A stretch of DNA of 64,000 nt from Diaminobutyricimonas sp. LJ205 (lineage in GTDB: Bacteria > Actinomycetota > Actinomycetes > Actinomycetales > Microbacteriaceae). The notes below the pieces were generated by a model, which had not been told where the DNA came from, did no database searches, and saw nothing but the letters and a program-made list of their open reading frames with translations. A program made the translations under genes and the position numbers. The stretch lies in the NCBI RefSeq assembly GCF_009755725.1, contig NZ_CP046619.1:1054001-1118000 (forward strand), read 5' to 3'. This document shows, in pieces, positions 1-64,000 of this stretch (its first letter is position 1; each line of letters opens with the position of its first letter).

Positions 1-582
1 GATCAACTGCGGGGATGGGTTGAACGCCTGGATCGACGAGGTGACGATGATCGACGCCCCCGCCTGCAGGTGCGGGATGGCTGCCCTGGCAGTCCACATC
101 ATCCCGTACAGGTTGGTCTTGAACACCCGATCCAGTTCCTCGGTTTCGAGGTTCTCCAGACCGTCCCGGTTGGCCTGATAGCCGGCGTTCAGGACGAGGA
201 TGTCGAGACCGCCGAGTTCCTCGACGGCACGCGTGACGCTGCTCTGGCAAAACGCCTCATCCCGCCCGTCACCGGGCAGCAGCACGCTCTTCCGCCCCGC
301 CTTCTTGATCCACGACGCGGTGTCCTCGGCATCCGCCTGTTCCTCGGGGAGGTAGGAGATGGCGACATCCGCCCCTTCCCGCGCGAACGCGATCGACGTT
401 GCCCGGCCGATTCCCGAGTCCCCGCCCGTGATCAGGGCGCGGCGACCGACAAGCAGTTCGTGGCCGACATAGCTGTCCTCGCCGTGGTCGGGAGTCGGTT
501 CCGTCTGCTCGGTGAGGCCGGGCTGTTCCTGGCCCTGCTTGGGAAAGCCTTCGCTGCGGAATGCGGTCGTTGGATCAGTCAC
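1..582 (-). CDS. SDR family oxidoreductase, general-stress type (3' end outside window)
   Basis: This is a short-chain dehydrogenase/reductase of the YdaD/YghA type, expected to reduce or oxidise a small carbonyl or alcohol with NAD(P)(H); the substrate is unknown. The visible 194 residues start with a Pro/Glu/Gln-rich extension of about 40 residues, typical of this subfamily. The Rossmann motif TGGDSGIG follows at 52-59, NAG at 132-134, and the active-site serine region TSSIQAF at 181-187. The catalytic Tyr and Lys lie beyond the left edge. The GTG start at 582 is chosen because AAAGGCG lies just upstream and a promoter-like pair sits at 615-643. Reading the minus strand gives an unbroken frame to base 1. 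Confidence 0.9.
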   Translation of the reverse strand, partial: MTDPTTAFRSEGFPKQGQEQPGLTEQTEPTPDHGEDSYVGHELLVGRRALITGGDSGIGRATSIAFAREGADVAISYLPEEQADAEDTASWIKKAGRKSVLLPGDGRDEAFCQSSVTRAVEELGGLDILVLNAGYQANRDGLENLETEELDRVFKTNLYGMMWTARAAIPHLQAGASIIVTSSIQAFNPSPQLI

Positions 583-614
583 GATTGAGAGCGCCTTTCG
601 TCTGTTCCCCCAAA

Positions 615-643
615 ACGCTACGCCCCGCAAACGGGGGTCACAA
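615..643 (-). promoter_or_regulatory. Candidate promoter of the SDR gene with palindromic spacer
   Basis: On the minus strand TTGTGA (638-643) and TAGCGT (615-620) are separated by 17 bases, a good fit to the vegetative sigma factor spacing. The spacer carries the inverted repeat CCCCG-TTTG-CGGGG, which could be a repressor site. The rest of the 583-712 gap shows nothing else. Confidence 0.5.
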
Positions 644-712
644 CGGAATCGGCGGCGGTATGTCTGAGTGCTCGCCGTGAATCCTCGACCGTGGGCCGCG
701 CGGAACGAGCGC

Positions 713-1717
713 TCAGTCGCGCGACACTGCGTCGTCCCGCAACGCCCGCCCGTCCTGCTCATCGAGCGATCGCTGCCGGGCGAGCGATCGTGCTCGGGTC
801 AGGTCACGGGCCGGCAGTCGGATGCCCTCCTCGGCCGGAATACCGGCGAGCAGTTGCCGCGCTCGGACGAGTTCGGCATCCACCTCGGCGCCGAGGACGA
901 GCACGAGATTCGTCAGGTATAGCCAGAGCAGCGCGACGATCCCGCCGCCGATCCAGCCGTAGACGCGCTCGTACCGGCCGACCGTCAGGATGTACACCGC
1001 GAAACCCGCGGTTCCCAGCGCCCACACCGTGACCGCGAACGCGGATCCGTAGCTGACCCAGCGCATCCTGGTGTGCCGGACATTCGGGGTGAAGTAGTAC
1101 AGCACCGACACCAGCAGGAACGCGATCACCGCGATCGGCAGCCACTTGCCGCCATTCCAGACCGTCAGCCAAGGCTCACCGAAGCCCGCGGTGGCGGCGA
1201 TCGCCCGTGCCGCCCTCGGCGTCACCACCAGCATCGTCATGATCAGGCTGAACCCCACCATGAGCACGACGGTGACCAGCAGCATGAGCCCGCGGAACCG
1301 CCAGATCGGGCGGCCCTCCTGCATCTCGTAGACCGCGTTCATCGCCCGCCCGAAGGCGGTCGCGTACGCAGACACGGTCCACAGCGTCAGGCCGAGGCCG
1401 ATGAACATGGCCAGGATCGGCTGGTCGATGCTGAGCAACTGGTCAAGCGGATCCGCCAGCGCCTGAACCGTGGACTCCTGCACGAACTCGCCGGCCAGGG
1501 CGAGCAGCTCGTCGGCGGCATTGGAGCGGCTGTCGAAGACGGCGAACGCGGAGACGACGGCGAGGGATGCCGGGAACAGACTCAGCGCTGCGAAGAAGGT
1601 CAGTGCGGCCGCAGCATCCACGCCGCGATGGCGCCGGAACCCGTGCCACGAGCGCCGCGCCGCGTATCGCCATGCCCGACGGTCGAGTTCCCGACTCGTC
1701 GGCGTCGGCTCAGTCAA
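713..1717 (-). CDS. YihY/BrkB family inner-membrane protein
   Basis: This 334-residue protein is a YihY/BrkB family integral membrane protein whose biochemical role is not settled (older names include ribonuclease BN and virulence factor BrkB). The family shape is visible: a basic cytoplasmic N-terminus, the AALTFFAALSLFPASLAV segment near residue 36, about six membrane spans, the Y-A-T-A-F-G-R-A stretch before the middle spans, and the YGWIGGGIVALLWLYL segment near residue 254. A charged cytoplasmic tail ends the protein. Its start overlaps the 3' end of the upstream DUF6328 gene by 8 bases, so the two are probably co-transcribed and translationally coupled. Confidence 0.9.
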   Translation of the reverse strand: MTEPTPTSRELDRRAWRYAARRSWHGFRRHRGVDAAAALTFFAALSLFPASLAVVSAFAVFDSRSNAADELLALAGEFVQESTVQALADPLDQLLSIDQPILAMFIGLGLTLWTVSAYATAFGRAMNAVYEMQEGRPIWRFRGLMLLVTVVLMVGFSLIMTMLVVTPRAARAIAATAGFGEPWLTVWNGGKWLPIAVIAFLLVSVLYYFTPNVRHTRMRWVSYGSAFAVTVWALGTAGFAVYILTVGRYERVYGWIGGGIVALLWLYLTNLVLVLGAEVDAELVRARQLLAGIPAEEGIRLPARDLTRARSLARQRSLDEQDGRALRDDAVSRD

Positions 1718-2201
1718 GACTCCGTCCGAGCCTGTACGGCACCACCAGCCAGGTGATGGCGATGATCAGCAGGGTCATCGATCCGGCGATGAGGCCGATG
1801 ATCCGGTCGAGGACGAAGTCGAAGATCAGCAGCACCGTGCCGGAGAGGGTGATCGCCACGAGCACGAGCGTGATCTTGAGGATGCGGTTGGCGGTGTCGA
1901 CGATGCGTTGCTTCGCACCTTGGCGGAACAGCGCACGATGCAGGCTCACCGGCGCCAGGGCCAGCACGGTCGCGAGCGCCGCGGTGAGGACCAGGATGAG
2001 GTAGACGATCCGCTGGAAGTCATCGAGTTCGGTGAACCGCGGCTGAAACGCCACGGCGAGCAGGAAGCCGGTGAGGATCTGGGTGCCGGTCTGGGTGACG
2101 CGCAGCTCCTGCAGGATCTCGTTCCAGTTGCGGTCCAGGCGCTCCCGCAGAGTCTCCTCGTTGTCGGGCTGGGGCTCGCGCATCGCTTCATCCGTCGGCA
2201 T
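1710..2201 (-). CDS. DUF6328 family membrane protein
   Basis: This 163-residue protein has an acidic N-terminal segment (about residues 1-25) followed by four hydrophobic spans. The motif ELRVTQTGTQILTGFLL near residue 32 marks it as DUF6328, an actinobacterial membrane family without known function. The ATG at 2201 is preferred because GGAAAG precedes it. The open frame continues far upstream, but that extension lies opposite other genes and has no membrane-protein character. It overlaps yihY by 8 bases, so both are likely one transcript. Confidence 0.85.
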   Translation of the reverse strand: MPTDEAMREPQPDNEETLRERLDRNWNEILQELRVTQTGTQILTGFLLAVAFQPRFTELDDFQRIVYLILVLTAALATVLALAPVSLHRALFRQGAKQRIVDTANRILKITLVLVAITLSGTVLLIFDFVLDRIIGLIAGSMTLLIIAITWLVVPYRLGRSLD

Positions 2202-2288
2202 GCTTTCCAAAGTACCGCCCGTGAGGCGCCTGAGCGTTTGGTTGGAACGACTGGGGTGCCCGAGTCGGGGCCGAGTACCGTGCGAGGC

Positions 2289-2762
2289 ATGACAACGATC
2301 GAGAAGAGCATTGACATCGACGTGCCGATCAGCACCGTTTACAACCAATGGACCCAGTTCGAGTCGTTCCCGCAGTTCATGGGAGGCGTCGACTCGGTGC
2401 GCCAGGTGACTCCGACGCGCACCGTATGGGCAGTCTCCGTGGGCGGAGTGAAGCGTGAGTTCACCGCGGAGATCACAGAGCAGCACCCCGACGAGCGGAT
2501 TGCGTGGGCGAGCATTGACGAGCCCCGGCACGCCGGAGTGGTCACCTTCCACCGGCTCTCCGCGGATCAGACCCGGGTGACGCTGCAGATGGACTGGCAG
2601 CCCGAGGGCCTGGTCGAGAAGGCCGGAGCCGCGCTCCAGGTCGACGACGTCCAGGTCGGCAGCGATCTGAAGAAATTCAAGGAGCTGATCGAGGACCGCG
2701 GGTTTGAGGAGGGCGGCTGGCGCGGCGACGTCGACCGCGATGCGGACGCCACCGGTCGCTGA
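2289..2762 (+). CDS. SRPBCC family (polyketide cyclase/START-like) protein
   Basis: This 157-residue protein has the SRPBCC helix-grip fold signature of small stand-alone members: a start in EKSIDIDVPISTVYNQWTQF, then FPQFMGGVDSV, and the long C-terminal helix with VGSDLKKFKELIE. Such proteins bind a hydrophobic ligand in a cavity, but the ligand is unknown here. A charged tail of about 20 residues follows the domain. The ATG at 2289 gives the family's normal N-terminus. It is divergent from the DUF6328-yihY pair and is followed by a strong hairpin at 2783-2812, so it is probably monocistronic. Confidence 0.85.
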   Translation: MTTIEKSIDIDVPISTVYNQWTQFESFPQFMGGVDSVRQVTPTRTVWAVSVGGVKREFTAEITEQHPDERIAWASIDEPRHAGVVTFHRLSADQTRVTLQMDWQPEGLVEKAGAALQVDDVQVGSDLKKFKELIEDRGFEEGGWRGDVDRDADATGR

Positions 2763-2782
2763 TCCGCGCCACCCACCTTGCT

Positions 2783-2812
2783 GCGCACGCTGGGCTGAGG
2801 CCCAGCGTGCGC
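2783..2812 (+). terminator. Perfect 13-bp hairpin after the SRPBCC gene
   Basis: GCGCACGCTGGGC pairs perfectly with its complement across a TGAG loop. It lacks a T-tract, so it may be a weak intrinsic terminator or an mRNA 3' stabiliser. It ends 3 bases before the TAATCT element in front of the PrsW gene. Confidence 0.6.
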
Positions 2813-2815
2813 CAC

Positions 2816-2821
2816 TAATCT
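2816..2821 (+). promoter_or_regulatory. Candidate -10 element of the PrsW gene
   Basis: TAATCT fits the -10 consensus and lies 7 bases before the ATG at 2829. That spacing would give a leaderless or near-leaderless mRNA. A GGAG sits within the 7 bases, so ordinary initiation from an upstream promoter is also possible. No good -35 is visible because the hairpin occupies that position. Confidence 0.35.
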
Positions 2822-2828
2822 GGAGCCC

Positions 2829-4022
2829 ATGGAGCCGTACGCGCAGCGCGTTCCCGACGCGCCGTTCCCCGTGCAGCAGGGAACACACAACGCAACGCAG
2901 CCTGTGCTGGTGCGGCCGGTTCGCCCGCGACCAGGACTGGCGCTCGCCGGAACCGCCGGCGTCGTCCTCGCCGGGATCGCGCTGCTCGTGGTGTTCGGCT
3001 ACCTCGTCGCTGTGCTCGGCGCCAGCGGGTTCCTGGTGGCAGGAATCATCGCGCTCGTTCCGTTGACGATCGTGGTGCTCGTCGTGCGCTGGATCGACCG
3101 ATGGGAGCCCGAGCCCCGCACGATCCTCGCTTTCGCCTTCCTGTGGGGCGCCGGGGTGTCGGTGCTGTTCGCGCTCCTCGTGGACAGTGAGGTGCAGAAC
3201 CTCATCAACGCGATGGGCGGCACCGCCGACCAGTTCCAGTTCGCTCAGGCAGCAGTTCAGGCACCCATCGTCGAGGAGTTCGGCAAGGGCCTGGGCCTGC
3301 TGCTGATCTTCCTGTTCGCCAGGCGCTACTTCGACGGCCCGGTCGACGGCATCGTCTATGCAGCCTGCGTCGGGGCCGGATTCGCCTTCACCGAGAACAT
3401 CCAGTACTTCGGGATCGCGATCCTCGAGGGCGGCGGCCTTGGCCCGATCGCCGGCGTGTTCATCGTCCGGGGCCTGATGTCGCCATTCGCCCATGTCATG
3501 TTCACCGCGATCACCGGATTCGCGATCGGCGTCGCCGCGCACCGAGCGGGGATGTTCGCGGGAGTGCTCGCCTTCTTCGTCGGCCTGGTGCCGGCCATCC
3601 TGCTGCATGCTTTCTGGAACGGGGCGCTCTTCTTCGTGCCGGACTTCTTCGGCTACTACGTGCTCGTGCAGGTTCCGCTCTTCCTGCTGGCGATCGGGTT
3701 CGTCGTCTACCTGCGCAAGCAGGAGCAGCGCCTGACCTTCGCCCGGTTGCATGAGTACGCCGAGGCAGGCTGGTTCAACCCCGCCGAGATTCCCGTGCTG
3801 GCCACCGCCGCGGGTCGCCGTCAGGCGAAACGCTGGGCGGCGTCTTACGGGCTGTCCCGCCAGATGAGGCGGTACATCGCCGACGCAACCGGGCTCGCGT
3901 TCGTGCGCCAGCGCCTCATCCGCGGCCACGACGACGCGCACACCCGAGACGAGGAACGCCAGTCCCTGAATGCGATCGTCGCCTCCCGCCGAGCGCTGCA
4001 GGGCGTCCCCGTCCGTCGCTGA
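2829..4022 (+). CDS. PrsW family intramembrane metalloprotease
   Basis: This 397-residue multi-pass membrane protein carries the PrsW/CAAX-protease-like motif set. It has paired glutamates with a lysine (E149, E150, K153 in IVEEFGKG), FxxxEN at 185-190 (FAFTEN), a conserved His at 222 in HVMFTAITGFAIG, and a further His in LLHAFWNG near 266. Relatives such as Bacillus PrsW cleave anti-sigma factors within the membrane; no anti-sigma gene is adjacent here. The N-terminal 35 residues and the last 100 are cytoplasmic and charged. The ATG at 2829 is preceded by GGAG. The gene stands alone between hairpins. Confidence 0.9.
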   Translation: MEPYAQRVPDAPFPVQQGTHNATQPVLVRPVRPRPGLALAGTAGVVLAGIALLVVFGYLVAVLGASGFLVAGIIALVPLTIVVLVVRWIDRWEPEPRTILAFAFLWGAGVSVLFALLVDSEVQNLINAMGGTADQFQFAQAAVQAPIVEEFGKGLGLLLIFLFARRYFDGPVDGIVYAACVGAGFAFTENIQYFGIAILEGGGLGPIAGVFIVRGLMSPFAHVMFTAITGFAIGVAAHRAGMFAGVLAFFVGLVPAILLHAFWNGALFFVPDFFGYYVLVQVPLFLLAIGFVVYLRKQEQRLTFARLHEYAEAGWFNPAEIPVLATAAGRRQAKRWAASYGLSRQMRRYIADATGLAFVRQRLIRGHDDAHTRDEERQSLNAIVASRRALQGVPVRR

Positions 4023-4095
4023 AAACCGCCGTCGCAGGCGCTGGCGTCGCGGATCGCTGGCGCGATCCCCTTAGCTCCAGCGCGCGCGTTAAACC

Positions 4096-4145
4096 CTCGA
4101 CCCCCGGGGCTGCGGCACTGCCTGCGAGTCTCCACGGGGGTCGAG
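4096..4145. repeat. Long-loop inverted repeat upstream of helD
   Basis: CTCGACCCCCG (4096-4106) is repeated inverted as CGGGGGTCGAG (4135-4145) across a 28-base loop. It lies in the 228-base gap before helD and could be a terminator for prsW or a leader structure. Confidence 0.4.
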
Positions 4146-4214
4146 TTGTGATACCAGCATGCGCTCTCATCTCGAACCACGCAAGACCCGTTCGATCTGG
4201 TCATTCGATGCGCG

Positions 4215-4220
4215 TAAGAT
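4215..4220 (+). promoter_or_regulatory. Candidate -10 element of helD
   Basis: TAAGAT lies 30 bases before the GTG start of helD and fits a vegetative -10. A clear -35 is not visible. CGAGGG at about 4236-4241 may be the ribosome binding site. Confidence 0.35.
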
Positions 4221-4250
4221 TGATGCCCTTGAACCCGAGGGTGCATCACA

Positions 4251-6458
4251 GTGACCAATCAAGAACTTCAACGCGAGCGCGACTACGTCGCCGGGCTCTA
4301 CGAACGGCTCGACGCCGTGCGGCACGAGGCCGAGCAGGCGCTCGCGCAAGTGCGCAAACAGACGCCAGGCGGAACCCACCAGCACCGCTCTGAACGCGAC
4401 GCGTTCACCCGTGTCTACGAGGACCGCATCGTGCAATTGCGCGAGGTCGACCAGCACCTGGCTTTCGGCAAGCTGACTCCGGATGCCGGTGAACCGCGGT
4501 ACATCGGCCGGATCGGTCTCCGCGATGAGAATCGTGAACCGATTCTGCTCGATTGGCGTGCGCCGCAGGCGAGCGCCTTCTACCAGGCGACCGCGGCGAC
4601 ACCGCTCGGAATGCGCGCACGCCGCCACCTGACCAGTCGCGGCCGTGATGTGGTCGCCATCAGCGACGACATCTTCGACGAGTCATTGCTCGGTGAAGAG
4701 GTGGCTGGCGAGTCTGCGCTGCTTGCCGCGCTGACCGCCCAGCGCACCGGCCGGATGCATGACATCGTCGCCACCATCCAGGCGGAACAGGATCGCATCA
4801 TCCGCAGCGACCTGCGTGGCGTGCTCGTCGTGCAGGGCGGCCCTGGCACCGGGAAAACGGCGGTCGCACTGCACCGCGCCGCGTACCTGCTGTACGAGAA
4901 CCGCAACCAATTGGCCCGCAGTGGGGTGCTCATCATTGGCCCGTCCCGCAGCTTCCTGCAGTACATCGAGCAGGTGCTGCCGTCCCTCGGCGAGACCGGC
5001 GTGGTGCTCGCCAGCGTCGGCCAGCTCTACCCGGGCATCGACGCCCAACGCGACGACATCGCTGAGGTCGCCGAACTCAAGGGCAGCAAGCAGATGGCCG
5101 AGCTGCTCAAACGCGCGGTGAAGAGCAGGCAGATCGTGCCCACCGAGACCCAGATCGTCGACGTCAGCGGCGAACGGCTCGAAGTGCGGCCCGAGCTCAT
5201 CGAACAGGCCATGCGCGAGGCATGGCAGACCCGCAAGCCGCACAACGTCGCCCGGGTCACCTTCAACAAGTCAGCACTCAAGGCGCTCACTCGTCAGCTC
5301 GCCGCACAGCTGCGCACGCACGGCAACACCATCGACGACTCGGATCTGCCGATGCTGCGTGAAGACATCCGCTCGAGCTACGACGTGCGCGTCGCGCTGA
5401 ACACCGCCTGGCTGCCACTGACCCCCGAGAAGCTGATCCAGGATCTGTACGCCAGGCCGAACTGGCTGGCATCGCTGACTCCACGGTGGACGCCCGAGAA
5501 ACGCGCGCTGCTGCGACGGGCCCGCGACGCGGAGTTCACCATCTCCGACATCCCGCTGCTCGATGAAGCCGCTGAATTGCTCGGCGAGACCGACCCGGTC
5601 GGCGACGCCCGGCAGAAGGAAGAACGCCAGCAGCGCAAGCGCGACATCGAGAACGCCGAGCAGGCGATCCGGAACATGGGTGTCGAAGGCCTGGTCAATG
5701 CGGAAGCCCTCGCCGAGGGCTTTGCCCCGAGCGCCGAACGGTTGACTGCGGCTGAGCGCGCGGCCTCCGACCGCACCTGGACGTTCGGCCACATCGTCGT
5801 CGACGAGGCGCAGGAACTCTCGCCGATGCAGTGGCGGGTGCTGCTGCGCCGCGGGCCGATGCGAAGCTTCACGATCGTCGGCGACATCGCCCAGGCCAGC
5901 TCAGCGGCGGCCGCCCACAGTTGGAATACCGCCCTGGCCACCTTGACGCCCGACTTCCGCCTCGAAGAACTCACCGTGAACTACCGCACGCCGGCGCAGA
6001 TCACCGAGGCCGCCGAACGCTTCGCCCACTCGCGGAATTTGCCGATCACGCCGTCCCGGGCGGTGCGCCGCTCGGACTGGGAGATCTTCCGGCGCCGCAC
6101 CAATGAAGCCGGGCTGACCGCAGCCGTCATCGACGCGGTACGTGAGGACCGCTCCATCGACACCGGCGGCACCATCGCGGTGATCGCGGACGACGCCATG
6201 GTGCTCAGCGTGCGCGACTGGCTGCAAGCGGAGTTTGGGGCGGAACTCGTTGCCCTCGGCACCGCTTCCCTCGCGAAGCCGATCACGGTGCTCTCCCCGC
6301 AGACGGCCAAGGGCCTCGAGTTCGACGCGGTCGTGCTGGTCGAGCCCGCGCAAATCGAACGGTCCGGCAGCCGCGGCGCGAGCTCGTTGTACGTCGCTGC
6401 CACCCGTCCGACCCAGCGCCTGCATATAGTGACAACCGAGGAGATCGCCCTCGACTGA
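4251..6458 (+). CDS. helD: HelD-type UvrD-like ATPase (RNA polymerase recycling)
   Basis: This 735-residue superfamily 1 helicase-like ATPase is of the HelD class, which removes RNA polymerase from DNA or nucleic acid rather than unwinding duplexes. The N-terminal 90 residues form a charged coiled-coil arm followed by the HelD marker ILLDWRAPQASAFYQ at about 98-112. Walker A GGPGTGKT is at 196-203, Walker B VVDEAQE near 517, and the C-terminal motif YVAATRPTQRL near 713. A subset of actinobacterial HelD proteins (HelR) protects against rifamycins; the sequence alone cannot say whether this one does. It has a GTG start and is followed 12 bases later by an oxidoreductase on the same strand. Confidence 0.9.
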   Translation: MTNQELQRERDYVAGLYERLDAVRHEAEQALAQVRKQTPGGTHQHRSERDAFTRVYEDRIVQLREVDQHLAFGKLTPDAGEPRYIGRIGLRDENREPILLDWRAPQASAFYQATAATPLGMRARRHLTSRGRDVVAISDDIFDESLLGEEVAGESALLAALTAQRTGRMHDIVATIQAEQDRIIRSDLRGVLVVQGGPGTGKTAVALHRAAYLLYENRNQLARSGVLIIGPSRSFLQYIEQVLPSLGETGVVLASVGQLYPGIDAQRDDIAEVAELKGSKQMAELLKRAVKSRQIVPTETQIVDVSGERLEVRPELIEQAMREAWQTRKPHNVARVTFNKSALKALTRQLAAQLRTHGNTIDDSDLPMLREDIRSSYDVRVALNTAWLPLTPEKLIQDLYARPNWLASLTPRWTPEKRALLRRARDAEFTISDIPLLDEAAELLGETDPVGDARQKEERQQRKRDIENAEQAIRNMGVEGLVNAEALAEGFAPSAERLTAAERAASDRTWTFGHIVVDEAQELSPMQWRVLLRRGPMRSFTIVGDIAQASSAAAAHSWNTALATLTPDFRLEELTVNYRTPAQITEAAERFAHSRNLPITPSRAVRRSDWEIFRRRTNEAGLTAAVIDAVREDRSIDTGGTIAVIADDAMVLSVRDWLQAEFGAELVALGTASLAKPITVLSPQTAKGLEFDAVVLVEPAQIERSGSRGASSLYVAATRPTQRLHIVTTEEIALD

Positions 6459-6470
6459 ACAGGGGAACGG

Positions 6471-7376
6471 ATGTCTCGGGCAGCGCGCTTTCACGAGATC
6501 GGCGATGACGCCGCAGTCACAGTTGACGAAGTCGACGAGCCGAGACCGGGCAGCGGGCAGGTCCGCATCCGGGTCAGCCATTCCAGCCTGAACCGCGCCG
6601 ACCTCAAGGTGCGCGCCGGCTTGTTCCTGCCGGGGATGCCGAAATCCCTTCCCTCGGGTCTTGGCTGGGACGCCGCGGGCGTGATCGATGAGGTGGGTGA
6701 CGCGGTCACCGGATTCGCGCCCGGCGATGAAGTGTTCGGACTGGTGCGCCTGGGCGGACTGGCCGAGTTGGCGATCGCGAAGGCCAGCTCGGTGGCCAGG
6801 AAGCCCACGGGTCTTCCCTGGGACGTGGCCGGGGCGCTGCCCACGGTAGGGCAGACCGCACTGGATGTCGTCGACTCCCAGTCGATCGACGAGAACGACA
6901 CGGTGCTGGTGAGCGCCGCTGCAGGGGGAGTCGGGCTGATCGTCGCCCAGTTAGCGCGGATCCGCGGCGCGCATGTGCTCGGCACCGCCAGCGAGGCGAA
7001 TGCTGCGTTCCTGGAGTCGATCGGCGTGCGGCCGATCGTTTATGGGCAGGGCCTCGCCGAACGCCTGCTCGACAGCGGCGCCGATGTCACCGTGGTTTTG
7101 GACCAGGCGGGTGCGGACACCGTACGCGCGGCGCTGGAACTCGGCATCGACCCCGACCGGATCAACAGCATCGCCGACGACGCCCGCGACCTGGGCGTAC
7201 GCACGGTCGGCCAGGGCAAGGCCGACCCGGAGCGGCTCGAGACGCTTGCCGAACTGATCGCCGACGGGTCGGTGGTGCTGCCCATCGAGGCCAGTTACCG
7301 GCTCGATGAGATTGACGCCGCGCTGCGCCGATACGCGACGGGACACCTGCGCGGCAAGGTCTCCGTCGTCATCTGA
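6471..7376 (+). CDS. Zinc-independent NADP-dependent medium-chain oxidoreductase
   Basis: This 301-residue protein belongs to the quinone-oxidoreductase-like branch of the medium-chain dehydrogenase family. The N-terminal GroES-like domain (VRIRVSHSSLNRADLKVRAG, GLGWDAAGVIDEVG) lacks the zinc-ligand cysteines. The nucleotide-binding motif AAAGGVGLIVAQLA lies near 146-159, and the C-terminus has the usual HLRGKVSVVI ending. It probably reduces an enone or quinone with NADPH. It starts 12 bases after helD with GGGGAACGG upstream, so it may share that transcript. No substrate can be assigned. Confidence 0.9.
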   Translation: MSRAARFHEIGDDAAVTVDEVDEPRPGSGQVRIRVSHSSLNRADLKVRAGLFLPGMPKSLPSGLGWDAAGVIDEVGDAVTGFAPGDEVFGLVRLGGLAELAIAKASSVARKPTGLPWDVAGALPTVGQTALDVVDSQSIDENDTVLVSAAAGGVGLIVAQLARIRGAHVLGTASEANAAFLESIGVRPIVYGQGLAERLLDSGADVTVVLDQAGADTVRAALELGIDPDRINSIADDARDLGVRTVGQGKADPERLETLAELIADGSVVLPIEASYRLDEIDAALRRYATGHLRGKVSVVI

Positions 7377-7500
7377 TCAGCAGCGACACGCCGGTGCCCC
7401 CTGAATTGGGGTAGTCGCGTGGCCTGTTCGGGGGGCAGTCGATCTTCAAGGTCGGGTTTAGCGTTACCCCTGAGAGCACTACCGCTGGGGGGCGGAAATA

Positions 7501-8364
7501 ATGTCTGAGGGGGTTTCAGACGTTGACACGGCCGGGGGCCCTACGGGGCCCCCGTTCCGGGTAGGCGTCGACTGGTCTGAATCACTCCGCATTCGCGGTG
7601 CCGGCCACCAGACCATGCGCGACTGCCTCGGCGCCCGCGATTCGACCCCACGGTTGCCCCGGCTCAGCCGGTTCCTCGGCTTGCATCCGCTCACTCCCGC
7701 CGCTCGATCGCTGTACCGTCGGGCGCTCACCCAGCGCGCTGTCGCCGAGTTGCTTGAGGAACTCGGTGTGCGCTGGGACATCCTGCATGGCGTGCCCTGC
7801 CCGCAGGGCGGACCCCAGCTGGATCACCTGGTGATCGGACCTGCCGGCGTGTTCGTCATCCGCGGTTTCGACTTCCGCGCCGCCGACGTCTGGGTGAACG
7901 AGGAAGGCCTGCGCGCCGGCGGGCGGAAGCATCCGCTCGCCGACCTGATCGCGCAGGCGACCTCCGCTGCGCAGTGGCTGGAAACCGCGACCGGGCTGCA
8001 GCCCGCCGCCCGGGCCGTGGCCGTGGTGCTCGAGCCCGCGAAGATCTGGACCAAACGTGACTCGGATGCCGTCGCAGTGGTCACCGGCAAGGCCCTGGTC
8101 ACCTGGCTGCTCGGGCAACCGCAGGTGCTGTCCGGCGCCGAGGTGGCGATGCTCTCGGATGCCGCGGACCGACCGACGACCTGGGACACTGCCGGTCTGG
8201 ACCTCGGCGCTGAAATCGATCTGAGCACCCGCTTCGACGCGCTGCGCGCCGAAGTCGAATCCGCGGCACGGCGCCGCAAAGTCTGGGGTATCAGTGGTGT
8301 GGTCGCGGCTGCCGCCATGGCCTGGGCTGGCGCGTTCGGGATCGTCCTGATCCAGATCAGCTGA
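7501..8364 (+). CDS. NERD domain protein with C-terminal membrane anchor
   Basis: This 287-residue protein contains a nuclease-related domain. VRWDILHGVPCPQG is followed by QLDHLVIGPAGVFVI (about 100-120), the D-H...G pattern of the NERD core, which resembles the restriction-endonuclease fold. The segment from 1 to 75 is Arg/Pro-rich and probably disordered. A single hydrophobic span at about 262-285 ends the protein, giving a cytoplasmic domain tethered to the membrane. Function is unknown for this family, and nuclease activity is only inferred from the fold. The ATG at 7501 follows a GGGGGGCGG stretch. It is 21 bases from the VanZ gene, so an operon is likely. Confidence 0.8.
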   Translation: MSEGVSDVDTAGGPTGPPFRVGVDWSESLRIRGAGHQTMRDCLGARDSTPRLPRLSRFLGLHPLTPAARSLYRRALTQRAVAELLEELGVRWDILHGVPCPQGGPQLDHLVIGPAGVFVIRGFDFRAADVWVNEEGLRAGGRKHPLADLIAQATSAAQWLETATGLQPAARAVAVVLEPAKIWTKRDSDAVAVVTGKALVTWLLGQPQVLSGAEVAMLSDAADRPTTWDTAGLDLGAEIDLSTRFDALRAEVESAARRRKVWGISGVVAAAAMAWAGAFGIVLIQIS

Positions 8365-8385
8365 GCGGGGCGCAGAATAGTCACC

Positions 8386-8838
8386 ATGCGCCGAGTCGTC
8401 CTTGCTGTGGTGACCCTCGGCTACCTTGCATTCATCGGCTGGGTGACCCTGCGGGCGGAACCCTACGACGACACCTTCGACAGTTGGATCGACCTGGTCA
8501 TCGCCGCGTTCTCCGAGGATCAGCGCACCGCGTGGATCACCTTCGGAATGGTCGAATTCACCGCGAACATCTTCATGTTCGTCCCGGTCGGCGTGCTGCT
8601 CACCCTGCTTCTCGGCCGAAAGTGGTGGTGGGTCGCCGCGCTCGGGGGCTTCGCGTTGTCGCTGGCCATCGAACTCGTGCAGCTCGGCATCCCGAGCCGG
8701 GTGTCCGATCCCCGCGACGTGCTCTCGAACGGACTGGGAACCACGGTCGGCGCCATCGCCTGCTTCGTCGTGTGGGGCCTCGCGACTCGCGGACGTCCCA
8801 CCGTGGTCGGCCGCGAGGAGCGTGCATCCGCTCGCTAG
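8386..8838 (+). CDS. VanZ family membrane protein
   Basis: This 150-residue protein has about four membrane spans and the VanZ-like pattern: a conserved N-FMFVPVG motif after the first loop (TANIFMFVPVGVLLTLL), SLAIELVQLGIPSRVSDPRDVLSNGLG, and a final span. In enterococci VanZ lowers teicoplanin sensitivity, but most VanZ-like proteins have no known role, and no van cluster is present. It lies 21 bases after the NERD gene and 9 before the next hydrolase gene, all on the plus strand, so the three may be co-transcribed. Confidence 0.85.
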   Translation: MRRVVLAVVTLGYLAFIGWVTLRAEPYDDTFDSWIDLVIAAFSEDQRTAWITFGMVEFTANIFMFVPVGVLLTLLLGRKWWWVAALGGFALSLAIELVQLGIPSRVSDPRDVLSNGLGTTVGAIACFVVWGLATRGRPTVVGREERASAR

Positions 8839-8847
8839 GGTGAGCAC

Positions 8848-9747
8848 GTGACCGCGCGTGACGACGAGCAAGCCGGTACGCCGGTCGACGATGTCGTCCG
8901 GCGGGACGCGCTGTTGCCCGACCTCGACTGGAGCGCCCTCCCGGATGGCGTGGACCGCGTCAGCATCCCCGCGCCGAGCGGGTCGCTCGCCGCCCTTCAG
9001 GCCGGTGCGCCGGGTGCTCCGCCGGTGGTCCTGGTGCCTGGCGTCACCGGTTCAAAAGAGGACTTCGTGCTGATGCTGCCGCTGCTCTCGGCCGGCGGCG
9101 TGCGGGTCACCGCGTACGACATGGCCGGCCAGTACGAGTCCGCCGCGGCGGGACCGGCTGCCGGACGCACCTGGGATTACGACCTCTTCGTCGACGACCT
9201 CATCGCGGTGCTGGAAGCGGTGGGCGCACCGGCCCATGTGCTCGGGTACTCATTCGCCGGCACGATCACGCAGCTGGCGTTGGCGCGACGGCCCGACCTC
9301 TTCGCCAGCCTCACCCTGCTCACCTGCCCTCCGGATCCCGGCCGGGTCCTGCGCCGGGTGCGCTGGATCGGTCGGCTGTCAACGCTCGCCACCGACGCCC
9401 TCATCGCGCGGTTGATGGTGTGGGGGCTGCGCTCCAACGTGCTGCGCGCGCCCGCGGGCAGGCTCCGGCTTGTCACCCACCGGTTCGAATTCACCAGGCC
9501 GGACAGCATCGCCGCGGTGATGGGGTTGATGCAAAGAACCCCCGACGTGGAGGCCACGGTCGCGGCATCCGCGATTCCCAAACTGGTGGCCGTGGGGAAA
9601 CTGGACTTGTGGCCGCTTCGCCGGCATGCGGCGTTCGCGTCGCGCATCGGGGCGCGGCTCGCGGTGTACCGCACCGGGCACAGCCCGTGCGAGACGGCGC
9701 CGCATCAACTCTGCCGCGACCTGCTCGAGCTCTATGCCGAGGTGTGA
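8848..9747 (+). CDS. Alpha/beta hydrolase
   Basis: This 299-residue protein has the alpha/beta hydrolase fold. The oxyanion strand is VVLVPGVTGSKEDFVLM, the nucleophile elbow G-Y-S-F-A-G lies near 133-138 (Ser about 135), and a catalytic His is likely in TGHSPCE near 279. The substrate is unknown. GTG is used as start; no strong ribosome binding site precedes it, and the 9-base gap to the VanZ gene suggests translation coupled to that gene. The gene converges on a glycosyltransferase gene, with no clear terminator in the 20-base gap. Confidence 0.85.
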   Translation: MTARDDEQAGTPVDDVVRRDALLPDLDWSALPDGVDRVSIPAPSGSLAALQAGAPGAPPVVLVPGVTGSKEDFVLMLPLLSAGGVRVTAYDMAGQYESAAAGPAAGRTWDYDLFVDDLIAVLEAVGAPAHVLGYSFAGTITQLALARRPDLFASLTLLTCPPDPGRVLRRVRWIGRLSTLATDALIARLMVWGLRSNVLRAPAGRLRLVTHRFEFTRPDSIAAVMGLMQRTPDVEATVAASAIPKLVAVGKLDLWPLRRHAAFASRIGARLAVYRTGHSPCETAPHQLCRDLLELYAEV

Positions 9748-9767
9748 CGGCTCACCCGTTTGGGCCT

Positions 9768-10478
9768 TCAGCGGCTGCGGCGGCTCAGGCGCTCGCGCAC
9801 GTTCACCCAGATCGTCGGCGCCGCCCAGCCGATCCGCCGCAGCAGCGCGCCCGCCGACTCGAACGGTCGCGCCGACACCGGCATCACCAGGGTCTTCTCG
9901 TAGCGCACCCTCATGTCGGTGGTCAGCTGGAAGCTCATGTCGAGGTCGTCGTGGAACGCCCGGCGATCCCGGTGCACGCGATGTCGGATGCCTCGCCAGG
10001 TCTCTGCCCGCAGCGCACAGTTCGAAGCCCAGAACGGTGAATGACCGAGGAGGAGCCCCGTGAACCAGAAGTAGCCGCCGATGTAAATGTGCCGGCCGAG
10101 GGAGTTGGCGATCCGGCCGCCGTCGTAGAAGCTGCCCGGCCCGGTCACGACACTCGCGCCGGACTGCTCGAGCAGCGCGAGCACGCGTTCGATCCAGTCG
10201 GCGGGAGGGCGTGAGTCCGCGTCGAGCCGGGCGATCACGTCGCCGGTGGCGGCATCGAATCCGAGGGCGGTCGCGCGGGTGATCCCTCGGACCGGTTCGC
10301 TGAGCACTCGTGCGCCGGCGTTCCTGGCAACTGCGGCGGTGGCATCCGTCGACGCGTTGTCGACGACGATCACTTCGTCGGCCGGCCGGGTCTGTGCGCC
10401 GAGCGCTGCCAGGCACTTCTCGAGCAATTCGGCATCGTTGTACGCGGGAATGACGACGGACACCCGCGGCTCGCTCAT
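9768..10478 (-). CDS. Family 2 glycosyltransferase
   Basis: This 236-residue cytoplasmic GT-A glycosyltransferase starts with VSVVIPAYND, has EVIVVDNASTDAT for nucleotide binding, and the metal-binding DAD at 86-88 (ARLDADSRPP). It lacks the C-terminal membrane spans of polysaccharide synthases, so it may act with membrane lipids from the cytoplasmic side. Donor and acceptor are unknown. Its start overlaps the stop of the upstream SDR gene by 4 bases, so the two form a coupled pair. Confidence 0.9.
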   Translation of the reverse strand: MSEPRVSVVIPAYNDAELLEKCLAALGAQTRPADEVIVVDNASTDATAAVARNAGARVLSEPVRGITRATALGFDAATGDVIARLDADSRPPADWIERVLALLEQSGASVVTGPGSFYDGGRIANSLGRHIYIGGYFWFTGLLLGHSPFWASNCALRAETWRGIRHRVHRDRRAFHDDLDMSFQLTTDMRVRYEKTLVMPVSARPFESAGALLRRIGWAAPTIWVNVRERLSRRSR

Positions 10479-11230
10479 TCGTCGAGCGTTCCGACCGCGG
10501 CCCAGCGCGCCGGGATCACCCGGGTCGCGAACACCGCGAGCTTGTACCGGAACGACGGAACCGACAGCGCCCGGCCCTTTGCCGCGTCGCGCAGCGCGAC
10601 CCTGACCACCCGCTCGGCGGTCAGCCAGCCGACGCCGGGGATGGTGGCCGCTCGCACGCCCATCCGCCGGTGGAACTCGGTTCGCACGAGTCCGGGCGCG
10701 AGGGCGGTGACGGTCACCCCATGCCGCCGGTAGTGCAGGTTCGCCCAGCGGCTGAAGCTCAGCACCCAGGCCTTCGCGGCGCCATAGCTGCCCCTCGGGG
10801 TGAACCCCGCCACGCTCGCGACGTTGATGATGGTGCCCCGACCGCGCGGCAGCATCTGCGCGAGCGCGGCATGGCAGAGGCGCATCGGCGCGGTGACGAG
10901 CACGTCGAGCAGGCGCTGTTCGTCATCGACACGGCTGGCCTCGAAGGAGGCGCGCAGGCCGAAACCGGCGTTGTTCACGAGCAGGTCGACCGGACGCTCC
11001 CGCTGGCGCAGGCGCGCTTCGAGGTCGGCGAGCTCGTCATCCTCGGACAGGTCCGCGTCGATCACCTCGACATCGACGTGGAATCGCTCCGCGAGGGCAG
11101 CAGCGCTCTCGGCGAGGCGTTCCCGATCCCGGGCGACCAGAATCAGATCGTCGCCCCGCGCGGCGAGCTGCCGCGCGAACTCCGCCCCGATCCCGGAGGT
11201 CGCGCCCGTGATCAGGGCCAGGCTTGCCAT
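10475..11230 (-). CDS. SDR family NAD(P)-dependent oxidoreductase
   Basis: This 251-residue classical short-chain dehydrogenase of the DltE/YqjQ kind has TGATSGIG at 8-15, NNAGFG near 90, and the active-site pair in SYGAAK near 147-152. A conserved Ser lies upstream in INVASVAG. The C-terminus is extended and basic (VPSFRYKLAVFATRVIP), as in members linked to lipid or cell-envelope metabolism. It is coupled by a 4-base overlap to the downstream glycosyltransferase, which hints at a shared envelope role, but this is inference. It is divergent from the NTF2-like gene. Confidence 0.9.
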   Translation of the reverse strand: MASLALITGATSGIGAEFARQLAARGDDLILVARDRERLAESAAALAERFHVDVEVIDADLSEDDELADLEARLRQRERPVDLLVNNAGFGLRASFEASRVDDEQRLLDVLVTAPMRLCHAALAQMLPRGRGTIINVASVAGFTPRGSYGAAKAWVLSFSRWANLHYRRHGVTVTALAPGLVRTEFHRRMGVRAATIPGVGWLTAERVVRVALRDAAKGRALSVPSFRYKLAVFATRVIPARWAAVGTLDE

Positions 11231-11283
11231 GGGGCCAAAGTACCCGATTGCAGAGCATCCGGACGCGGGGTAGACCGGGCGCT

Positions 11284-11640
11284 ATGACCGACAGCACCGC
11301 AGTGAACGCGTGGATCGAGGGTTACCGCCGCGCGTGGGAGTCCAATACTCCGGATGACATCGGCAAGCTGTTCGCCGATGACGCGGAGTACCGCACCTCG
11401 CCAGGCGCCGAGGCGTGGAAGGGTCGCGACCAGATCATCGAGAAGTGGATCGAGAACAAGGACGATCCGGGCACGACGACCTTCTTCTGGTCGCCCGTCG
11501 CGATCGAGGGTGACACGGCGGTCATCGAAGCCGAGACCCGCTACGAGGGAGACACCGACTACTTCAACCTCTGGGTGATCCGCCTGGACGACTCGGGCCG
11601 GGCGATGGAGTTCACCGAGTGGTGGATGGAGAAGTCCTGA
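11284..11640 (+). CDS. NTF2-like (SnoaL-type) family protein
   Basis: This 118-residue protein has an NTF2-like cone fold: an N-terminal helix with WIEGYRRAWESNTPDDIGKLF, then ADDAEYRTSP, the GRDQIIEKW helix, and strands ending in FTEWWMEK. Such proteins can be small enzymes or ligand carriers, and nothing here assigns a ligand. The ATG at 11284 gives the usual N-terminus. It is divergent from the SDR gene and convergent with marP, so it is probably transcribed alone. Confidence 0.85.
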   Translation: MTDSTAVNAWIEGYRRAWESNTPDDIGKLFADDAEYRTSPGAEAWKGRDQIIEKWIENKDDPGTTTFFWSPVAIEGDTAVIEAETRYEGDTDYFNLWVIRLDDSGRAMEFTEWWMEKS

Positions 11641-11656
11641 TCGGGCAGCGCCTGAC

Positions 11657-12835
11657 TCAACCGCGAATGCAGCCGCCCGAGTCCACCGGCTCGGTCAACG
11701 CGGGAGCCTGGGCGATCACCGGGGCGACTTCTTCCATCGTCAGTGCGTAACCGACATCCGGCGTCGCTGCACTCTTCGCGAACACCACCCCGGCGATTGC
11801 TCCCTCTTCGGTGAGCAGCGGGCCGCCGGAGTTGCCCTGCTCGACCTTCGCGGCGAGCGTGTACACCGACCGTGGTGACTCGGACTCGCCGTAGATGTCC
11901 GGCATCGTGGCGGGGCCGACGCTGACCACCCCGGCCGGTTCGGAGTGGAACGGCCCGCCGAACGGGAATCCGCTGACCACAGCGGAAGCTCCTGCGGGGA
12001 GGGTGGGCACGAACGAGAGCGGCGAGGTGTCCAGCCCCTGGAAGAGCACGACGGCCAGATCCACGTTCGGATCGAAGTAGACGATGTCGCCGGAGCGCAC
12101 CTGACCGTCCGCGGTCTCCACCAACGGTTCGTCGACGCCGGCGACGACATGCGCGTTGGTCATGACCAGTTCCGGCCCGACCACGAAGCCGGTGCCAGTC
12201 TGGTTCTGACCGCAGGCGTATGCCGCGCCGGTGACGCGCACGACCGAACGGGCGGCCGTGGCGATGGCCGCGTTCCCGGTGTCGACCTCGGGCACCTCGG
12301 GGCTGGTTCCGATGGCTTCGCCGATGCGGGGGATGCCTTGGTTCAGCACCAGCGAGCGCAACTGGGCGACGAAGGTCTTCGCGGGCGGAGGCGTGAGGGA
12401 ATCGATCGTGCTGAGCACGCTCGACGAGGCGATCGCGGGAGTGAGGAACGGGATGCCGAGCACCGCAATGCTCGAGGCCACCGCCGCCATGGTCAGCGCT
12501 GAGACGACCAGGCCGACGGCTCCACCGAGGACCCGGTCGATCACGCGGATGGGTCCGCGGTCGACGCCCTTGCCGATCAGGCGCGCGACGGTGACCCCGA
12601 GGGTGTGCCCGATCAGGATCAGCAGCACTGCTGAGCCGATCACCGCGGCTGGGCGCCACTCGGGGGAGGGCACGATCGCGCCGACCAGCGGCATCACGAA
12701 GAAGGCCGCGATGGCGCCGGCGACAACGCCGAGGATCGCGCCCAGGCTGCGCAGGAAGCCGACCTGGATGCCGTACACGACGTAGCCGATGAGCAGCAGC
12801 ACAAGCAGCACGTCGAGGATGAGGCCTCCCGACAT
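11657..12835 (-). CDS. marP: MarP-type membrane serine protease (CvpA-like domain plus trypsin-like domain)
   Basis: This 392-residue protein joins an N-terminal CvpA-like region with four membrane spans (about 5-130) to an extracytoplasmic chymotrypsin-fold protease. The catalytic triad is visible: H229 in TNAHVVAG, D259 in NVDLAVV and S336 in GNSGGPL. C208 and C389 could form the stabilising disulfide known for mycobacterial MarP (Rv3671c), which supports survival in acid and oxidative stress. The ATG at 12835 is chosen over upstream codons because GAAGGGAG precedes it and the protein then begins with the first membrane span. It lies between a convergent NTF2-like gene and divergent rpsO. 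Confidence 0.9.
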   Translation of the reverse strand: MSGGLILDVLLVLLLIGYVVYGIQVGFLRSLGAILGVVAGAIAAFFVMPLVGAIVPSPEWRPAAVIGSAVLLILIGHTLGVTVARLIGKGVDRGPIRVIDRVLGGAVGLVVSALTMAAVASSIAVLGIPFLTPAIASSSVLSTIDSLTPPPAKTFVAQLRSLVLNQGIPRIGEAIGTSPEVPEVDTGNAAIATAARSVVRVTGAAYACGQNQTGTGFVVGPELVMTNAHVVAGVDEPLVETADGQVRSGDIVYFDPNVDLAVVLFQGLDTSPLSFVPTLPAGASAVVSGFPFGGPFHSEPAGVVSVGPATMPDIYGESESPRSVYTLAAKVEQGNSGGPLLTEEGAIAGVVFAKSAATPDVGYALTMEEVAPVIAQAPALTEPVDSGGCIRG

Positions 12836-12979
12836 CCGGAACTCCCTTCGGGTGGGTCCTTCGAGATTACGTGACCCGCGCTGCATGCATGCTTCCGATC
12901 CGCTTGGTCGCGGCTGAGCCGGCTCGCGTCGGCTCAGTCGCGACCTACTGGCTCAGACGCCGAGAAGGTGGATCGCTGG

Positions 12980-12985
12980 TAGACT
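12980..12985 (+). promoter_or_regulatory. Candidate extended -10 of rpsO
   Basis: TGGTAGACT contains an extended -10 (TG-N-TAGACT) 91 bases before the rpsO start. No good -35 is visible, as is common for extended -10 promoters. The roughly 85-base leader could host S15 autoregulation, as known in several bacteria. Confidence 0.45.
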
Positions 12986-13076
12986 CGTCCGGTTGCCGTT
13001 AGATCGGCCGCGGATAAAGAGAGCTCAAACATCAGGTTTCGGGCGCCGCGCAACGAGAGAAAAGGGGATCCCATAT

Positions 13077-13346
13077 ATGGCACTCGATGCAGATGTCAAG
13101 AAGGCGATCATCGAAGAGTACGCGACCCACCCCGGTGACACCGGATCCCCCGAGGTTCAGGTAGCAGTCCTGTCCCGTCGGATCAAGGACCTCACCGAAC
13201 ACCTCAAGGAGCACAAGCACGACCACCACTCGCGTCGTGGTCTGCTGCTGCTGGTTGGTCAGCGTCGTCGTCTGCTCGGCTACCTCCAGGATGTCGACAT
13301 CAACCGGTACCGCGCTCTGATCGAGCGCCTCGGCCTCCGTCGATAA
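13077..13346 (+). CDS. rpsO: 30S ribosomal protein S15
   Basis: This 89-residue protein has the exact family length. S15 binds 16S rRNA early in assembly of the small-subunit platform. The signature region is clear: [19 protein letters not shown] (about 18-36), then [29 protein letters not shown]. The ATG at 13077 has AAAAGGGGATC upstream. A strong intrinsic terminator follows at 13429. In many actinobacteria rpsO is next to pnp; here pnp lies about 10 kb downstream. Confidence 0.98.
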
Positions 13347-13428
13347 CCTCAGGTCGTACGTCAGGCGATCCCTCGCACGCTCCCTGAGCTTGTCGAAGGG
13401 TCTCCGTTGACACCGCGAACTTCTTGCG

Positions 13429-13460
13429 AACGGGCCGTCACCCTCGGGTGACGGCCCGTT
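13429..13460 (+). terminator. Intrinsic terminator after rpsO
   Basis: A 14-bp perfect stem AACGGGCCGTCACC with a CTCG loop, followed by TTTCGCTT, lies 83 bases after the rpsO stop. This is a typical GC-rich intrinsic terminator. Confidence 0.85.
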
Positions 13461-13483
13461 TCGCTTAACCTGGGGAGACGCCC

Positions 13484-13545
13484 GGCGCTAGTGTTGCGGC
13501 TTCGCGCCAGCGAATCATCGCTAGCGCGAAGCCGGGACTGTAGCG
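13484..13545. repeat. Nested inverted repeat, copy A
   Basis: The core hairpin at 13498-13533 pairs GGCTTCGCGCCAGCGA with TCGCTAGCGCGAAGCC across ATCA, with one mismatch. The flanking GGCGCTAGTGTT is shared with a second copy at 43228-43295. It has no coding capacity. A GCTGGTCGAGCTTGTCGAG element (next entry) follows immediately. Confidence 0.7.
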
Positions 13546-13546
13546 G

Positions 13547-13568
13547 GTCTCGACAAGCTCGACCAGCG
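13547..13568 (-). repeat. GCTGGTCGAGCTTGTCGAG intergenic repeat unit
   Basis: On the minus strand this reads GCTGGTCGAGCTTGTCGAG. The same unit or close variants occur at 13381-13404, 20013-20074, 25986-26007, 32596-32623 and 58826-58870, always outside or at the ends of genes. It looks like a REP-type dispersed element. Confidence 0.7.
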
Positions 13569-13574
13569 GGGGAG

Positions 13575-14684
13575 CTAGAACGGGTAGCGCAGGATCGCCG
13601 CGACCGGTGAGCCGTTCGGCACGTCCTCCGCCCGCAGCGCCCGCACCGAACCGCCGCCGCGCAGCACCCGAGCCGCGATCTCGTCGATCACGCCATACCC
13701 TTCGCCGCCGTCGTCGAGGTGCAGAGCACCGTCGTCATCGATCGAACCGGCCAACGCGGCATCCATGTCGAACACCAGTTCCTCGACCGCCGACGAGGTC
13801 GCCGCCCGTGCCACATGACCGAGGTCGCCGGTCGCCCGGTCTTTGCTGCGCTGCAGCTCGAACCGTTCGCCCCAGGCGGTGATCTCGTCGCGGTAGAGCT
13901 CATCGAGGATCGCGCGCGCCTTCTCGGTCAATTGCGGCAGCGTGAGCGACTCGGGGTTGACATCGATTCCGTGTTTGGTCAGCCGGGGGTAGCTGTTCAC
14001 CGCTCGATACGCGGGTGCGAGCTCGCGACTGGCGGCCAGGATCAGTGGCAGCGATGCCGCGCCGATCCGGTCCAGCACCGCGTCCTGCACGATCCGGCAG
14101 TAGCGCTGCTGCTCGGTCTTCTCACCGTTCGCGCCCAAGGCCCGCCCGCGCGGCAACTGGTCCTCGGCGGTGGTGTACTCGAGCACGCTGTGCAGGTCGG
14201 CCGGCAGCGTGAGATCGAGTTCGCGGGCCGTTTCCTGATCACCGGATACCCCGTACAGATGCGCGCCACCCTCGTTGATCGCCAGCACATACGCGCCCGG
14301 ATCGAACGCCACCGCGCGCAGCAGCACGCCGATGTCGAACCGATCATTGGTGCTCACCTGCGAAGGCGTCTCGGTAACGAACCGGTACGCCTCAAGCATC
14401 CCGGGCGCTGCGAACACGGCCAGCCCGCGAGCCTGTCGTGTCCAGAACTCGTCGTCGGAGTCGAGCGCCTCCAGCTGTCCGATCACCTTGCGACACTTGG
14501 CGACCGGCACCCCGCGCGCATCGAGCGCCCGCGCCGCCTCTGCCGTCGCCGATTTCAAGGCTATTCGGGCGACGTCGCTCTCTCTCGGCAACGGCGACGC
14601 CGGCAGGTAGATCGTCACACTCGCATCATCGCGATGATCGGTCAACCGCTGGAGATCGGACGGGCTGGGCAGGTTAGCAAGCAT
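13575..14684 (-). CDS. baeRF-type (bacterial eRF1-like) domain protein
   Basis: This 369-residue protein matches the bacterial archaeo-eukaryotic release-factor-like (baeRF) group: an N-terminal domain with VTIYLPASPLPRESDVARIALKSA, a central VYVLA-like domain (GAYVLAINEGGAHLYGVSG) and a C-terminal L7Ae-like part ending in RALRAEDVPNGSPVAAILRY. Members are predicted to act on ribosomes or tRNA, but experimental data are scarce. The ATG at 14684 is preferred over upstream codons because AAAGGAGCG precedes it. It stands alone, divergent from the kinase gene. Confidence 0.8.
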   Translation of the reverse strand: MLANLPSPSDLQRLTDHRDDASVTIYLPASPLPRESDVARIALKSATAEAARALDARGVPVAKCRKVIGQLEALDSDDEFWTRQARGLAVFAAPGMLEAYRFVTETPSQVSTNDRFDIGVLLRAVAFDPGAYVLAINEGGAHLYGVSGDQETARELDLTLPADLHSVLEYTTAEDQLPRGRALGANGEKTEQQRYCRIVQDAVLDRIGAASLPLILAASRELAPAYRAVNSYPRLTKHGIDVNPESLTLPQLTEKARAILDELYRDEITAWGERFELQRSKDRATGDLGHVARAATSSAVEELVFDMDAALAGSIDDDGALHLDDGGEGYGVIDEIAARVLRGGGSVRALRAEDVPNGSPVAAILRYPF

Positions 14685-14837
14685 TGAGCGCTCCTTTGTC
14701 GTAGCCAGTTCGTGGCAGCGACCCGTGGAGCACAAATCCATAGCGCCCGCGTCGGGTCGCTTCCCTGTACCGTACGCCGCGGGCCGAGACGGTGGAACCG
14801 TGGTTTGCAAACGTTAGGCAGACTGGGAGGTGTGACC

Positions 14838-15602
14838 GTGGGAATCGTGAAAGAGCGACCGGATGCCCCCGCCAGCTTCTTCGAAGCGGAAGCCGCAGGA
14901 CTCGCCTGGCTCGCCGCAGCGGGCGGTGCACGCGTCGTGCGAGTGATCGACGTGGCGCCAGGTCGGATCCAGCTGGAGCGGGTCGTCGAGGCCCGGCCGA
15001 CTCCCGCCGCGGCCCGCCGGTTCGGCGCCGACCTCGCCCGAACCCACAGCGCCGGAGCGGCCGGATTCGGATCACCGCCGGATGGCTGGGACGGCCCGCT
15101 GTTCATCGGCAGGCGTCCGATGCCGAAGACGGCCGAGTCCAGTTGGGGCCGGTTCTACGCCCGCGACCGGGTGCTGCCGTTCCTCGACATCGCGCTGCAG
15201 GTCCGCGGCGTGACCGCGGCGCAGGAACCCGACATCCGCGCCGCCTGCGATCTGATCGCAAGTGGCGCCTTCGACGATGACGAGCCGCCCGCCCGGCTGC
15301 ACGGCGACCTCTGGAACGGCAACGTGCTCTGGTCGGAGTCCGGCGCGGTGCTCATCGACCCGGCGGCGCACGGCGGCCATCGTGAGACCGATCTGGCGAT
15401 GCTGGCGCTGTTCGGTTGCCCGTTCCTGGATGAGGTGATCGCCGGCTACCAGTCGGTCGCACCGCTCAGGACCGGCTGGCGCGACCGGGTGCCGCTGCAC
15501 CAACTGCATCCGCTCGCCGTGCACGCGGCCGGGCATGGCGCGCACTACGGGCGCGCCCTGCACGAGGCCGCCCGAGCGGTCCTCGCAGTTGATCGCACAT
15601 AG
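14838..15602 (+). CDS. Fructosamine kinase family protein
   Basis: This kinase of about 254 residues (choline-kinase-like fold) probably phosphorylates glycated amines or proteins so that the sugar can be removed. The Brenner-type motif HGDLWNGNVLW lies near residue 156, followed by the metal-binding LIDPAAHGGHRETDLAML, both diagnostic of fructosamine-3-kinase relatives. An early EAEAAGLAWLAAAGGARV region is also typical. GTG at 14838 is chosen because GGGAGG ends 7 bases earlier; GTG at 14832 is too close to it. It lies 6 bases before the next gene, so the two are co-transcribed. Confidence 0.88.
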   Translation: MGIVKERPDAPASFFEAEAAGLAWLAAAGGARVVRVIDVAPGRIQLERVVEARPTPAAARRFGADLARTHSAGAAGFGSPPDGWDGPLFIGRRPMPKTAESSWGRFYARDRVLPFLDIALQVRGVTAAQEPDIRAACDLIASGAFDDDEPPARLHGDLWNGNVLWSESGAVLIDPAAHGGHRETDLAMLALFGCPFLDEVIAGYQSVAPLRTGWRDRVPLHQLHPLAVHAAGHGAHYGRALHEAARAVLAVDRT

Positions 15603-15608
15603 GCTCGA

Positions 15609-16658
15609 GTGGTGTCATCCTCCGTGCGCCTGTCTGTTCTTGACCTGATCCCCGTCCGCAGCAACCAGACCTCGGCCGATGCGGTCGCCGCCTCGATCGG
15701 TCTCGCGAAGCGCGCCGACGAACTCGGCTACACCCGGTACTGGGTGGCCGAGCATCACAACATGCCGTCGGTCGCCTCAACCAACCCCGCCGTGCTGATC
15801 GGCATCCTCGCCGCGAACACCGAGCGCATCCGGGTCGGCTCCGGGGGAGTGATGCTGCCGAACCACGCGCCGCTGGTGGTCGCCGAGCAATTCGGCATCC
15901 TCGAGGCCGCCTACCCAGGCCGCATCGACCTGGGCATCGGTCGCGCCCCGGGCAGCGACCCGGTGATCACCTCGCTGCTGCGGCAGACCGGCACCACGAG
16001 CGACGTCGACAGCTTCCCGAACCACATCACCGACATCCGTTCGCTGTTGCATCCGGATGGCGCGGGCCTGCGTCTCACCTCCGGCCAGCTGTACGAACTG
16101 CGGGCCACCCCGAACGCCGCGTCGTCACCGGAGATCTGGCTGCTCGGCTCCAGCGACTACTCCGCGCGGCTGGCCGCCGGACTCGGCCTGCCCTACGTGT
16201 TCGCCCACCACTTCTCGGGCGGCAGCACCACCGCAGCGCTTGAGCTGTACCGGCAGTCCTTCCAGGCCTCGGACACCCTCGCCGAGCCGCGCACCTTCCT
16301 CACCCTGAACGTCTCGGTCGCCGACACGGCCGACGAGGCGCTGGCGCTGGCGCTGCCGCAGTTGCAGCACATGGCGCGGCTGCGCACCGGGCAACCGCTG
16401 ACCGCCGTCGCGACCGTCGAGGAGGCCGCCGCCTACCAGCTGACTCCGGCGCAACAGCAGGTGGTTGACGGGATGCTGCAGTCCTGGGTGATCGGGGAAC
16501 CGAAGGCGGCCGCGACCCGCGTCCGCGAGCTCGCCGCAACGTTCGGCGTGGACGAAGTCATGGTCTCGCCGGCGGCGTCGGCGGCGGCATCCGCTGACCC
16601 GCGCACCTCACCGGGCCGCGATCGCTCGCTCGAGCTGCTGGCGGCCGAGCTCCTCTGA
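15609..16658 (+). CDS. LLM class flavin-dependent oxidoreductase (F420/FMN type)
   Basis: This 349-residue luciferase-like monooxygenase fold protein has the short-chain-alkane-type signature: LSVLDLIPVRSNQTSADAV at the start, YWVAEHHNMPSVAST near 40-54, IRVGSGGVMLPNHAPLVVAEQF near 78-98, and GRIDLGIGRAPGSDP near 103-117. These align with FMN- or F420-using members annotated by the MsnO8-like model. The substrate is unknown. It starts with GTG 6 bases after the kinase gene. An extra Ala-rich stretch near the C-terminus (SPAASAAASADPRTS) looks unstructured. Confidence 0.9.
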   Translation: MVSSSVRLSVLDLIPVRSNQTSADAVAASIGLAKRADELGYTRYWVAEHHNMPSVASTNPAVLIGILAANTERIRVGSGGVMLPNHAPLVVAEQFGILEAAYPGRIDLGIGRAPGSDPVITSLLRQTGTTSDVDSFPNHITDIRSLLHPDGAGLRLTSGQLYELRATPNAASSPEIWLLGSSDYSARLAAGLGLPYVFAHHFSGGSTTAALELYRQSFQASDTLAEPRTFLTLNVSVADTADEALALALPQLQHMARLRTGQPLTAVATVEEAAAYQLTPAQQQVVDGMLQSWVIGEPKAAATRVRELAATFGVDEVMVSPAASAAASADPRTSPGRDRSLELLAAELL

Positions 16659-16698
16659 GTTCACGAACCAACGAACTGCCGCACGAACGAACGAACGG

Positions 16699-17514
16699 AT
16701 GACGATGACCTACACCTTGAACGACGGCCGCCACATCCCGAAGATCGGCTTCGGCACCTATCGAGTAGGACGGGCCGAGACGGCCACCGCCATCACCGCG
16801 GGCTACCGGCTGCTCGACACCGCGCTGAACTACCGCAACGAGGCCGAGGCCGGCCAGGCGGTTCGCGAGTCCGAGGTGCCCCGCCGCGAGCTGTTCGTCA
16901 CCACCAAGCTGCCGGGCAGGCACCACGGGTATGACGAGACCACTGCGTCGCTGTCCGAGTCGCTCGGCAACCTTGGTCTCGATCACGTCGACCTTTACCT
17001 GATTCACTGGCCTCTGCCGCGGCAGGACCGCTACCTCGACAGCTGGCGGGCGATGATCGAACTGCGTGAGGCGGGGCTGGCCACCTCAATCGGAGTGTCC
17101 AACTTCACGAAAGCGCAGCTGGAGCGGCTGGCCGATGAGACCGGTGTGATGCCGGCAGTGAACCAGGTCGAACTGCACCCGTACTTTCCCCAGGAGGAAC
17201 TGCGGACGTTCCATGCCGAGCACGGCATCCGCACCCAGAGCTGGAGCCCGCTCGGCCGCGGCTCTGACCTGCTCGAGTCCGAGGTGGTCGCGCAGGTCGC
17301 CGACGCTCACGGTGTCACACCGGCGCAGGCAGTCCTGCGCTGGCATGTCGAACTCGGCTCGATCCCGATTCCCCGGTCGAAGGATGCCACGCGCCAGGCG
17401 CAGAATCTCGACGTGTTCGGTTTCGAGCTGACGGACGTCGAGGTCGCCGCCCTGTCCGGCTTAGCGCGCGGACGGTTGTGGGGCGGCGACCCCGACTCGC
17501 ACGAGGAGTTCTAG
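16699..17514 (+). CDS. Aldo/keto reductase
   Basis: This 271-residue NADPH-dependent aldo/keto reductase of the 2,5-diketo-gluconate reductase type has the full catalytic tetrad: D40 and Y45 in DTALNY, K70 in VTTKLPG and H103 in YLIHWPL. The cofactor-binding PRSKDATRQAQN is near 224-235. A carbonyl substrate cannot be named. It is 40 bases after the flavin enzyme and on the same strand, so a shared transcript is possible. Confidence 0.93.
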   Translation: MTMTYTLNDGRHIPKIGFGTYRVGRAETATAITAGYRLLDTALNYRNEAEAGQAVRESEVPRRELFVTTKLPGRHHGYDETTASLSESLGNLGLDHVDLYLIHWPLPRQDRYLDSWRAMIELREAGLATSIGVSNFTKAQLERLADETGVMPAVNQVELHPYFPQEELRTFHAEHGIRTQSWSPLGRGSDLLESEVVAQVADAHGVTPAQAVLRWHVELGSIPIPRSKDATRQAQNLDVFGFELTDVEVAALSGLARGRLWGGDPDSHEEF

Positions 17515-17518
17515 GCAG

Positions 17519-18073
17519 CTACGCCGTCTGCGCGGCGTGCTTGCCTTCGGCGAACTCCTCGACGAGCTTGGCGTTGAACGCCGGAAGGTCATCCGGTGTC
17601 CGAGACGAAACCAAGCCCGCATCGACCACCACTTCCTCGTCGACCCAACTTGCGCCCGCGTGACGAAGGTCGGTCTTCAGACTCGGATATGAGGTGATCG
17701 TGCGTCCATCGACGACGCCCGCTTCGATGAGGATCCACGCGCCGTGACAAATCACGCCGACCGGCTTGTGGTCTTCAAAGAATCCGCGAGTGAACGCCGC
17801 CGCGGTCTGGTCCATGCGCAGGTGGTCGGCGTTCACTACGCCGCCCGGTAGCACCAGCCCGTCGAAGTCGCGGAAGTCCGCGTCCCCGACCGTGAGGTCG
17901 ACCGTCTGCTCGTGGCCCTTCTTCCCGGTCACAGTGCCGGGTTTCGGAGCGACCAGCACAGCTTGGCCGCCGGCATCGACGACGGCCTGCCACGGGCTGG
18001 TCAACTCGACATCCTCGAACCCGTCGGTCAATAGGAACGCGTACCGCTTGCTGCTGAGGATCTGATCGTTCAT
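17519..18073 (-). CDS. DJ-1/PfpI family protein (type 1 glutamine amidotransferase-like)
   Basis: This 184-residue PfpI/YhbO-like protein has E20 in DGFEDVEL, the nucleophile C109 in VICHGAW with His110 next to it, and the VLPGGVVNADHLR loop near 74. Family members act as deglycases, chaperones or peptidases, and the assignment between these is debated. The fructosamine kinase 2 kb upstream would fit a glycation-repair theme, but this is only a guess. It converges with the aldo/keto reductase and is divergent from the LLM duo. Confidence 0.9.
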   Translation of the reverse strand: MNDQILSSKRYAFLLTDGFEDVELTSPWQAVVDAGGQAVLVAPKPGTVTGKKGHEQTVDLTVGDADFRDFDGLVLPGGVVNADHLRMDQTAAAFTRGFFEDHKPVGVICHGAWILIEAGVVDGRTITSYPSLKTDLRHAGASWVDEEVVVDAGLVSSRTPDDLPAFNAKLVEEFAEGKHAAQTA

Positions 18074-18219
18074 GCCGCCACGGTACGTCCGGGTCGCCGT
18101 TCCGTCACGGGATGTTCACGAGACTCTGAGGTACGCGGCGCAAAGTTTCGGGAATAGTGCGCCCGGGCCGCATGTTCAGTATGATGTTCATGCAAACGTA
18201 TCGATAAAGGATGACACCA

Positions 18220-19332
18220 ATGCAAATGCAGTTTGGAATCTTCAGCGTCGGTGACATCACCACCGACCCGACCACCGGCTACACCCCGACCGACGCCGAG
18301 CGCATTCAGAACATTCTGACCATCGCGCAGCACGCCGAACAGGTCGGCCTCGACGTCTTCGCCATGGGCGAGCACCACAACCCCCCGTTCTTCCCCTCCA
18401 GCCCGATCGCGATCAACAGCTGGCTCGCCGCCAAGACCGAGCGGATCATCCTCTCCACGGCGACCACCCTGATCACCACCAATGACCCCGTGCGTCTCGC
18501 CGAGGACTACGCCATGCTGCAGCACGTCTCCGGTGGCCGCATGGACCTCACCCTCGGCCGCGGCAACACCGGCCCGGTCTACCCGTGGTTCGGCGAGGAC
18601 ATCCGCCAGGGCATCCCGCTCGCAATCGAGAAGTACGGCCTGCTTCGCCGCCTGTGGCGCGAAGAGTTCGTCGACTGGGAGGGCCAGTTCCGCACCCCGC
18701 TGCAGGGCTTCCAGTCCACGCCGCGTCCGCTCGACGGGGTCCCCCCGTTCGTCTGGCACGGCAGCATCCGCAGCCCCGAAATCGCCGAGCAGGCCGCCTA
18801 CTATGGTGACGGCTTCTTCTCGAACCACATCTTCTGGCCCGCCTCGCACACCGCGAAGATGATCCAGTTCTACCGTCAGCGCTTCGAGCACTACGGCCAC
18901 GGCACCGCCGCGCAGGCGATCGTCGGCCTCGGCGGCCAGGTCTTCATGCGCAAGAACTCGCAGGATGCGGTCAACGAGTTCCGGCCTTACTTCAACAGCG
19001 CCCCGGTCTACGGCAACGGCCCGAGCATGGAAGAGTTCACCGAGCAGACCCCGCTTACCGTGGGCAGCCCGCAGCAGGTCATCGACCGCACCCTCGGCTT
19101 CCGCGACTACGCCGGCGACTACCAGCGCCAGCTCTGGCTGATGGACCACGCCGGCCTGCCGCTAAAGACCGTGCTCGAGCAGCTGGACATTCTCGGCGGC
19201 GAGGTCGTGCCGGTGCTGCGCGAAGAGTTCGCGAAGAACCGTCCGGCCGAGGTTCCGGATGCCCCCACCCACGCATCCCTGAAGGCTGACGCCGTACTGG
19301 CCGAGGCCGCCCAGAGCGCGGAGGTGAAGTGA
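18220..19332 (+). CDS. CE1758-family FMN-dependent luciferase-like monooxygenase
   Basis: This protein of about 370 residues has the luciferase-like fold: MQFGIFSVGDIT start, AEQVGLDVFAMGEHHNPPF near 38-56, ILSTATTLITTNDPVRLAEDYAMLQHVSGGRMDL near 70-105, and GRGNTGPVYPWFG. It matches the CE1758-type half of a conserved two-gene actinobacterial unit whose partner is the next gene. The ATG at 18220 is preferred over 18211 because AAAGG ends about 10 bases before it and family members begin with MQFGIF. Its TGA overlaps the partner's ATG by one base. Function is unknown; the partner probably supplies reduced FMN. Confidence 0.9.
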   Translation: MQMQFGIFSVGDITTDPTTGYTPTDAERIQNILTIAQHAEQVGLDVFAMGEHHNPPFFPSSPIAINSWLAAKTERIILSTATTLITTNDPVRLAEDYAMLQHVSGGRMDLTLGRGNTGPVYPWFGEDIRQGIPLAIEKYGLLRRLWREEFVDWEGQFRTPLQGFQSTPRPLDGVPPFVWHGSIRSPEIAEQAAYYGDGFFSNHIFWPASHTAKMIQFYRQRFEHYGHGTAAQAIVGLGGQVFMRKNSQDAVNEFRPYFNSAPVYGNGPSMEEFTEQTPLTVGSPQQVIDRTLGFRDYAGDYQRQLWLMDHAGLPLKTVLEQLDILGGEVVPVLREEFAKNRPAEVPDAPTHASLKADAVLAEAAQSAEVK

Positions 19333-19958
19333 TGACCGCCAAGCGGATCGCAGTGCTGTCGGCCGGGCTGTCGAAGCCCTCGTCGACCCGGATGCTCGCC
19401 GACCGGCTGGCCGACGCGACCGTCGCCAGGCTCGCCGAGCAGGGGATTGAGGCATCCGTCGAGACATTCGAGCTGCGGGATACCGCGCAGGATGTCACGA
19501 ACAACATGCTCACCGGGTTCCCGAGCCCCAAGCTCGAGAGTGTGATCGAATCGGTCACCACCGCGGACGGGCTGATCGCGGTGACGCCGGTGTTCACGAC
19601 CAGCTACAACGGTCTGTTCAAGTCCTTCTTCGACGTCATCGACAACACCGCGCTGACCGACATGCCGGTGCTGATGGGTGCGACCGCGGGCACCGCCAGG
19701 CACTCGCTGGTGCTGGACTACTCGATGCGTCCGCTGTTCAACTACCTGCACGCCATCGTGGTGCCGACCGGCGTGTTCGCTGCGTCAAGCGACTGGGGCA
19801 ACGGCGGCGACAAGGTCAAGACGCTGCACGATCGCATCGAACGGGCCGGCCGCGAGTTCGCGCCGCTGGTCGCGGCATCGACCCGATCGAGCGAGGTCAA
19901 GGACCCGTTCGCGCTGGACCCCTCGTTCAGCCCGACCGGCTCCTACGTGATCGACTGA
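19332..19958 (+). CDS. CE1759-family FMN reductase (partner of LLM monooxygenase)
   Basis: This 208-residue flavodoxin-fold NAD(P)H:FMN reductase begins RIAVLSAGLSKPSSTRMLADRLADAT, and its flavin-binding loop VTPVFTTSYNGLFKSFFD lies near 81-98. It is the CE1759-type member of the LLM duo and would hand FMNH2 to the monooxygenase encoded just upstream. TGATG overlap with the upstream gene shows tight coupling. The gene ends in front of an inverted-repeat cluster that separates it from the convergent pntB gene. Confidence 0.9.
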   Translation: MTAKRIAVLSAGLSKPSSTRMLADRLADATVARLAEQGIEASVETFELRDTAQDVTNNMLTGFPSPKLESVIESVTTADGLIAVTPVFTTSYNGLFKSFFDVIDNTALTDMPVLMGATAGTARHSLVLDYSMRPLFNYLHAIVVPTGVFAASSDWGNGGDKVKTLHDRIERAGREFAPLVAASTRSSEVKDPFALDPSFSPTGSYVID

Positions 19959-20012
19959 CGCCGGCTCAGCTCACTCAACCCGAGCCTCGTACCCGCGAGG
20001 CTAGGCACCACC

Positions 20013-20074
20013 GCTGATCGAGCCTGCCGAGATCTCGGCAAGCTCGATCAGCGGGGGTGCAAGCTCGATCAGCG
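20013..20074. repeat. Intergenic inverted repeat of the GCTGRTCGAGC family
   Basis: GCTGATCGAGCCTGCCGAGA (20013-20032) is followed directly by its inverted copy (20033-20052) with one mismatch. A further half-copy lies at 20061-20074. It lies between convergent genes and could serve as a two-way terminator. Confidence 0.75.
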
Positions 20075-20101
20075 GGGTGCAGTCTCGGCGCGACGGCCCA
20101 G

Positions 20102-21478
20102 CTACACAAGCGCCTTGATCGAACTCAGCACCTTGGTCAGCGACTCCTTCGCGTCGCCGAACAGCAGCGTCGTCTTCGGGTCGTAGAGCAGCTCGTTCTC
20201 GATGCCCGCGAAGCCCGGCCGCATCGACCGCTTCAGGAACACCACCTGGCCGGCCTGGCCGACCTCGAGGATCGGCATGCCGTAGATCGGCGAGCCTGGC
20301 GCGGTCTTCGCCGCTGGGTTCACCACGTCGTTCGCACCGACGACGAGCACGACGTCGGTGTGGCTGAACTGCGGGTTCACCTCGTCCAGTTCACGCAGCG
20401 ACTCGTACGGCACGTTCGCCTCGGCCAGCAGCACGTTCATGTGCCCGGGCATCCGGCCGGCGACCGGATGGATGCCGAAGCTCACCTCGACACCGCGTTC
20501 CTCGAGCACGCTCGCCAGCTCGGCGATCGTGTGCTGCCCCTGCGCGACCGCGAGACCGTAGCCGGGCACGATCACCACCCGTTGCGCGTAACCGAGCTCC
20601 ACCGCGACATCCTCCGGCGTCGACGAGCGCACCGGGCGGTCACTGACCGTGGTCGACCCGGCGGTCGATCCTCCGCGGAAGGCGCCGAACAGGATGCCGG
20701 CGACACTGCGCCCCATCGCCTGCGCCATAGCCTGGGTGAGGATGGTGCCGCTCGCGCCGACCAGGGTGCCGGCCACCAGCAGCAGCACGTTGCCGAGCAC
20801 GATTCCGGATGCCGCCACCGCAAGCCCGGTGAACGCGTTCAGCAGCGAGATGACGATCGGGACATCCGCCCCACCGACCGGAAGCACCAGCAGCAGACCG
20901 GCCGCGAGCCCGAGCACGAGCACCGCGACCGCCCACTCGACAGACCCGGTCGCCACCACGACGCCACAGCCGGCGAGAGCTGCGACGATCGCGATCGTCA
21001 TCACCAGCGGCATGCCGGGGAAGGTCAGCGGGCGCGTGCTGATGAGCTCCTGCAACTTGGCCACGGTGACCGCCGAACCGGCGAACGAGATGGCGCCGAC
21101 CAGCATCGTGAAGACCACGGCGACGCGCATCCACAGGTCGTCGCTGTGCCCGAGTTCGAGCAGCGCCACGAGCGCCGCCGCGCCGCCGCCGACCCCGTTG
21201 AACAGGGCCACCAACTGCGGCATCTGGGTCATCTGCACCCGGCGGGCAATCGGCACCGCCACGCCCGCGCCGACCACGATCGCGGCGAGGATGAACGGAA
21301 TGTTCTCCAGCCGCGCCGACAGGAACACCGTGACCACGGCGATGAACGCCCCGGCCGCGCCGATCGCGTTGCCGCGGCGGGCGCTCTGCGGGGAGCTGAG
21401 CCCCTTCAGGGCGAGGATGAAGCAGACGGCCGCGACCAGGTAGAGCAGCGCGGTCCATTCGGGGCTGAGCACGCTCAC
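20102..21478 (-). CDS. pntB: NAD(P) transhydrogenase subunit beta
   Basis: This 458-residue membrane subunit passes hydride from NADH to NADP+ using proton entry. About eight or nine membrane spans occupy the first 260 residues, and the C-terminal NADP(H)-binding domain III has the diagnostic GYGLAVAQGQH motif near 335 and GANDVVNPAAK near 410. The GTG start at 21478 overlaps the stop of the small alpha-2 gene by 4 bases (GTGA). It is the last gene of a three-gene transhydrogenase operon that supplies NADPH. Confidence 0.97.
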   Translation of the reverse strand: MSVLSPEWTALLYLVAAVCFILALKGLSSPQSARRGNAIGAAGAFIAVVTVFLSARLENIPFILAAIVVGAGVAVPIARRVQMTQMPQLVALFNGVGGGAAALVALLELGHSDDLWMRVAVVFTMLVGAISFAGSAVTVAKLQELISTRPLTFPGMPLVMTIAIVAALAGCGVVVATGSVEWAVAVLVLGLAAGLLLVLPVGGADVPIVISLLNAFTGLAVAASGIVLGNVLLLVAGTLVGASGTILTQAMAQAMGRSVAGILFGAFRGGSTAGSTTVSDRPVRSSTPEDVAVELGYAQRVVIVPGYGLAVAQGQHTIAELASVLEERGVEVSFGIHPVAGRMPGHMNVLLAEANVPYESLRELDEVNPQFSHTDVVLVVGANDVVNPAAKTAPGSPIYGMPILEVGQAGQVVFLKRSMRPGFAGIENELLYDPKTTLLFGDAKESLTKVLSSIKALV

Positions 21479-21786
21479 TTCGCGGTCTCCTTCGTCTTGG
21501 CGGCCGCGGGAGTCTTGCGGCGGAACATCTCGAGCATGCGGTCGGTGACGACGAAGCCGCCGACGAGGTTGGCGGTGGCGAGCACCACCGCGATCAGCGC
21601 GATAGTCAGCGCGCCCGGGTCGGTGGCCTGGCCGGCGACGATGATCGCACCGACGAGGATGATGCCGTGGATCGCGTTCGCGCCGGACATCAGCGGGGTG
21701 TGCAGCTTGCTCGTCACCTTCGAGACCACCTCGAAGCCGACGAACACCGCCAGCACCACAACAGTGAGCAGGGTCACCGCATCCAT
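21475..21786 (-). CDS. pntAb: NAD(P) transhydrogenase subunit alpha 2 (membrane part)
   Basis: This 103-residue protein has three hydrophobic spans with LHTPLMSGANAIHGII near 27-42, the conserved signature of the membrane part of the alpha subunit. It is encoded separately from the soluble part, as in Rhodospirillum and many actinobacteria. The ATG at 21786 overlaps the stop of pntA by one base (TGATG), so upstream in-frame codons are rejected. A short Lys-rich tail follows the last span. Confidence 0.95.
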   Translation of the reverse strand: MDAVTLLTVVVLAVFVGFEVVSKVTSKLHTPLMSGANAIHGIILVGAIIVAGQATDPGALTIALIAVVLATANLVGGFVVTDRMLEMFRRKTPAAAKTKETAK

Positions 21787-22931
21787 CACTTCGCCCCTTC
21801 CAGCATCTCGGCCGTCGGCTGATGCCGTACGGATCCCTCGTGGGTGAGGCACGCTCCCGCGATCACCTCGTCATCGAAATCAGGCGAGACGACGCCGTCA
21901 GCGGTCATCAGCGCCAACAGGTTGGCGACGTTCTTCGCGAACAGCCGCGATGCGTCCGAGGGGACTGCGGATGGCGCATCCTTCAACCCGACCAGGGTGA
22001 TCGTGCCATCGCCCGACTTGGTCGGCACCGCGATGTCCTTTCCGGCGACGACACCTTCGACGTTGCCGCCGGTCTCGGCCGCGAGGTCGACGATCACCGA
22101 GCCGGCGCGCATGCCGGCGACCATGTCCGCGGTCACCAGCAGCGGCGCCGGCCGGCCGGGGATCGCGGCGGTGGTGATCAGGATGTCGGTGGCCGCCACG
22201 TGCGGGGCGAGCAATTGCCGCTGCCGTTCGGCGCGGTCGTCGCTCAGGCTGCGGGCATAACCGCTCGAATCCTGACCGGACTCGACATCGAGGTTGATGA
22301 AGGTGCCGCCCATCGAGGTGACCTCATCGGCTGAGGTGGGCCGGATGTCGTTGGCCGACACCCGCGCGCCGAGCCGTTTCGCGGTGCCGATCGCCTGCAG
22401 CCCGGCAACGCCGGCGCCCAGGACGAGCACCTTGGCCGGGGGGATCGTTCCGGCAGCGGTCATGAACTGGGGCAGGAACCGGCCGAACCGCATCGTGGCT
22501 TCGAGCACTGCCCGGTATCCGGCGACCAGCGCCTGGGAGCTGAGCGCATCCATCGACTGGGCGCGCGAGATGCGAGGCACCAGTTCGAGCGCGAACGCCG
22601 TCGCCCCGGCATCGGCGAGGGCACGCACCGAGTCGAGTTCGGAGGCGGGGGAGGCGAATCCGATCGTCACCGCACCCTGCTTCAGCGCCGCCGCGACTTC
22701 CGGCTCCAGCGGGCGCACGTGGCAGACCACGTCCAGGTCGCCGAGTGGCAGCCGAGGCACCGTCCGCGCGCCTGCTTCGGCGTACGCGGCATCCGCGATT
22801 CCCGCCTCGGTCCCCGCGCCCGCCTCGATGTGAACCTCGAGCCCCAGGGCCGTGATCTGTCTGACTGTCTCCGGTGTCGCCGCGACGCGACGTTCACCCG
22901 GGCGGTTCTCCCGCACTATGCCAACTCGCAC
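21786..22931 (-). CDS. pntA: NAD(P) transhydrogenase subunit alpha 1 (NAD-binding)
   Basis: This 381-residue soluble domain I binds NAD(H). It starts VRVGIVRENRPGERRVAATP, with GAGVAGLQAIGTAKRLGARV near 165-184 as the Rossmann motif, and ends with the region leading to the separately encoded membrane part. GTG at 22931 is chosen because AGAGGAC lies about 8 bases upstream and the family begins at this point; the frame is open further upstream but unlike the family. First gene of the pntA-pntAb-pntB operon. Confidence 0.95.
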   Translation of the reverse strand: MRVGIVRENRPGERRVAATPETVRQITALGLEVHIEAGAGTEAGIADAAYAEAGARTVPRLPLGDLDVVCHVRPLEPEVAAALKQGAVTIGFASPASELDSVRALADAGATAFALELVPRISRAQSMDALSSQALVAGYRAVLEATMRFGRFLPQFMTAAGTIPPAKVLVLGAGVAGLQAIGTAKRLGARVSANDIRPTSADEVTSMGGTFINLDVESGQDSSGYARSLSDDRAERQRQLLAPHVAATDILITTAAIPGRPAPLLVTADMVAGMRAGSVIVDLAAETGGNVEGVVAGKDIAVPTKSGDGTITLVGLKDAPSAVPSDASRLFAKNVANLLALMTADGVVSPDFDDEVIAGACLTHEGSVRHQPTAEMLEGAK

Positions 22932-23108
22932 TGTGTTTGTCCTCTCTGACGAGGTCAGCGTAGCGAGGAGATTTCGTCGCACAAGCAAGAAATGGGCACG
23001 CGCAAAAGAAATAAAAGGTCAAACTTTCGAAATCGCGAAAATGACGGATGCCCACTCCCAAACCCCGGGGAGTGGGCGTCCGAGCAAGCGGGAGTGACTC
23101 GAAGCGAG

Positions 23109-23312
23109 TTACTCGAGTACGAAGGTGACCTCGAGGACCACCTGCCACGCGACGATGGTGCCGTCGTTGGCTTCCACCGTTTGTTCCTTCACCCAGGCGC
23201 CCTCGACGTTCCGCAGGGTGGCGTGGGCTCGCTCGATACCGACGCGCACGGCGTCATCGAAGCTGGATTCCGAACGGGCACTGATGGTTGTGACGCGCGC
23301 AACCGATCCCAT
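23109..23312 (-). CDS. Dodecin family flavin-binding protein
   Basis: This 67-residue protein is a dodecin, a dodecameric flavin store that protects against free flavin chemistry. The family core is visible: SVARVTTISARSESSFDDAV, GIERAHATLRNVEGAWVKEQ and the C-terminal strand WQVVLEVTFVLE. The ATG at 23312 is preceded by AAGGAGGAAT, one of the best ribosome binding sites in the window. It is monocistronic, divergent from pnp. Confidence 0.93.
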   Translation of the reverse strand: MGSVARVTTISARSESSFDDAVRVGIERAHATLRNVEGAWVKEQTVEANDGTIVAWQVVLEVTFVLE

Positions 23313-23688
23313 GATTCCTCCTTGAATGTGGGCGAACCTGTCAGCCACAGTCAACGCCCGAGCCGCGGCCGCGTCCAGCCTCTCCGCTGGAATGCGGCGT
23401 GGCGAACTGGGGTGCATCAGGCTTCGGCTGGGTAGGCGATGGTACGCTGAGCTCGGTTCAACCTGTGTCTGAAGGTTGAACCATGTAATCGAATAGTGAG
23501 CAACAAACGGAGCAGGCCGGCTCGAAGCTGGTCACCGGTGGTGGCATCCCGTCTCGAACGGTGTGTTTCTACTGTTGGCCAGAGCAGACGCCCGGCACCC
23601 ACGTGTCGTGTCCCTTCCTGCCCGCTCCTGCTCCGATGCACTACGCCGCGCCCACCGGGGTGCGACAGAGCAAAGGAGAGAGACCTTA
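23313..23688 (+). other. 376-base dodecin-pnp gap: pnp leader region
   Basis: This is the only gap over 300 bases. GGTACGCTGAG near 23451 could hold a -10 (TACGCT). Just after it, GGTTCAACC (23455-23463) and GGTTGAACC (23474-23482) form a 9-bp perfect stem with a 10-base loop. The following 200 bases have no stop-free frame that resembles a protein. AAAGGAGAGA lies just before the pnp ATG. It looks like a long structured 5' leader, as PNPase genes often have for autoregulation. Confidence 0.5.
23455..23482 (+). promoter_or_regulatory. Hairpin in the pnp leader
   Basis: A perfect 9-bp stem GGTTCAACC/GGTTGAACC with a 10-base loop lies about 205 bases before the pnp start. It is a candidate RNase processing or autoregulation site. 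Confidence 0.45.
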
Positions 23689-25977
<2,289 letters not shown>

Positions 25978-25985
25978 GCCACTTC

Positions 25986-26007
25986 GCTGGTCGAGCTTGT
26001 CGAGACC
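25986..26007 (+). repeat. GCTGGTCGAGCTTGTCGAG intergenic repeat unit
   Basis: A full copy of the dispersed unit lies 9 bases after the pnp stop and directly before the terminator. Confidence 0.7.
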
Positions 26008-26010
26008 CTG

Positions 26011-26046
26011 AAAGGATGCCCGCGCCACTTGGCGCGGGCATCCTTT
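26011..26046 (+). terminator. Intrinsic terminator of pnp
   Basis: A perfect 16-bp stem AAAGGATGCCCGCGCC closes over ACTT, and the A/T ends of the stem give a TCCTTTGTT tail. This is a strong intrinsic terminator. Confidence 0.9.
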
Positions 26047-26138
26047 GTTAACGCCCCGGCGTGTCGCGACCCTAACTATCAAGTTGAGCATGAGACTTAT
26101 GCCAGCACAGAGAGGGTGCGTTCTTTAGGGGAGATCAC

Positions 26139-26321
26139 ATGGGCCGGCACAGCGCGTATCAATCACCGTGGTGGTCATCTGCGCGTCATCGCGGCCCAGG
26201 ATCGCTTGAGCGGTTCGTGCAGCGCGGACGTCATCAGCTCGTGCTCACGACCGCCGCGGCGATGCTCGTGGTGCTGATCCTCGGCACGACGCCGACGTTC
26301 CAGGAAAACCTGATCCGCTAG
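26139..26321 (+). CDS. Small single-span membrane protein, unrecognised
   Basis: This 60-residue frame has a basic, His/Arg-rich N-terminus followed by one hydrophobic span (LVLTTAAAMLVVLILG, about 34-49) and a short polar tail. AGGGGAGATCAC precedes the ATG, a fair ribosome binding site. I do not recognise a family. It stands alone after the pnp terminator and converges with the ABC permease gene. It could be a real short membrane peptide or a chance frame. Confidence 0.45.
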   Translation: MGRHSAYQSPWWSSARHRGPGSLERFVQRGRHQLVLTTAAAMLVVLILGTTPTFQENLIR

Positions 26322-26379
26322 GCATCCACCGAGAGGTTGGTGTAGGCGAGGTATCCGCCGGCTTTCAGTTTCGACCGAA

Positions 26380-27168
26380 TCAGCGCCCCACGTCACGAAT
26401 GGCGAGACCGACCGCAGCGATGCCGAGCAGCGCAACGCAGACCCCGTACAGCGCTGCGAGACTCGCCCAATCGGCGCCCTCCGAGAGCGGGTCTGGGCCG
26501 AATGCCCAGAAATACGGGGAATACGGATGCAGCCAGTCCAAGTCCTCACTCTGATTGGCGATCGCATTGAGGGCGTACGCGAGCACAGCGACGCCGGCAC
26601 CGACAGCCACGGCGAGGCTGTGCCGTCCGGTCAGGGCGCCGGCTGCCAGCGCCGAGAAGGCGAGCAGCAGGATGAGCCCCAGATATGCGGCAGCCGCTGC
26701 GACGAGGTTCACCGGCTCCAGCTCCAGCTCTGCGGAATCGTTGAGCGCGAGGATGATCAGCGCCGCCAACACGCTGAGCCACGCCAGTCGGACCGCGACA
26801 GCCAGCGCCCGCTCGAGCACCAGGCGCACCCGGCTGACGCCGTGCGCCAGGGTCAGCTCGAGGAGGCCATCCTCCTCATCGCCGGCGACGGCAGCCGCTC
26901 CCCACCCGATGCCGGCGATCGATCCCAGCGCGAATCCCATCAACCCGAAGAAGGTCGCCTGCACGTAGCCGGCGCCGGTGGCGATCTGGTCGTAGCCGAG
27001 GGTCGAGACCAGCTCCTGGGGGAGTGAGTCGAGCAGCCGTGTCAGCTCGGGGGTCGCGCCGAACGAGGGAAACAGCGGCAGATAGAGCAGCAGTGCGAAC
27101 AGCACGGCGAGGCTCCAGGCGATCAGCGACCGCCAGGAGTCGGCGAGTGCGCGCATGAATACCGGCAT
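26380..27168 (-). CDS. ABC-2 type transporter permease
   Basis: This 262-residue permease has six hydrophobic spans: one at about 12-35, a second pair around 85-100, and the rest after residue 120. The DEEDGLLELTLAHGVSR stretch near 99-115 is the coupling-helix region typical of ABC-2 multidrug exporters. It is encoded after its ATPase with a one-base TGATG overlap. Substrate unknown; transporters of this kind often export antibiotics or lipids. Confidence 0.88.
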   Translation of the reverse strand: MPVFMRALADSWRSLIAWSLAVLFALLLYLPLFPSFGATPELTRLLDSLPQELVSTLGYDQIATGAGYVQATFFGLMGFALGSIAGIGWGAAAVAGDEEDGLLELTLAHGVSRVRLVLERALAVAVRLAWLSVLAALIILALNDSAELELEPVNLVAAAAAYLGLILLLAFSALAAGALTGRHSLAVAVGAGVAVLAYALNAIANQSEDLDWLHPYSPYFWAFGPDPLSEGADWASLAALYGVCVALLGIAAVGLAIRDVGR

Positions 27169-28127
27169 CAGGATGCCTTTCCGCGCGTCGCCTCCGTCGT
27201 CTCAGAGCCAGTGGCCTCGGAGCCGGTGTAGTAGCGCAGCACCGATTCCTCCAGGTCGGGTTCTTCGACCACGAGGTCGAGCAGGTGGTGGCCGGCGATC
27301 GAGCGAACGAAGGCGTTGACATCCCCTTCCCACGTCGCATGCAGCAGTACCCGCGAATCCTCGTACTCCGCGCTGACCGGGCCGAGGCCGCTCAGCTGGC
27401 CGAGTGAAGCGCGCACCTGTTGCTCCTGATCGGGGGCCACTCCGATCCGGACGTGCCGGATGGCGGTCTGGCGCAGGTGCTCAACGGTGGCGACCGCGAC
27501 GAGATGTCCGGAACGCAGGATCGCGGCGGTGTCGGCGGCCTGCTCGATTTCGCTCAGCACGTGGGAGCTGAGGAACACCGTCTGCGAGTTTGCGCTGGCT
27601 TCCTTCACCATGCGGAGGAACTCCTGCTGTACCAAGGGGTCCAGGCCGCTGGTCGGCTCGTCAAGCACCAGCAGCCTGGGCTCATGCATGAACGCCTGCA
27701 CGAGGCCGAGTTTCTGCCGGTTGCCCTTCGACAGGGCACGTACCGATCGGGACAGGTCAAGGTTCAGGCGCTCCGCGAGCTGCTCGATGTAGCCCTTGCG
27801 CACCGGGCCGCTCAACCGCGCGTAGTGATGCAGCAGGTCGTGACCGTGCACCCGCCGGTCCAGGTTGAGGTTACCGGGGAGGTAGCCGATCCGACGTCGC
27901 AGTGGGGGCCCACCGGCCCGCGGGTCCTCGCCGAGCACCCTCACCGTCCCGCTCGTCGGTCGCAGGATATCGACGAGCAGTCGCAGCATGGTGGTCTTGC
28001 CCGCGCCGTTCGGCCCGATCAGGCCGAACACGGTGCCCTCGGGCACTTCGAGACTGACCGCATCCAAGGCGCGCACCGAGCCGAAACGCTTGCTGAGCGC
28101 CGAGGTCTCGACGGCGGATACGGTCAT
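27168..28127 (-). CDS. ABC transporter ATP-binding protein
   Basis: This 319-residue ATPase has Walker A GPNGAGKTT at 38-46, the signature ALSKGNRQKLGL near 135-146, Walker B LLVLDEPTSGLDPL near 155-168, and the H-loop SSHVLSEIEQ. A C-terminal extension of about 100 residues follows, common in multidrug ABC-2 ATPases. The ATG at 28127 overlaps the upstream gene's stop by 4 bases, and its own stop overlaps the permease start by one base, so all three genes are translationally coupled. Confidence 0.93.
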   Translation of the reverse strand: MTVSAVETSALSKRFGSVRALDAVSLEVPEGTVFGLIGPNGAGKTTMLRLLVDILRPTSGTVRVLGEDPRAGGPPLRRRIGYLPGNLNLDRRVHGHDLLHHYARLSGPVRKGYIEQLAERLNLDLSRSVRALSKGNRQKLGLVQAFMHEPRLLVLDEPTSGLDPLVQQEFLRMVKEASANSQTVFLSSHVLSEIEQAADTAAILRSGHLVAVATVEHLRQTAIRHVRIGVAPDQEQQVRASLGQLSGLGPVSAEYEDSRVLLHATWEGDVNAFVRSIAGHHLLDLVVEEPDLEESVLRYYTGSEATGSETTEATRGKAS

Positions 28128-28534
28128 TTCAGTGGCTCGACCGGCAGCGGGATCGGTGTCTGCTGCGCGAGGATCACAATGCCGCCGCAGATCACAAAGG
28201 TGATCGGAATCAGCGCGGTGAGAATCGCCATCACCGCGAGTCGAACACGGAGCCGCTCCACGGTGAACCGCACCACCACCATCGCCGCGTACAGCAGGAC
28301 GATGATCGCGATCCCGATCAGCGGCGCGCTCGTCAGCCTGCCATCGCCGCAGCCCGGCGGAGCCGGCTCGATGAATGGGCAGGCCTGGCCGATCTCCCGC
28401 ATCTGCCACAGGAAACCGAGCGAGATGACCGCGAGGATGCCGCCGATAACCAGCCAGATCCGGCCGCTCGAGGTGGTCAGCGCAGCCTGCTGGGTCACCT
28501 TGGGAGAGTCCGATTTGTTCGGTGTATCTGCCAT
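28124..28534 (-). CDS. Membrane protein of the ABC operon, unrecognised
   Basis: This 136-residue protein has a polar N-terminus (MADTPNKSDSPKVTQQ) and three to four hydrophobic spans, including IWLVIGGILAVISLGFLW near 26-43. I do not recognise the family. It is the first gene of the three-gene ABC operon, coupled to the ATPase by a 4-base overlap, so it may be an accessory membrane subunit. The ATG at 28534 has GAAGGGGG upstream. Confidence 0.8.
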   Translation of the reverse strand: MADTPNKSDSPKVTQQAALTTSSGRIWLVIGGILAVISLGFLWQMREIGQACPFIEPAPPGCGDGRLTSAPLIGIAIIVLLYAAMVVVRFTVERLRVRLAVMAILTALIPITFVICGGIVILAQQTPIPLPVEPLK

Positions 28535-28689
28535 CTGAACCCCCTTCGGGTGACAATCCCTGCTCGGACATGACGGTGTCATCACAATCTTCCGCCTGCC
28601 TCGCAAAAATCGCAGGGGGTCACCGTATTGTCGTGAGCAAGCCCAGCAGTCGCTGGGCCACTACCCGGTTATTCAAGGAGCCCCGACAG

Positions 28690-29706
28690 ATGACGCAGCT
28701 GTTCTCAAAACAGCGCGTCGTGCTGCCCGAGGTCACCATCTCCACCGCCGAAACCGCCGCAATCGTCCATGGGCGCGACCCCGCCGTACGGCCGCGCAGG
28801 ATCGGCTCATCCGACCTGCGAGTGTTCCCCCTCGCGTTGAGCGGCAAGCTCTTCGGAGCGGAAACGGATGCCGATTCGGCCGCCGCCATCCTTGACGAAT
28901 ACACCGCGCACGGGGGCAACTTCATCGACACCGCCGATTCGTACGCCGACGGCGCGAGCGAGCGGATCATCGGCGATTGGATGCGCGGGCGCAAGAACCG
29001 TGACGGTTTGGTCGTCGCCACCAAGGTCGGCAAGAGCCGCGAGCATCCCGGGCTCCGCGGCCGGGCGATCCGCCAGGCGGTCGAGGCGTCGCTCCGCCGG
29101 CTCGACGTCGACCACATCGACCTGCTGTACCTGCACGTGGATGACACAGATGTCGACTTCGAAGAGACCCTGCTGGCGGTCGACGAACAGATCCGGGCGG
29201 GCCGGGTGCGGTACTTCGGCGGATCCGACCACACCGGCAACCGGCTTATCGAGGCACGAGTGGCCGCGGGCCAGATCGGTGTCGCACCGATGGTGGCGCT
29301 GCAGAACCAGTACAACCTGATGCATCGCGACGAGTACGAGGGCGGGCTCGCCCACGTCGCGCGCCAGCAGAACCTTGGCGTGATGCCGCGGTTCGCGCTG
29401 GCCGCGGGCTTTCTGGCAGGCGGCTATCGCAGTCGCGCGGATGTCGGCGGCCGACGAGGCAGGGGCGCGTCGAAGCACCTCACCCGTCGGGGGCAGAAGG
29501 TGCTGGCGTCGCTGGACGCGGTGGCCGCCCAGCATGAGGTGAGCGTGTCGACGATCGCGCTCGCCTGGTTGCTCACCAAACCGTTCGTGGTGGCGCCGGT
29601 GGCCTCGGCGAGCCGCGCCGAGCAGGTTCTCGACCTCACCGCCGCCGCGTCGGTGTCACTGACCAGGCAGCAGATCACCGAACTGGACCGGGTCAGCGCG
29701 ACCTGA
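28690..29706 (+). CDS. Aldo/keto reductase, YajO/Tas type
   Basis: This 338-residue aldo/keto reductase has the tetrad D80 and Y85 in DTADSY, K112 in VATKVG and H149 in YLHVDD, and a C-terminal APVASASRAEQV region that contacts NADPH. An N-terminal extension of about 35 residues precedes the first family strand (RRIGSSDLRVFPLAL). The ATG at 28690 has AAGGAG about 8 bases upstream. It is divergent from the ABC operon and converges with the TetR gene. Substrate unknown. Confidence 0.92.
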   Translation: MTQLFSKQRVVLPEVTISTAETAAIVHGRDPAVRPRRIGSSDLRVFPLALSGKLFGAETDADSAAAILDEYTAHGGNFIDTADSYADGASERIIGDWMRGRKNRDGLVVATKVGKSREHPGLRGRAIRQAVEASLRRLDVDHIDLLYLHVDDTDVDFEETLLAVDEQIRAGRVRYFGGSDHTGNRLIEARVAAGQIGVAPMVALQNQYNLMHRDEYEGGLAHVARQQNLGVMPRFALAAGFLAGGYRSRADVGGRRGRGASKHLTRRGQKVLASLDAVAAQHEVSVSTIALAWLLTKPFVVAPVASASRAEQVLDLTAAASVSLTRQQITELDRVSAT

Positions 29707-29726
29707 GCCGCCCTTCCCGGGAGGTC

Positions 29727-30332
29727 TTAGAACGCCAGCAGGCGCTCGACAGCACGGCCGAGCGAGGCAGTTGCCGCAATCGGGTCGCCCGCGTACCCGC
29801 CGGTCATCGCGCCGTCGTGCACCAGCTGCAGGTCGTCGGCGCCGTCACCCGGCAGCGGGTGGCCAAGCTCGCGGAGCAAGCCGGTCAGAAAATCGGCGAA
29901 CCAGTCGCGGTGGTCGAGGATCAGGCCGCGCACCGGATGAGTCTCTGACGGGAACTCGGCGGCCGCGTTGATGAATGCACAGCCACGGAACTCAGGCGCC
30001 AGGATCATCCGCGCCGCATCGGCGAACACCGCCCGGATGCTGTCGGCAGGGTTGTCATGCTCGCTGACGATCCGCTCCAGCCGTTCCTGCTCCATCGCGG
30101 CGCGGGCGCGGATGTAGGCGAGGATGAGCGCATCCTTCGACCCGTAATGCTTGTAGAAGGTGGCCTTGGTGACGGACGACTCGCTGATGAGGCGGTCAAC
30201 GCCGATCGAGTGGATGCCCTCGAGGTAGAACAGCTGGGTTGCCGTGTCGAGGATTCGGAGCTTCGCGCCAGGCGCAGGCTGGGCGGTCGACGGGGGGACT
30301 TCGACCGCCACAGCGTGCTCCTTCTGGCTCAT
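29727..30332 (-). CDS. TetR/AcrR family transcriptional regulator
   Basis: This 201-residue repressor has the TetR DNA-binding domain near 25-70: RILDTATQLFYLEGIHSIGV, then the recognition helix SVTKATFYKHYGSKDALI. The ligand-binding C-terminal half resembles the YxaF/LmrA branch (FRGCAFINAAAEFP). Its target is unknown. A perfect palindrome 190 bases upstream (30523-30546) is a likely operator. It converges with the aldo/keto reductase; no transporter is adjacent on its own strand. Confidence 0.92.
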   Translation of the reverse strand: MSQKEHAVAVEVPPSTAQPAPGAKLRILDTATQLFYLEGIHSIGVDRLISESSVTKATFYKHYGSKDALILAYIRARAAMEQERLERIVSEHDNPADSIRAVFADAARMILAPEFRGCAFINAAAEFPSETHPVRGLILDHRDWFADFLTGLLRELGHPLPGDGADDLQLVHDGAMTGGYAGDPIAATASLGRAVERLLAF

Positions 30333-30522
30333 CGGCTGGGTAGGCCCAAGCCGTCAGGGGTGGTGCTTCGCGCGATCAGGGGTGTCGCGTGGGTTGGCGG
30401 TCAGGGTGAGACCGGTTGGTCGTTCGGAGCGACCGCGGCGGATGAGACGGGGGGTTCCCACGTCGCCGTACCGTGCTGTTGCCTGCACCTGACTGCCTTC
30501 CGGATGCCACCATATATGAGGG

Positions 30523-30546
30523 AGGACAGACAGAGCTGTCTGTCCT
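30523..30546. promoter_or_regulatory. Perfect palindrome, candidate TetR operator
   Basis: AGGACAGACAG and its inverse CTGTCTGTCCT flank a 2-base centre. It lies between tetR and the divergent M16 protease gene. On the tetR strand TATATG, 17 bases after ACAGCT, could be a weak promoter overlapped by the palindrome. Confidence 0.6.
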
Positions 30547-30623
30547 GCATTGTGAAGATACCCCAGTTCGGGGGCAGACCCCTTCGGATGCCGCCGCGTG
30601 AGGCATGACCTAGGCTGAGCAGG

Positions 30624-31976
30624 ATGAACGGCGCCGTCACATTCCCGCTTGGTACGCCCGAACTGTCGTTTCCAGCCGCAGGAGGGTCGCTCGTCAGACG
30701 CAGCATCCTGCCGAGCGGTGTGCGCATTCTCAGTGAGCAAGTTCCTGGAGCCCGCAGTTCGACTGTCGGTTTCTGGGTCGCCGTCGGTTCGCGGGATGAG
30801 CTGCCCGGGCACTTCGGCTCGACGCATTTCCTCGAGCACCTGCTCTTCAAGGGCACTGAGCGGCGCACCGCCCTCGACATTGCGGTGAGCTTCGACGCGG
30901 TCGGCGGTGAGCACAACGCGATGACGGCGAAGGAATACACCTGCTACTACGCCAAGGTGCGCGACCAGGACCTGCTGATGGCGGTCGGCGTGCTCGCCGA
31001 CATGTTCACCTCGTCAACGCTCGACGCGGCCGAGTTTGAAACTGAGCGCGGCGTCATTCTCGAAGAGCTCGCAATGGCCGATGATGATCCGGCGGATGTC
31101 ACGGGGGAGCGGTTCTTCGAGGCTGTTCTCGGCGCCCATCCGCTCGGCCGGCCGATCGGGGGCAACCCGGAGACCATTCGGGAGGTCAGCCGCGATGCCG
31201 TCTGGGACCACTACCGAGCCAACTACCGCCCGCAGGATCTGGTCATCAGCGTTGCCGGTGCGGTGGATCACGATGAACTGGTCGCTGCTGTGCGCGCCGC
31301 GCTGACCACAGCGGGCTGGGACCTGTCCCTCGAGGCTGCTCCGGTTCCGCGTCGCGAGGCGAGCGAGCCAGTCACCCGTGGCAGCGCTCTCTCAGTGACG
31401 CACCGCCCGATCGAGCAGGCGAACATTCTGATGGGCATGCCCGCCCTCGCCGCCACCGATCCCGAGCGGCCCACCCTCACCGTGCTCACCAGCATCCTCG
31501 GCGGCGGCATGTCGAGCCGCCTGTTCCAGGAGATCCGAGAAAAGCGCGGCCTCGCCTATTCGGTGTACTCCTTCGCACCCAGTTACTCCGACACCGGCTT
31601 GTTCGGGCTGTACGCCGGTTGCTCGCCCGCACGCGCCGGCGCTGTCGCCGAACTCATGCTCGCCGAGTTCCAGCGGCTGGCGGTGCACGGCGTCACCGAC
31701 GAGGAGCTCCGCCGCGCGAAAGGACAGCTCGGCGGTGCATCCGCGCTGGCGCTTGAGGACTCCGACACCCGGATGACCCGCTTGGGCCGCAGTGAGCTGA
31801 CCACCGGCGAGTTCACCGACCTCGACGAGGCGCTCCGGCGGGTCGAACTGGTCACCGCCGATGGCGTGCGGGACCTCGCGAGTCGGCTGATTGCCCGTCC
31901 GCTTTCGATCGCTGCTGTCGGCGCCGTCGACGAAGCAGCCTTCGCGGGTCTTGCCGCCCCACCATCCGCCGCCTGA
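30624..31976 (+). CDS. M16 family zinc metallopeptidase (pitrilysin-like)
   Basis: This 450-residue protease has the inverted zinc motif HFLEH at 68-72 and the third ligand E148 in ERGVILEEL, 76 residues after the motif as in the family. The C-terminal half holds the inactive-like M16 domain with RGLAYSVYSF. It sits between pnp and dapB in many actinobacteria, as here, though with an inserted block. ATG at 30624 is preceded by GAGCAGG. It is 9 bases ahead of the phosphatase gene, so they are likely one transcript. Confidence 0.95.
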   Translation: MNGAVTFPLGTPELSFPAAGGSLVRRSILPSGVRILSEQVPGARSSTVGFWVAVGSRDELPGHFGSTHFLEHLLFKGTERRTALDIAVSFDAVGGEHNAMTAKEYTCYYAKVRDQDLLMAVGVLADMFTSSTLDAAEFETERGVILEELAMADDDPADVTGERFFEAVLGAHPLGRPIGGNPETIREVSRDAVWDHYRANYRPQDLVISVAGAVDHDELVAAVRAALTTAGWDLSLEAAPVPRREASEPVTRGSALSVTHRPIEQANILMGMPALAATDPERPTLTVLTSILGGGMSSRLFQEIREKRGLAYSVYSFAPSYSDTGLFGLYAGCSPARAGAVAELMLAEFQRLAVHGVTDEELRRAKGQLGGASALALEDSDTRMTRLGRSELTTGEFTDLDEALRRVELVTADGVRDLASRLIARPLSIAAVGAVDEAAFAGLAAPPSAA

Positions 31977-31985
31977 GAGGGAGCA

Positions 31986-32588
31986 ATGGTCCACTACCTG
32001 TATCTGATTCGGCACGGCGAACAAGTCGACGCCGAGCACGGACTTCCCGATGGACCACTCAGCGGCCGAGGCGTCCGCCAGGCCGAGGCGATCGCTGAAC
32101 GACTCGGCGGTGTGCCGTTCACGGGAGCCTGGACCAGCCCGCTGCAGCGCGCGCAGGAGACGGCGCGGATCATGACCGACCGTCTTCCGGCGCTCGAGCC
32201 GGAGCCGTCGGCGCTGCTGATGGACTGCATCCCGTCCGGCCCGCAGTCGGACATGCCTGCCGCGTTCGAGCCGTTCTACGGGTCGGTGACGCCCGAGCAG
32301 ATCGCCGCCGGCGAAGCTCAGATGTCGGATGCCGTCGCCGAATGGATGTCGCCGTCCCGCGGCGATCGCCACGACCTGCTGATCACCCATAACTTCGTCA
32401 TCGCCTGGTTCGTGCGCGAGGCGCTCGGCGCCCCGGCCTGGCGCTGGATGGGGCTCAATCAAGCCCACTGCGGGCTCACGATCATCCGGGTGCGCAGCGC
32501 GAAGCCGCCCGTGCTGGTCACCTACAACGACCTCGGGCACCTGCCAGCCGAACTGCGCACCGGACTGCCCGAGAGCCAGCCCTTCTAG
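31986..32588 (+). CDS. Histidine phosphatase superfamily protein
   Basis: This 200-residue protein has the RHG motif (R9-H10-G11) carrying the phosphorylated His, the second conserved Arg in WTSPLQRAQETARI near 46-59, and the catalytic His in LLITHNFV near 132-139. It is a phosphoglycerate-mutase-like phosphatase; the substrate is not known. It follows the M16 gene by 9 bases with GAGAGGGAG upstream. A short tandem of GCTGGTCGAGC units follows the stop. Confidence 0.9.
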   Translation: MVHYLYLIRHGEQVDAEHGLPDGPLSGRGVRQAEAIAERLGGVPFTGAWTSPLQRAQETARIMTDRLPALEPEPSALLMDCIPSGPQSDMPAAFEPFYGSVTPEQIAAGEAQMSDAVAEWMSPSRGDRHDLLITHNFVIAWFVREALGAPAWRWMGLNQAHCGLTIIRVRSAKPPVLVTYNDLGHLPAELRTGLPESQPF

Positions 32589-32595
32589 CCACACC

Positions 32596-32623
32596 GCTGG
32601 TCGAGCCACACTGCTGGTCGAGC
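32596..32623 (+). repeat. Tandem half-units of the GCTGGTCGAGC repeat
   Basis: GCTGGTCGAGC occurs at 32596-32606 and again at 32613-32623, each within CACACYGCTGGTCGAGC. This lies between convergent genes. Confidence 0.6.
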
Positions 32624-32631
32624 CACACTGC

Positions 32632-33558
32632 TCAGTCCAGCTGGTCGAGGTACCGCAGGATGACACCCTCCCGCATCGCCCAGGGCGACACCTCGAGAGC
32701 ATCCACATCGAACGCGCGCATCATCTCGTCCAGCACGATCCCGCCGGCGACGATCTGGAAGGCCCGGTCCTCGGTGACGCCGGGCAGCGCCGGCCGGGCA
32801 TCCGCGGGCAGCTTCGCGAGCCGGGGCACCCAGTCGGCGAGCTCCTTGCGGCGCAGGATGCTGCGGTCGCCGGCCCCGAATCCGGGCTGCGTCGATCCGG
32901 CCAGCCGGGCCAGCGAGCGGATGGTCTTCGACGAGCCGATCACATGGTCGACGGGCGGCATCGAGTCGAATTGGGGCAGCACCTCTCGAATCACCATTCG
33001 GGCATGCGTGCGCAGGGCGTCGAGCTGATCAGCGGTCGGTGGGTCGCTGCGGAGGAAACCCACGGTGGTGCGACCGGCTCCGAGCGGCAGTGACAGCGCG
33101 ACATCCGGGATTTCATCCGAGCCGACGCTGACCTCGAACGATCCGCCACCGATGTCGAACAGCAGGATTCGCCCAGACGACCAGCCGTACCAGCGACGCA
33201 CGGCCAGGAAGGTGAGCCGTGCCTCGTCTTCGCCGGAGAGCACGCGAAGCTCGACTCCGGTCTCCCGGGTGATGCGATCGAGCACCTCAGGGCCGTTGCG
33301 GGCTTCCCGTACGGCGGAGGTCGCCATCGGCAGGAACTCGTCGACCTTGGCCTTTTTCGCGAGTTCGGCCGAGGTGCCGACCGCGGTGATGATCGCCTGC
33401 ACTCCCTCCTCACGGATCGAGCCGTCCGGGGCGAGGTACCGCATCAGCCGCAGCACCGACTTCTTCGAACTCTCCGGGATCGGGCGGGCGCCCGGGTGGG
33501 CGTCGACAACGAGCAGGTGGACAGTGTTCGAGCCGACGTCCAGCACTCCGAGGCGCAC
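32632..33558 (-). CDS. Ppx/GppA family exopolyphosphatase
   Basis: This 308-residue ASKHA-fold enzyme hydrolyses polyphosphate or pppGpp. The first phosphate loop is GVLDVGSNTVHLLVVD (3-18), the second is FDIGGGSFEVSVG near 135-147, and ATSAVREARNG lies near 90. It is a short form like the actinobacterial Ppx1 proteins, which prefer short-chain polyphosphate. It follows the GNAT gene by one base, so both are in one operon. Confidence 0.93.
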   Translation of the reverse strand: MRLGVLDVGSNTVHLLVVDAHPGARPIPESSKKSVLRLMRYLAPDGSIREEGVQAIITAVGTSAELAKKAKVDEFLPMATSAVREARNGPEVLDRITRETGVELRVLSGEDEARLTFLAVRRWYGWSSGRILLFDIGGGSFEVSVGSDEIPDVALSLPLGAGRTTVGFLRSDPPTADQLDALRTHARMVIREVLPQFDSMPPVDHVIGSSKTIRSLARLAGSTQPGFGAGDRSILRRKELADWVPRLAKLPADARPALPGVTEDRAFQIVAGGIVLDEMMRAFDVDALEVSPWAMREGVILRYLDQLD

Positions 33559-33559
33559 G

Positions 33560-34048
33560 TCAAAGCCTCTTCAAGTACCAGTTGGTGGCGTTGGGATTGT
33601 TGTTGTAGGGCGGCGTCTCGTCATACCCGCTCGACCGGTACAACCCGCCGGCAGCCTCCAGGCTGGCGTTGGTGTCGAGCACCACTTCGACGGCGCCCAG
33701 GGCGCGCGCCCGCTGTTCCAGTTCGGCCAGCAGCAGGCGGCCGATGCCGAGGCCACGCGTATGCGGCTGCAGGAACAGGTGCTTGATCTCGAAGCGGGCC
33801 GGGTCACCGGGTGCTGACGCGAGCTTCCGGATGCCGCCACAGCCGACGTCGGCGGCTTCACCAGCGAGGTCTTCACCCTCGACGATCAGAAACACCCCGT
33901 GCGGCACGCGAAACTGCTCAGGGTCCGGAAAGTGGACCTCGTAGTGCCCCATCTCCTTCGGGAAACTCTGTTCCCGACCTTCGAAGTATTCGGTGAGCAA
34001 CGCCTGCGCGGCAGGCTCCATCACGTCGATCTCACGAAAACTCACCAT
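33560..34048 (-). CDS. GNAT family N-acetyltransferase
   Basis: This 162-residue acetyltransferase has the acetyl-CoA motif HTRGLGIGRLLLAELEQRA near 101-118 and the GYDETPPYNNNPNATNWYLKRL C-terminus typical of the ElaA/YjcF-like GNAT group. The acceptor is unknown. It is the first gene of a two-gene operon with the exopolyphosphatase and is divergent from dapB. Confidence 0.9.
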   Translation of the reverse strand: MVSFREIDVMEPAAQALLTEYFEGREQSFPKEMGHYEVHFPDPEQFRVPHGVFLIVEGEDLAGEAADVGCGGIRKLASAPGDPARFEIKHLFLQPHTRGLGIGRLLLAELEQRARALGAVEVVLDTNASLEAAGGLYRSSGYDETPPYNNNPNATNWYLKRL

Positions 34049-34075
34049 GGAGCAAGGCTAGCTAGCATTGCAGGC

Positions 34076-34810
34076 ATGACGGAAAAGGTCGCCGTGGTCG
34101 GCGCAACGGGCAGAATGGGCACCCTCGCAAGCCGGATCATCGACGACACCGACGGTTTCGAGCTCGTCGCGCAGCTCGGCAGTTCTGATGACCTCGATGG
34201 CATCCTCGGCGCCGACATCGTCATCGACTTCACCGTGCCGCACGTCTCGCCACGCGTCGTCGAGCACGCGGTCAGCAACAACATCCCGGCCGTGGTGGGC
34301 ACGAGCGGTTGGTCAGCCGAGCGGATCGCCGACCTCGAGCGCACCGTCGCGGCCCACCCGGAGCTGGGCGTCATCATCGTCCCCAACTTCTCGTTGGGCT
34401 CGGTGCTCGCCACCGCGTTCGCCGCCAAGGCGGCACGCTTCTATGAGTCGATTGAGATCATCGAAGCCCACCACGAGTCCAAGATCGACTCACCGTCCGG
34501 CACCGCGGTGCGCACCGCGGAGCTGATCGGCCAGGCCCGCGCCGACGCCGGACCGGTGATCGCGCCACACGCCGACCAACGCGCCCGTGGCCAGCAGGTC
34601 TCCAGCGTGCCGATCCACAGCCTGCGCATGCAGGGCGTCGTCGCCAAGCAGCAGGTGCTGCTCGGAGGCACCGGCGAACTGCTCACCATCACCCACGACA
34701 CCCTCTCGCAGTCGGCCTACGAGGCCGGCATCAAGCTCGCCCTGGCTCGGGTGAAGGACCTCCGCGGCGTCGTTGTCGGCCTTGACGCACTGATGGATCT
34801 CGACGCGTGA
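34076..34810 (+). CDS. dapB: 4-hydroxy-tetrahydrodipicolinate reductase
   Basis: This 244-residue enzyme reduces the DapA product with NAD(P)H in lysine and meso-diaminopimelate synthesis. The dinucleotide motif GATGRMG is at 9-15, and the catalytic region EAHHESKIDSPSGTA lies near 130-145. Short relative to E. coli DapB but normal for actinobacteria. ATG at 34076 gives the standard start. It overlaps the following TPR-like gene by 4 bases. Confidence 0.97.
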   Translation: MTEKVAVVGATGRMGTLASRIIDDTDGFELVAQLGSSDDLDGILGADIVIDFTVPHVSPRVVEHAVSNNIPAVVGTSGWSAERIADLERTVAAHPELGVIIVPNFSLGSVLATAFAAKAARFYESIEIIEAHHESKIDSPSGTAVRTAELIGQARADAGPVIAPHADQRARGQQVSSVPIHSLRMQGVVAKQQVLLGGTGELLTITHDTLSQSAYEAGIKLALARVKDLRGVVVGLDALMDLDA

Positions 34811-35241
34811 ACCGCATCGGAGTGGTCGTGATGGCCGCCCTGCTGGTGCTGTACCTGGCCTTCACCGTGCAGTACGCGATCATCCTGATCACGGACGGCC
34901 AGCCCGTCACCGTCGCGCTGGGCGTGGCCCTGGTCCTGTTGCCGTTGCTCGGCGCCTGGGGTCTGGTGGTCGAGATCCTGTTCATGCTGCGCGCCCAGCG
35001 GCTCGCGAAACGGCTGGAGGCCGAGGGCGGGCTCCCCGCCGAGGAAGTGGCCCTGCTGCCAAGCGGCCGCCCCGACCGGGAAGCGGCCGACGCGTTGTTC
35101 CCCGCCTACCAGGCCGAGGTGGAAGCAGATCCCGACTCCTGGCAGGCCTGGTTCCGACTCGGCATCGCCTACGACGCCAGCGGCGACCGCAAACGGGCCA
35201 GGTGGGCGACGCGCAAGGCGATCGAACTCTCGCGCGGCTGA
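34807..35241 (+). CDS. Two-span membrane protein with C-terminal TPR-like motif
   Basis: This 144-residue protein has two hydrophobic spans (about 5-28 and 38-60), a charged linker, and a soluble C-terminus (DPDSWQAWFRLGIAYDASGDRKRARWATRKAI) that reads as one tetratricopeptide-like hairpin. The GTG start overlaps the dapB stop by 4 bases (GTGA), so it is co-translated with dapB. No function is known; a similar gene after dapB is seen in related actinobacteria. Confidence 0.85.
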   Translation: MNRIGVVVMAALLVLYLAFTVQYAIILITDGQPVTVALGVALVLLPLLGAWGLVVEILFMLRAQRLAKRLEAEGGLPAEEVALLPSGRPDREAADALFPAYQAEVEADPDSWQAWFRLGIAYDASGDRKRARWATRKAIELSRG

Positions 35242-35242
35242 C

Positions 35243-36130
35243 TCAGCGAAACGCCGCGGCGATCGCATCCTCGACACGCGGATGACGGAACTCGAAGCCG
35301 TCCTCCTGCAACCGCACCGGCACCGCCTTCTGGCTGACCAGCAGCAGTTCCCGCGCCGCCTCACCCATCAGGGCGCTGACCAAACCTTCCGGCAGGGCGA
35401 GCTTGTGCCAGCGGTGCATGGCCCGGGCAAGCTCCGTGGTGATCCGGTGGCTGGTCGCCGGCGTCGGGCCGACCAGGTTCACCGGGCCGCGAATCTCTGA
35501 CGTGAGCAGGTGCCGGATCGCCGCGGCCTCGTCGTACAGGCTGATCCATGGCCAGTGCTGACCGCCGGTGCCGAAGCGGGCGCCGAGCCCGAAGCGCGTC
35601 GTCAGCATCAGCGGGGCGAGCGCACCGCCGCCGCGGCCGATGACGATGCCGCTGCGGGTGTTGACGACGCGGGTCTTCTCCGGAGCGAGGGCCGCCGCCT
35701 GTTCCCAATCGTTTACGAGGTCGGCGAAGAACCCGACACCCTTCGACGAGTTCTCGGTAAGCCGTTCACCGGGTCGGTTGCCGTAGTAGCCGACGGCGGA
35801 TGCCGAGATGAACACCCGGGGCGGAGTCGACGCCATGTTCATCGCCTCGGCCAGGGCCCGCGTGGATTGCACGCGGGACTCCCGCAGCTGCTTCTTGTAG
35901 CCACGGGTCCACGGGATCCGGCCGGTGGACGCCCCGGACAGGTTCACCACGGCGTCGACATTGTCGAGCACCCGGAAATCGATGACCTTCGCCGCGGGCG
36001 CCCAGTTGATCTCGGTGGCGTCGCGCGGCTGGCGGCGCACCAACTTGAGCACGTCGTGGTTTTCGCGCGCCAGTTGTCGCTGCAGTTCGGCGCCGATGAA
36101 GCCGCTGGCGCCGGAGATCAGTATTCGCAA
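35243..36130 (-). CDS. TIGR01777 family NAD-dependent epimerase/oxidoreductase
   Basis: This 295-residue extended short-chain dehydrogenase has GASGFIG at 7-13, VNLSGAS near 63-69, SASAVGYYG near 109-117 for the active-site region, and a C-terminal LMGEAARELLLVSQKAVPVRL typical of TIGR01777 proteins. The physiological reaction is not established. It is next to an OsmC gene on the same strand (13-base gap) and converges with the TPR-like gene. Confidence 0.92.
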   Translation of the reverse strand: MRILISGASGFIGAELQRQLARENHDVLKLVRRQPRDATEINWAPAAKVIDFRVLDNVDAVVNLSGASTGRIPWTRGYKKQLRESRVQSTRALAEAMNMASTPPRVFISASAVGYYGNRPGERLTENSSKGVGFFADLVNDWEQAAALAPEKTRVVNTRSGIVIGRGGGALAPLMLTTRFGLGARFGTGGQHWPWISLYDEAAAIRHLLTSEIRGPVNLVGPTPATSHRITTELARAMHRWHKLALPEGLVSALMGEAARELLLVSQKAVPVRLQEDGFEFRHPRVEDAIAAAFR

Positions 36131-36143
36131 ATTGCGACCGCCG

Positions 36144-36569
36144 CTAAGCGAGGCTCGCTTCGATGGTGATCGGCACGCCCTTCAGCGCCTGCGAGACGGG
36201 GCAGTTGGTCTTGGCTTCCTCGGCGAGGCGCTCGAAGTCCTCGTCGCTCAGCCCGGCGATCTTCGCGCTCACCAGCAGGTGGCTGCCGGTGATGCCCTCG
36301 CCCGGCTGGAAGGTGACCGCAGCGGTGACCTGCAGGCTCTCCGGCGGCGTGCCGTTCTTGGCGAGAATCCCCGAGAACGCCATCGAGTAGCACGCGCTGT
36401 GCGCGGCGCCGATGAGCTCCTCGGGGTTCGTCATGCCGGTGACGCCCTCCGAGCGTGCCGCCCAGGTGACTGGGAATTCCGCCGCATCCGAGGTGTCAAG
36501 CGAAGTGGTGCCCTTGCCGCTTGTCAGATCGCCGAACCACAGGGTCGTTGCTTCACTGGTCACTGCCAT
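36144..36569 (-). CDS. OsmC-family peroxiredoxin
   Basis: This 141-residue OsmC-type peroxidase reduces organic hydroperoxides. Both catalytic cysteines are present: C60 in AAHSACYSMAFS and C123 in KTNCPVSQAL, together with the PEELIGAAH Glu segment that positions the substrate. ATG at 36569 has AAGGAGGAC upstream. It leads a probable two-gene operon with the TIGR01777 gene and is divergent from thyA. Confidence 0.94.
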   Translation of the reverse strand: MAVTSEATTLWFGDLTSGKGTTSLDTSDAAEFPVTWAARSEGVTGMTNPEELIGAAHSACYSMAFSGILAKNGTPPESLQVTAAVTFQPGEGITGSHLLVSAKIAGLSDEDFERLAEEAKTNCPVSQALKGVPITIEASLA

Positions 36570-36663
36570 GGTGTCCTCCTTCGTTGGGACTCCCAGCCTA
36601 TGGGTGTTGCGCGGCGAAGCGGCATGCACGCGATCCGCAGCCCTCGCCGGTTAGGGTGAGATT

Positions 36664-37488
36664 GTGGCCGCTGACTCCGATGCTCTGACCCCGATCCGCA
36701 CCCCGTACGAGGACCTGCTCCGCGACGTGCTCGAGAACGGCACCCACAAGTCGGATCGCACCGGTACCGGCACTCGCAGCGTATTCGGCCGGCAGATCCG
36801 GTTCGATCTCGCCGAGGGTTTCCCGCTGATCACCACCAAGCGCGTGCACTTCAAGTCGATCGCGTATGAACTGCTCTGGTTCCTGCGGGGCGACAGCAAC
36901 GTGGGCTGGTTGCGCGAGAACGGCGTCACCATCTGGGACGAATGGGCGGACGCCGAAGGCGAACTCGGCCCGGTCTACGGCGTGCAGTGGCGGTCGTGGC
37001 CGACCCCGAGCGGGGAGCAGATCGACCAGATCTCCGACGTGATCGAGGCCATCAAGACCACTCCGGATTCGCGGCGCCTGATCGTGTCGGCGTGGAACCC
37101 TGCCGACATCCCCAACATGGCCCTGGCGCCCTGCCACGCGCTGTTCCAGTTCTACGTCGCCGACGGCAAATTGTCGTGCCAGCTGTACCAGCGCAGCGCC
37201 GACATGTTCCTCGGAGTGCCGTTCAACATCGCCAGCTACGCGCTGCTGACTCATCTCGTAGCCGACCAGGTCGGCCTCGAGGTCGGCGAGTTCGTCTGGA
37301 CCGGCGGCGACTGCCACATCTACGACAACCACCTCGACCAGGTCACCGAGCAGCTCAGCCGGGACCCGTTCCCGTACCCGCAGCTGCAAGTCACACATCG
37401 CGACAGCATCTTCGACTACGAATACGCCGACCTCGCCATCGAGAACTACCAGCACCACCCGTCGATCCGCGCCGCCGTCGCGGTCTGA
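36664..37488 (+). CDS. thyA: Thymidylate synthase
   Basis: This 274-residue enzyme methylates dUMP to dTMP with methylene-tetrahydrofolate. The nucleophile C157 lies in [10 protein letters not shown], and [26 protein letters not shown] and [12 protein letters not shown] are all standard. It starts with GTG. The folA gene follows 6 bases later, so the enzyme that regenerates tetrahydrofolate is co-expressed. Confidence 0.98.
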
Positions 37489-37494
37489 GCGGGC

Positions 37495-38052
37495 ATGAGC
37501 ACCGGCGACACGAACCCAAACGACGTGAGCGACACCACCGCCCCCCGCATCGGGCTGATCTGGGCGCAAGCCCGGGGTGGCGTCATCGGCAAGGACGGGC
37601 AGATGCCCTGGCACCTGCCCGAGGACCTCGCACACTTCAAGGCGATCACGATCGGCAGCACCGTGATCATGGGCAGGCGCACCTGGGATTCCCTGCCACC
37701 GCGGTTCCGTCCGCTCAGTGACCGGCGCAACGTGGTCGTCACCCGGCAGGACGACTGGCAGGCGGATGGCGCGGAGGTCATGCACTCGGTTGCTGCGGCG
37801 CTTCAGACGGCGACTCCGGGAGCGGACGGGTTCATCTGGGTGATCGGCGGCGGCCAGATCTTCGATGAGGTGATCGGCGACGCTGACCGGCTCGAAGTCA
37901 CCGAGATCGACGCCGACGTCGACGGGGATGTCACCGCACCCGCCATCGATGACAACTGGACGGCTGTCGCGGTCGACCCGAACGCCGACTGGCTCGTATC
38001 GCGCACCGGGCTGCGCTACAGGTTCCTGAGCTACGTGCCGGGTCGGCGCTAG
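37495..38052 (+). CDS. folA: Dihydrofolate reductase
   Basis: This 185-residue enzyme reduces dihydrofolate, the by-product of ThyA, with NADPH. Family motifs are ARGGVIGKDGQMPWHLPEDL near 25-44, TVIMGRRTWDSLP near 56-68, and VIGGGQIF near 117-124. A non-conserved N-terminus of about 18 residues precedes the first strand; ATG at 37495 is 6 bases after the thyA stop. The gene converges with the WYL regulator. Confidence 0.97.
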   Translation: MSTGDTNPNDVSDTTAPRIGLIWAQARGGVIGKDGQMPWHLPEDLAHFKAITIGSTVIMGRRTWDSLPPRFRPLSDRRNVVVTRQDDWQADGAEVMHSVAAALQTATPGADGFIWVIGGGQIFDEVIGDADRLEVTEIDADVDGDVTAPAIDDNWTAVAVDPNADWLVSRTGLRYRFLSYVPGRR

Positions 38053-38083
38053 CTGTACTGACCGGGGAGGCTGATTGGGTGAC

Positions 38084-38785
38084 TCACTCGCCCCGACCAT
38101 GCACCGGTCTGGCGTTCGCTGGGGGTTCTCCGACCTCGTGCATGGTATGGCCGCCGCAAGCCGTCTTGGTGACGCTGGCTCGCTCGATGCGCGACACGGT
38201 GAACCATCGGATTGCGTTGCGCAGTCGGCACCACCCAACTAGGTACCACTGGCCGTTCGTGGAGGCGAACAGCACGGGTTCGACGTCGCGGGTGGTCGTG
38301 GTCCCATCTCTCGATGTGTAGCGAATGCGGACTACTCGCTGCTCGGCCATCGCCTCCTCTAATGCCGACCTGATTGTGCGCGAAGAGGAGGAGGGAATCG
38401 GGTTGACCCAGACGCGGCCGGCCAGCTCGTCGGCTCTTGCTCGGGTTCTGGGATCGAGGACGTCCAGGATCTTCTGGATCCCGGCTGCTGCCAGATCGGC
38501 GTAGGGGGCATCGGGTGCAGCGGACACGGCCGCCATGAGCGCCACGGCCTGCGCTGGGGACAGGCTGACAGGCGGCAGGGACGCGCCTACCGCCAATCCG
38601 TAGCCACCGCCCGGACCTGGGCGCGACCATACGGGCGCGCCGCTGTTCTCGAGCGCAGCGAGGTCTCTCTTGACTGTGCGCACGGACACGTCGAACTCTC
38701 TCGCCAGCCGCTCGGCGGAGCAACCCCGTGATCCGTTCCGGCGCAGCATCTCGGACAGGGCATGAAGTCGTTCTGCTCGCTTCAC
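38084..38785 (-). CDS. YafY-type regulator with HTH and WYL domains
   Basis: This 233-residue regulator begins with a DeoR-like winged helix (residues 1-60; LAREFDVSVRTVKRDLAAL), has the linker VSLSPAQAVALMAAV, and ends in a WYL ligand-sensing domain containing NGQWYLVGWCRLRNAIRWF. It probably controls the divergent hydrolase gene, 73 bases away, where several TGACA repeats occur. It sits inside an otherwise conserved folate/lysine neighbourhood, which suggests the pair was inserted. Confidence 0.9.
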   Translation of the reverse strand: MKRAERLHALSEMLRRNGSRGCSAERLAREFDVSVRTVKRDLAALENSGAPVWSRPGPGGGYGLAVGASLPPVSLSPAQAVALMAAVSAAPDAPYADLAAAGIQKILDVLDPRTRARADELAGRVWVNPIPSSSSRTIRSALEEAMAEQRVVRIRYTSRDGTTTTRDVEPVLFASTNGQWYLVGWCRLRNAIRWFTVSRIERASVTKTACGGHTMHEVGEPPANARPVHGRGE

Positions 38786-38807
38786 CGTTCAGCCCGCATC
38801 AAATTCA

Positions 38808-38860
38808 TGACACAAATAGTGACATACACCTGCCCGTAGCGCCTACGAAGCTAGTGACAT
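38808..38860. promoter_or_regulatory. TGACA repeats in the regulator/hydrolase divergent promoter
   Basis: TGACA occurs at 38808-38812 and 38820-38824, and TAGTGACAT occurs at 38817-38825 and again at 38852-38860, where it overlaps the hydrolase ATG. GTAG-CGC-CTAC lies between them. They are candidate sites for the WYL regulator. Confidence 0.4.
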
Positions 38861-39599
38861 GACAACTACTACGAGCAGTCCGACCATCATTCTCATCGCC
38901 GGCCACTGGCTGGGCGCTTGGGCGTGGGATGAAGTCCTTGAACACCTGAAAACCGACCACTCTCGCGCAATCGCGATGACGCTGCCTGGTCTCGATGGGG
39001 ACGATCCTGAGCGTGCGGCGAAGACTCTCGACGATCAAGCCGCAGCGGTCCTGGACGTCGTCGCTCGACTCGGGGTCTCCGAGGACCAGCCCGCGACTAT
39101 CGTCGCCCACAGTGGGGCGAACGCCCCCGTCAGCCTGGTCCTTGACCGGCACCCTGAGCTTGTTCATCGGGTGGTGTGGGTCGACTCCGGCCCTGTGGCG
39201 CCGGGAAGCGTCTTCGCCCCAGACCTCCCGGAGGGGGTGGAGGAGCTTCCGCTGCCGTCCTTCGACGTCCTCGCACAGCAGGCGAGCCTCGAGGGCCTGA
39301 GCGCAGAGGTCCTCGAGCGTTTTCGGGCCCGGGCCGTCCCTGAGCCCGGCCCCGTGCTTCGTCAGCCCGTCGAGCTCACGAACGATGCCCGCCGCAAGGT
39401 CCGGACCACCCTGGTGTGCTGCTCGATCCCGAGCGCACAGGTGCTGGAGCTGACCCGCGCAGGCCATGCCATGTTCGCCGAAGTCGCGAACCTCGAGCAC
39501 CTCGACGTCATTGACCTCCCGACGGGGCATTGGCCTATGTGGAGCCGTCCCCGCGACCTCGCCGAGGCCATTCAGTCAGCGGCTTCTCGAACCAACTGA
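38859..39599 (+). CDS. Alpha/beta hydrolase (regulator-linked)
   Basis: This 246-residue alpha/beta hydrolase has IILIAGHWLGAWAWDEVLEHL at the oxyanion strand, IVAHSGANAPVSLVLD with the nucleophile Ser near 86, and a catalytic His in LPTGHWPMWSRP near 225. It resembles small esterases that are commonly paired with a divergent YafY-type regulator. The substrate is unknown. No strong ribosome binding site precedes the ATG. A perfect terminator follows at 39617. Confidence 0.9.
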   Translation: MTTTTSSPTIILIAGHWLGAWAWDEVLEHLKTDHSRAIAMTLPGLDGDDPERAAKTLDDQAAAVLDVVARLGVSEDQPATIVAHSGANAPVSLVLDRHPELVHRVVWVDSGPVAPGSVFAPDLPEGVEELPLPSFDVLAQQASLEGLSAEVLERFRARAVPEPGPVLRQPVELTNDARRKVRTTLVCCSIPSAQVLELTRAGHAMFAEVANLEHLDVIDLPTGHWPMWSRPRDLAEAIQSAASRTN

Positions 39600-39616
39600 A
39601 CTGCACGTACAACCTG

Positions 39617-39646
39617 AAGGGGTCAGCCGGATCCGGCTGACCCCTT
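39617..39646 (+). terminator. Intrinsic terminator after the hydrolase gene
   Basis: A perfect 30-base palindrome with AAGGGGTCAGCCGG arms meeting at the centre is followed by TTCCGT. It would end transcription of the regulator-linked hydrolase. Confidence 0.85.
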
Positions 39647-39728
39647 TCCGTCTCCGAGGGGATTCATGACCTGCTCGCCGCCGATTCGGACCCGGTTTTC
39701 AGCCGAGTTCCTCTAGCATCGTCCGGGT

Positions 39729-40445
39729 ATGAATTCCGTAAACGCCGCCTCCGTCGACCTTGACAACCTGTCGGGCCTGGTTGGCATTGCCGCCCGCGTC
39801 ATCGACGCCCTCGGCGAGATCGGCGTCGGACTGCTCAGCCTGATCGAGACACTGTTCCCGCCGATCCCGAGCGAGATCGTCCTGCCGCTGGCCGGATTCC
39901 TCGCCCAACTGGGCGCGATGAACGTCTGGCTCGTGCTTGCCGCAGCAACCCTCGGCGCCTACCTCGGCGCGGTGATCTTCTACTACCTGGGCTATTGGGT
40001 GGGCGAGGAACGCACCATCCGGGTGCTGTCCAGGCTGCCGCTGGTCGACCGTGACGACTTCGAGAAGGCCGCCGGCTGGTTCCACAAGCACGGCGCTGGC
40101 GCGATCTTCTTCGGCCGGTTCATCCCCGCGGTGCGCAGCCTGATCTCGCTGCCTGCCGGGGCGGCGCGCATGCATTTCGGCACCTTCACCGTGTACACCC
40201 TGGCGGGCAGCTTCCTGTGGAATGCGGCGCTGGTCGGCGGCGGCTACGCCCTCGGCACCCAGTACGAGCTGATCGACGAGTACGCGAAGTACCTCGACTA
40301 CGCCGTGTATGCGGTCGTCGCCGGCATCCTGATCTGGCTGGTGGCGCGCGCAATCCTGCGTCAGCGACGCGCCAGGCGGCTGCTCGCGCACGCCGATGAT
40401 CTCGAGCAGGACGAGGCGCGCAGCGCCCATCACCTCTCCCGCTGA
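39729..40445 (+). CDS. DedA family membrane protein
   Basis: This 238-residue DedA/SNARE-associated membrane protein has the FPPIPSEIVLPLAGFLA motif near 39-55, the ATLGAYLGAVIFYYLGYWVG segment, FGRFIPAVRSLISLPAG near 129-145 with the conserved Arg pair, and four to five spans. The family includes undecaprenyl-phosphate and phospholipid transporters. It precedes dapA by 60 bases on the same strand. Confidence 0.92.
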   Translation: MNSVNAASVDLDNLSGLVGIAARVIDALGEIGVGLLSLIETLFPPIPSEIVLPLAGFLAQLGAMNVWLVLAAATLGAYLGAVIFYYLGYWVGEERTIRVLSRLPLVDRDDFEKAAGWFHKHGAGAIFFGRFIPAVRSLISLPAGAARMHFGTFTVYTLAGSFLWNAALVGGGYALGTQYELIDEYAKYLDYAVYAVVAGILIWLVARAILRQRRARRLLAHADDLEQDEARSAHHLSR

Positions 40446-40505
40446 CCGCGAGCGGTGCTCGCGCGCGGGTGCGAGCACCTGATCGTGACCGATACCCTGT
40501 AACTC

Positions 40506-41483
40506 GTGGCTACTCCAGATAATCCCTTCGGCCAGGTGCTCGTCGCACTTGTCACTCCGTTCACAGCAGACGGTGAAGTCGACTGGCCAGGCGTGGAGAA
40601 GCACATCGACGACGTCATCCGCGGCGGCGCCGACGGCATCGTCGTCACCGGCACAACGGGGGAGACCTCGACCCTGACCGACCCGGAGAAGATCCGCCTG
40701 GTCGAGGTCGGCAAGGATGTCGCGGCCGGCCGAGCCAAGATCATCACCGGCGGCGGCTCGAACGAGACCGCGCACGCCATTCAACTGGCCAAGAAGAGCG
40801 AGAAGGCCGGCGCCGACGGCAACATGATCGTCACGCCGTACTACAACAAGCCCACCCAGGCGGGCGTGCTCACCCACTTCCGTATGATCGCGGATGCCAC
40901 CGACCTGCCGGTCCTGCTGTATGACATCCCAGGCCGCACCGGCATCCCGATCATGTACGAGACGATCCTGCGTGCCGCCAAGCATCCGAACATCCTGGCC
41001 GTCAAGGACGCCAAGGGCGACCTCAGCGAGGTCAGCCGGGTGCTGAACCAGACCAACCTGCTGTACTTTGCGGGTGACGACGCCAACGCGCTGCCGACGC
41101 TCGCAATCGGCGGCACCGGACTGGTCGGCGTGACCGCGAACATCGCCCCCACGCCCTACCGGCACATGGTCGACGCCGTCAATGCGGGGGACCTGCCGAC
41201 CGCGACCGCCGCGCACAAAGCACTCGAACCGCTCGTGCGGGCGACGATGACCCACGTGCCCGGCACGGTCGCGACCAAGTACATCCTGCACGGCCTCGGT
41301 CGCATCCAGACGCCGCGCGTGCGGCTGCCGCTGGTTGGTCCCGAGGAATCAGAGGCAGCCCTCATCGAGGACGAGATCGCCCTCGTCAGAGACATCCCCG
41401 GAGTGGACTTCAGCAACTTCCGCCCCGACCGTAATGCCGCTGCCGGCGGCGCCCTTCCCAAGGTGGCCGGCACCACCCGATAG
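40506..41483 (+). CDS. dapA: 4-hydroxy-tetrahydrodipicolinate synthase
   Basis: This 325-residue enzyme condenses pyruvate with aspartate semialdehyde, the first committed step of lysine and diaminopimelate synthesis. The Schiff-base lysine is K167 in AVKDAKGD. The TGTTGETSTL loop near 49-58 and YDIPGRTGIP near 139 are conserved. GTG is the start. The C-terminus is slightly long (RPDRNAAAGGALPKVAG). It precedes rnj by 48 bases. Confidence 0.97.
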   Translation: MATPDNPFGQVLVALVTPFTADGEVDWPGVEKHIDDVIRGGADGIVVTGTTGETSTLTDPEKIRLVEVGKDVAAGRAKIITGGGSNETAHAIQLAKKSEKAGADGNMIVTPYYNKPTQAGVLTHFRMIADATDLPVLLYDIPGRTGIPIMYETILRAAKHPNILAVKDAKGDLSEVSRVLNQTNLLYFAGDDANALPTLAIGGTGLVGVTANIAPTPYRHMVDAVNAGDLPTATAAHKALEPLVRATMTHVPGTVATKYILHGLGRIQTPRVRLPLVGPEESEAALIEDEIALVRDIPGVDFSNFRPDRNAAAGGALPKVAGTTR

Positions 41484-41531
41484 CTTCGACAGGGGGCTTG
41501 CGGCCCCACCCACTAGTGACACCAGGTGCAC

Positions 41532-43208
41532 ATGCCAGTTACAGTTTTCGATCCACCACCACTTGAGCAGGGCACCCTCCGGGTGATCCCGGTCGGCGGT
41601 CTCGGCGAGATCGGTCGCAACATGACCGTCTACGAGATGGACGGCAAAATCCTCATCGTCGACGCCGGCGTGCTGTTCCCCGAGGAACACCAGCCCGGCG
41701 TCGACCTGATCCTGCCCGATCTCAGCCCCATCCGGGACCGGCTCGATCAGGTCGTCGGCATCGTGCTCACCCACGGTCACGAGGACCACATCGGCGCCGT
41801 GCCGTACATCCTGCGGATCAAGAACGACATTCCGCTGATCGGCTCGACGCTGACCCTCGCGCTCGTGGAGGCGAAGCTCAAGGAACACCGGATCAAGCCG
41901 TTCACCCTGACCGTCGAAGAGGACCAGCGCGAACAGCTCGGCCCGTTCGACCTCGAATTCATCGCGGTCAACCACTCCATCCCGGATGCGCTGGCGGTCG
42001 CCATCCGCACCAGCGCCGGCCTCGTGCTGCACACCGGCGACTTCAAGATGGACCAGCTGCCGCTGGATGACCGGATCACCGACCTGCGCGCCTTCGCCCG
42101 GCTCGGTGAAGAGGGCGTCGACCTGTTCCTGCCGGACTCCACGAACGCCGACGTGCCCGGCTTCACGCCGGCCGAGCGCGACATCGGGGCGGTGCTCGAG
42201 AACGTCATCGCCCGCGCCCCGCGCCGGGTGATCGTCGCCAGCTTCTCCAGCCACGTGCACCGGGTGCAGCAGGTGCTCGACGCGGCCGCGGCGAACGGCC
42301 GCAAGGTCGCGCTGATGGGCCGCTCGATGGTGCGCAACATGGGCATCGCCGCCGACCTCGGCTACCTTGACGTTCCCGAGGGTGTGCTCATCGACTACAA
42401 GAAGTCGACGAACCTGCCCGATGACCAGCTCGTCTACATGAGCACCGGATCACAGGGCGAGCCGATGGCTGTGCTCGCGCGCATGGCCAACCTGGAGCAC
42501 CAGATCGAGGTCGGCGAGGGCGACACCGTCATCCTCGCGTCGAGCCTGATCCCAGGCAACGAGAACGCCGTCTACCGGGTGATCAACGGGCTGATGAAGC
42601 TGGGCGCCAACGTCGTGCACAAGGGCAACGCCAAGGTGCACGTCTCCGGCCACGCCGCCGCCGGCGAGCTGCTCTACTGCTACAACATCCTGCAGCCGCG
42701 CTACGTGCTGCCGGTGCACGGTGAGGAACGCCACCTGCGCGCAAGCGCCGCGCTGGCGATCGACACCGGTGTGCCGAAGGAGAACACCATCATCGGCGAG
42801 GACGGCACGGTCGTCGACCTCAAGGATGGCGTCGCCCGGGTGGTCGGCCAGCTCGACCTCGGCTACGTGTACGTCGACGGCTCCAGTGTCGGCGAGATCA
42901 CCGACGCCGACCTCAAGGACCGCCGCATCCTCGCCGAAGAGGGCTTCATCTCCATCTTCATTGCCGTCGACCCGCAGACCGGCCGGGCGATCGTCGGCCC
43001 GGAGATCCAGTCCCGCGGCTTCGCCGAGGACGAGTCGGTGTTCGACACGGTCAAGCCGCAGATCATCAAGGCGCTTGCGGATGCCGCCGCCAACGGCACC
43101 CGCGACCAGCACCAGTTCCAGCAGGTGGTCCGGCGCACCGTCGGCCGCTGGGTGAACACCCAGCACCGTCGTCGCCCGATGATCGTCCCGGTCGTGATCG
43201 AGGCGTAG
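41532..43208 (+). CDS. rnj: Ribonuclease J
   Basis: This 558-residue metallo-beta-lactamase/beta-CASP nuclease acts as 5'-exo- and endonuclease on RNA. The metal motif THGHEDHIGA lies near 79-88, and SGHAAAGELLYCYNILQPRYVLPVHGE near 380-405 includes the beta-CASP His. A C-terminal domain (QVVRRTVGRWVNTQHRRRPM) supports dimerisation. ATG at 41532 has CCAGG about 5 bases upstream; GTG at 41526 overlaps that site and is less likely. It follows dapA, the usual actinobacterial order. Confidence 0.97.
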   Translation: MPVTVFDPPPLEQGTLRVIPVGGLGEIGRNMTVYEMDGKILIVDAGVLFPEEHQPGVDLILPDLSPIRDRLDQVVGIVLTHGHEDHIGAVPYILRIKNDIPLIGSTLTLALVEAKLKEHRIKPFTLTVEEDQREQLGPFDLEFIAVNHSIPDALAVAIRTSAGLVLHTGDFKMDQLPLDDRITDLRAFARLGEEGVDLFLPDSTNADVPGFTPAERDIGAVLENVIARAPRRVIVASFSSHVHRVQQVLDAAAANGRKVALMGRSMVRNMGIAADLGYLDVPEGVLIDYKKSTNLPDDQLVYMSTGSQGEPMAVLARMANLEHQIEVGEGDTVILASSLIPGNENAVYRVINGLMKLGANVVHKGNAKVHVSGHAAAGELLYCYNILQPRYVLPVHGEERHLRASAALAIDTGVPKENTIIGEDGTVVDLKDGVARVVGQLDLGYVYVDGSSVGEITDADLKDRRILAEEGFISIFIAVDPQTGRAIVGPEIQSRGFAEDESVFDTVKPQIIKALADAAANGTRDQHQFQQVVRRTVGRWVNTQHRRRPMIVPVVIEA

Positions 43209-43227
43209 TACCCGTCTCGTTTGAACC

Positions 43228-43295
43228 GCGGCGCTAGTGTTTCGGCCGCGCGCTGGCGGAGTTTCGCTAGCGCCAAGCCGATCGGCTAGCGCCGC
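43228..43295. repeat. Nested inverted repeat, copy B
   Basis: The outer arms GCGGCGCTAG (43228-43237) and CTAGCGCCGC (43286-43295) are perfect. Inside, TCGCTAGCGCCAAGCC echoes the right arm of copy A at 13518-13533. It fills part of the 225-base gap between rnj and the exporter operon. Confidence 0.7.
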
Positions 43296-43433
43296 TGTTG
43301 CGCCGCGGCGAACTCCTTGGATTGAGTGCTGACGGAGCGCAGCGACGCCACGCTCAATGTCATCCCTCCGACTGATAGCCGAAAATGTCTCGCTCCCGAT
43401 AGTGTGCTCGAAGACAACGGCTAGGGGGATCGT

Positions 43434-44429
43434 GTGAGTGTTGCGCGCAGGTGGGTATTTCCGATCATCTGGATGGTGATCTTCGCGGTGATCGCGGTCG
43501 CCCTGGTGAAGGTGGCGTTCTTCGCTGATCCCGCCGCGGCGACCAGGGATTCCATACTTCCGACCGGGTCGATCGAGGAACCTCAGGTTCCGGTCGTCAC
43601 CGACACGATCCGCAACGACGTGACACTCACCGGCACGGTGAACGCTGACGATGCCGTCCTGGTCAAGGCGACCCTTGCTGGCGAGGTGCGCAAGGTCAGC
43701 GGAAGCGTCGGGCAGTGGGTTGACGCGGGCGCGGAACTGTTCACCATCCGCTCCGAAACCCCCGGCGACATGCTTCCGGATGGCACCATGGGCAAGCCCA
43801 AGGTGAAGACCGAGACCGTGAAGGCGCCCATCTCGGGAACGCTGACGAGTCTCACGGTGATTGTCGGTCAGGCCGTCAGCGTCGGTGAAGAAGCGGGCAA
43901 GGTCGCCCCGGCGAGCTTCAACGTCACCGCGTCGATGCCGCCCGAGCAGCAGTACCGTCTGCTGAACAAGCCGACCGAGGCGACCGTGACCATCACCGGC
44001 GGACCGGCGCCGTTCACGTGCACCGGCCTGTCGATCACGACCGCTCTCGCCGGGCAGGGGGAGGGTGAGGGTGCGACATCCGGCACCACCGTCCGCTGTG
44101 CCGTGCCCGCCGAGGTCACCGTGTTCGCCGGCCTCGCCGCGCAGCTCACCATCGCCGGCGGGCTGGCCGAGAACGTGCTGGTCATACCGACCACCGCGGT
44201 CGAGGGCGGGGCGCAGACCGGGGTTGTGCATCTCATCGGCGCAGACGGTGCCACCGAGGAGCGCCCGGTCACGCTGGGCCTCAACGACGGCGTGTCAGTA
44301 GAGGTCATCGAGGGCCTCGCCGAGGGCGATATGGTGCTCCAGTTCGTGCCCGGTGCGCCCGCTGTGGAGATGGTGCCGGAAGGTTGTTCCACGGATCAGT
44401 TCGGCAACACCATCTGCATGGGCGGCTGA
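43434..44429 (+). CDS. HlyD/MacA-like efflux adaptor
   Basis: This 331-residue membrane-fusion-type protein has one N-terminal span (about 8-30), a biotinyl-lipoyl-like barrel with TLTGTVNADDAVLVKATLAGEVRK near 65-88 and VKAPISGTLTSLTVIVGQAV near 127-146, and a beta-barrel/membrane-proximal part near VLVIPTTAVEGGAQTGVVHL. The C-terminus ends EGCSTDQFGNTICMGG with two Cys 11 residues apart, a possible disulfide. It is the first gene of a three-gene exporter operon (GTG start). Confidence 0.88.
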   Translation: MSVARRWVFPIIWMVIFAVIAVALVKVAFFADPAAATRDSILPTGSIEEPQVPVVTDTIRNDVTLTGTVNADDAVLVKATLAGEVRKVSGSVGQWVDAGAELFTIRSETPGDMLPDGTMGKPKVKTETVKAPISGTLTSLTVIVGQAVSVGEEAGKVAPASFNVTASMPPEQQYRLLNKPTEATVTITGGPAPFTCTGLSITTALAGQGEGEGATSGTTVRCAVPAEVTVFAGLAAQLTIAGGLAENVLVIPTTAVEGGAQTGVVHLIGADGATEERPVTLGLNDGVSVEVIEGLAEGDMVLQFVPGAPAVEMVPEGCSTDQFGNTICMGG

Positions 44430-44431
44430 TC

Positions 44432-45250
44432 ATGAGCATGCTCCGGCTCGAAGCGGTCACCCGATCGGTGACGCTTCCGGATGAGTCGATCCTCGACATC
44501 CTGAAGGGCATCGACCTCGAGGTCGAGGTCGGCGACCACATCAGCATCGTCGGCCGATCCGGCAGCGGAAAATCCACGCTGCTCAATCTGCTCGGACTGC
44601 TCGACGAACCCACTTCGGGCGCGCTGTACTTCGACGAGGTGCCGGTCGGACGTCTCAGCTCCGCCGCACGCGATCGCCGCCGCGGCCGTGATGTGGGATT
44701 CATCTTCCAGCAGTTCAACCTGCTGCCCGGGCGCACCGCCCTGGAGAACGCCATGATGCCGCTGATGTACGCGAAGGGCCGGCAGTTCTGGCGACGCGAG
44801 CGGATCGCCACCGAGATGCTCGAACGAGTCGGGCTCGGGCATCGCCTCGACTCGAAGCCCGACCGGCTGTCCGGCGGTGAGCAGCAGCGCGTCGCGATCG
44901 CCCGCGCCCTGGTGCGTGGGCCGCGGCTGATCCTCGCCGACGAACCAACCGGTGCACTCGATGTCGAGACCGGCGCCACGGTCATGGCCCTGCTCGATGA
45001 CATTGCCGAGCAGTCCGGAGCGGCGCTCATCACGATCACGCACGATGTCAACGTCGCCGCCCTGGCGCGGCGACACTACCGGCTCGATCAGGGCGTCCTC
45101 GTCCGGATTGACGACCTGGCCCGAACCCCTGACGACCTGATCCGAACCGCTGGTCCGGCCTCGCCTTACCGCCCGATATCCGCGGCTCCGCAGAGCCCGG
45201 TCGGCGCGGAACCGTCGCCCACCTACGGCACGGCGGAGGTGACCGCGTGA
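44432..45250 (+). CDS. MacB-like ABC transporter ATPase
   Basis: This 272-residue ATPase has Walker A GRSGSGKST at 41-49, the Q-loop in FIFQQFNLLPGRTALENAMMP, signature LSGGEQQRVAIARAL near 147-161, Walker B LILADEPTGALD, and the HDVN H-loop. It is the LolD/MacB type that powers mechanotransmission rather than classical transport. A C-terminal tail of about 45 polar residues follows. It starts 3 bases after the adaptor and overlaps the permease by 4 bases. Confidence 0.93.
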   Translation: MSMLRLEAVTRSVTLPDESILDILKGIDLEVEVGDHISIVGRSGSGKSTLLNLLGLLDEPTSGALYFDEVPVGRLSSAARDRRRGRDVGFIFQQFNLLPGRTALENAMMPLMYAKGRQFWRRERIATEMLERVGLGHRLDSKPDRLSGGEQQRVAIARALVRGPRLILADEPTGALDVETGATVMALLDDIAEQSGAALITITHDVNVAALARRHYRLDQGVLVRIDDLARTPDDLIRTAGPASPYRPISAAPQSPVGAEPSPTYGTAEVTA

Positions 45251-46461
45251 GCGGCTTGGTCAGCTCAATCCTCGAGGCATGGTCCGAGCTCAAGATCAAC
45301 CGCACACGAGTGCTGCTGAGCCTGATCGGCGTAGCCGTCGCGGTCGCCGCGCTCACCTCGGTCACCGGGGTCGGCGGTATGGCCAGACAGGCGATGGTGG
45401 AGCAGTACGAGCGCGGATCCGGCAGGCCGGCGATGCTCATGGTCAGCGCCTGGAGCGACCAAGGCAATCCGATCGACAGCACGCAGGTCGAAGAGGCTTT
45501 TCTGGCTGCCGTTGACCGGTACAACGTGGAGTATCACTCCCGCATGTTCTGGGGTTCGACCAACGTGCAGTTCTCGGATGGCACCCGCATGGTTCAATCG
45601 ATCGCCGTGGACGCTGACTACGGCGTGATGCACCGCATGGAGGTGGCCGACGGACGTTGGCTCGCTGACACGGATGTCGGCAAGCTCGCCCCGTCGATCG
45701 TCGTCAACGAGCGGTTCCACGAGAGTCTCGGCTCGCCGGATCTGGGGACCCATCCAACGGTGATGCTCCGCGGGCAGGACGAACTGGTGACCGCCGTTGT
45801 TGTCGGCATCACGCCTTCGCAGCAGTGGGAGACCGAGCCGATGATGCACCTGCTCGTCGACGATTACGAGCGGTTCGCGAACCCGGTCGACCTGGCCATG
45901 GGACCGCCACAGTATGAGATGTGGGTTCCGCCGGAACTCGGTGACCAGTTGCAGCAGCTGGTCGAGCGCGACATCGCGGCGGCCCTCGGCGAAGATGCGC
46001 AGGCCAGTGTCTCGCGCAACGACTACCTCGTCTGGGGCGGCGGTTCCGACCCGCTGCTGCCATTCACGCTGACCATCGGCGGGGTCGCCGTGCTCGTGTT
46101 GCTGCTCGGCGCGCTCGGGCTCGTGAACATCACCATGGTGACCGTGAAGTACCGCATTCGTGAGATCGGCATCCGCCGCAGTTTCGGAGCCAGCGCCGGC
46201 CGGGTGTTCTTCTCCGTGATGATGGAAAGCGTTGTCGCCACAGCAGTCGCAGGATTCATCGGAGTACTGATTGCCGTGGCCGTCGTGTCGAACCCATCGA
46301 TCCAGCAACTCGTAGCCAATGGGATCGAGGACCTGCCTTCATTCCCGATGGATGCCGCGATCACCGGCATGCTGGTCTCCGTCGTCGTCGGCGCCATCGC
46401 CGGCCTGCTGCCCGCGATCGTCGCCGTCCGAGTGAAGGTGATCGACGCCATCCGCTACTAA
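45247..46461 (+). CDS. MacB/FtsX-like ABC permease
   Basis: This 404-residue protein has the MacB topology: one span at about 20-42, a large extracellular domain of about 230 residues, then three spans ([20 protein letters not shown], then [20 protein letters not shown], then a final one). The FtsX motif [20 protein letters not shown] near 300-319 is clear. GTG overlaps the ATPase stop by 4 bases (GTGA). With the adaptor it makes a MacAB-like unit for export of peptides, lipids or antibiotics; the substrate is unknown. Confidence 0.92.
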
Positions 46462-46546
46462 AGTCCAGCCTGCCGAGACCCCCGCACGGGGACACACTCG
46501 CCCCTGCTACCGGCCAGTGACGGATGCTGCCAGTACCGTTGAATCC

Positions 46547-49369
46547 ATGGCTAGCAACTCCCGGTCGACACCGCCGCGCGCGCGCACGACGTCGACCCGT
46601 GGCGGCGGCAAGCAGACCAGCACCACCCGCACCCAGGCCACCAAGAAGCTGCCCGTGCAGCCCACCCAGCAGCCGGGTCTGCTGACCCGCGCCTGGATGG
46701 GCCTCGCGCACCTGGCAGGCGGGGCGTTCCGCGTGTTCGGCAACGAGAGCCTCGCCAAGGAAGAACGGCGCGACGGCGTCCCGTTCCTGATCCTCGTGCT
46801 CGCGGTGGTCGGTGTCGTCGTCGAGTGGTTCAACCCGACCGACTCGGTCGCGCTCGCGCTCGACGCCTACACCTTCGGTGGCCTGTTCGGCCGGGTCGCG
46901 TTCGCGCTGCCGGTGATCATGCTGCTGTTCGCGGCGTGGCTGTTCCGGCATCCGGCCAGCGTCCACGACAACACCCGGATCGGCATCGGCCTTGGGCTGC
47001 TGCTTATTTCGGTGAGCGCCATCTGCCACGTCTTCGGCGGACAGCCGCAGCCCGCCGACGGCATGCTGACTCTCGCCACGGCCGGTGGCCTGTTCGGCTG
47101 GGTGCTGGCCGCGCCGCTGCTCTTCGTTGGTACGGCCTGGCTCGCGGTCCCCGTCGTGATCATCATCGCGGTGCTCTCGATCTTCATCATCACCAAGACG
47201 CCACCGAACCGGGTCGGCGACCGGCTGCGCGAGCTTTACAACTACCTGTTCGGCGCAGAGCTCGCCACCGGCGAGGAACGTGCCGCGCAGAAGGCGGCAA
47301 CGGGCACCGTCGAGTTCGGATCGCTCGAGGATCTCGGTATCGAGGACGAGGCGCAACTGCCATGGTGGCGCCGCAACAAGTCGCGCCGCGAAGAGGAACC
47401 CGCCTTCGACAGCCCGGTGGTCACGAACCAGACCGAGGTGATTGAAAAGACCCCTGTCGAGGAGCCGTTCGGCATCGAACTGCTTGAGGACCTGGCCAAG
47501 GCCGAAGACGCCGTGCAGCGGTTCACCGGCGAGATCGACAGCGGCGCCACCGGCATCCGCGACGACGGCGCACAGGAAGCCGCCGCGCACGAAACCAGCG
47601 CAGGGCTGCTGCCCGGATTCGCTGACACTGCGAGCGACAAGGGCGCGGCGGGGGAGTTCGACCCCGCAACCGACGAGCCCGAGGCATCCGTCACCGAACC
47701 CAGCCAACCGCAGTCGACCACGCCCTACCGGCTGCCCCCGGCGTCAGCGCTGTCGGCAGGCACACCGCCGAAGGCGCGCAGTGCGGCGAACGACACCGTG
47801 ATCGCAGCGCTCACCGAGGTGCTCACCCAGTTCAACGTCGACGCCAAGGTAACCGGTTTCAGCCGCGGTCCCTCCATCACGCGCTACGAACTCGAGCTCG
47901 GCCCCGGCGTCAAGGTCGAACGCGTCACCGCCCTGACCAAGAACATCGCCTACGCGGTGGCCAGCAATGAGGTCAACATCCTCTCGCCGATCCCCGGCAA
48001 GAGCGCGATCGGTGTGGAGATCCCGAACACCGACCGCGAGATCGTCTCGCTCGGTGACGTGCTGCGCTCGAACGCTGCAGCGAAGAGCACCCACCCGATG
48101 ACGATCGGCATGGGCAAGGACGTCGAGGGCGGCTTCGTGGTCGCGAACCTCGCCAAGATGCCGCACCTGCTGGTGGCCGGTTCCACCGGCTCCGGTAAGT
48201 CGAGCTTCGTCAACTCGATGATCACGTCGCTGCTGATGCGGGCGAAGCCCTCCGAGGTGCGGATGGTGCTGGTCGACCCGAAGCGCGTCGAACTGTCGAT
48301 CTACGCCGGTGTTCCGCACCTGATCACGCCCATCATCACGAACCCGAAGAAGGCCGCCGAGGCGCTGCAGTGGGTCGTCAAAGAGATGGACATGCGCTAC
48401 GACGACCTGGCGAGCTTCGGCTTCCGCCACATCGACGACTTCAACCGCGCTGTGGTGAACAACGAGATCGTGCTCCCGGTCGGCAGCGAACGAGTGCTCA
48501 AGCCGTACCCGTACCTGCTGGTCGTGGTCGACGAGCTCGCCGACCTGATGATGGTCGCCCCTCGCGACGTTGAGGACTCCATCGTCCGCATCACCCAGCT
48601 CGCCCGTGCCTCCGGCATCCACCTGGTGCTGGCCACGCAGCGACCCTCGGTCGACGTGGTCACCGGTCTGATCAAGGCCAACGTGCCCTCCCGGCTGGCC
48701 TTCGCGGTGTCGAGCATGACCGACTCTCGGGTCATCCTCGACCAGCCCGGCGCCGACAAGCTGATCGGCCAGGGAGACGGGCTGTTCCTGCCGATGGGGG
48801 CGTCCAAGGCGATCCGTGTGCAGGGCGCCTGGGTGCAGGAAAGCGAGATCACCGCAGTCGTGCAACACGTCACGGCGCAGGCGCGGCCTGAATACCGCAA
48901 GGATGTCGCGGCCACCGTCGAGAAGAAGCAGATCGACGCCGACATCGGAGACGACCTCGAGCTGCTGCTCGCCGCCGCCGAGCTGGTGGTCAGCACGCAG
49001 TTCGGCTCGACCTCGATGCTGCAGCGCAAGCTCCGGGTGGGCTTCGCCAAAGCCGGCCGGCTCATGGACCTGCTCGAGTCCCGTGAGATCGTTGGGCCGT
49101 CCGAGGGCTCCAAGGCACGCGATGTGCTGGTCACCGTCGAGCAGCTGCCCGGCGTGCTTGCCAGGCTTCGCGGCGAGGAGCCCGACGAGCCGCAGGCAAC
49201 AGCTCCGGCAGCACCGGCATCCGCAGCCCAGCCGTCAACAGCGCCGGCATCCGCTGATGCCTCGGCCGACCGCTACGGCGCCGACCCGGTGGCTGCCATG
49301 ACGGAGGGTTACCCTGAGGAGGACGTCTCCGAGAGCGAGGACGCCTGGCACCTCACGGGCAGGGATTGA
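46547..49369 (+). CDS. ftsK: DNA translocase FtsK/SpoIIIE
   Basis: This 940-residue septal translocase pumps chromosome ends apart at division. Four or so membrane spans lie at about 80-220, followed by an acidic linker. The motor domain has Walker [14 protein letters not shown] near 544 and Walker [12 protein letters not shown] near 659. A C-terminal winged-helix gamma domain (about 804-866) reads orienting DNA sequences. ATG at 46547 is chosen for the basic Ser/Arg start; there is no clear ribosome binding site, and GTG at 46517 is an alternative. Its stop lies 5 bases before the likely pgsA start. Confidence 0.97.
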
Positions 49370-49374
49370 CACGA

Positions 49375-49959
49375 GTGACTGACAGCACGGCGGTACGACC
49401 CAGCAACTGGAACGTACCGAACGCGATCACGGTCGTACGGATCCTGCTCACGCCGGTCTTCATCTGGCTGCTACTCACTGCCGACCCGGATGGTGCCGCG
49501 CGCTGGGCCGCCGGCGTGTTCTTCATCCTCGCGATTGCCACCGATGGGATCGACGGCTGGATCGCGCGCCGCTGGAATCTCGTCACCGACCTGGGCAAGA
49601 TCCTCGACCCGATCGCCGACAAGGGACTCACCGGCAGTGCGCTGGTCTGCCTCGCGATCCTGGGGGAGTTGCCCTGGTGGGTGGTCGTGCTGATTCTCGT
49701 TCGCGAGATCGGCATCACCATCTGGCGCCTGTTCGAGCTGCGCCTCGGCCGCGTGGTCCCCGCCTCGCGGGGCGGGAAGCTGAAGACCATCGCCCAGTCG
49801 GTCGCGATCTCGCTCGCCCTGCTGCCGCTGTGGACGGTGTTCGGAGACTGGATGCACTGGCTGAATGGTGTCACTATGACCATCGCGGTCGTACTCACCG
49901 TGATCACAGGACTCGACTACCTCGTGCAGGGCCGTCGGACGAATCGCAAGGAGGTTTGA
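49375..49959 (+). CDS. pgsA: CDP-diacylglycerol-glycerol-3-phosphate 3-phosphatidyltransferase
   Basis: This protein of about 194 residues makes phosphatidylglycerophosphate from CDP-diacylglycerol in the membrane. The full CDP-alcohol phosphotransferase motif is present: D-G-I-D-G-W-I-A-R, then the distal D-L-G-K-I-L-D-P-I-A-D near 58-80. Four to five spans. GTG at 49375 is chosen, with GGGA about 10 bases upstream; a TTG at 49366 would overlap the ftsK stop and cannot be excluded. Confidence 0.95.
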   Translation: MTDSTAVRPSNWNVPNAITVVRILLTPVFIWLLLTADPDGAARWAAGVFFILAIATDGIDGWIARRWNLVTDLGKILDPIADKGLTGSALVCLAILGELPWWVVVLILVREIGITIWRLFELRLGRVVPASRGGKLKTIAQSVAISLALLPLWTVFGDWMHWLNGVTMTIAVVLTVITGLDYLVQGRRTNRKEV

Positions 49960-50475
49960 ATGCCCATCGCCGCCGTCCCCGGGAAGCCGGATGTTCCCGA
50001 GCCCTCCGTTTCGGCGCTGATCGCCGACCTGTCCGCGCGCGGACTCACCCTGGCGATCGCTGAGTCGCTGACCGGAGGGCTGCTCACCGCCGACTTCGTT
50101 CGGCCGGCCGGCGCCTCATCCGTCGTGGTCGGCGGTGTCGTGGCGTACGACACGGCGATCAAAGCCAGTGTGCTCGGCGTGGACGCCGATCTGCTCGAGC
50201 GCGAAGGCCCGGTTCATCCCGAGGTGGCGCGGCAGATGGCCGACCGGGTGCGGAACGCGCTCGCAGTCGATGGTCGCCCGGCCGACCTTGGACTGTCCAC
50301 GACCGGGGTCGCCGGACCGGACCCGCAAGAGGATGCGGAGGTCGGCACCGTCTTCGTCGGAATCGCCACCCGCGCCAGCGTCGATGTCGTCGCCCTGAAC
50401 CTCGAGGGCACCCGCGATCAGATCCGGGCGCGAACTGTCAGCGAGGCGATCGCGGCCCTCGCCGAGAGGGTGTGA
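49960..50475 (+). CDS. cinA: CinA family protein (nicotinamide-nucleotide amidohydrolase)
   Basis: This 171-residue protein is the stand-alone C-terminal domain of CinA (PncC type), which deamidates nicotinamide mononucleotide. LTLAIAESLTGGLLTADFVRPAG near 30-50 and GVVAYDTAIKASVLGV are characteristic, and STTGVAGPD near 110 is the active-site loop. It begins directly after the pgsA stop, whose last codons supply AAGGAGG as ribosome binding site. In actinobacteria it usually lies between pgsA and clgR, as here. Confidence 0.93.
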   Translation: MPIAAVPGKPDVPEPSVSALIADLSARGLTLAIAESLTGGLLTADFVRPAGASSVVVGGVVAYDTAIKASVLGVDADLLEREGPVHPEVARQMADRVRNALAVDGRPADLGLSTTGVAGPDPQEDAEVGTVFVGIATRASVDVVALNLEGTRDQIRARTVSEAIAALAERV

Positions 50476-50555
50476 CAAGGTGGGAATGCGGGCGGTTTCA
50501 ATCGCGTTACACCTCATGAATTCACAAGCGTCACACAGTCGTCGCTGGTTAGAGT

Positions 50556-50584
50556 TTGATCCAATTCGGTTGTAGGGTTATCTA
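50556..50584 (+). promoter_or_regulatory. Candidate promoter of clgR
   Basis: TTGATC (50556-50561) and TATCTA (50579-50584) are 17 bases apart, 32 bases before the clgR ATG. The AGGAAGAGGAGGAGG stretch before the start is an unusually rich ribosome binding region. Confidence 0.5.
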
Positions 50585-50616
50585 CCCACAGTTCAGAGGA
50601 AGAGGAGGAGGATCCC

Positions 50617-50925
50617 ATGGTTCTGGTACGACAGGAAATTGGTGACGTACTTCGGGACTTCCGCCTGCAAAAGGGGCGCACGCTGCGTCAGGTTGCCAGC
50701 AAGGCGAGCGTCGCCTTGGGCTACCTGAGCGAAGTTGAGCGTGGCCAGAAGGAAGCAAGCTCAGAGATCCTGGCCTCGGTGGCCGGTGCTCTGGACACCC
50801 CGATTTCCGTCATCATGCGCGAGGTCGGTGACCGGCTCGCGGTCATCGAAGGCATCGCCCCCATTCCCGACAGCATTCCCGACGACCTCGTTGCCGAGTT
50901 CGACCCGGGTCTTGCCGTTCGGTAG
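50617..50925 (+). CDS. clgR: ClgR-type helix-turn-helix regulator
   Basis: This 102-residue XRE-family activator has a helix-turn-helix with LRQVASKASVALGYLSEVERGQKEAS near 24-49 and EILASVAGALDTPISVIM. ClgR switches on clp protease and stress genes in Corynebacterium, Streptomyces and mycobacteria, and is itself degraded by ClpCP. The C-terminal FDPGLAVR resembles the family's degradation-prone hydrophobic tail. It sits upstream of DUF3046 and recA, the conserved order. Confidence 0.95.
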   Translation: MVLVRQEIGDVLRDFRLQKGRTLRQVASKASVALGYLSEVERGQKEASSEILASVAGALDTPISVIMREVGDRLAVIEGIAPIPDSIPDDLVAEFDPGLAVR

Positions 50926-50942
50926 ACGGACTGCGAAGGCTT

Positions 50943-50968
50943 CGGCCCCGGGCTTGTGCCCGGGGCCG
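50943..50968 (+). terminator. Hairpin after clgR
   Basis: An 11-bp perfect stem CGGCCCCGGGC closes over TTGT; the tail CTCTCATT is only weakly T-rich. Probable terminator or attenuator between clgR and the DUF3046 gene. Confidence 0.7.
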
Positions 50969-50998
50969 CTCTCATTCACCTCGCGTTACGGTTGCACG

Positions 50999-51220
50999 AT
51001 GCGCCTCTCCCAGTTCTGGACCGCGATCACCGACGAGTTCGGTGAGTACGGCCGCGTCCTCACCCGCGACCTGGCCCTGCCGGAGTTCGGCGGGCTGACC
51101 GCAGAGGAAGCGATCGCCGCAGGTCACCAGCCGAAGGCGGTCTGGCTCGCGCTCGCGAAGGCAGCGGATGTCCCCGAGAGCCGCTGGCACGGGGTGGGGC
51201 AGCGCGAACCCAAGAAATAA
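50999..51220 (+). CDS. DUF3046 domain protein
   Basis: This 73-residue protein matches DUF3046: MRLSQFWTAITDEFG at the start, VLTRDLALPEFGGLTAEEAIAAG in the middle and AKAADVPESRWHGVGQRE at the end. The family is restricted to actinobacteria and almost always lies just upstream of recA, as here; its function is unknown. The ATG at 50999 follows the clgR hairpin by 30 bases. Confidence 0.93.
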   Translation: MRLSQFWTAITDEFGEYGRVLTRDLALPEFGGLTAEEAIAAGHQPKAVWLALAKAADVPESRWHGVGQREPKK

Positions 51221-51255
51221 CGGCGAGAAACAGCCGGCGACACGCCAGTCGCCTC

Positions 51256-51271
51256 TCGAACAATTGTTCGA
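51256..51271. promoter_or_regulatory. LexA (SOS) box of recA
   Basis: TCGAAC-AATT-GTTCGA is an exact match to the actinobacterial SOS consensus TCGAAC-N4-GTTCGA. TAGTCT at 51279-51284 would be the -10, placing the box over the -35 position, so LexA would block RNA polymerase directly. The recA start is 225 bases further on, leaving a leader of about 205 bases. Confidence 0.9.
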
Positions 51272-51496
51272 ATCGAAGTAGTCTCCTCAACAGCGGCAGT
51301 CGAAAACGAATTGTGCACTCGTCGCCGATGCTCCGACGCAATGTCGGTGGCTCGGCGTAGATTCACACTCGGAAGCGACGGTGTTCAGAGAACTGACGCC
51401 GCACCAGCCTTGTCGGGAGGCTGAGGGCCTTGCACCACCGGCCAGCAGCGGATCGACAGTCTATGGGCAGCAACCACGACTCACGAGGAGACAGCA

Positions 51497-52606
<1,110 letters not shown>

Positions 52607-52607
52607 C

Positions 52608-53249
52608 GTGACGGGCCGAGACGGCCTCGCCCGGGTGACCTGGTTGCCCGGGGCGAGGCCGGCGGACGAGGTTCCGGCGGATGAGGTACCTGCGGTTGCC
52701 GGTGCTGACGTCTCCGAGGACGGCGCCTGGAACGAACCCGAGTTCGATCAGGCGAGCATCGAACGCATCAGCATGCAGGCGCTCACCCGGCGAGGCGTCT
52801 CTTCCCGTGAGATGCACAAGCTGCTCGTCGCACGTGGCGTCGACTCCGACGCCGCCAGCGACGAAGTCGCCCGGCTCGAGCGGGTCGCGCTGCTCGATGA
52901 TGCGGCTCTCGCCGAGACCCTGGTGCGCACCCTCACCGAGCGAAAGGGCCTCGGCCGCAGCGCCCTCTCCGCGGAACTGTCGAGGCGACTGCTCGACCCG
53001 GTCGCGGTGGAGTCCGCCCTCGCCGCGCTCGACGGCGGTGACGAGGCCGCCCGCGCCCGCGCACTGGCGCTGAAACGTGCTCCGCAGTTGCGTTCGCTCG
53101 ACCACGAGGTGGCCGTCCGCCGGCTGTCAGCATTCCTCATGCGCAAGGGCTACTCGGGGGCCATCGTCCGCGGCGCCGTGGACGCCGCGCTCGGCGGCCG
53201 CGGCGGTCGAAGCGGCCCCGGTGGACGCACCGGCGTCCGCTTCGAGTAG
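52608..53249 (+). CDS. recX: Regulatory protein RecX
   Basis: This 213-residue protein caps RecA filaments and limits recombination. The three-helix repeats are visible: ALTRRGVSSREMHKLLVARG, then LDDAALAETLVRTLTERKGLGRSALSAEL, then AVRRLSAFLMRKGYSGAIVRGAVDAAL. An N-terminal extension of about 45 residues (Ala/Asp/Pro-rich) is not conserved; GTG at 52608 is used because it directly follows the recA stop, though GTG at 52635 is also possible. Co-transcribed with recA. Confidence 0.93.
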   Translation: MTGRDGLARVTWLPGARPADEVPADEVPAVAGADVSEDGAWNEPEFDQASIERISMQALTRRGVSSREMHKLLVARGVDSDAASDEVARLERVALLDDAALAETLVRTLTERKGLGRSALSAELSRRLLDPVAVESALAALDGGDEAARARALALKRAPQLRSLDHEVAVRRLSAFLMRKGYSGAIVRGAVDAALGGRGGRSGPGGRTGVRFE

Positions 53250-53282
53250 CGGCTCTCGCGCCGCCGTAAACTGGGCTGCATC

Positions 53283-54815
53283 ATGTCCGAGACCCTCCAG
53301 ACGCCCCGCACCTACGAGGTGCGCACCTTCGGCTGTCAGATGAACGTGCACGACTCCGAACGGTTGAGCGGATCGCTCGAGGCTGCCGGCTACGTGCCCG
53401 CGACCAACGGCGACGCCGACGTGGTCGTGATCAACACCTGCGCCGTCCGCGAGAACGCCGACAACAAGCTGTACGGCAACCTCGGTCACCTCGCGAGCGT
53501 CAAGCGAAAGCACGAGGGCATGCAGATCGCGGTCGGCGGCTGCCTCGCCCAGAAGGACAAGTCGGTCATCCTCGAGAAGGCGCCTTGGGTGGACGTCGTC
53601 TTCGGTACCCACAACATGGGATCGCTGCCGGCGCTGCTGGAACGGGCACGACACAACGACGAAGCTCAGCTGGAGATCCTCGAATCCCTCGAGGTGTTCC
53701 CGTCCACGCTGCCCACCAAGCGTGACTCCACCTACAGCGGCTGGGTGTCGATCTCGGTCGGCTGCAACAACACCTGCACCTTCTGCATCGTGCCCGCGCT
53801 GCGCGGCAAGGAGAAGGATCGCCGCCCCGGCGACGTGCTCTCCGAGATTCAGGCGGTCGTCGACGACGGCGCGATCGAGGTCACCCTGCTCGGTCAGAAC
53901 GTGAACTCCTACGGCGTCGAATTCGGCGACCGGCAGGCATTCGGCAAGCTGCTCCGCGCGGCAGGCGCGATCGACGGGCTCGAGCGCATCCGCTTCACCA
54001 GCCCGCACCCGGCCGCCTTCACCGACGACGTCATCGACGCGATGGCCGAGACCCCGGCCGTCATGCCGCAACTGCACATGCCGTTGCAGTCCGGCTCCGA
54101 CCGGATGCTGCGGGCCATGCGACGCAGTTACCGGTCCGAGAAGTTCCTCGGCATCCTCGACCGAGTGCGCGCGAAGATGCCGGACGCCGCGATCTCGACC
54201 GACATCATCGTCGGCTTCCCCGGCGAGACCGAGGAGGACTTCCAGGACACCCTGCGGGTCGTCGAACAGGCCCGGTTCGCCACCGCATTCACCTTCCAGT
54301 ACTCGATCCGCCCCGGCACGCCGGCGGCCACCATGGACGACCAGGTGCCGAAGGAGGTCGTCCAGGAACGCTATGAACGGCTTACCGCCCTGCAGGAGCG
54401 GATCAGCTGGGAAGAGAACCAGAAGGTCATCGGCCGAACCGTGGAAGTTCTGGTTGCCACCGGTGAGGGCAAGAAGGATGCCGACACCCACCGGCTCTCC
54501 GGACGAGCCGAGGACAGCCGACTGGTGCACTTCGAGGTACCGGCGGGCAGCAGCCTTCCCCGTCCCGGCGATGTCGTCAGCGTGCAGGTAACCCACGCGG
54601 CACCGTTCCATCTCATCGCCGACTCCGTCGACGGCAGCCCGTTGAAGGTTCGCCGCACTCGGGCGGGGGACGCGTGGGATCGCGCCCAGGCTGATTCCTG
54701 CGCGGTACCGACCCCCGCGGCATCCGGAACCCGTCCAACCGCCGTGTCGCTCGGACTGCCGACGCTGCGTGTGGCGACCACCCCGATCTACGACCTCGGC
54801 GACGGGCAGCGGTAG
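53283..54815 (+). CDS. miaB: tRNA-2-methylthio-N6-dimethylallyladenosine synthase
   Basis: This 510-residue radical SAM enzyme adds the methylthio group to i6A37 in tRNA. The N-terminal UPF0004 domain has Cys in [20 protein letters not shown] and GGCLAQK for the auxiliary cluster. The radical SAM motif CNNTCTFC lies near 161-168, and a TRAM domain lies near 380-450. A tail of about 50 residues after the TRAM domain (from RTRAGDAW on) is not part of the known fold. It precedes miaA, the enzyme that makes its substrate. Confidence 0.97.
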
Positions 54816-54817
54816 CG

Positions 54818-55732
54818 ATGCTGATCGCCGTCGTCGGCGCCACCGGCACCGGCAAGTCGGCGCTCGCGCTCGATCTGGCCGAAGCCCTCGCGGCCGACGG
54901 CCGGCCTGCCGAGATCGTCAATGCGGACGCCATGCAGCTGTACCGCGGCATGGATATCGGCACCGCGAAACTGCCGCTGGCTGAACGCCGAGGCATCCCG
55001 CACCATCTGCTCGACGTTCTCGAGGTGACCGACGAGGCCACCGTTGCGCGCTACCAGATCGAGGCACGTGCCGCCGTCGAGGAGATCCAGGACCGCGGCG
55101 TCGTGCCGATCCTGGTCGGCGGCAGCGGGCTGTACGTGTCCTCGGTGCTGTTCGACTTCCGCTTCCCGGGCACCGATCCCGTCATCCGGCGGCGACTCGA
55201 GACCGAGTTGGAACAGTCCGGGCCGGGCGAACTCTACCGGCGGTTGCGCGACCTGGACCCGATCTCGGCGGCGTCGATCGGCGCCTCGAACGGGAGGCGC
55301 ATCGTGCGAGCGCTCGAAGTGATTCAGCTGACCGGGGAACCGTTCAGCGCCGGGCTGCCCGACGAGCCGCACTACTGGCGGCCGACGACCCTGCTGGGGC
55401 TGACCGCGCCGCGCGACGAACTGATCGCCCGCCTCGACGCGCGGGTGCAGCAGATGTGGGCGGACGGCCTGGTCGACGAAGTCGAGAGGCTGCTGCCCCT
55501 GGGCATCGAGCAAGGGGTCACCGCCAGCCGCGCGATCGGGTATGCGCAGGCCATCGGGCAACTCCGCGGAACCCTGGACGAGCCGGGCGCGATCGAGCAG
55601 ACCGCGTCGCTCACCCGGCGCTACGCCCGCAGGCAGGTGAGCTGGTTCAAGCGATACGCGCACACCACCTGGCTCGACTACGACGATTCAAACCGACTCG
55701 AGCGTGCCCTCACTGCGGTGGGGCGCAACTAA
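54818..55732 (+). CDS. miaA: tRNA dimethylallyltransferase
   Basis: This 304-residue enzyme transfers dimethylallyl to A37 of tRNA. The P-loop [11 protein letters not shown] is at 7-17, [17 protein letters not shown] near 37-53, [13 protein letters not shown] near 100-112, and the C-terminal [13 protein letters not shown] near 270-282. It starts 2 bases after the miaB stop and supplies MiaB with i6A37 tRNA. dapF follows 19 bases later. Confidence 0.97.
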
Positions 55733-55751
55733 CGCAACTAACATTGACTCG

Positions 55752-56627
55752 ATGACGTCGCTGAACTTCACCAAGGGACACGGAACCGGCAACGATTTCG
55801 TGCTGATCGCCGACCCGGACGGCCAGCTGGACCTGTCGCCCGCGCAGATCGCCGCGATCGCCGATCGCCACTTCGGTGTCGGCGGTGACGGCGTGATTCG
55901 TGTTGTGCGGTCCAGGCACCTGCCCGACGGTGCCGAGGCGTTGGCCGAGGACGAGTCAGCGGAGTGGTTCATGGACTACTACAACGCCGACGGCAGTGTC
56001 GCCGAGATGTGCGGCAACGGCATCCGCGTCTTCGCCCGGTTCCTGCTGGAGACCGGACTCGCCGAACTCGAAGACGGCGACACCATGGCCATCGGCACCA
56101 GGGCCGGCGTGAAAGACCTGCAACGGAACCTCACCGGGTTCCAGGTCGACCTCGGGCGGTGGTCGCTGGACGGCGGTGAACCGCTCGTCAGAACCCGCAA
56201 CCTCCAGGTGGCCAGGCCGGGCCTTGGGATCAGTGTCGGCAACCCGCACGTGGTGGTCGCCCTCGCGAGCGACGACGAACTGCAGGCAGCCGACCTCGGC
56301 TACATCCCGATCATCGACCCGGTACCCGAGCACGGCGCCAACGTCGAACTCGTGGTCCCGCAAGATCCGCTGGTCAGAGACGGCATCGGCTGGATCCGGA
56401 TGCGGGTGCACGAGCGCGGTGTGGGGGAGACCCTGAGCTGCGGGACGGGCGCTGCCGCCGCGGCCCTGGCCACCCGGCATTGGGCAGGCGCCGGGGCTCC
56501 GAACCAGTGGCGCGTGGACGTGCCCGGTGGAACGGTCGGAGTTCGGATGTTCCCGACCGAAGACGGCGAGCACGTCGCCCTGAGCGGACCGGCGGAGCTG
56601 GTCTACGAGGGAACGCTCACCGTGTGA
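55752..56627 (+). CDS. dapF: Diaminopimelate epimerase
   Basis: This 291-residue PLP-independent epimerase converts LL- to meso-diaminopimelate. The two catalytic cysteines are C87 in [11 protein letters not shown] and C230 in [25 protein letters not shown] at the start is standard. It completes, with dapA and dapB in this window, three steps of the lysine/peptidoglycan pathway. It converges directly on the methyltransferase gene with no gap, so transcription must end within one gene or collide. Confidence 0.97.
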
Positions 56628-57236
56628 TCAGCGTTTCTTGCCCCGGAGCACCCGGAAACCCTTGCTGGTCGCGGCACGGGTGAAACTGAACTCATCGGGG
56701 AACGTCGTCTGAAGCCAACGATGCAGGGAATCAGAACCAAGGTTGCGTGCAACGACGAGCCAGGCGTCCGTGCCATGGTCCAGTCGGGGCAGCCAGCGTT
56801 CCAGCAGGCTGTGCAACTCGTTCTTACCGACCCGGATCGGTGGGTTCGACCAGATCGTCATGAAGACCACATCGTCGGGCACCTCATCGGGTGTGACCGC
56901 CTTGATGTTGCTCACGCCGGCAATCTCGGCGTTCCGGCGCACCAGGTCGAGAGCCCGCTCGTTGACATCCACGGCCCACACGGTCGCGTGTGGCGACTCC
57001 AGGGCCAGGGTGAGCGCGATCGGACCCCAGCCACAACCAAGGTCGAGCAGGTTGCCACCCGGCGGTGGCGCGGGCGTGTTCGAGAGCAGCACCTGGGTGC
57101 CGACGTCGACGTGGTCAGGGCTGAACACCCCACCCGCGGTCGTCAGTTGAAAGTCACGCCCGGCGAGCCGCGCATGAATCTGGCGCAGGTTGGCCTCGCT
57201 CGAGGGCATTGATGAGAAGTAATGCTCCGCGGCCAT
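56628..57236 (-). CDS. RsmC-like class I SAM methyltransferase
   Basis: This 202-residue methyltransferase has the SAM motif LLDLGCGWGPIALTLAL near 63-79, VWAVDVNERALDLVRRNA near 86-103, and the catalytic SNPPIRVGK near 128-136. The NPPI motif and FQLTTAGGVFSPDHVDVGT region match RsmC/RlmG-type guanine-N2 rRNA methylases. The single-domain form lacks the N-terminal pseudo-domain of E. coli RsmC. It overlaps no gene; the hflX start is 35 bases away in the other direction. Confidence 0.9.
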   Translation of the reverse strand: MAAEHYFSSMPSSEANLRQIHARLAGRDFQLTTAGGVFSPDHVDVGTQVLLSNTPAPPPGGNLLDLGCGWGPIALTLALESPHATVWAVDVNERALDLVRRNAEIAGVSNIKAVTPDEVPDDVVFMTIWSNPPIRVGKNELHSLLERWLPRLDHGTDAWLVVARNLGSDSLHRWLQTTFPDEFSFTRAATSKGFRVLRGKKR

Positions 57237-57270
57237 GCAGAGAAACTTACCGAAAAGCGAAGGAACTAGT

Positions 57271-58803
57271 GTGACTGATATGACAGAGCGCGAAGACAAG
57301 CGCGGCGCCGACGAGGGCGCGGTCGACCGTGTGCTGGCCGCCGAGCAGTCCCGATCGGTTGGCTACGCCCGCTTCGGAGGGCGAGCGGAGGCGCTTCAGG
57401 ACGCCGATCACTACAGCGACCAGCGCGACGGTGAACAGTTCGAGCGTGAGGACCGTGCGGCGCTCCGCCGCGTTCGCGGACTGTCGACTGAGCTCGAGGA
57501 CGTCACCGAGGTTGAGTACCGGCAACTGAGGCTCGAGAACGTGGTGCTCATCGGCGTGTACTCCGGTGGCTCCCTCGAAGACGCCGAGAACTCGCTGCGC
57601 GAACTCGCAGCACTTGCCGAGACCGCCGGTGCGGCTGTGCTCGACGGGCTGCTTCAGCGCCGCCCGAATCCCGATCCCAGCACGTACCTCGGCCGCGGCA
57701 AGGCGCAGGAGTTGGCCGACATCGTCAGGGCAGTCGGCGCCGACACCGTGGTCGCCGACACCGAGCTCGCACCCAGCCAGCGCCGTGCGCTGGAGGATGT
57801 CGTGAAGGTCAAGGTAATCGACCGCACCGCGGTGATCCTCGACATCTTCAGCCAGCACGCCAAGAGCCGTGAGGGCAAGGCGCAGGTCGAACTCGCGCAG
57901 CTCGAGTACCTGCTGCCGCGCCTGCGCGGCTGGGGTGAGTCGATGAGCCGCCAGGCCGGTGGCCAGGTCGGATCCGCCGGCGCCGGCATGGGAAGCCGCG
58001 GACCAGGTGAAACCAAGATCGAACTCGACCGGCGCCGCATCCACACCCGGATGGCCAAGCTGCGCAAGCAGATCAAGGGCTTCGCGCCCGCCCGTGAGGC
58101 GAAGCGCGCCAACCGCAGCCGGTACGAGGTGCCGAGCGTTGCGATCGCCGGATACACCAACGCCGGCAAGTCGAGCCTGCTCAACCGGATCACCCAGGCC
58201 GGCGTGCTCGTCGAGAACGCGTTGTTCGCAACCCTGGACGCGACGGTCCGCCGCACGCACACCCCGGACGGGCGGCTGTACACGCTGGCCGACACGGTCG
58301 GGTTCGTGCGGAACCTGCCTCACCAGCTGGTCGAGGCGTTCCGGTCAACACTTGAGGAAGTCAAGGATTCCGAGGTCATCGTGCACGTCGTCGACGGCGC
58401 GCACTCCGACCCGGCCAGCCAGATCACAACCGTGCGAGATGTCATCGGCGAGATCGACGCGCGCGACATCCCCGAGATCGTCGTGTTCAACAAGGCCGAC
58501 CTCCTGGACGCCGACCAGCGGTTGCTGCTGCGCGGACTGGAACCGGACGCCGTGTTCGTGTCGGCACGAACCGGCGAGGGCGTCGAGGAGCTGCAGCAAC
58601 GGATCGCCGACCTGCTGCCCGCCCCCGAGGTGGAAATGACGTTGCTGGTGCCCTACGACCGGGGCGAAGTCATCTCTCGCCTGCACGTGCAGGGGCGAGT
58701 CCTGAAGACGGAGTACCTCGAGAAGGGCACCCGCGTGAAGGCGCTCGTGCACCCGTCGCGAGTGGATGGCCTGAGCGACTTCGTCGAGCAGCACGCCCGC
58801 TGA
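57271..58803 (+). CDS. hflX: GTPase HflX
   Basis: This 510-residue ribosome-associated GTPase splits stalled ribosomes under stress. The N-terminal HflX domain includes LLQRRPNPDPSTYLGRGKA near 128-146 and IELDRRRIHTRM; the G domain has G1 GYTNAGKSSLLN near 294, G3 DTVGFVRNLPHQLVEAF near 344, and G4 FNKAD near 407. GTG at 57271 is chosen because AAGGA lies 6 bases upstream; ATG at 57280 is an alternative. The first 60 residues are acidic and poorly conserved. Confidence 0.96.
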   Translation: MTDMTEREDKRGADEGAVDRVLAAEQSRSVGYARFGGRAEALQDADHYSDQRDGEQFEREDRAALRRVRGLSTELEDVTEVEYRQLRLENVVLIGVYSGGSLEDAENSLRELAALAETAGAAVLDGLLQRRPNPDPSTYLGRGKAQELADIVRAVGADTVVADTELAPSQRRALEDVVKVKVIDRTAVILDIFSQHAKSREGKAQVELAQLEYLLPRLRGWGESMSRQAGGQVGSAGAGMGSRGPGETKIELDRRRIHTRMAKLRKQIKGFAPAREAKRANRSRYEVPSVAIAGYTNAGKSSLLNRITQAGVLVENALFATLDATVRRTHTPDGRLYTLADTVGFVRNLPHQLVEAFRSTLEEVKDSEVIVHVVDGAHSDPASQITTVRDVIGEIDARDIPEIVVFNKADLLDADQRLLLRGLEPDAVFVSARTGEGVEELQQRIADLLPAPEVEMTLLVPYDRGEVISRLHVQGRVLKTEYLEKGTRVKALVHPSRVDGLSDFVEQHAR

Positions 58804-58825
58804 TCACCTGGCAACAGCGCAAACC

Positions 58826-58870
58826 GTTGGTCGAGCTTGCCGAGATCCGGTCTCGGCAAGCTCGACTAGC
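58826..58870. repeat. Inverted repeat of the GGTCGAGCTTG family
   Basis: GTTGGTCGAGCTTGCCGAGA (58826-58845) and its near-perfect inverse (58851-58870) flank TCCGG. It lies between convergent genes hflX and the low-complexity secreted protein and could end transcription both ways. Confidence 0.75.
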
Positions 58871-58894
58871 GGACTTCTGGCGTCGTCTGGGCGC

Positions 58895-59290
58895 CTAGTC
58901 GGCCGAGACCGGGCTCGTGGCCGACGGCGCGGACGCAGGCGACGCGGGCGAGGCGACCGACGGCGCCGACAGCACCGACGGTGCGCTGATCGGCGAGGCG
59001 GCGCTGGGTGCTGAAACGGGGCTGGCCGGGGTGGCAACGCTCGGGGTCGAGTCGACGACGGACGCGGCCTGGTCGGACATCGACACCGGTGCCGTCTGCT
59101 CGCTGGTCGGGGCGCTCGGGATGCCGAATGCCGCCCCGCTGGTCTGGGTGACGGGGCGCGTGTCAACCGCCGCACCGCTGACGTCGTTCACGCCCGTGGC
59201 GTGGGCCGCGGCCACCGCGCCGCCGCCGATCAGGCCCAGGCCGAGAACCGATGCCGCTCCGATGGCGGTCCACTTGGTCTTGTTCTGCAT
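58895..59290 (-). CDS. Secreted Ser/Pro/Ala-rich low-complexity protein
   Basis: This 131-residue protein has a signal-peptide-like N-terminus (MQNKTKWTAIGAASVLGLGLIGGGAVAAAHA, broken here into a basic start and a hydrophobic core, residues 1-31), then a Ser/Pro/Ala/Val-rich region in which units such as SAPSVASPASP repeat from about 80 to the end. I recognise no domain. ATG at 59290 has AGGAG 6 bases upstream; ATG at 59296 touches that site. The N-terminal region before the repeats resembles small secreted actinobacterial proteins of unknown role. Confidence 0.75.
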   Translation of the reverse strand: MQNKTKWTAIGAASVLGLGLIGGGAVAAAHATGVNDVSGAAVDTRPVTQTSGAAFGIPSAPTSEQTAPVSMSDQAASVVDSTPSVATPASPVSAPSAASPISAPSVLSAPSVASPASPASAPSATSPVSAD

Positions 59291-59378
59291 AGTCATCTCC
59301 TGCTCGTCGAGACCCGACTCCATGCCGCGGGCTTGATGACTACCAGCCTCGTCGGGCTCCATGAGATGCCGAGGAGAC

Positions 59379-59762
59379 CTAGGTGAGGGCATTCTCATCT
59401 TCTGTTCGGTCGTCGATGCGGCCATCCCGTGACCGCCAGGTACCCACGGGTCGGCAGAACAGGAGCGCCACGATCGCGATCCCAGCGAGCGCCGCATCAG
59501 GCAGCCACGTGCCCAGGACGATGACGTGCGAGATGAGGAACAGCGGCAGCGTCCAGAGCGCCAACCAGCCCGCCGGCTGTCGGATGAGCCCGATTGCCAC
59601 GATCAGCCCCAGCACAGCGAAGGCAAGGCCGAACGACGCAATCAGTACCTGAGCATCGAACGGGAAGGGGTCGTCTACGAACAGCGTGGACAGGGCGATG
59701 ACACCGCTCAACGCGAACAGCACGCAGAGCAGCACCTGGCCGACACGGAAGAGAAGAGACAC
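59379..59762 (-). CDS. Four-span membrane protein, unrecognised
   Basis: This 127-residue protein has four hydrophobic spans (about 5-27, 38-60, 66-86, 88-104) and a charged tail (TWRSRDGRIDDRTEDENALT). I do not recognise the family. GTG at 59762 has the best spacing to AGGAGG (59768-59773), while GTG at 59768 overlaps it. A strong inverted repeat abuts the ribosome binding site (59773-59795). Confidence 0.75.
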   Translation of the reverse strand: MSLLFRVGQVLLCVLFALSGVIALSTLFVDDPFPFDAQVLIASFGLAFAVLGLIVAIGLIRQPAGWLALWTLPLFLISHVIVLGTWLPDAALAGIAIVALLFCRPVGTWRSRDGRIDDRTEDENALT

Positions 59763-59772
59763 GTGCACCTCC

Positions 59773-59795
59773 TAGTGTGAGATGGGCTCACACTA
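59773..59795 (-). promoter_or_regulatory. Perfect inverted repeat abutting the ribosome binding site
   Basis: TAGTGTGAG and CTCACACTA, 9-bp perfect arms around a 5-base centre, end at the first base of the AGGAGG that serves the membrane-protein gene. It could be a repressor operator over the promoter or an RNA hairpin near the start. Confidence 0.65.
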
Positions 59796-59832
59796 GAGGC
59801 GGTCTCACGCCTCGCGCAATGGGTGCCGGCGG

Positions 59833-60504
59833 TCAGATCGTGCGCAGGACCGCCACGACCTTGCCGAGCACCTCGGCGAAATCACCCAGGATCGGTTCGA
59901 AGTTCGAGTTGCGGGGGAGCAGCCAGGTATGCCCGTCACGCTGACGGAACACCTTGACCGTAGCCTCGGAGTCCAGCATCGCAGCGACGATGTCACCGTT
60001 CTCCGCGGTCTTCTGCTGTCGAACGACAACCCAGTCGCCGTCGCAGATGGCGGCGTCGATCATCGAGTCGCCAACGACCTTGAGGATGAACAGGTCGCCC
60101 TTGCCGACCAGCTGCCGAGGCAGCGGGAAGACCTCTTCGATCTGCTGCTCGGCGGTGATCGGGATGCCAGCGGCAATACGTCCGACCATCGGAACCATCG
60201 CCGCGTCGCCCACCGGTGCGGATGTCTCGGACGAATCCTCGATCGCGGGGAGGTCGATCAGGATCTCGAGCGCCCGGGGGCGGTTCGGGTCGCGCCGCAG
60301 GTATCCGCTGAGCTCAAGCTGGTTCAGCTGATGCGTGACGCTCGACAACGAGGACAGGCCAACTGCGTCACCGATCTCGCGCATGCTCGGCGGATAGCCG
60401 CGCTGGGAGACCGAGCGCTGGATCACATCAAGGATCGCGAGCTGCTTCTCGCTCAGGTTCTTCCGGCGCCGTGTGCGGCGCTCGGGCTCAGCCTTCTCGT
60501 CCAT
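59833..60504 (-). CDS. lexA: LexA SOS repressor
   Basis: This 223-residue repressor has a winged-helix DNA-binding domain (about 18-80; [21 protein letters not shown]), the self-cleavage site A112-G113 in [10 protein letters not shown], the catalytic S147 in GDSMID and K184 in TVKVFRQ. ATG at 60504 has GGAGGGGAGACCG upstream. It is divergent from a LysM gene, and LexA boxes lie at 60601-60616 and 60665-60680, so it should regulate both itself and its neighbour. Confidence 0.98.
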
Positions 60505-60600
60505 CGGTCTCCCCTCCGCACGGCCATCGACCTGCAATGTCGGTGGTCCCTGATTGTCTGTCTCCAGACACTCGAAACTGTATCCACAAACACCGTGGAA

Positions 60601-60616
60601 ACAAACATGCATTCGA
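60601..60616. promoter_or_regulatory. Candidate LexA box for lexA
   Basis: On the minus strand this reads TCGAAT-GCAT-GTTTGT, 9 of 12 matches to TCGAAC-N4-GTTCGA. TTGTTT followed 16 bases later by TACAGT could be the lexA promoter, with the box over its -35. Confidence 0.6.
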
Positions 60617-60647
60617 GAGTGTCGTGGCATTAGGGGCAGATTGTCCC

Positions 60648-60677
60648 TTGACGCCGCGATTCTTTCGAATGTATGTT
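60648..60677 (+). promoter_or_regulatory. Promoter of the LysM gene
   Basis: TTGACG (60648-60653) and TATGTT (60672-60677) are 18 bases apart, a good vegetative promoter. The LexA box at 60665-60680 covers its -10. Confidence 0.65.
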
Positions 60678-60680
60678 CGG
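60665..60680. promoter_or_regulatory. Candidate LexA box for the LysM gene
   Basis: TCGAAT-GTAT-GTTCGG matches 10 of 12 consensus positions and overlaps the -10 of the LysM promoter. Confidence 0.75.
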
Positions 60681-60748
60681 AACACAGCTTCGCATCCGGT
60701 GGCTCCCGGCCGAGCACCGGATGCGAAACCCTCAAGGAGGTAATACTC

Positions 60749-61093
60749 ATGAGCACCATCACCCTGGCCCCTGCTCCCGTCCGCACCCGGCTGCGCCTCA
60801 CCCGCCGCGGCCGCATCGTGATCACCGGTCTCGTCTCCCTGCCGCTCGTGCTCGGCGTGCTCTTCACCTCGCTCAACGGCGGGGGAGCAACCGCAACCTC
60901 GGACCGCAGCGCCGCGTCCTTCGAGTACGTCACCATCCAGGCCGGCGAATCGCTGTGGGGCCTCGCCGAGTCGATCGCGCCCGACGCCGACCCGCGGGAC
61001 GTCATCTCCGACATCCTCTCGCTCAACCAGGTGAGCACCGCCGACGTGCACCCGGGGCTGCGCCTCGCGCTGCCGTCCGCCTACAGTCACTGA
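60749..61093 (+). CDS. LysM domain protein divergent from lexA (SOS cell-division inhibitor candidate)
   Basis: This 114-residue protein has a basic N-terminus, one membrane span (about 22-42) and an extracellular LysM domain (about 59-109; [19 protein letters not shown], then [26 protein letters not shown]). Its position divergent from lexA matches the SOS-induced division inhibitors Rv2719c/ChiZ of Mycobacterium and DivS of Corynebacterium, and YneA of Bacillus. AAGGAGGTAATACTC precedes the ATG. It probably pauses division when DNA is damaged. Confidence 0.85.
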
Positions 61094-61126
61094 CGACACC
61101 CGTAACCGCGCTCAGGAGCACGCCTC

Positions 61127-61132
61127 TAAAAT
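61127..61132 (+). promoter_or_regulatory. Candidate -10 of a leaderless hisC mRNA
   Basis: TAAAAT lies 6 bases before the GTG at 61139, so transcription would begin at or next to that codon. No ribosome binding site is near the GTG. No clear -35 is seen. Confidence 0.4.
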
Positions 61133-61138
61133 AGGTTG

Positions 61139-62215
61139 GTGACTTCTCTTGCTGACCTGCCCATTCGTGATGACCTGCGCGGACAGTCGCCCTACGGCGC
61201 TCCGCAGAAGAGCGTGTCAATTCGGCTGAACGTCAACGAGAACACCCATCCGATGCCCGACGACGTGGCAGAGGAGATCGTCGCGCGGATCACCGCGGTC
61301 GTCCGTGGGCTGAACCGCTACCCGGACCGTGAATTCACCGACCTGCGCGACAGCCTCGCCGGGTACCTCGGACACGGCCTCGACCGCTCGAACATCTGGG
61401 CGGCGAACGGATCGAACGAGGTCCTGCAACAGATCCTCCAGGCCTTCGGTGGTCCCGGACGAAGCGTCCTTGGCTTCCCACCCACCTACTCGATGCACTC
61501 GATCCTGGCTGCGGGCACCGGAACACGCTGGGTCGCCGGGCCGCGCGACGCCGACTTCGAACTGTCGGCAGCGACCGCGGTGGCTGCGGTCGAGGCCGAG
61601 CGGCCGGACCTGGTCTTCTTCTGTTCCCCGAACAACCCGACGGGCACTCCGGTCTCACTCGACACCATCGCCGCCGCCTATGACGCGACGGACGGCATTG
61701 TCGTCGTCGACGAGGCCTACGCCGAGTTCGCGCCCGCCGACCAGCCGACCGCCCTCACACTGCTGCCGGGCCGGCCACGCCTGATCGTGTCCCGCACGAT
61801 GAGCAAGGCGTTCGCCTTCGCCGGCGCCCGAGTCGGCTACCTGGCCGCGGATCCCGCCATCGCCGACGCGCTGCGGCTGGTGCGCCTGCCCTACCACCTG
61901 TCCGCGCTCACCCAGGCCGCTGCGATCGCCGCGCTCGCGCACGCCGACGAGATGCTCGCGATGGTCGAGGACATCAAGGCCCAGCGCGACCGGATCATCA
62001 CCGAGCTTCGGCGGCTCGGCTATAAGACGTACCGCAGCTGGTCGAACTTCGTGCTGTTCGGCGGGGTCGCCAACCCCAACGAACTCTTCGAGACCCTGCT
62101 TGCGCAGGACATCATCATCCGTGACCTCGGCATCGACGGCCACCTCCGGGTCAGCGCCGGCACCGAAGCCGAGACGACGGCGTTCCTCGAGGCGATGGCT
62201 AGGATCGAAGCATGA
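61139..62215 (+). CDS. hisC: Histidinol-phosphate aminotransferase
   Basis: This 358-residue PLP enzyme converts imidazole-acetol phosphate to histidinol phosphate. The PLP lysine is K223 in [22 protein letters not shown] lies near 26-35, and [13 protein letters not shown] near 162-174 and [12 protein letters not shown] near 190-201 are standard. GTG at 61139 is preferred; a TTG 3 bases earlier is less likely. hisB starts within its stop (4-base overlap), so the his genes are coupled. hisD, usually first, is not present here. Confidence 0.95.
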
Positions 62216-62820
62216 GTGCACAGCCCCGCGTCTCGCGGATCACACGCGAGACCAGTGAGTCGAGCATCGAACTGGACTTGAACCTCGACGGAACCGGGGT
62301 CAGTGCCATCAGCACGACGGTCCCGTTCTTCGACCACATGCTCACCGCCTTCGCGAAGCACTCCCTCGTCGATTTGACCATCAAGGCCAAGGGCGACATT
62401 GAAATCGACGTGCACCACACGGTCGAGGACATTGGCATCTCGCTCGGCAAGGCGATCAAGGAAGCTGTCGGCGACAAGGCCGGGATTTCCCGCTACGGCG
62501 ATGCCCACGTGCCGCTCGATGACGCCCTCGCTCGCGCCGTCGTCGACATCTCCGGACGGCCGTACCTCGTGCACACCGGTGAACCCGCCGGCTTCGAACA
62601 CCACCTGATCGGCGGTCACTTCACCGGTTCGATGGTTCGGCACGTGTTCGAGGCCATCGCCCTCAACGCCGGCCTGACCGTGCACCTCACGGTGCTCGCC
62701 GGTCGTGACCCCCACCACATCGCCGAAGCCGAGTTCAAGGCGTTCGCACGCGCCTTCCGGCAGGCTGTGGCCTCCGATGCCCGCGTCAGCGGGATCCCGT
62801 CAACCAAGGGTGCTCTGTAA
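62212..62820 (+). CDS. hisB: Imidazoleglycerol-phosphate dehydratase
   Basis: This 202-residue manganese enzyme dehydrates imidazoleglycerol phosphate, the step before His[14 protein letters not shown] near 39-51 and [15 protein letters not shown] near 65-79 carry metal-binding His and Glu, and the second half repeats the pattern with [16 protein letters not shown] and [17 protein letters not shown]. It is the single-domain form, without histidinol phosphatase. It overlaps hisC by 4 bases and precedes hisH by 4. Confidence 0.97.
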
Positions 62821-62824
62821 CCAA

Positions 62825-63457
62825 GTGACCACACCATCCGTCGTCGTCCTTGACTACGGCTCGGGCAACATCCATTCCGCGGCGAAGGCCCTGGAAGCAG
62901 CAGGCGCCCGCGTCGACGTGACCGCCGACCGGCAGAAGGTCGCCGAGGCCGACGGTCTGCTCGTCCCCGGCGTCGGCGCGTTCGCCGCCGTCATGCAGCA
63001 GCTGCGGGCCGTGCGCGGCGACGAGCTCATCGATCGCCGGCTGGCCGGCGGTCGCCCGGTGCTCGGCATCTGCGTCGGCATGCAGGTGCTCTTCGAACGC
63101 GGCGTCGAACGCGGAACCGACACTGAGGGTCTCGGCGAGTGGCCGGGAACGGTCACCCAGCTCCAATCCGAGGTGCTGCCACACATGGGTTGGAACACGG
63201 TCGAGGCCGCGGAGGACTCCGTGCTCTTCGACGGTATCCAGAATGAGCGTTTCTACTTCGTCCACTCGTATGGCACACCGGAGTGGACCCTCGAGATCGA
63301 ACCGCCGTTTCCGCAGGCGAAACTCACCTGGGCGGAACACGGCAGCCGGTTCCTGGCCGCCGTCGAGAATGGGCCGCTGTCGGCCACCCAGTTCCACCCG
63401 GAGAAGTCCGGCGAGCCCGGCATCCGGCTCCTGAGCAACTGGCTGCGCAGCCTGTAA
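62825..63457 (+). CDS. hisH: Imidazole glycerol phosphate synthase glutaminase subunit HisH
   Basis: This 210-residue class I glutamine amidotransferase feeds ammonia to HisF. The triad is C83 in LGICVGMQ, and the His and Glu in QFHPEKSG near 190. [11 protein letters not shown] near 48-58 and [10 protein letters not shown] near 10-19 are HisH-specific. GTG start, 4 bases after hisB. hisF must lie beyond the right edge. Confidence 0.96.
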
Positions 63458-63529
63458 GCCTCTTCCGCGTACTGGAGTACGATTCTGTATTTGTGCCCGA
63501 AGGCACAACCTCCTGAGATCAAGGACATC

Positions 63530-64000
63530 ATGAGCGAGTTCAACACGACCCCGGCCCTTACCTTGCTGCCGGCGGTCGATGTGGCAGATGGAAAAGCGGT
63601 CCGCCTCACCCAGGGCGCGGCCGGCAGTGAAACCAACTACGGAGAGCCGGCGGATGCCGCCGAAGAATGGGTCGCCCAGGGCGCCGAGTGGATCCACCTC
63701 GTCGACCTCGACGCCGCCTTCGGCCGTGGCAACAACCGCAATGTCATCAAGCGGGTGATCAAGAGCATCCCGAAGCACGTGAACATTGAACTGTCCGGCG
63801 GGATCCGCGACGACGCCAGCCTTGAGGCCGCGCTCGCCACCGGCGCCAAGCGCATCAACCTCGGCACCGCGGCGCTCGAGAACCCGGAGTGGGCAGCCCA
63901 CGTCATCTCCGAGTACGGCGAGGCAATCGCCGTCGGCCTGGACGTGCGCGGCACCACGCTCGCCGCTCGCGGCTGGACGAAGGAAGGCGGCGACATCTGG
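63530..64000 (+). CDS. priA: Phosphoribosyl isomerase PriA/HisA (3' end outside window)
   Basis: The visible 157 residues form the first half of a beta/alpha barrel: [18 protein letters not shown] with the first catalytic Asp, [16 protein letters not shown], and [20 protein letters not shown] with a phosphate-binding loop. In actinobacteria this enzyme often serves both histidine and tryptophan synthesis (PriA); the second half needed to confirm that is missing. AAGGACATC precedes the ATG. The 72-base gap after hisH holds small inverted repeats such as CGTACTGGAGTACG. Confidence 0.93.

Follow-up and report, generated by a model that had tools for sequence, protein, structure and literature searches.

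A predicted SOS-controlled divergent promoter of lexA and a LysM protein gene, with a conserved leader stem-loop, in Microbacteriaceae

The region between lexA and a divergent gene for a small LysM protein is read here as an SOS-controlled divergent promoter, in which the LysM protein is YneA/DivS/ChiZ-like and its mRNA carries a conserved leader stem-loop; from the sequence comparisons the probability of this reading is put at about 0.7. The region lies in a window of 64,000 nucleotides (the whole stretch of DNA that was analysed) from a 3.22 Mb genome of the family Microbacteriaceae. LexA bound to the LysM-proximal box would cover the -10 hexamer and block the LysM promoter, and LexA bound to the lexA-proximal box would cover the -35 hexamer and block lexA. 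Upon DNA damage LexA would be cleaved and both genes released, after which the LysM protein, judged from its relatives, would delay division. The LysM mRNA is predicted to begin, a few nucleotides after the predicted start, with a stem-loop whose CCGGCC loop is nearly fixed among relatives.

The closest relatives of the window lexA belong to the Microbacteriaceae (Ruicaihuangia 88%, Leifsonia 87%, Compostimonas 86%, and others), and its product has Pfam LexA_DNA_bind and Peptidase_S24 matches. The sequence GGAGGGGAG stands directly upstream of the lexA ATG. lexA starts at 60504 on the minus strand and the LysM gene at 60749 on the plus strand, with 244 bp between them. A divergent LysM gene was found at 109 of 110 lexA loci of relatives, near-copies included (99 by pattern, 10 by eye); the sequence of L061 ends too early to show the gene. 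Within the intergenic region a 33-nt imperfect inverted repeat (76%), with arms at 60604-60636 and 60645-60677, joins both LexA boxes. A short perfect palindrome, TGTCTCCAGACA at 60559-60570, occurs in the lexA leader downstream of the lexA -10. The features of the locus are collected in Table 1.

Table 1. Coordinates of the features of the lexA/LysM locus, given as positions of the window.
Feature	Position	Strand	Evidence or remark
lexA coding sequence, 223 aa	59833..60504	-	TIGR00498, 238.9 bits (cutoff 110.95)
lexA -10 TACAGT, proposed	60582-60577	-	sequence and conservation
lexA -35-like TTGTTT, proposed	60604-60599	-	overlaps LexA box; 16 nt from -10
lexA-proximal LexA box ACAAACATGCATTCGA	60601..60616	.	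9/12
LysM promoter -35 TTGACG	60648..60653	+	consensus scan
LysM-proximal LexA box TCGAATGTATGTTCGG	60665..60680	.	10/12
LysM promoter -10 TATGTT, within LexA box	60672..60677	+	consensus scan
Degenerate LexA-like site CGGAACACAGCTTCGC	60678..60693	.	8/12; overlaps LysM box; TTCG common to hairpin 5' arm
Leader stem-loop, 13-bp perfect inverted repeat (arms 60689-60701/60715-60727)	60689..60727	+	covariance model, 62.3 bits
CCGGCC hexaloop, inside TCCCGGCCGA (60704-60713)	60706..60711	+	conserved in aligned rows
LysM gene ribosome-binding site AAGGAGG	60734..60740	+	sequence
LysM gene, 114 aa	60749..61093	+	basic N-terminus, one hydrophobic segment, LysM domain

The consensus of the actinobacterial LexA operator is TCGAAC-N4-GTTCGA, and box scores are given as matches to its 12 scored positions. 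Both boxes had been reported in the initial annotation of this DNA, and the coordinates and match counts given there are exact. Dinucleotide shuffling of the 244-bp intergene (2000 shuffles) gave P 0.0095 for at least two sites of 9/12 or better, P 0.0185 for a site of 10/12 or better, and P 0.001 for the two conditions jointly. In comparisons among relatives, conservation is stronger proof of the boxes than these shuffle statistics. The LysM-side box was found at its place by pattern at 107 of 110 lexA loci, and the three loci that failed the pattern (L046, L056, L062) still have a 9-12/12 site. With place and half-sites as anchors, a lexA-side box was identified in 80 of the 101 distinct promoter cores; in the 21 others no lexA box could be anchored. 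The distance between the boxes is 64 bp in the window and 70-77 bp in 74 of the 86 relatives whose lexA box reaches 8/12 or more. Both window boxes are conserved promoter palindromes of the operator type, and the comparison supports LexA sites of actinobacterial type serving both divergent genes.

A perfect 12/12 LexA box, TCGAACAATTGTTCGA, lies at 51256-51271, some 240 bp ahead of recA, which starts at 51497, and both boxes of the lexA/LysM promoter are weaker than this one. Other 12/12 boxes occur in the same genome near 343175, 1502468 and 1508161 (L001, L006, L007) and adjoin radical-SAM, imuB-like polymerase and imuA-like genes, named by eye from translations. By their sequence these sites are likely part of the SOS regulon of this genome.

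TTGACG-18 nt-TATGTT is the only sigma-70-like site reported by the consensus scan of 60400-60850 (0.1 expected). Its -10 hexamer falls inside the LysM-proximal box, in agreement with the earlier claim that this box covers the -10 of the LysM promoter. Among 101 distinct relatives the -10 of the best LysM promoter sits at an identical offset inside the LexA box, and the promoter spacing is 17 nt in 78 and 18 nt in 23. Promoter scores of at least 9 of 12 are reached in 58 of the 101 versus 1 of 2020 random positions, the LysM-box pattern used forcing the final TT of the -10 and leaving TA and the -35 free. No lexA promoter was reported by the same scan of 60400-60850. It is placed in spite of the scan because the places of its -10 and -35 are conserved: TACAGT stands 18-19 nt past the lexA box in 44, and another TA-N3-T in 16, of the 86 distinct Microbacteriaceae promoters whose lexA box scores 8/12 or more, while TTTG, which would contain the TTG of the -35, occupies the proposed -35 place at the box end in 63 of 80 anchored boxes. 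The proposal that the lexA-proximal box covers the likely lexA -35 is thus backed by sequence and by conservation.

From the lower score of the lexA box the initial annotation had further concluded that lexA is released earlier, or is leakier, than the LysM gene. This conclusion finds no support among the relatives: the anchored lexA box outscores the LysM box in 37 distinct promoters, ties with it in 32 and falls below it in just 11 of 80. Counting best sites gave 37 higher, 34 equal and 15 lower among 86 promoters (15 more are under 8/12); here the lexA box is whichever site scores best within a 34-bp range, a choice biased towards the lexA side, and the result agrees with the anchored count. 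Since the score order varies among relatives, having the weaker box at lexA is a local condition and no kept property, and both counts reject an induction order set by box strength as a general design. Match counts are in any case a crude proxy for affinity, and the family comparison means that the order of induction is not readable from match counts in one genome. A weaker lexA box could still have been selected in order that lexA be released before the LysM gene, as in the Escherichia coli pattern of an early lexA and a late division inhibitor, and the window scores (9/12 for lexA, 10/12 for LysM, both below the 12/12 of the recA box) are in line with this. Such tuning is unlikely, given that the score order is not kept and that positions 1 and 3, two of the three mismatches in the window's lexA box, lie within the proposed -35.

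Among the relatives, too, lexA-box mismatches cluster at positions 1 (68 of 80) and 3 (67 of 80), where the -35 overlaps. LysM-box mismatches are found at position 6 in 101, at position 16 in 100 and at position 11 in 73 of the 101 distinct relatives. Position 11 lies within the -10, and positions 6 and 16, the two mismatches of the window, lie outside it. Promoter hexamers inside the boxes may cause some of the box weakness; because LysM-box positions 6 and 16 lie outside the -10, the overlap accounts for a part only. Hexamers as the cause of all mismatches were rejected, since the fit is limited to lexA-box positions 1 and 3 and LysM-box position 11. The same two positions of the LysM operator deviate in nearly every relative, and several distant hairpin-less relatives carry an A at LysM-box position 16.

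Two variants of the operator arrangement were observed in the family. A Microbacterium clade of 15 rows (L064-L067, L070, L072, L074, L076, L077, L080, L083, L085, L089-L091) has no anchored lexA-side box and keeps the LysM-side box and the hairpin. Thirteen of the 15 are without any site of at least 8/12 on the lexA side, and lexA autoregulation may differ in this clade. In L032, L035, L038, L042, L060 and L092 a third LexA box (TTGAAC or TTGAAT, N4, GTTCGA) lies 16 bp upstream and abuts the LysM box. This third box is also seen in other families of the order and is absent from the window.

The inverted repeat in the LysM leader (60689-60727) had not been mentioned in the initial annotation. 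Most leaders of relatives, which were not selected by loop sequence, fold into a matching stem-loop, and several do not. The 107 loci with a pattern-defined LysM box yielded 99 distinct 62-nt leaders, of which 14 were dropped by name before alignment, plus two duplicates, leaving 83 rows. Eight of the dropped leaders have no hairpin (L015, L017, L023, L088, L094, L098, L103, L110), one is degenerate (L057), three are displaced (L027, L031, L100) and two elongated (L025, L047). As these rows were removed beforehand, the pair and loop counts describe hairpin-bearing loci.

Compensatory double changes occur in 12 of the 13 stem pairs of the 83 aligned distinct hairpins. Paired cells make up 95.2% of the alignment versus 78.3% in shuffles and 31.6-41.9% with the partner slid, and 163 cells carry double changes versus 41.3 in shuffles, cells in these pair counts not being independent events. 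G.U is found in 58 cells and A.C in 14, versus about 102 and 69 expected from independent columns. A DNA palindrome would treat G.U and A.C alike, so this bias points to a sense RNA. Judged from these substitutions, the hairpin is demonstrably under selection as a sense RNA, and it combines compensatory changes with a fixed genomic association, as is typical of structured cis-regulatory RNAs. The same repeat has the palindromic form and the place, just downstream of the predicted start site, of a DNA site for a dimeric regulator, and its TTCG is a possible LexA half-site. A DNA site in place of an RNA element is nevertheless highly improbable, as the stem varies with compensation around a nearly fixed central loop, the reverse of a half-site palindrome, and as the tolerance of G.U over A.C (58 to 14) is strand-specific.

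The degenerate LexA-like site at 60678-60693 is likewise absent from the initial annotation. The TTCG at its position is kept in 86 of the 91 distinct promoters with a hairpin and in 7 of the 9 without one. Because it is also kept where the hairpin is missing, this TTCG of the hairpin's 5' arm probably has another function besides, perhaps as one half of this degenerate site, and a role of TTCG as LexA half-site could account for the fixed place of the hairpin. The hairpin is absent from Leifsonia-type relatives and from one Herbiconiux (L015, L017, L098, L103, L023), which keep the LysM-side box and the TTCG.

The loop CCGGCC is present in 78 and the longer TCCCGGCCGA in 71 of the 83 aligned rows, and CCGGCC is kept also in a locus of 49% GC (L168). 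The 5' arm of the hairpin starts 11 nt past the -10 in 89 of 91 leaders, counted with a pattern that accepts T-T/C-C-G/T (the L099 leader failed the loop pattern); this count is less biased than the constant 5' distance among the 83 aligned rows, which is by construction, the leaders having been cut at a fixed offset. In the 74 rows for which a start was assigned, hairpin and start codon are 18 to 93 nt apart. With its 5' arm fixed to the -10 and its distance to the start codon variable, the element is tied to the 5' end and not to the ribosome site.

The median stem strength is -27.2 kcal/mol (83 rows). A strong GC-rich stem in the leader could act by attenuation or termination to curb leaky transcription of the LysM gene, and leakage of a division inhibitor would be harmful. 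This role is quite improbable, since no terminator-like site was found in 60400-60850 and none of the 83 leaders has at least 5 T in an 8-nt window past the stem; without such a U-tract the hairpin is no ordinary intrinsic terminator. Folding with and without the hairpin gave no clear change in the pairing of the ribosome site. Pairing of the loop with the ribosome site was rejected as a candidate mechanism, because CUCC and GGAG offer such pairing trivially and the spacing from hairpin to start codon is not constant. The fixed 5' place, the lack of a U-tract and the small effect on the ribosome site speak for a role at the 5' end over masking or termination; the favoured options are mRNA stability, early elongation and a landing site.

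Tentatively, the hairpin may be a 5'-end element that sets the stability or translation of the LysM mRNA, probably by way of a factor that reads the loop, as the near fixity of the loop suggests a reader molecule. A 5'-end stabiliser that acts with no specific partner is possible, if doubtful: the place fixed to the 5' end, the long stem and the patchy loss would all fit, yet a stabiliser of this kind has no need for the CCGGCC loop, which is kept in 78 of 83 rows and at 49% GC. For the 5'-end element with a loop reader, a more specific and speculative form would be a post-transcriptional gate on the SOS division brake, its loop read by a trans-acting protein or a small RNA; this, too, is doubtful. 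Were such a gate real, division arrest would need a second signal in addition to the release of LexA.

Searches with a covariance model, whose E-values come from a shortened calibration, gave one place in the whole genome, the window hairpin (E 3.2e-14); its reverse strand scored E 2.4e-5 and the next best place E 0.3. The 10-mer TCCCGGCCGA occurs 59 times in the genome versus 16 times for the pattern read backwards. As the model finds a single place despite the 59 10-mers, the loop letters alone mean little. The idea of a dispersed repeat was rejected for the hairpin on the same single place. In the family, 106 of 150 Microbacteriaceae genomes have a match at E 0.05 or below. For 98 of these the best match was compared with lexA, the other eight having E above 0.008, and 94 of the 98 lie within 700 nt of lexA. 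This corresponds to 94 of 146 lexA-bearing family genomes, a lower bound on account of strict search filters, with 52 of the 146 showing no match beside lexA. In the four of the 98 genomes whose best match is not near lexA, no E is better than 6.8e-4. G087 (2.6e-5; site L186, in coding sequence) and G061 (6.9e-5) each have a second match distant from lexA, and the copy in G114 is at a contig end.

A sample of the order (248 genomes) includes 18 Microbacteriaceae, of which 16 match at E 1.6e-10 or below. The 230 genomes of other families gave 35 weak matches at E 0.05 or below, the best at 1.3e-5 and the next at 4.5e-4. The best one (G264, site L187) falls in coding sequence with no lexA near. 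Ten of the 35 come from genomes with a known place of lexA and none of these ten is near lexA; the other 25 are unplaced.

On a lexA tree of 141 rows, 29 of 140 labelled rows are without the hairpin. Its presence changes 13 times on this tree, and at least six changes are forced by well-supported branches. Hairpin-bearing rows come from many parts of the tree, which leads to the reading of an early gain with repeated loss, the hairpin being probably ancestral in Microbacteriaceae, on unrooted counts of one short protein that cannot prove direction. As it is missing from many members of the family, the hairpin is dispensable, and the natural relatives without it are ready comparisons for its role.

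Within the window, none of the Rfam 15 families scored as high as its gathering score. When the promoter was searched at E up to 10 and ten relatives at E up to 1, the Rfam matches were far below gathering scores. A match to MIR5534 (28.2 bits versus a gathering score of 79; E 0.0017) follows the imperfect repeat 60604-60677 and was treated as chance, as were matches of the promoter to CC1840, mir-976, mir-1224 and HLE (E 2.8 or worse). Among the matches listed there is no literature description of lysM-associated actinobacterial motifs, of Microbacteriaceae LexA stem-loops or of SOS-inhibitor leader control. A 2017 catalogue of candidate bacterial RNAs reportedly names motifs near lysM genes, one of them in actinobacteria. 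The hairpin is presented here as a new element, and given this catalogue an earlier description is possible. Tied to a single gene, the likely SOS division brake, it is a structured RNA with good support in a large, little-studied actinobacterial family. If it controls the mRNA, damage-induced arrest of division in Microbacteriaceae is regulated post-transcriptionally in addition to its control by LexA.

The two-box arrangement itself extends beyond the family. Of the 24 lexA loci taken from the order's other families, 18 have at least two sites of at least 10/12 within 600 nt of lexA and 5 have one; the remaining locus, cut at 67 nt, has no site. A divergent LysM gene was found by pattern in at least 13 of the 24, a spurious match in L219 being left out. 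With a similar layout in other families and with divS, chiZ and yneA known, the two-box lexA/LysM promoter is, by comparison of loci, an old and common layout and ordinary SOS biology. The other families resemble the window in this layout, often with two abutting LexA sites on the LysM side. They differ in that no RNA-model match stands beside lexA and that leaders are short, several running straight into the ribosome site.

The LysM protein has a Pfam LysM match of 21 bits, a narrow pass over the cutoff of 20.9, and an N-terminal transmembrane segment read from the sequence as its hydrophobic stretch. The NCBIfam YneA equivalog cutoff of 60 bits was not reached (38.4 bits), for which reason the protein is described as a candidate and not as a proven member of the YneA/DivS/ChiZ group. 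chiZ adjoins lexA, and the window's LysM gene likewise stands beside lexA and under a LexA box. By analogy the LysM protein is a likely SOS division inhibitor.

Known leader RNAs catalogued in Rfam 15 resemble the present element in having a hairpin with a conserved loop in the mRNA leader, and none of them matches at its gathering score. According to the available text of PMC3989709, divS, chiZ and yneA are damage-induced division inhibitors, and lexA is close by divS in Corynebacterium glutamicum and by yneA in Bacillus subtilis. YneA is described in the available text of PMC13396833 as an inhibitor with an N-terminal transmembrane segment and a C-terminal LysM domain; the word UTR is absent from that text, the one paper in which a yneA leader was looked for. 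The B. subtilis lexA-yneA pair is thus alike in its lexA-adjacent, damage-induced inhibitor with transmembrane segment and LysM domain (available text of PMC13396833 and PMC3989709), whereas the window protein falls short of the NCBIfam YneA cutoff. Mycobacterium chiZ (Rv2719c) and Corynebacterium divS are alike as damage-induced division suppressors, divS being near lexA (available text of PMC3989709). Unlike these, the window protein is short and its mRNA is predicted to begin with a conserved stem-loop, the RNA-model searches having covered this genome, 150 family genomes and the 248 genomes of the order sample.
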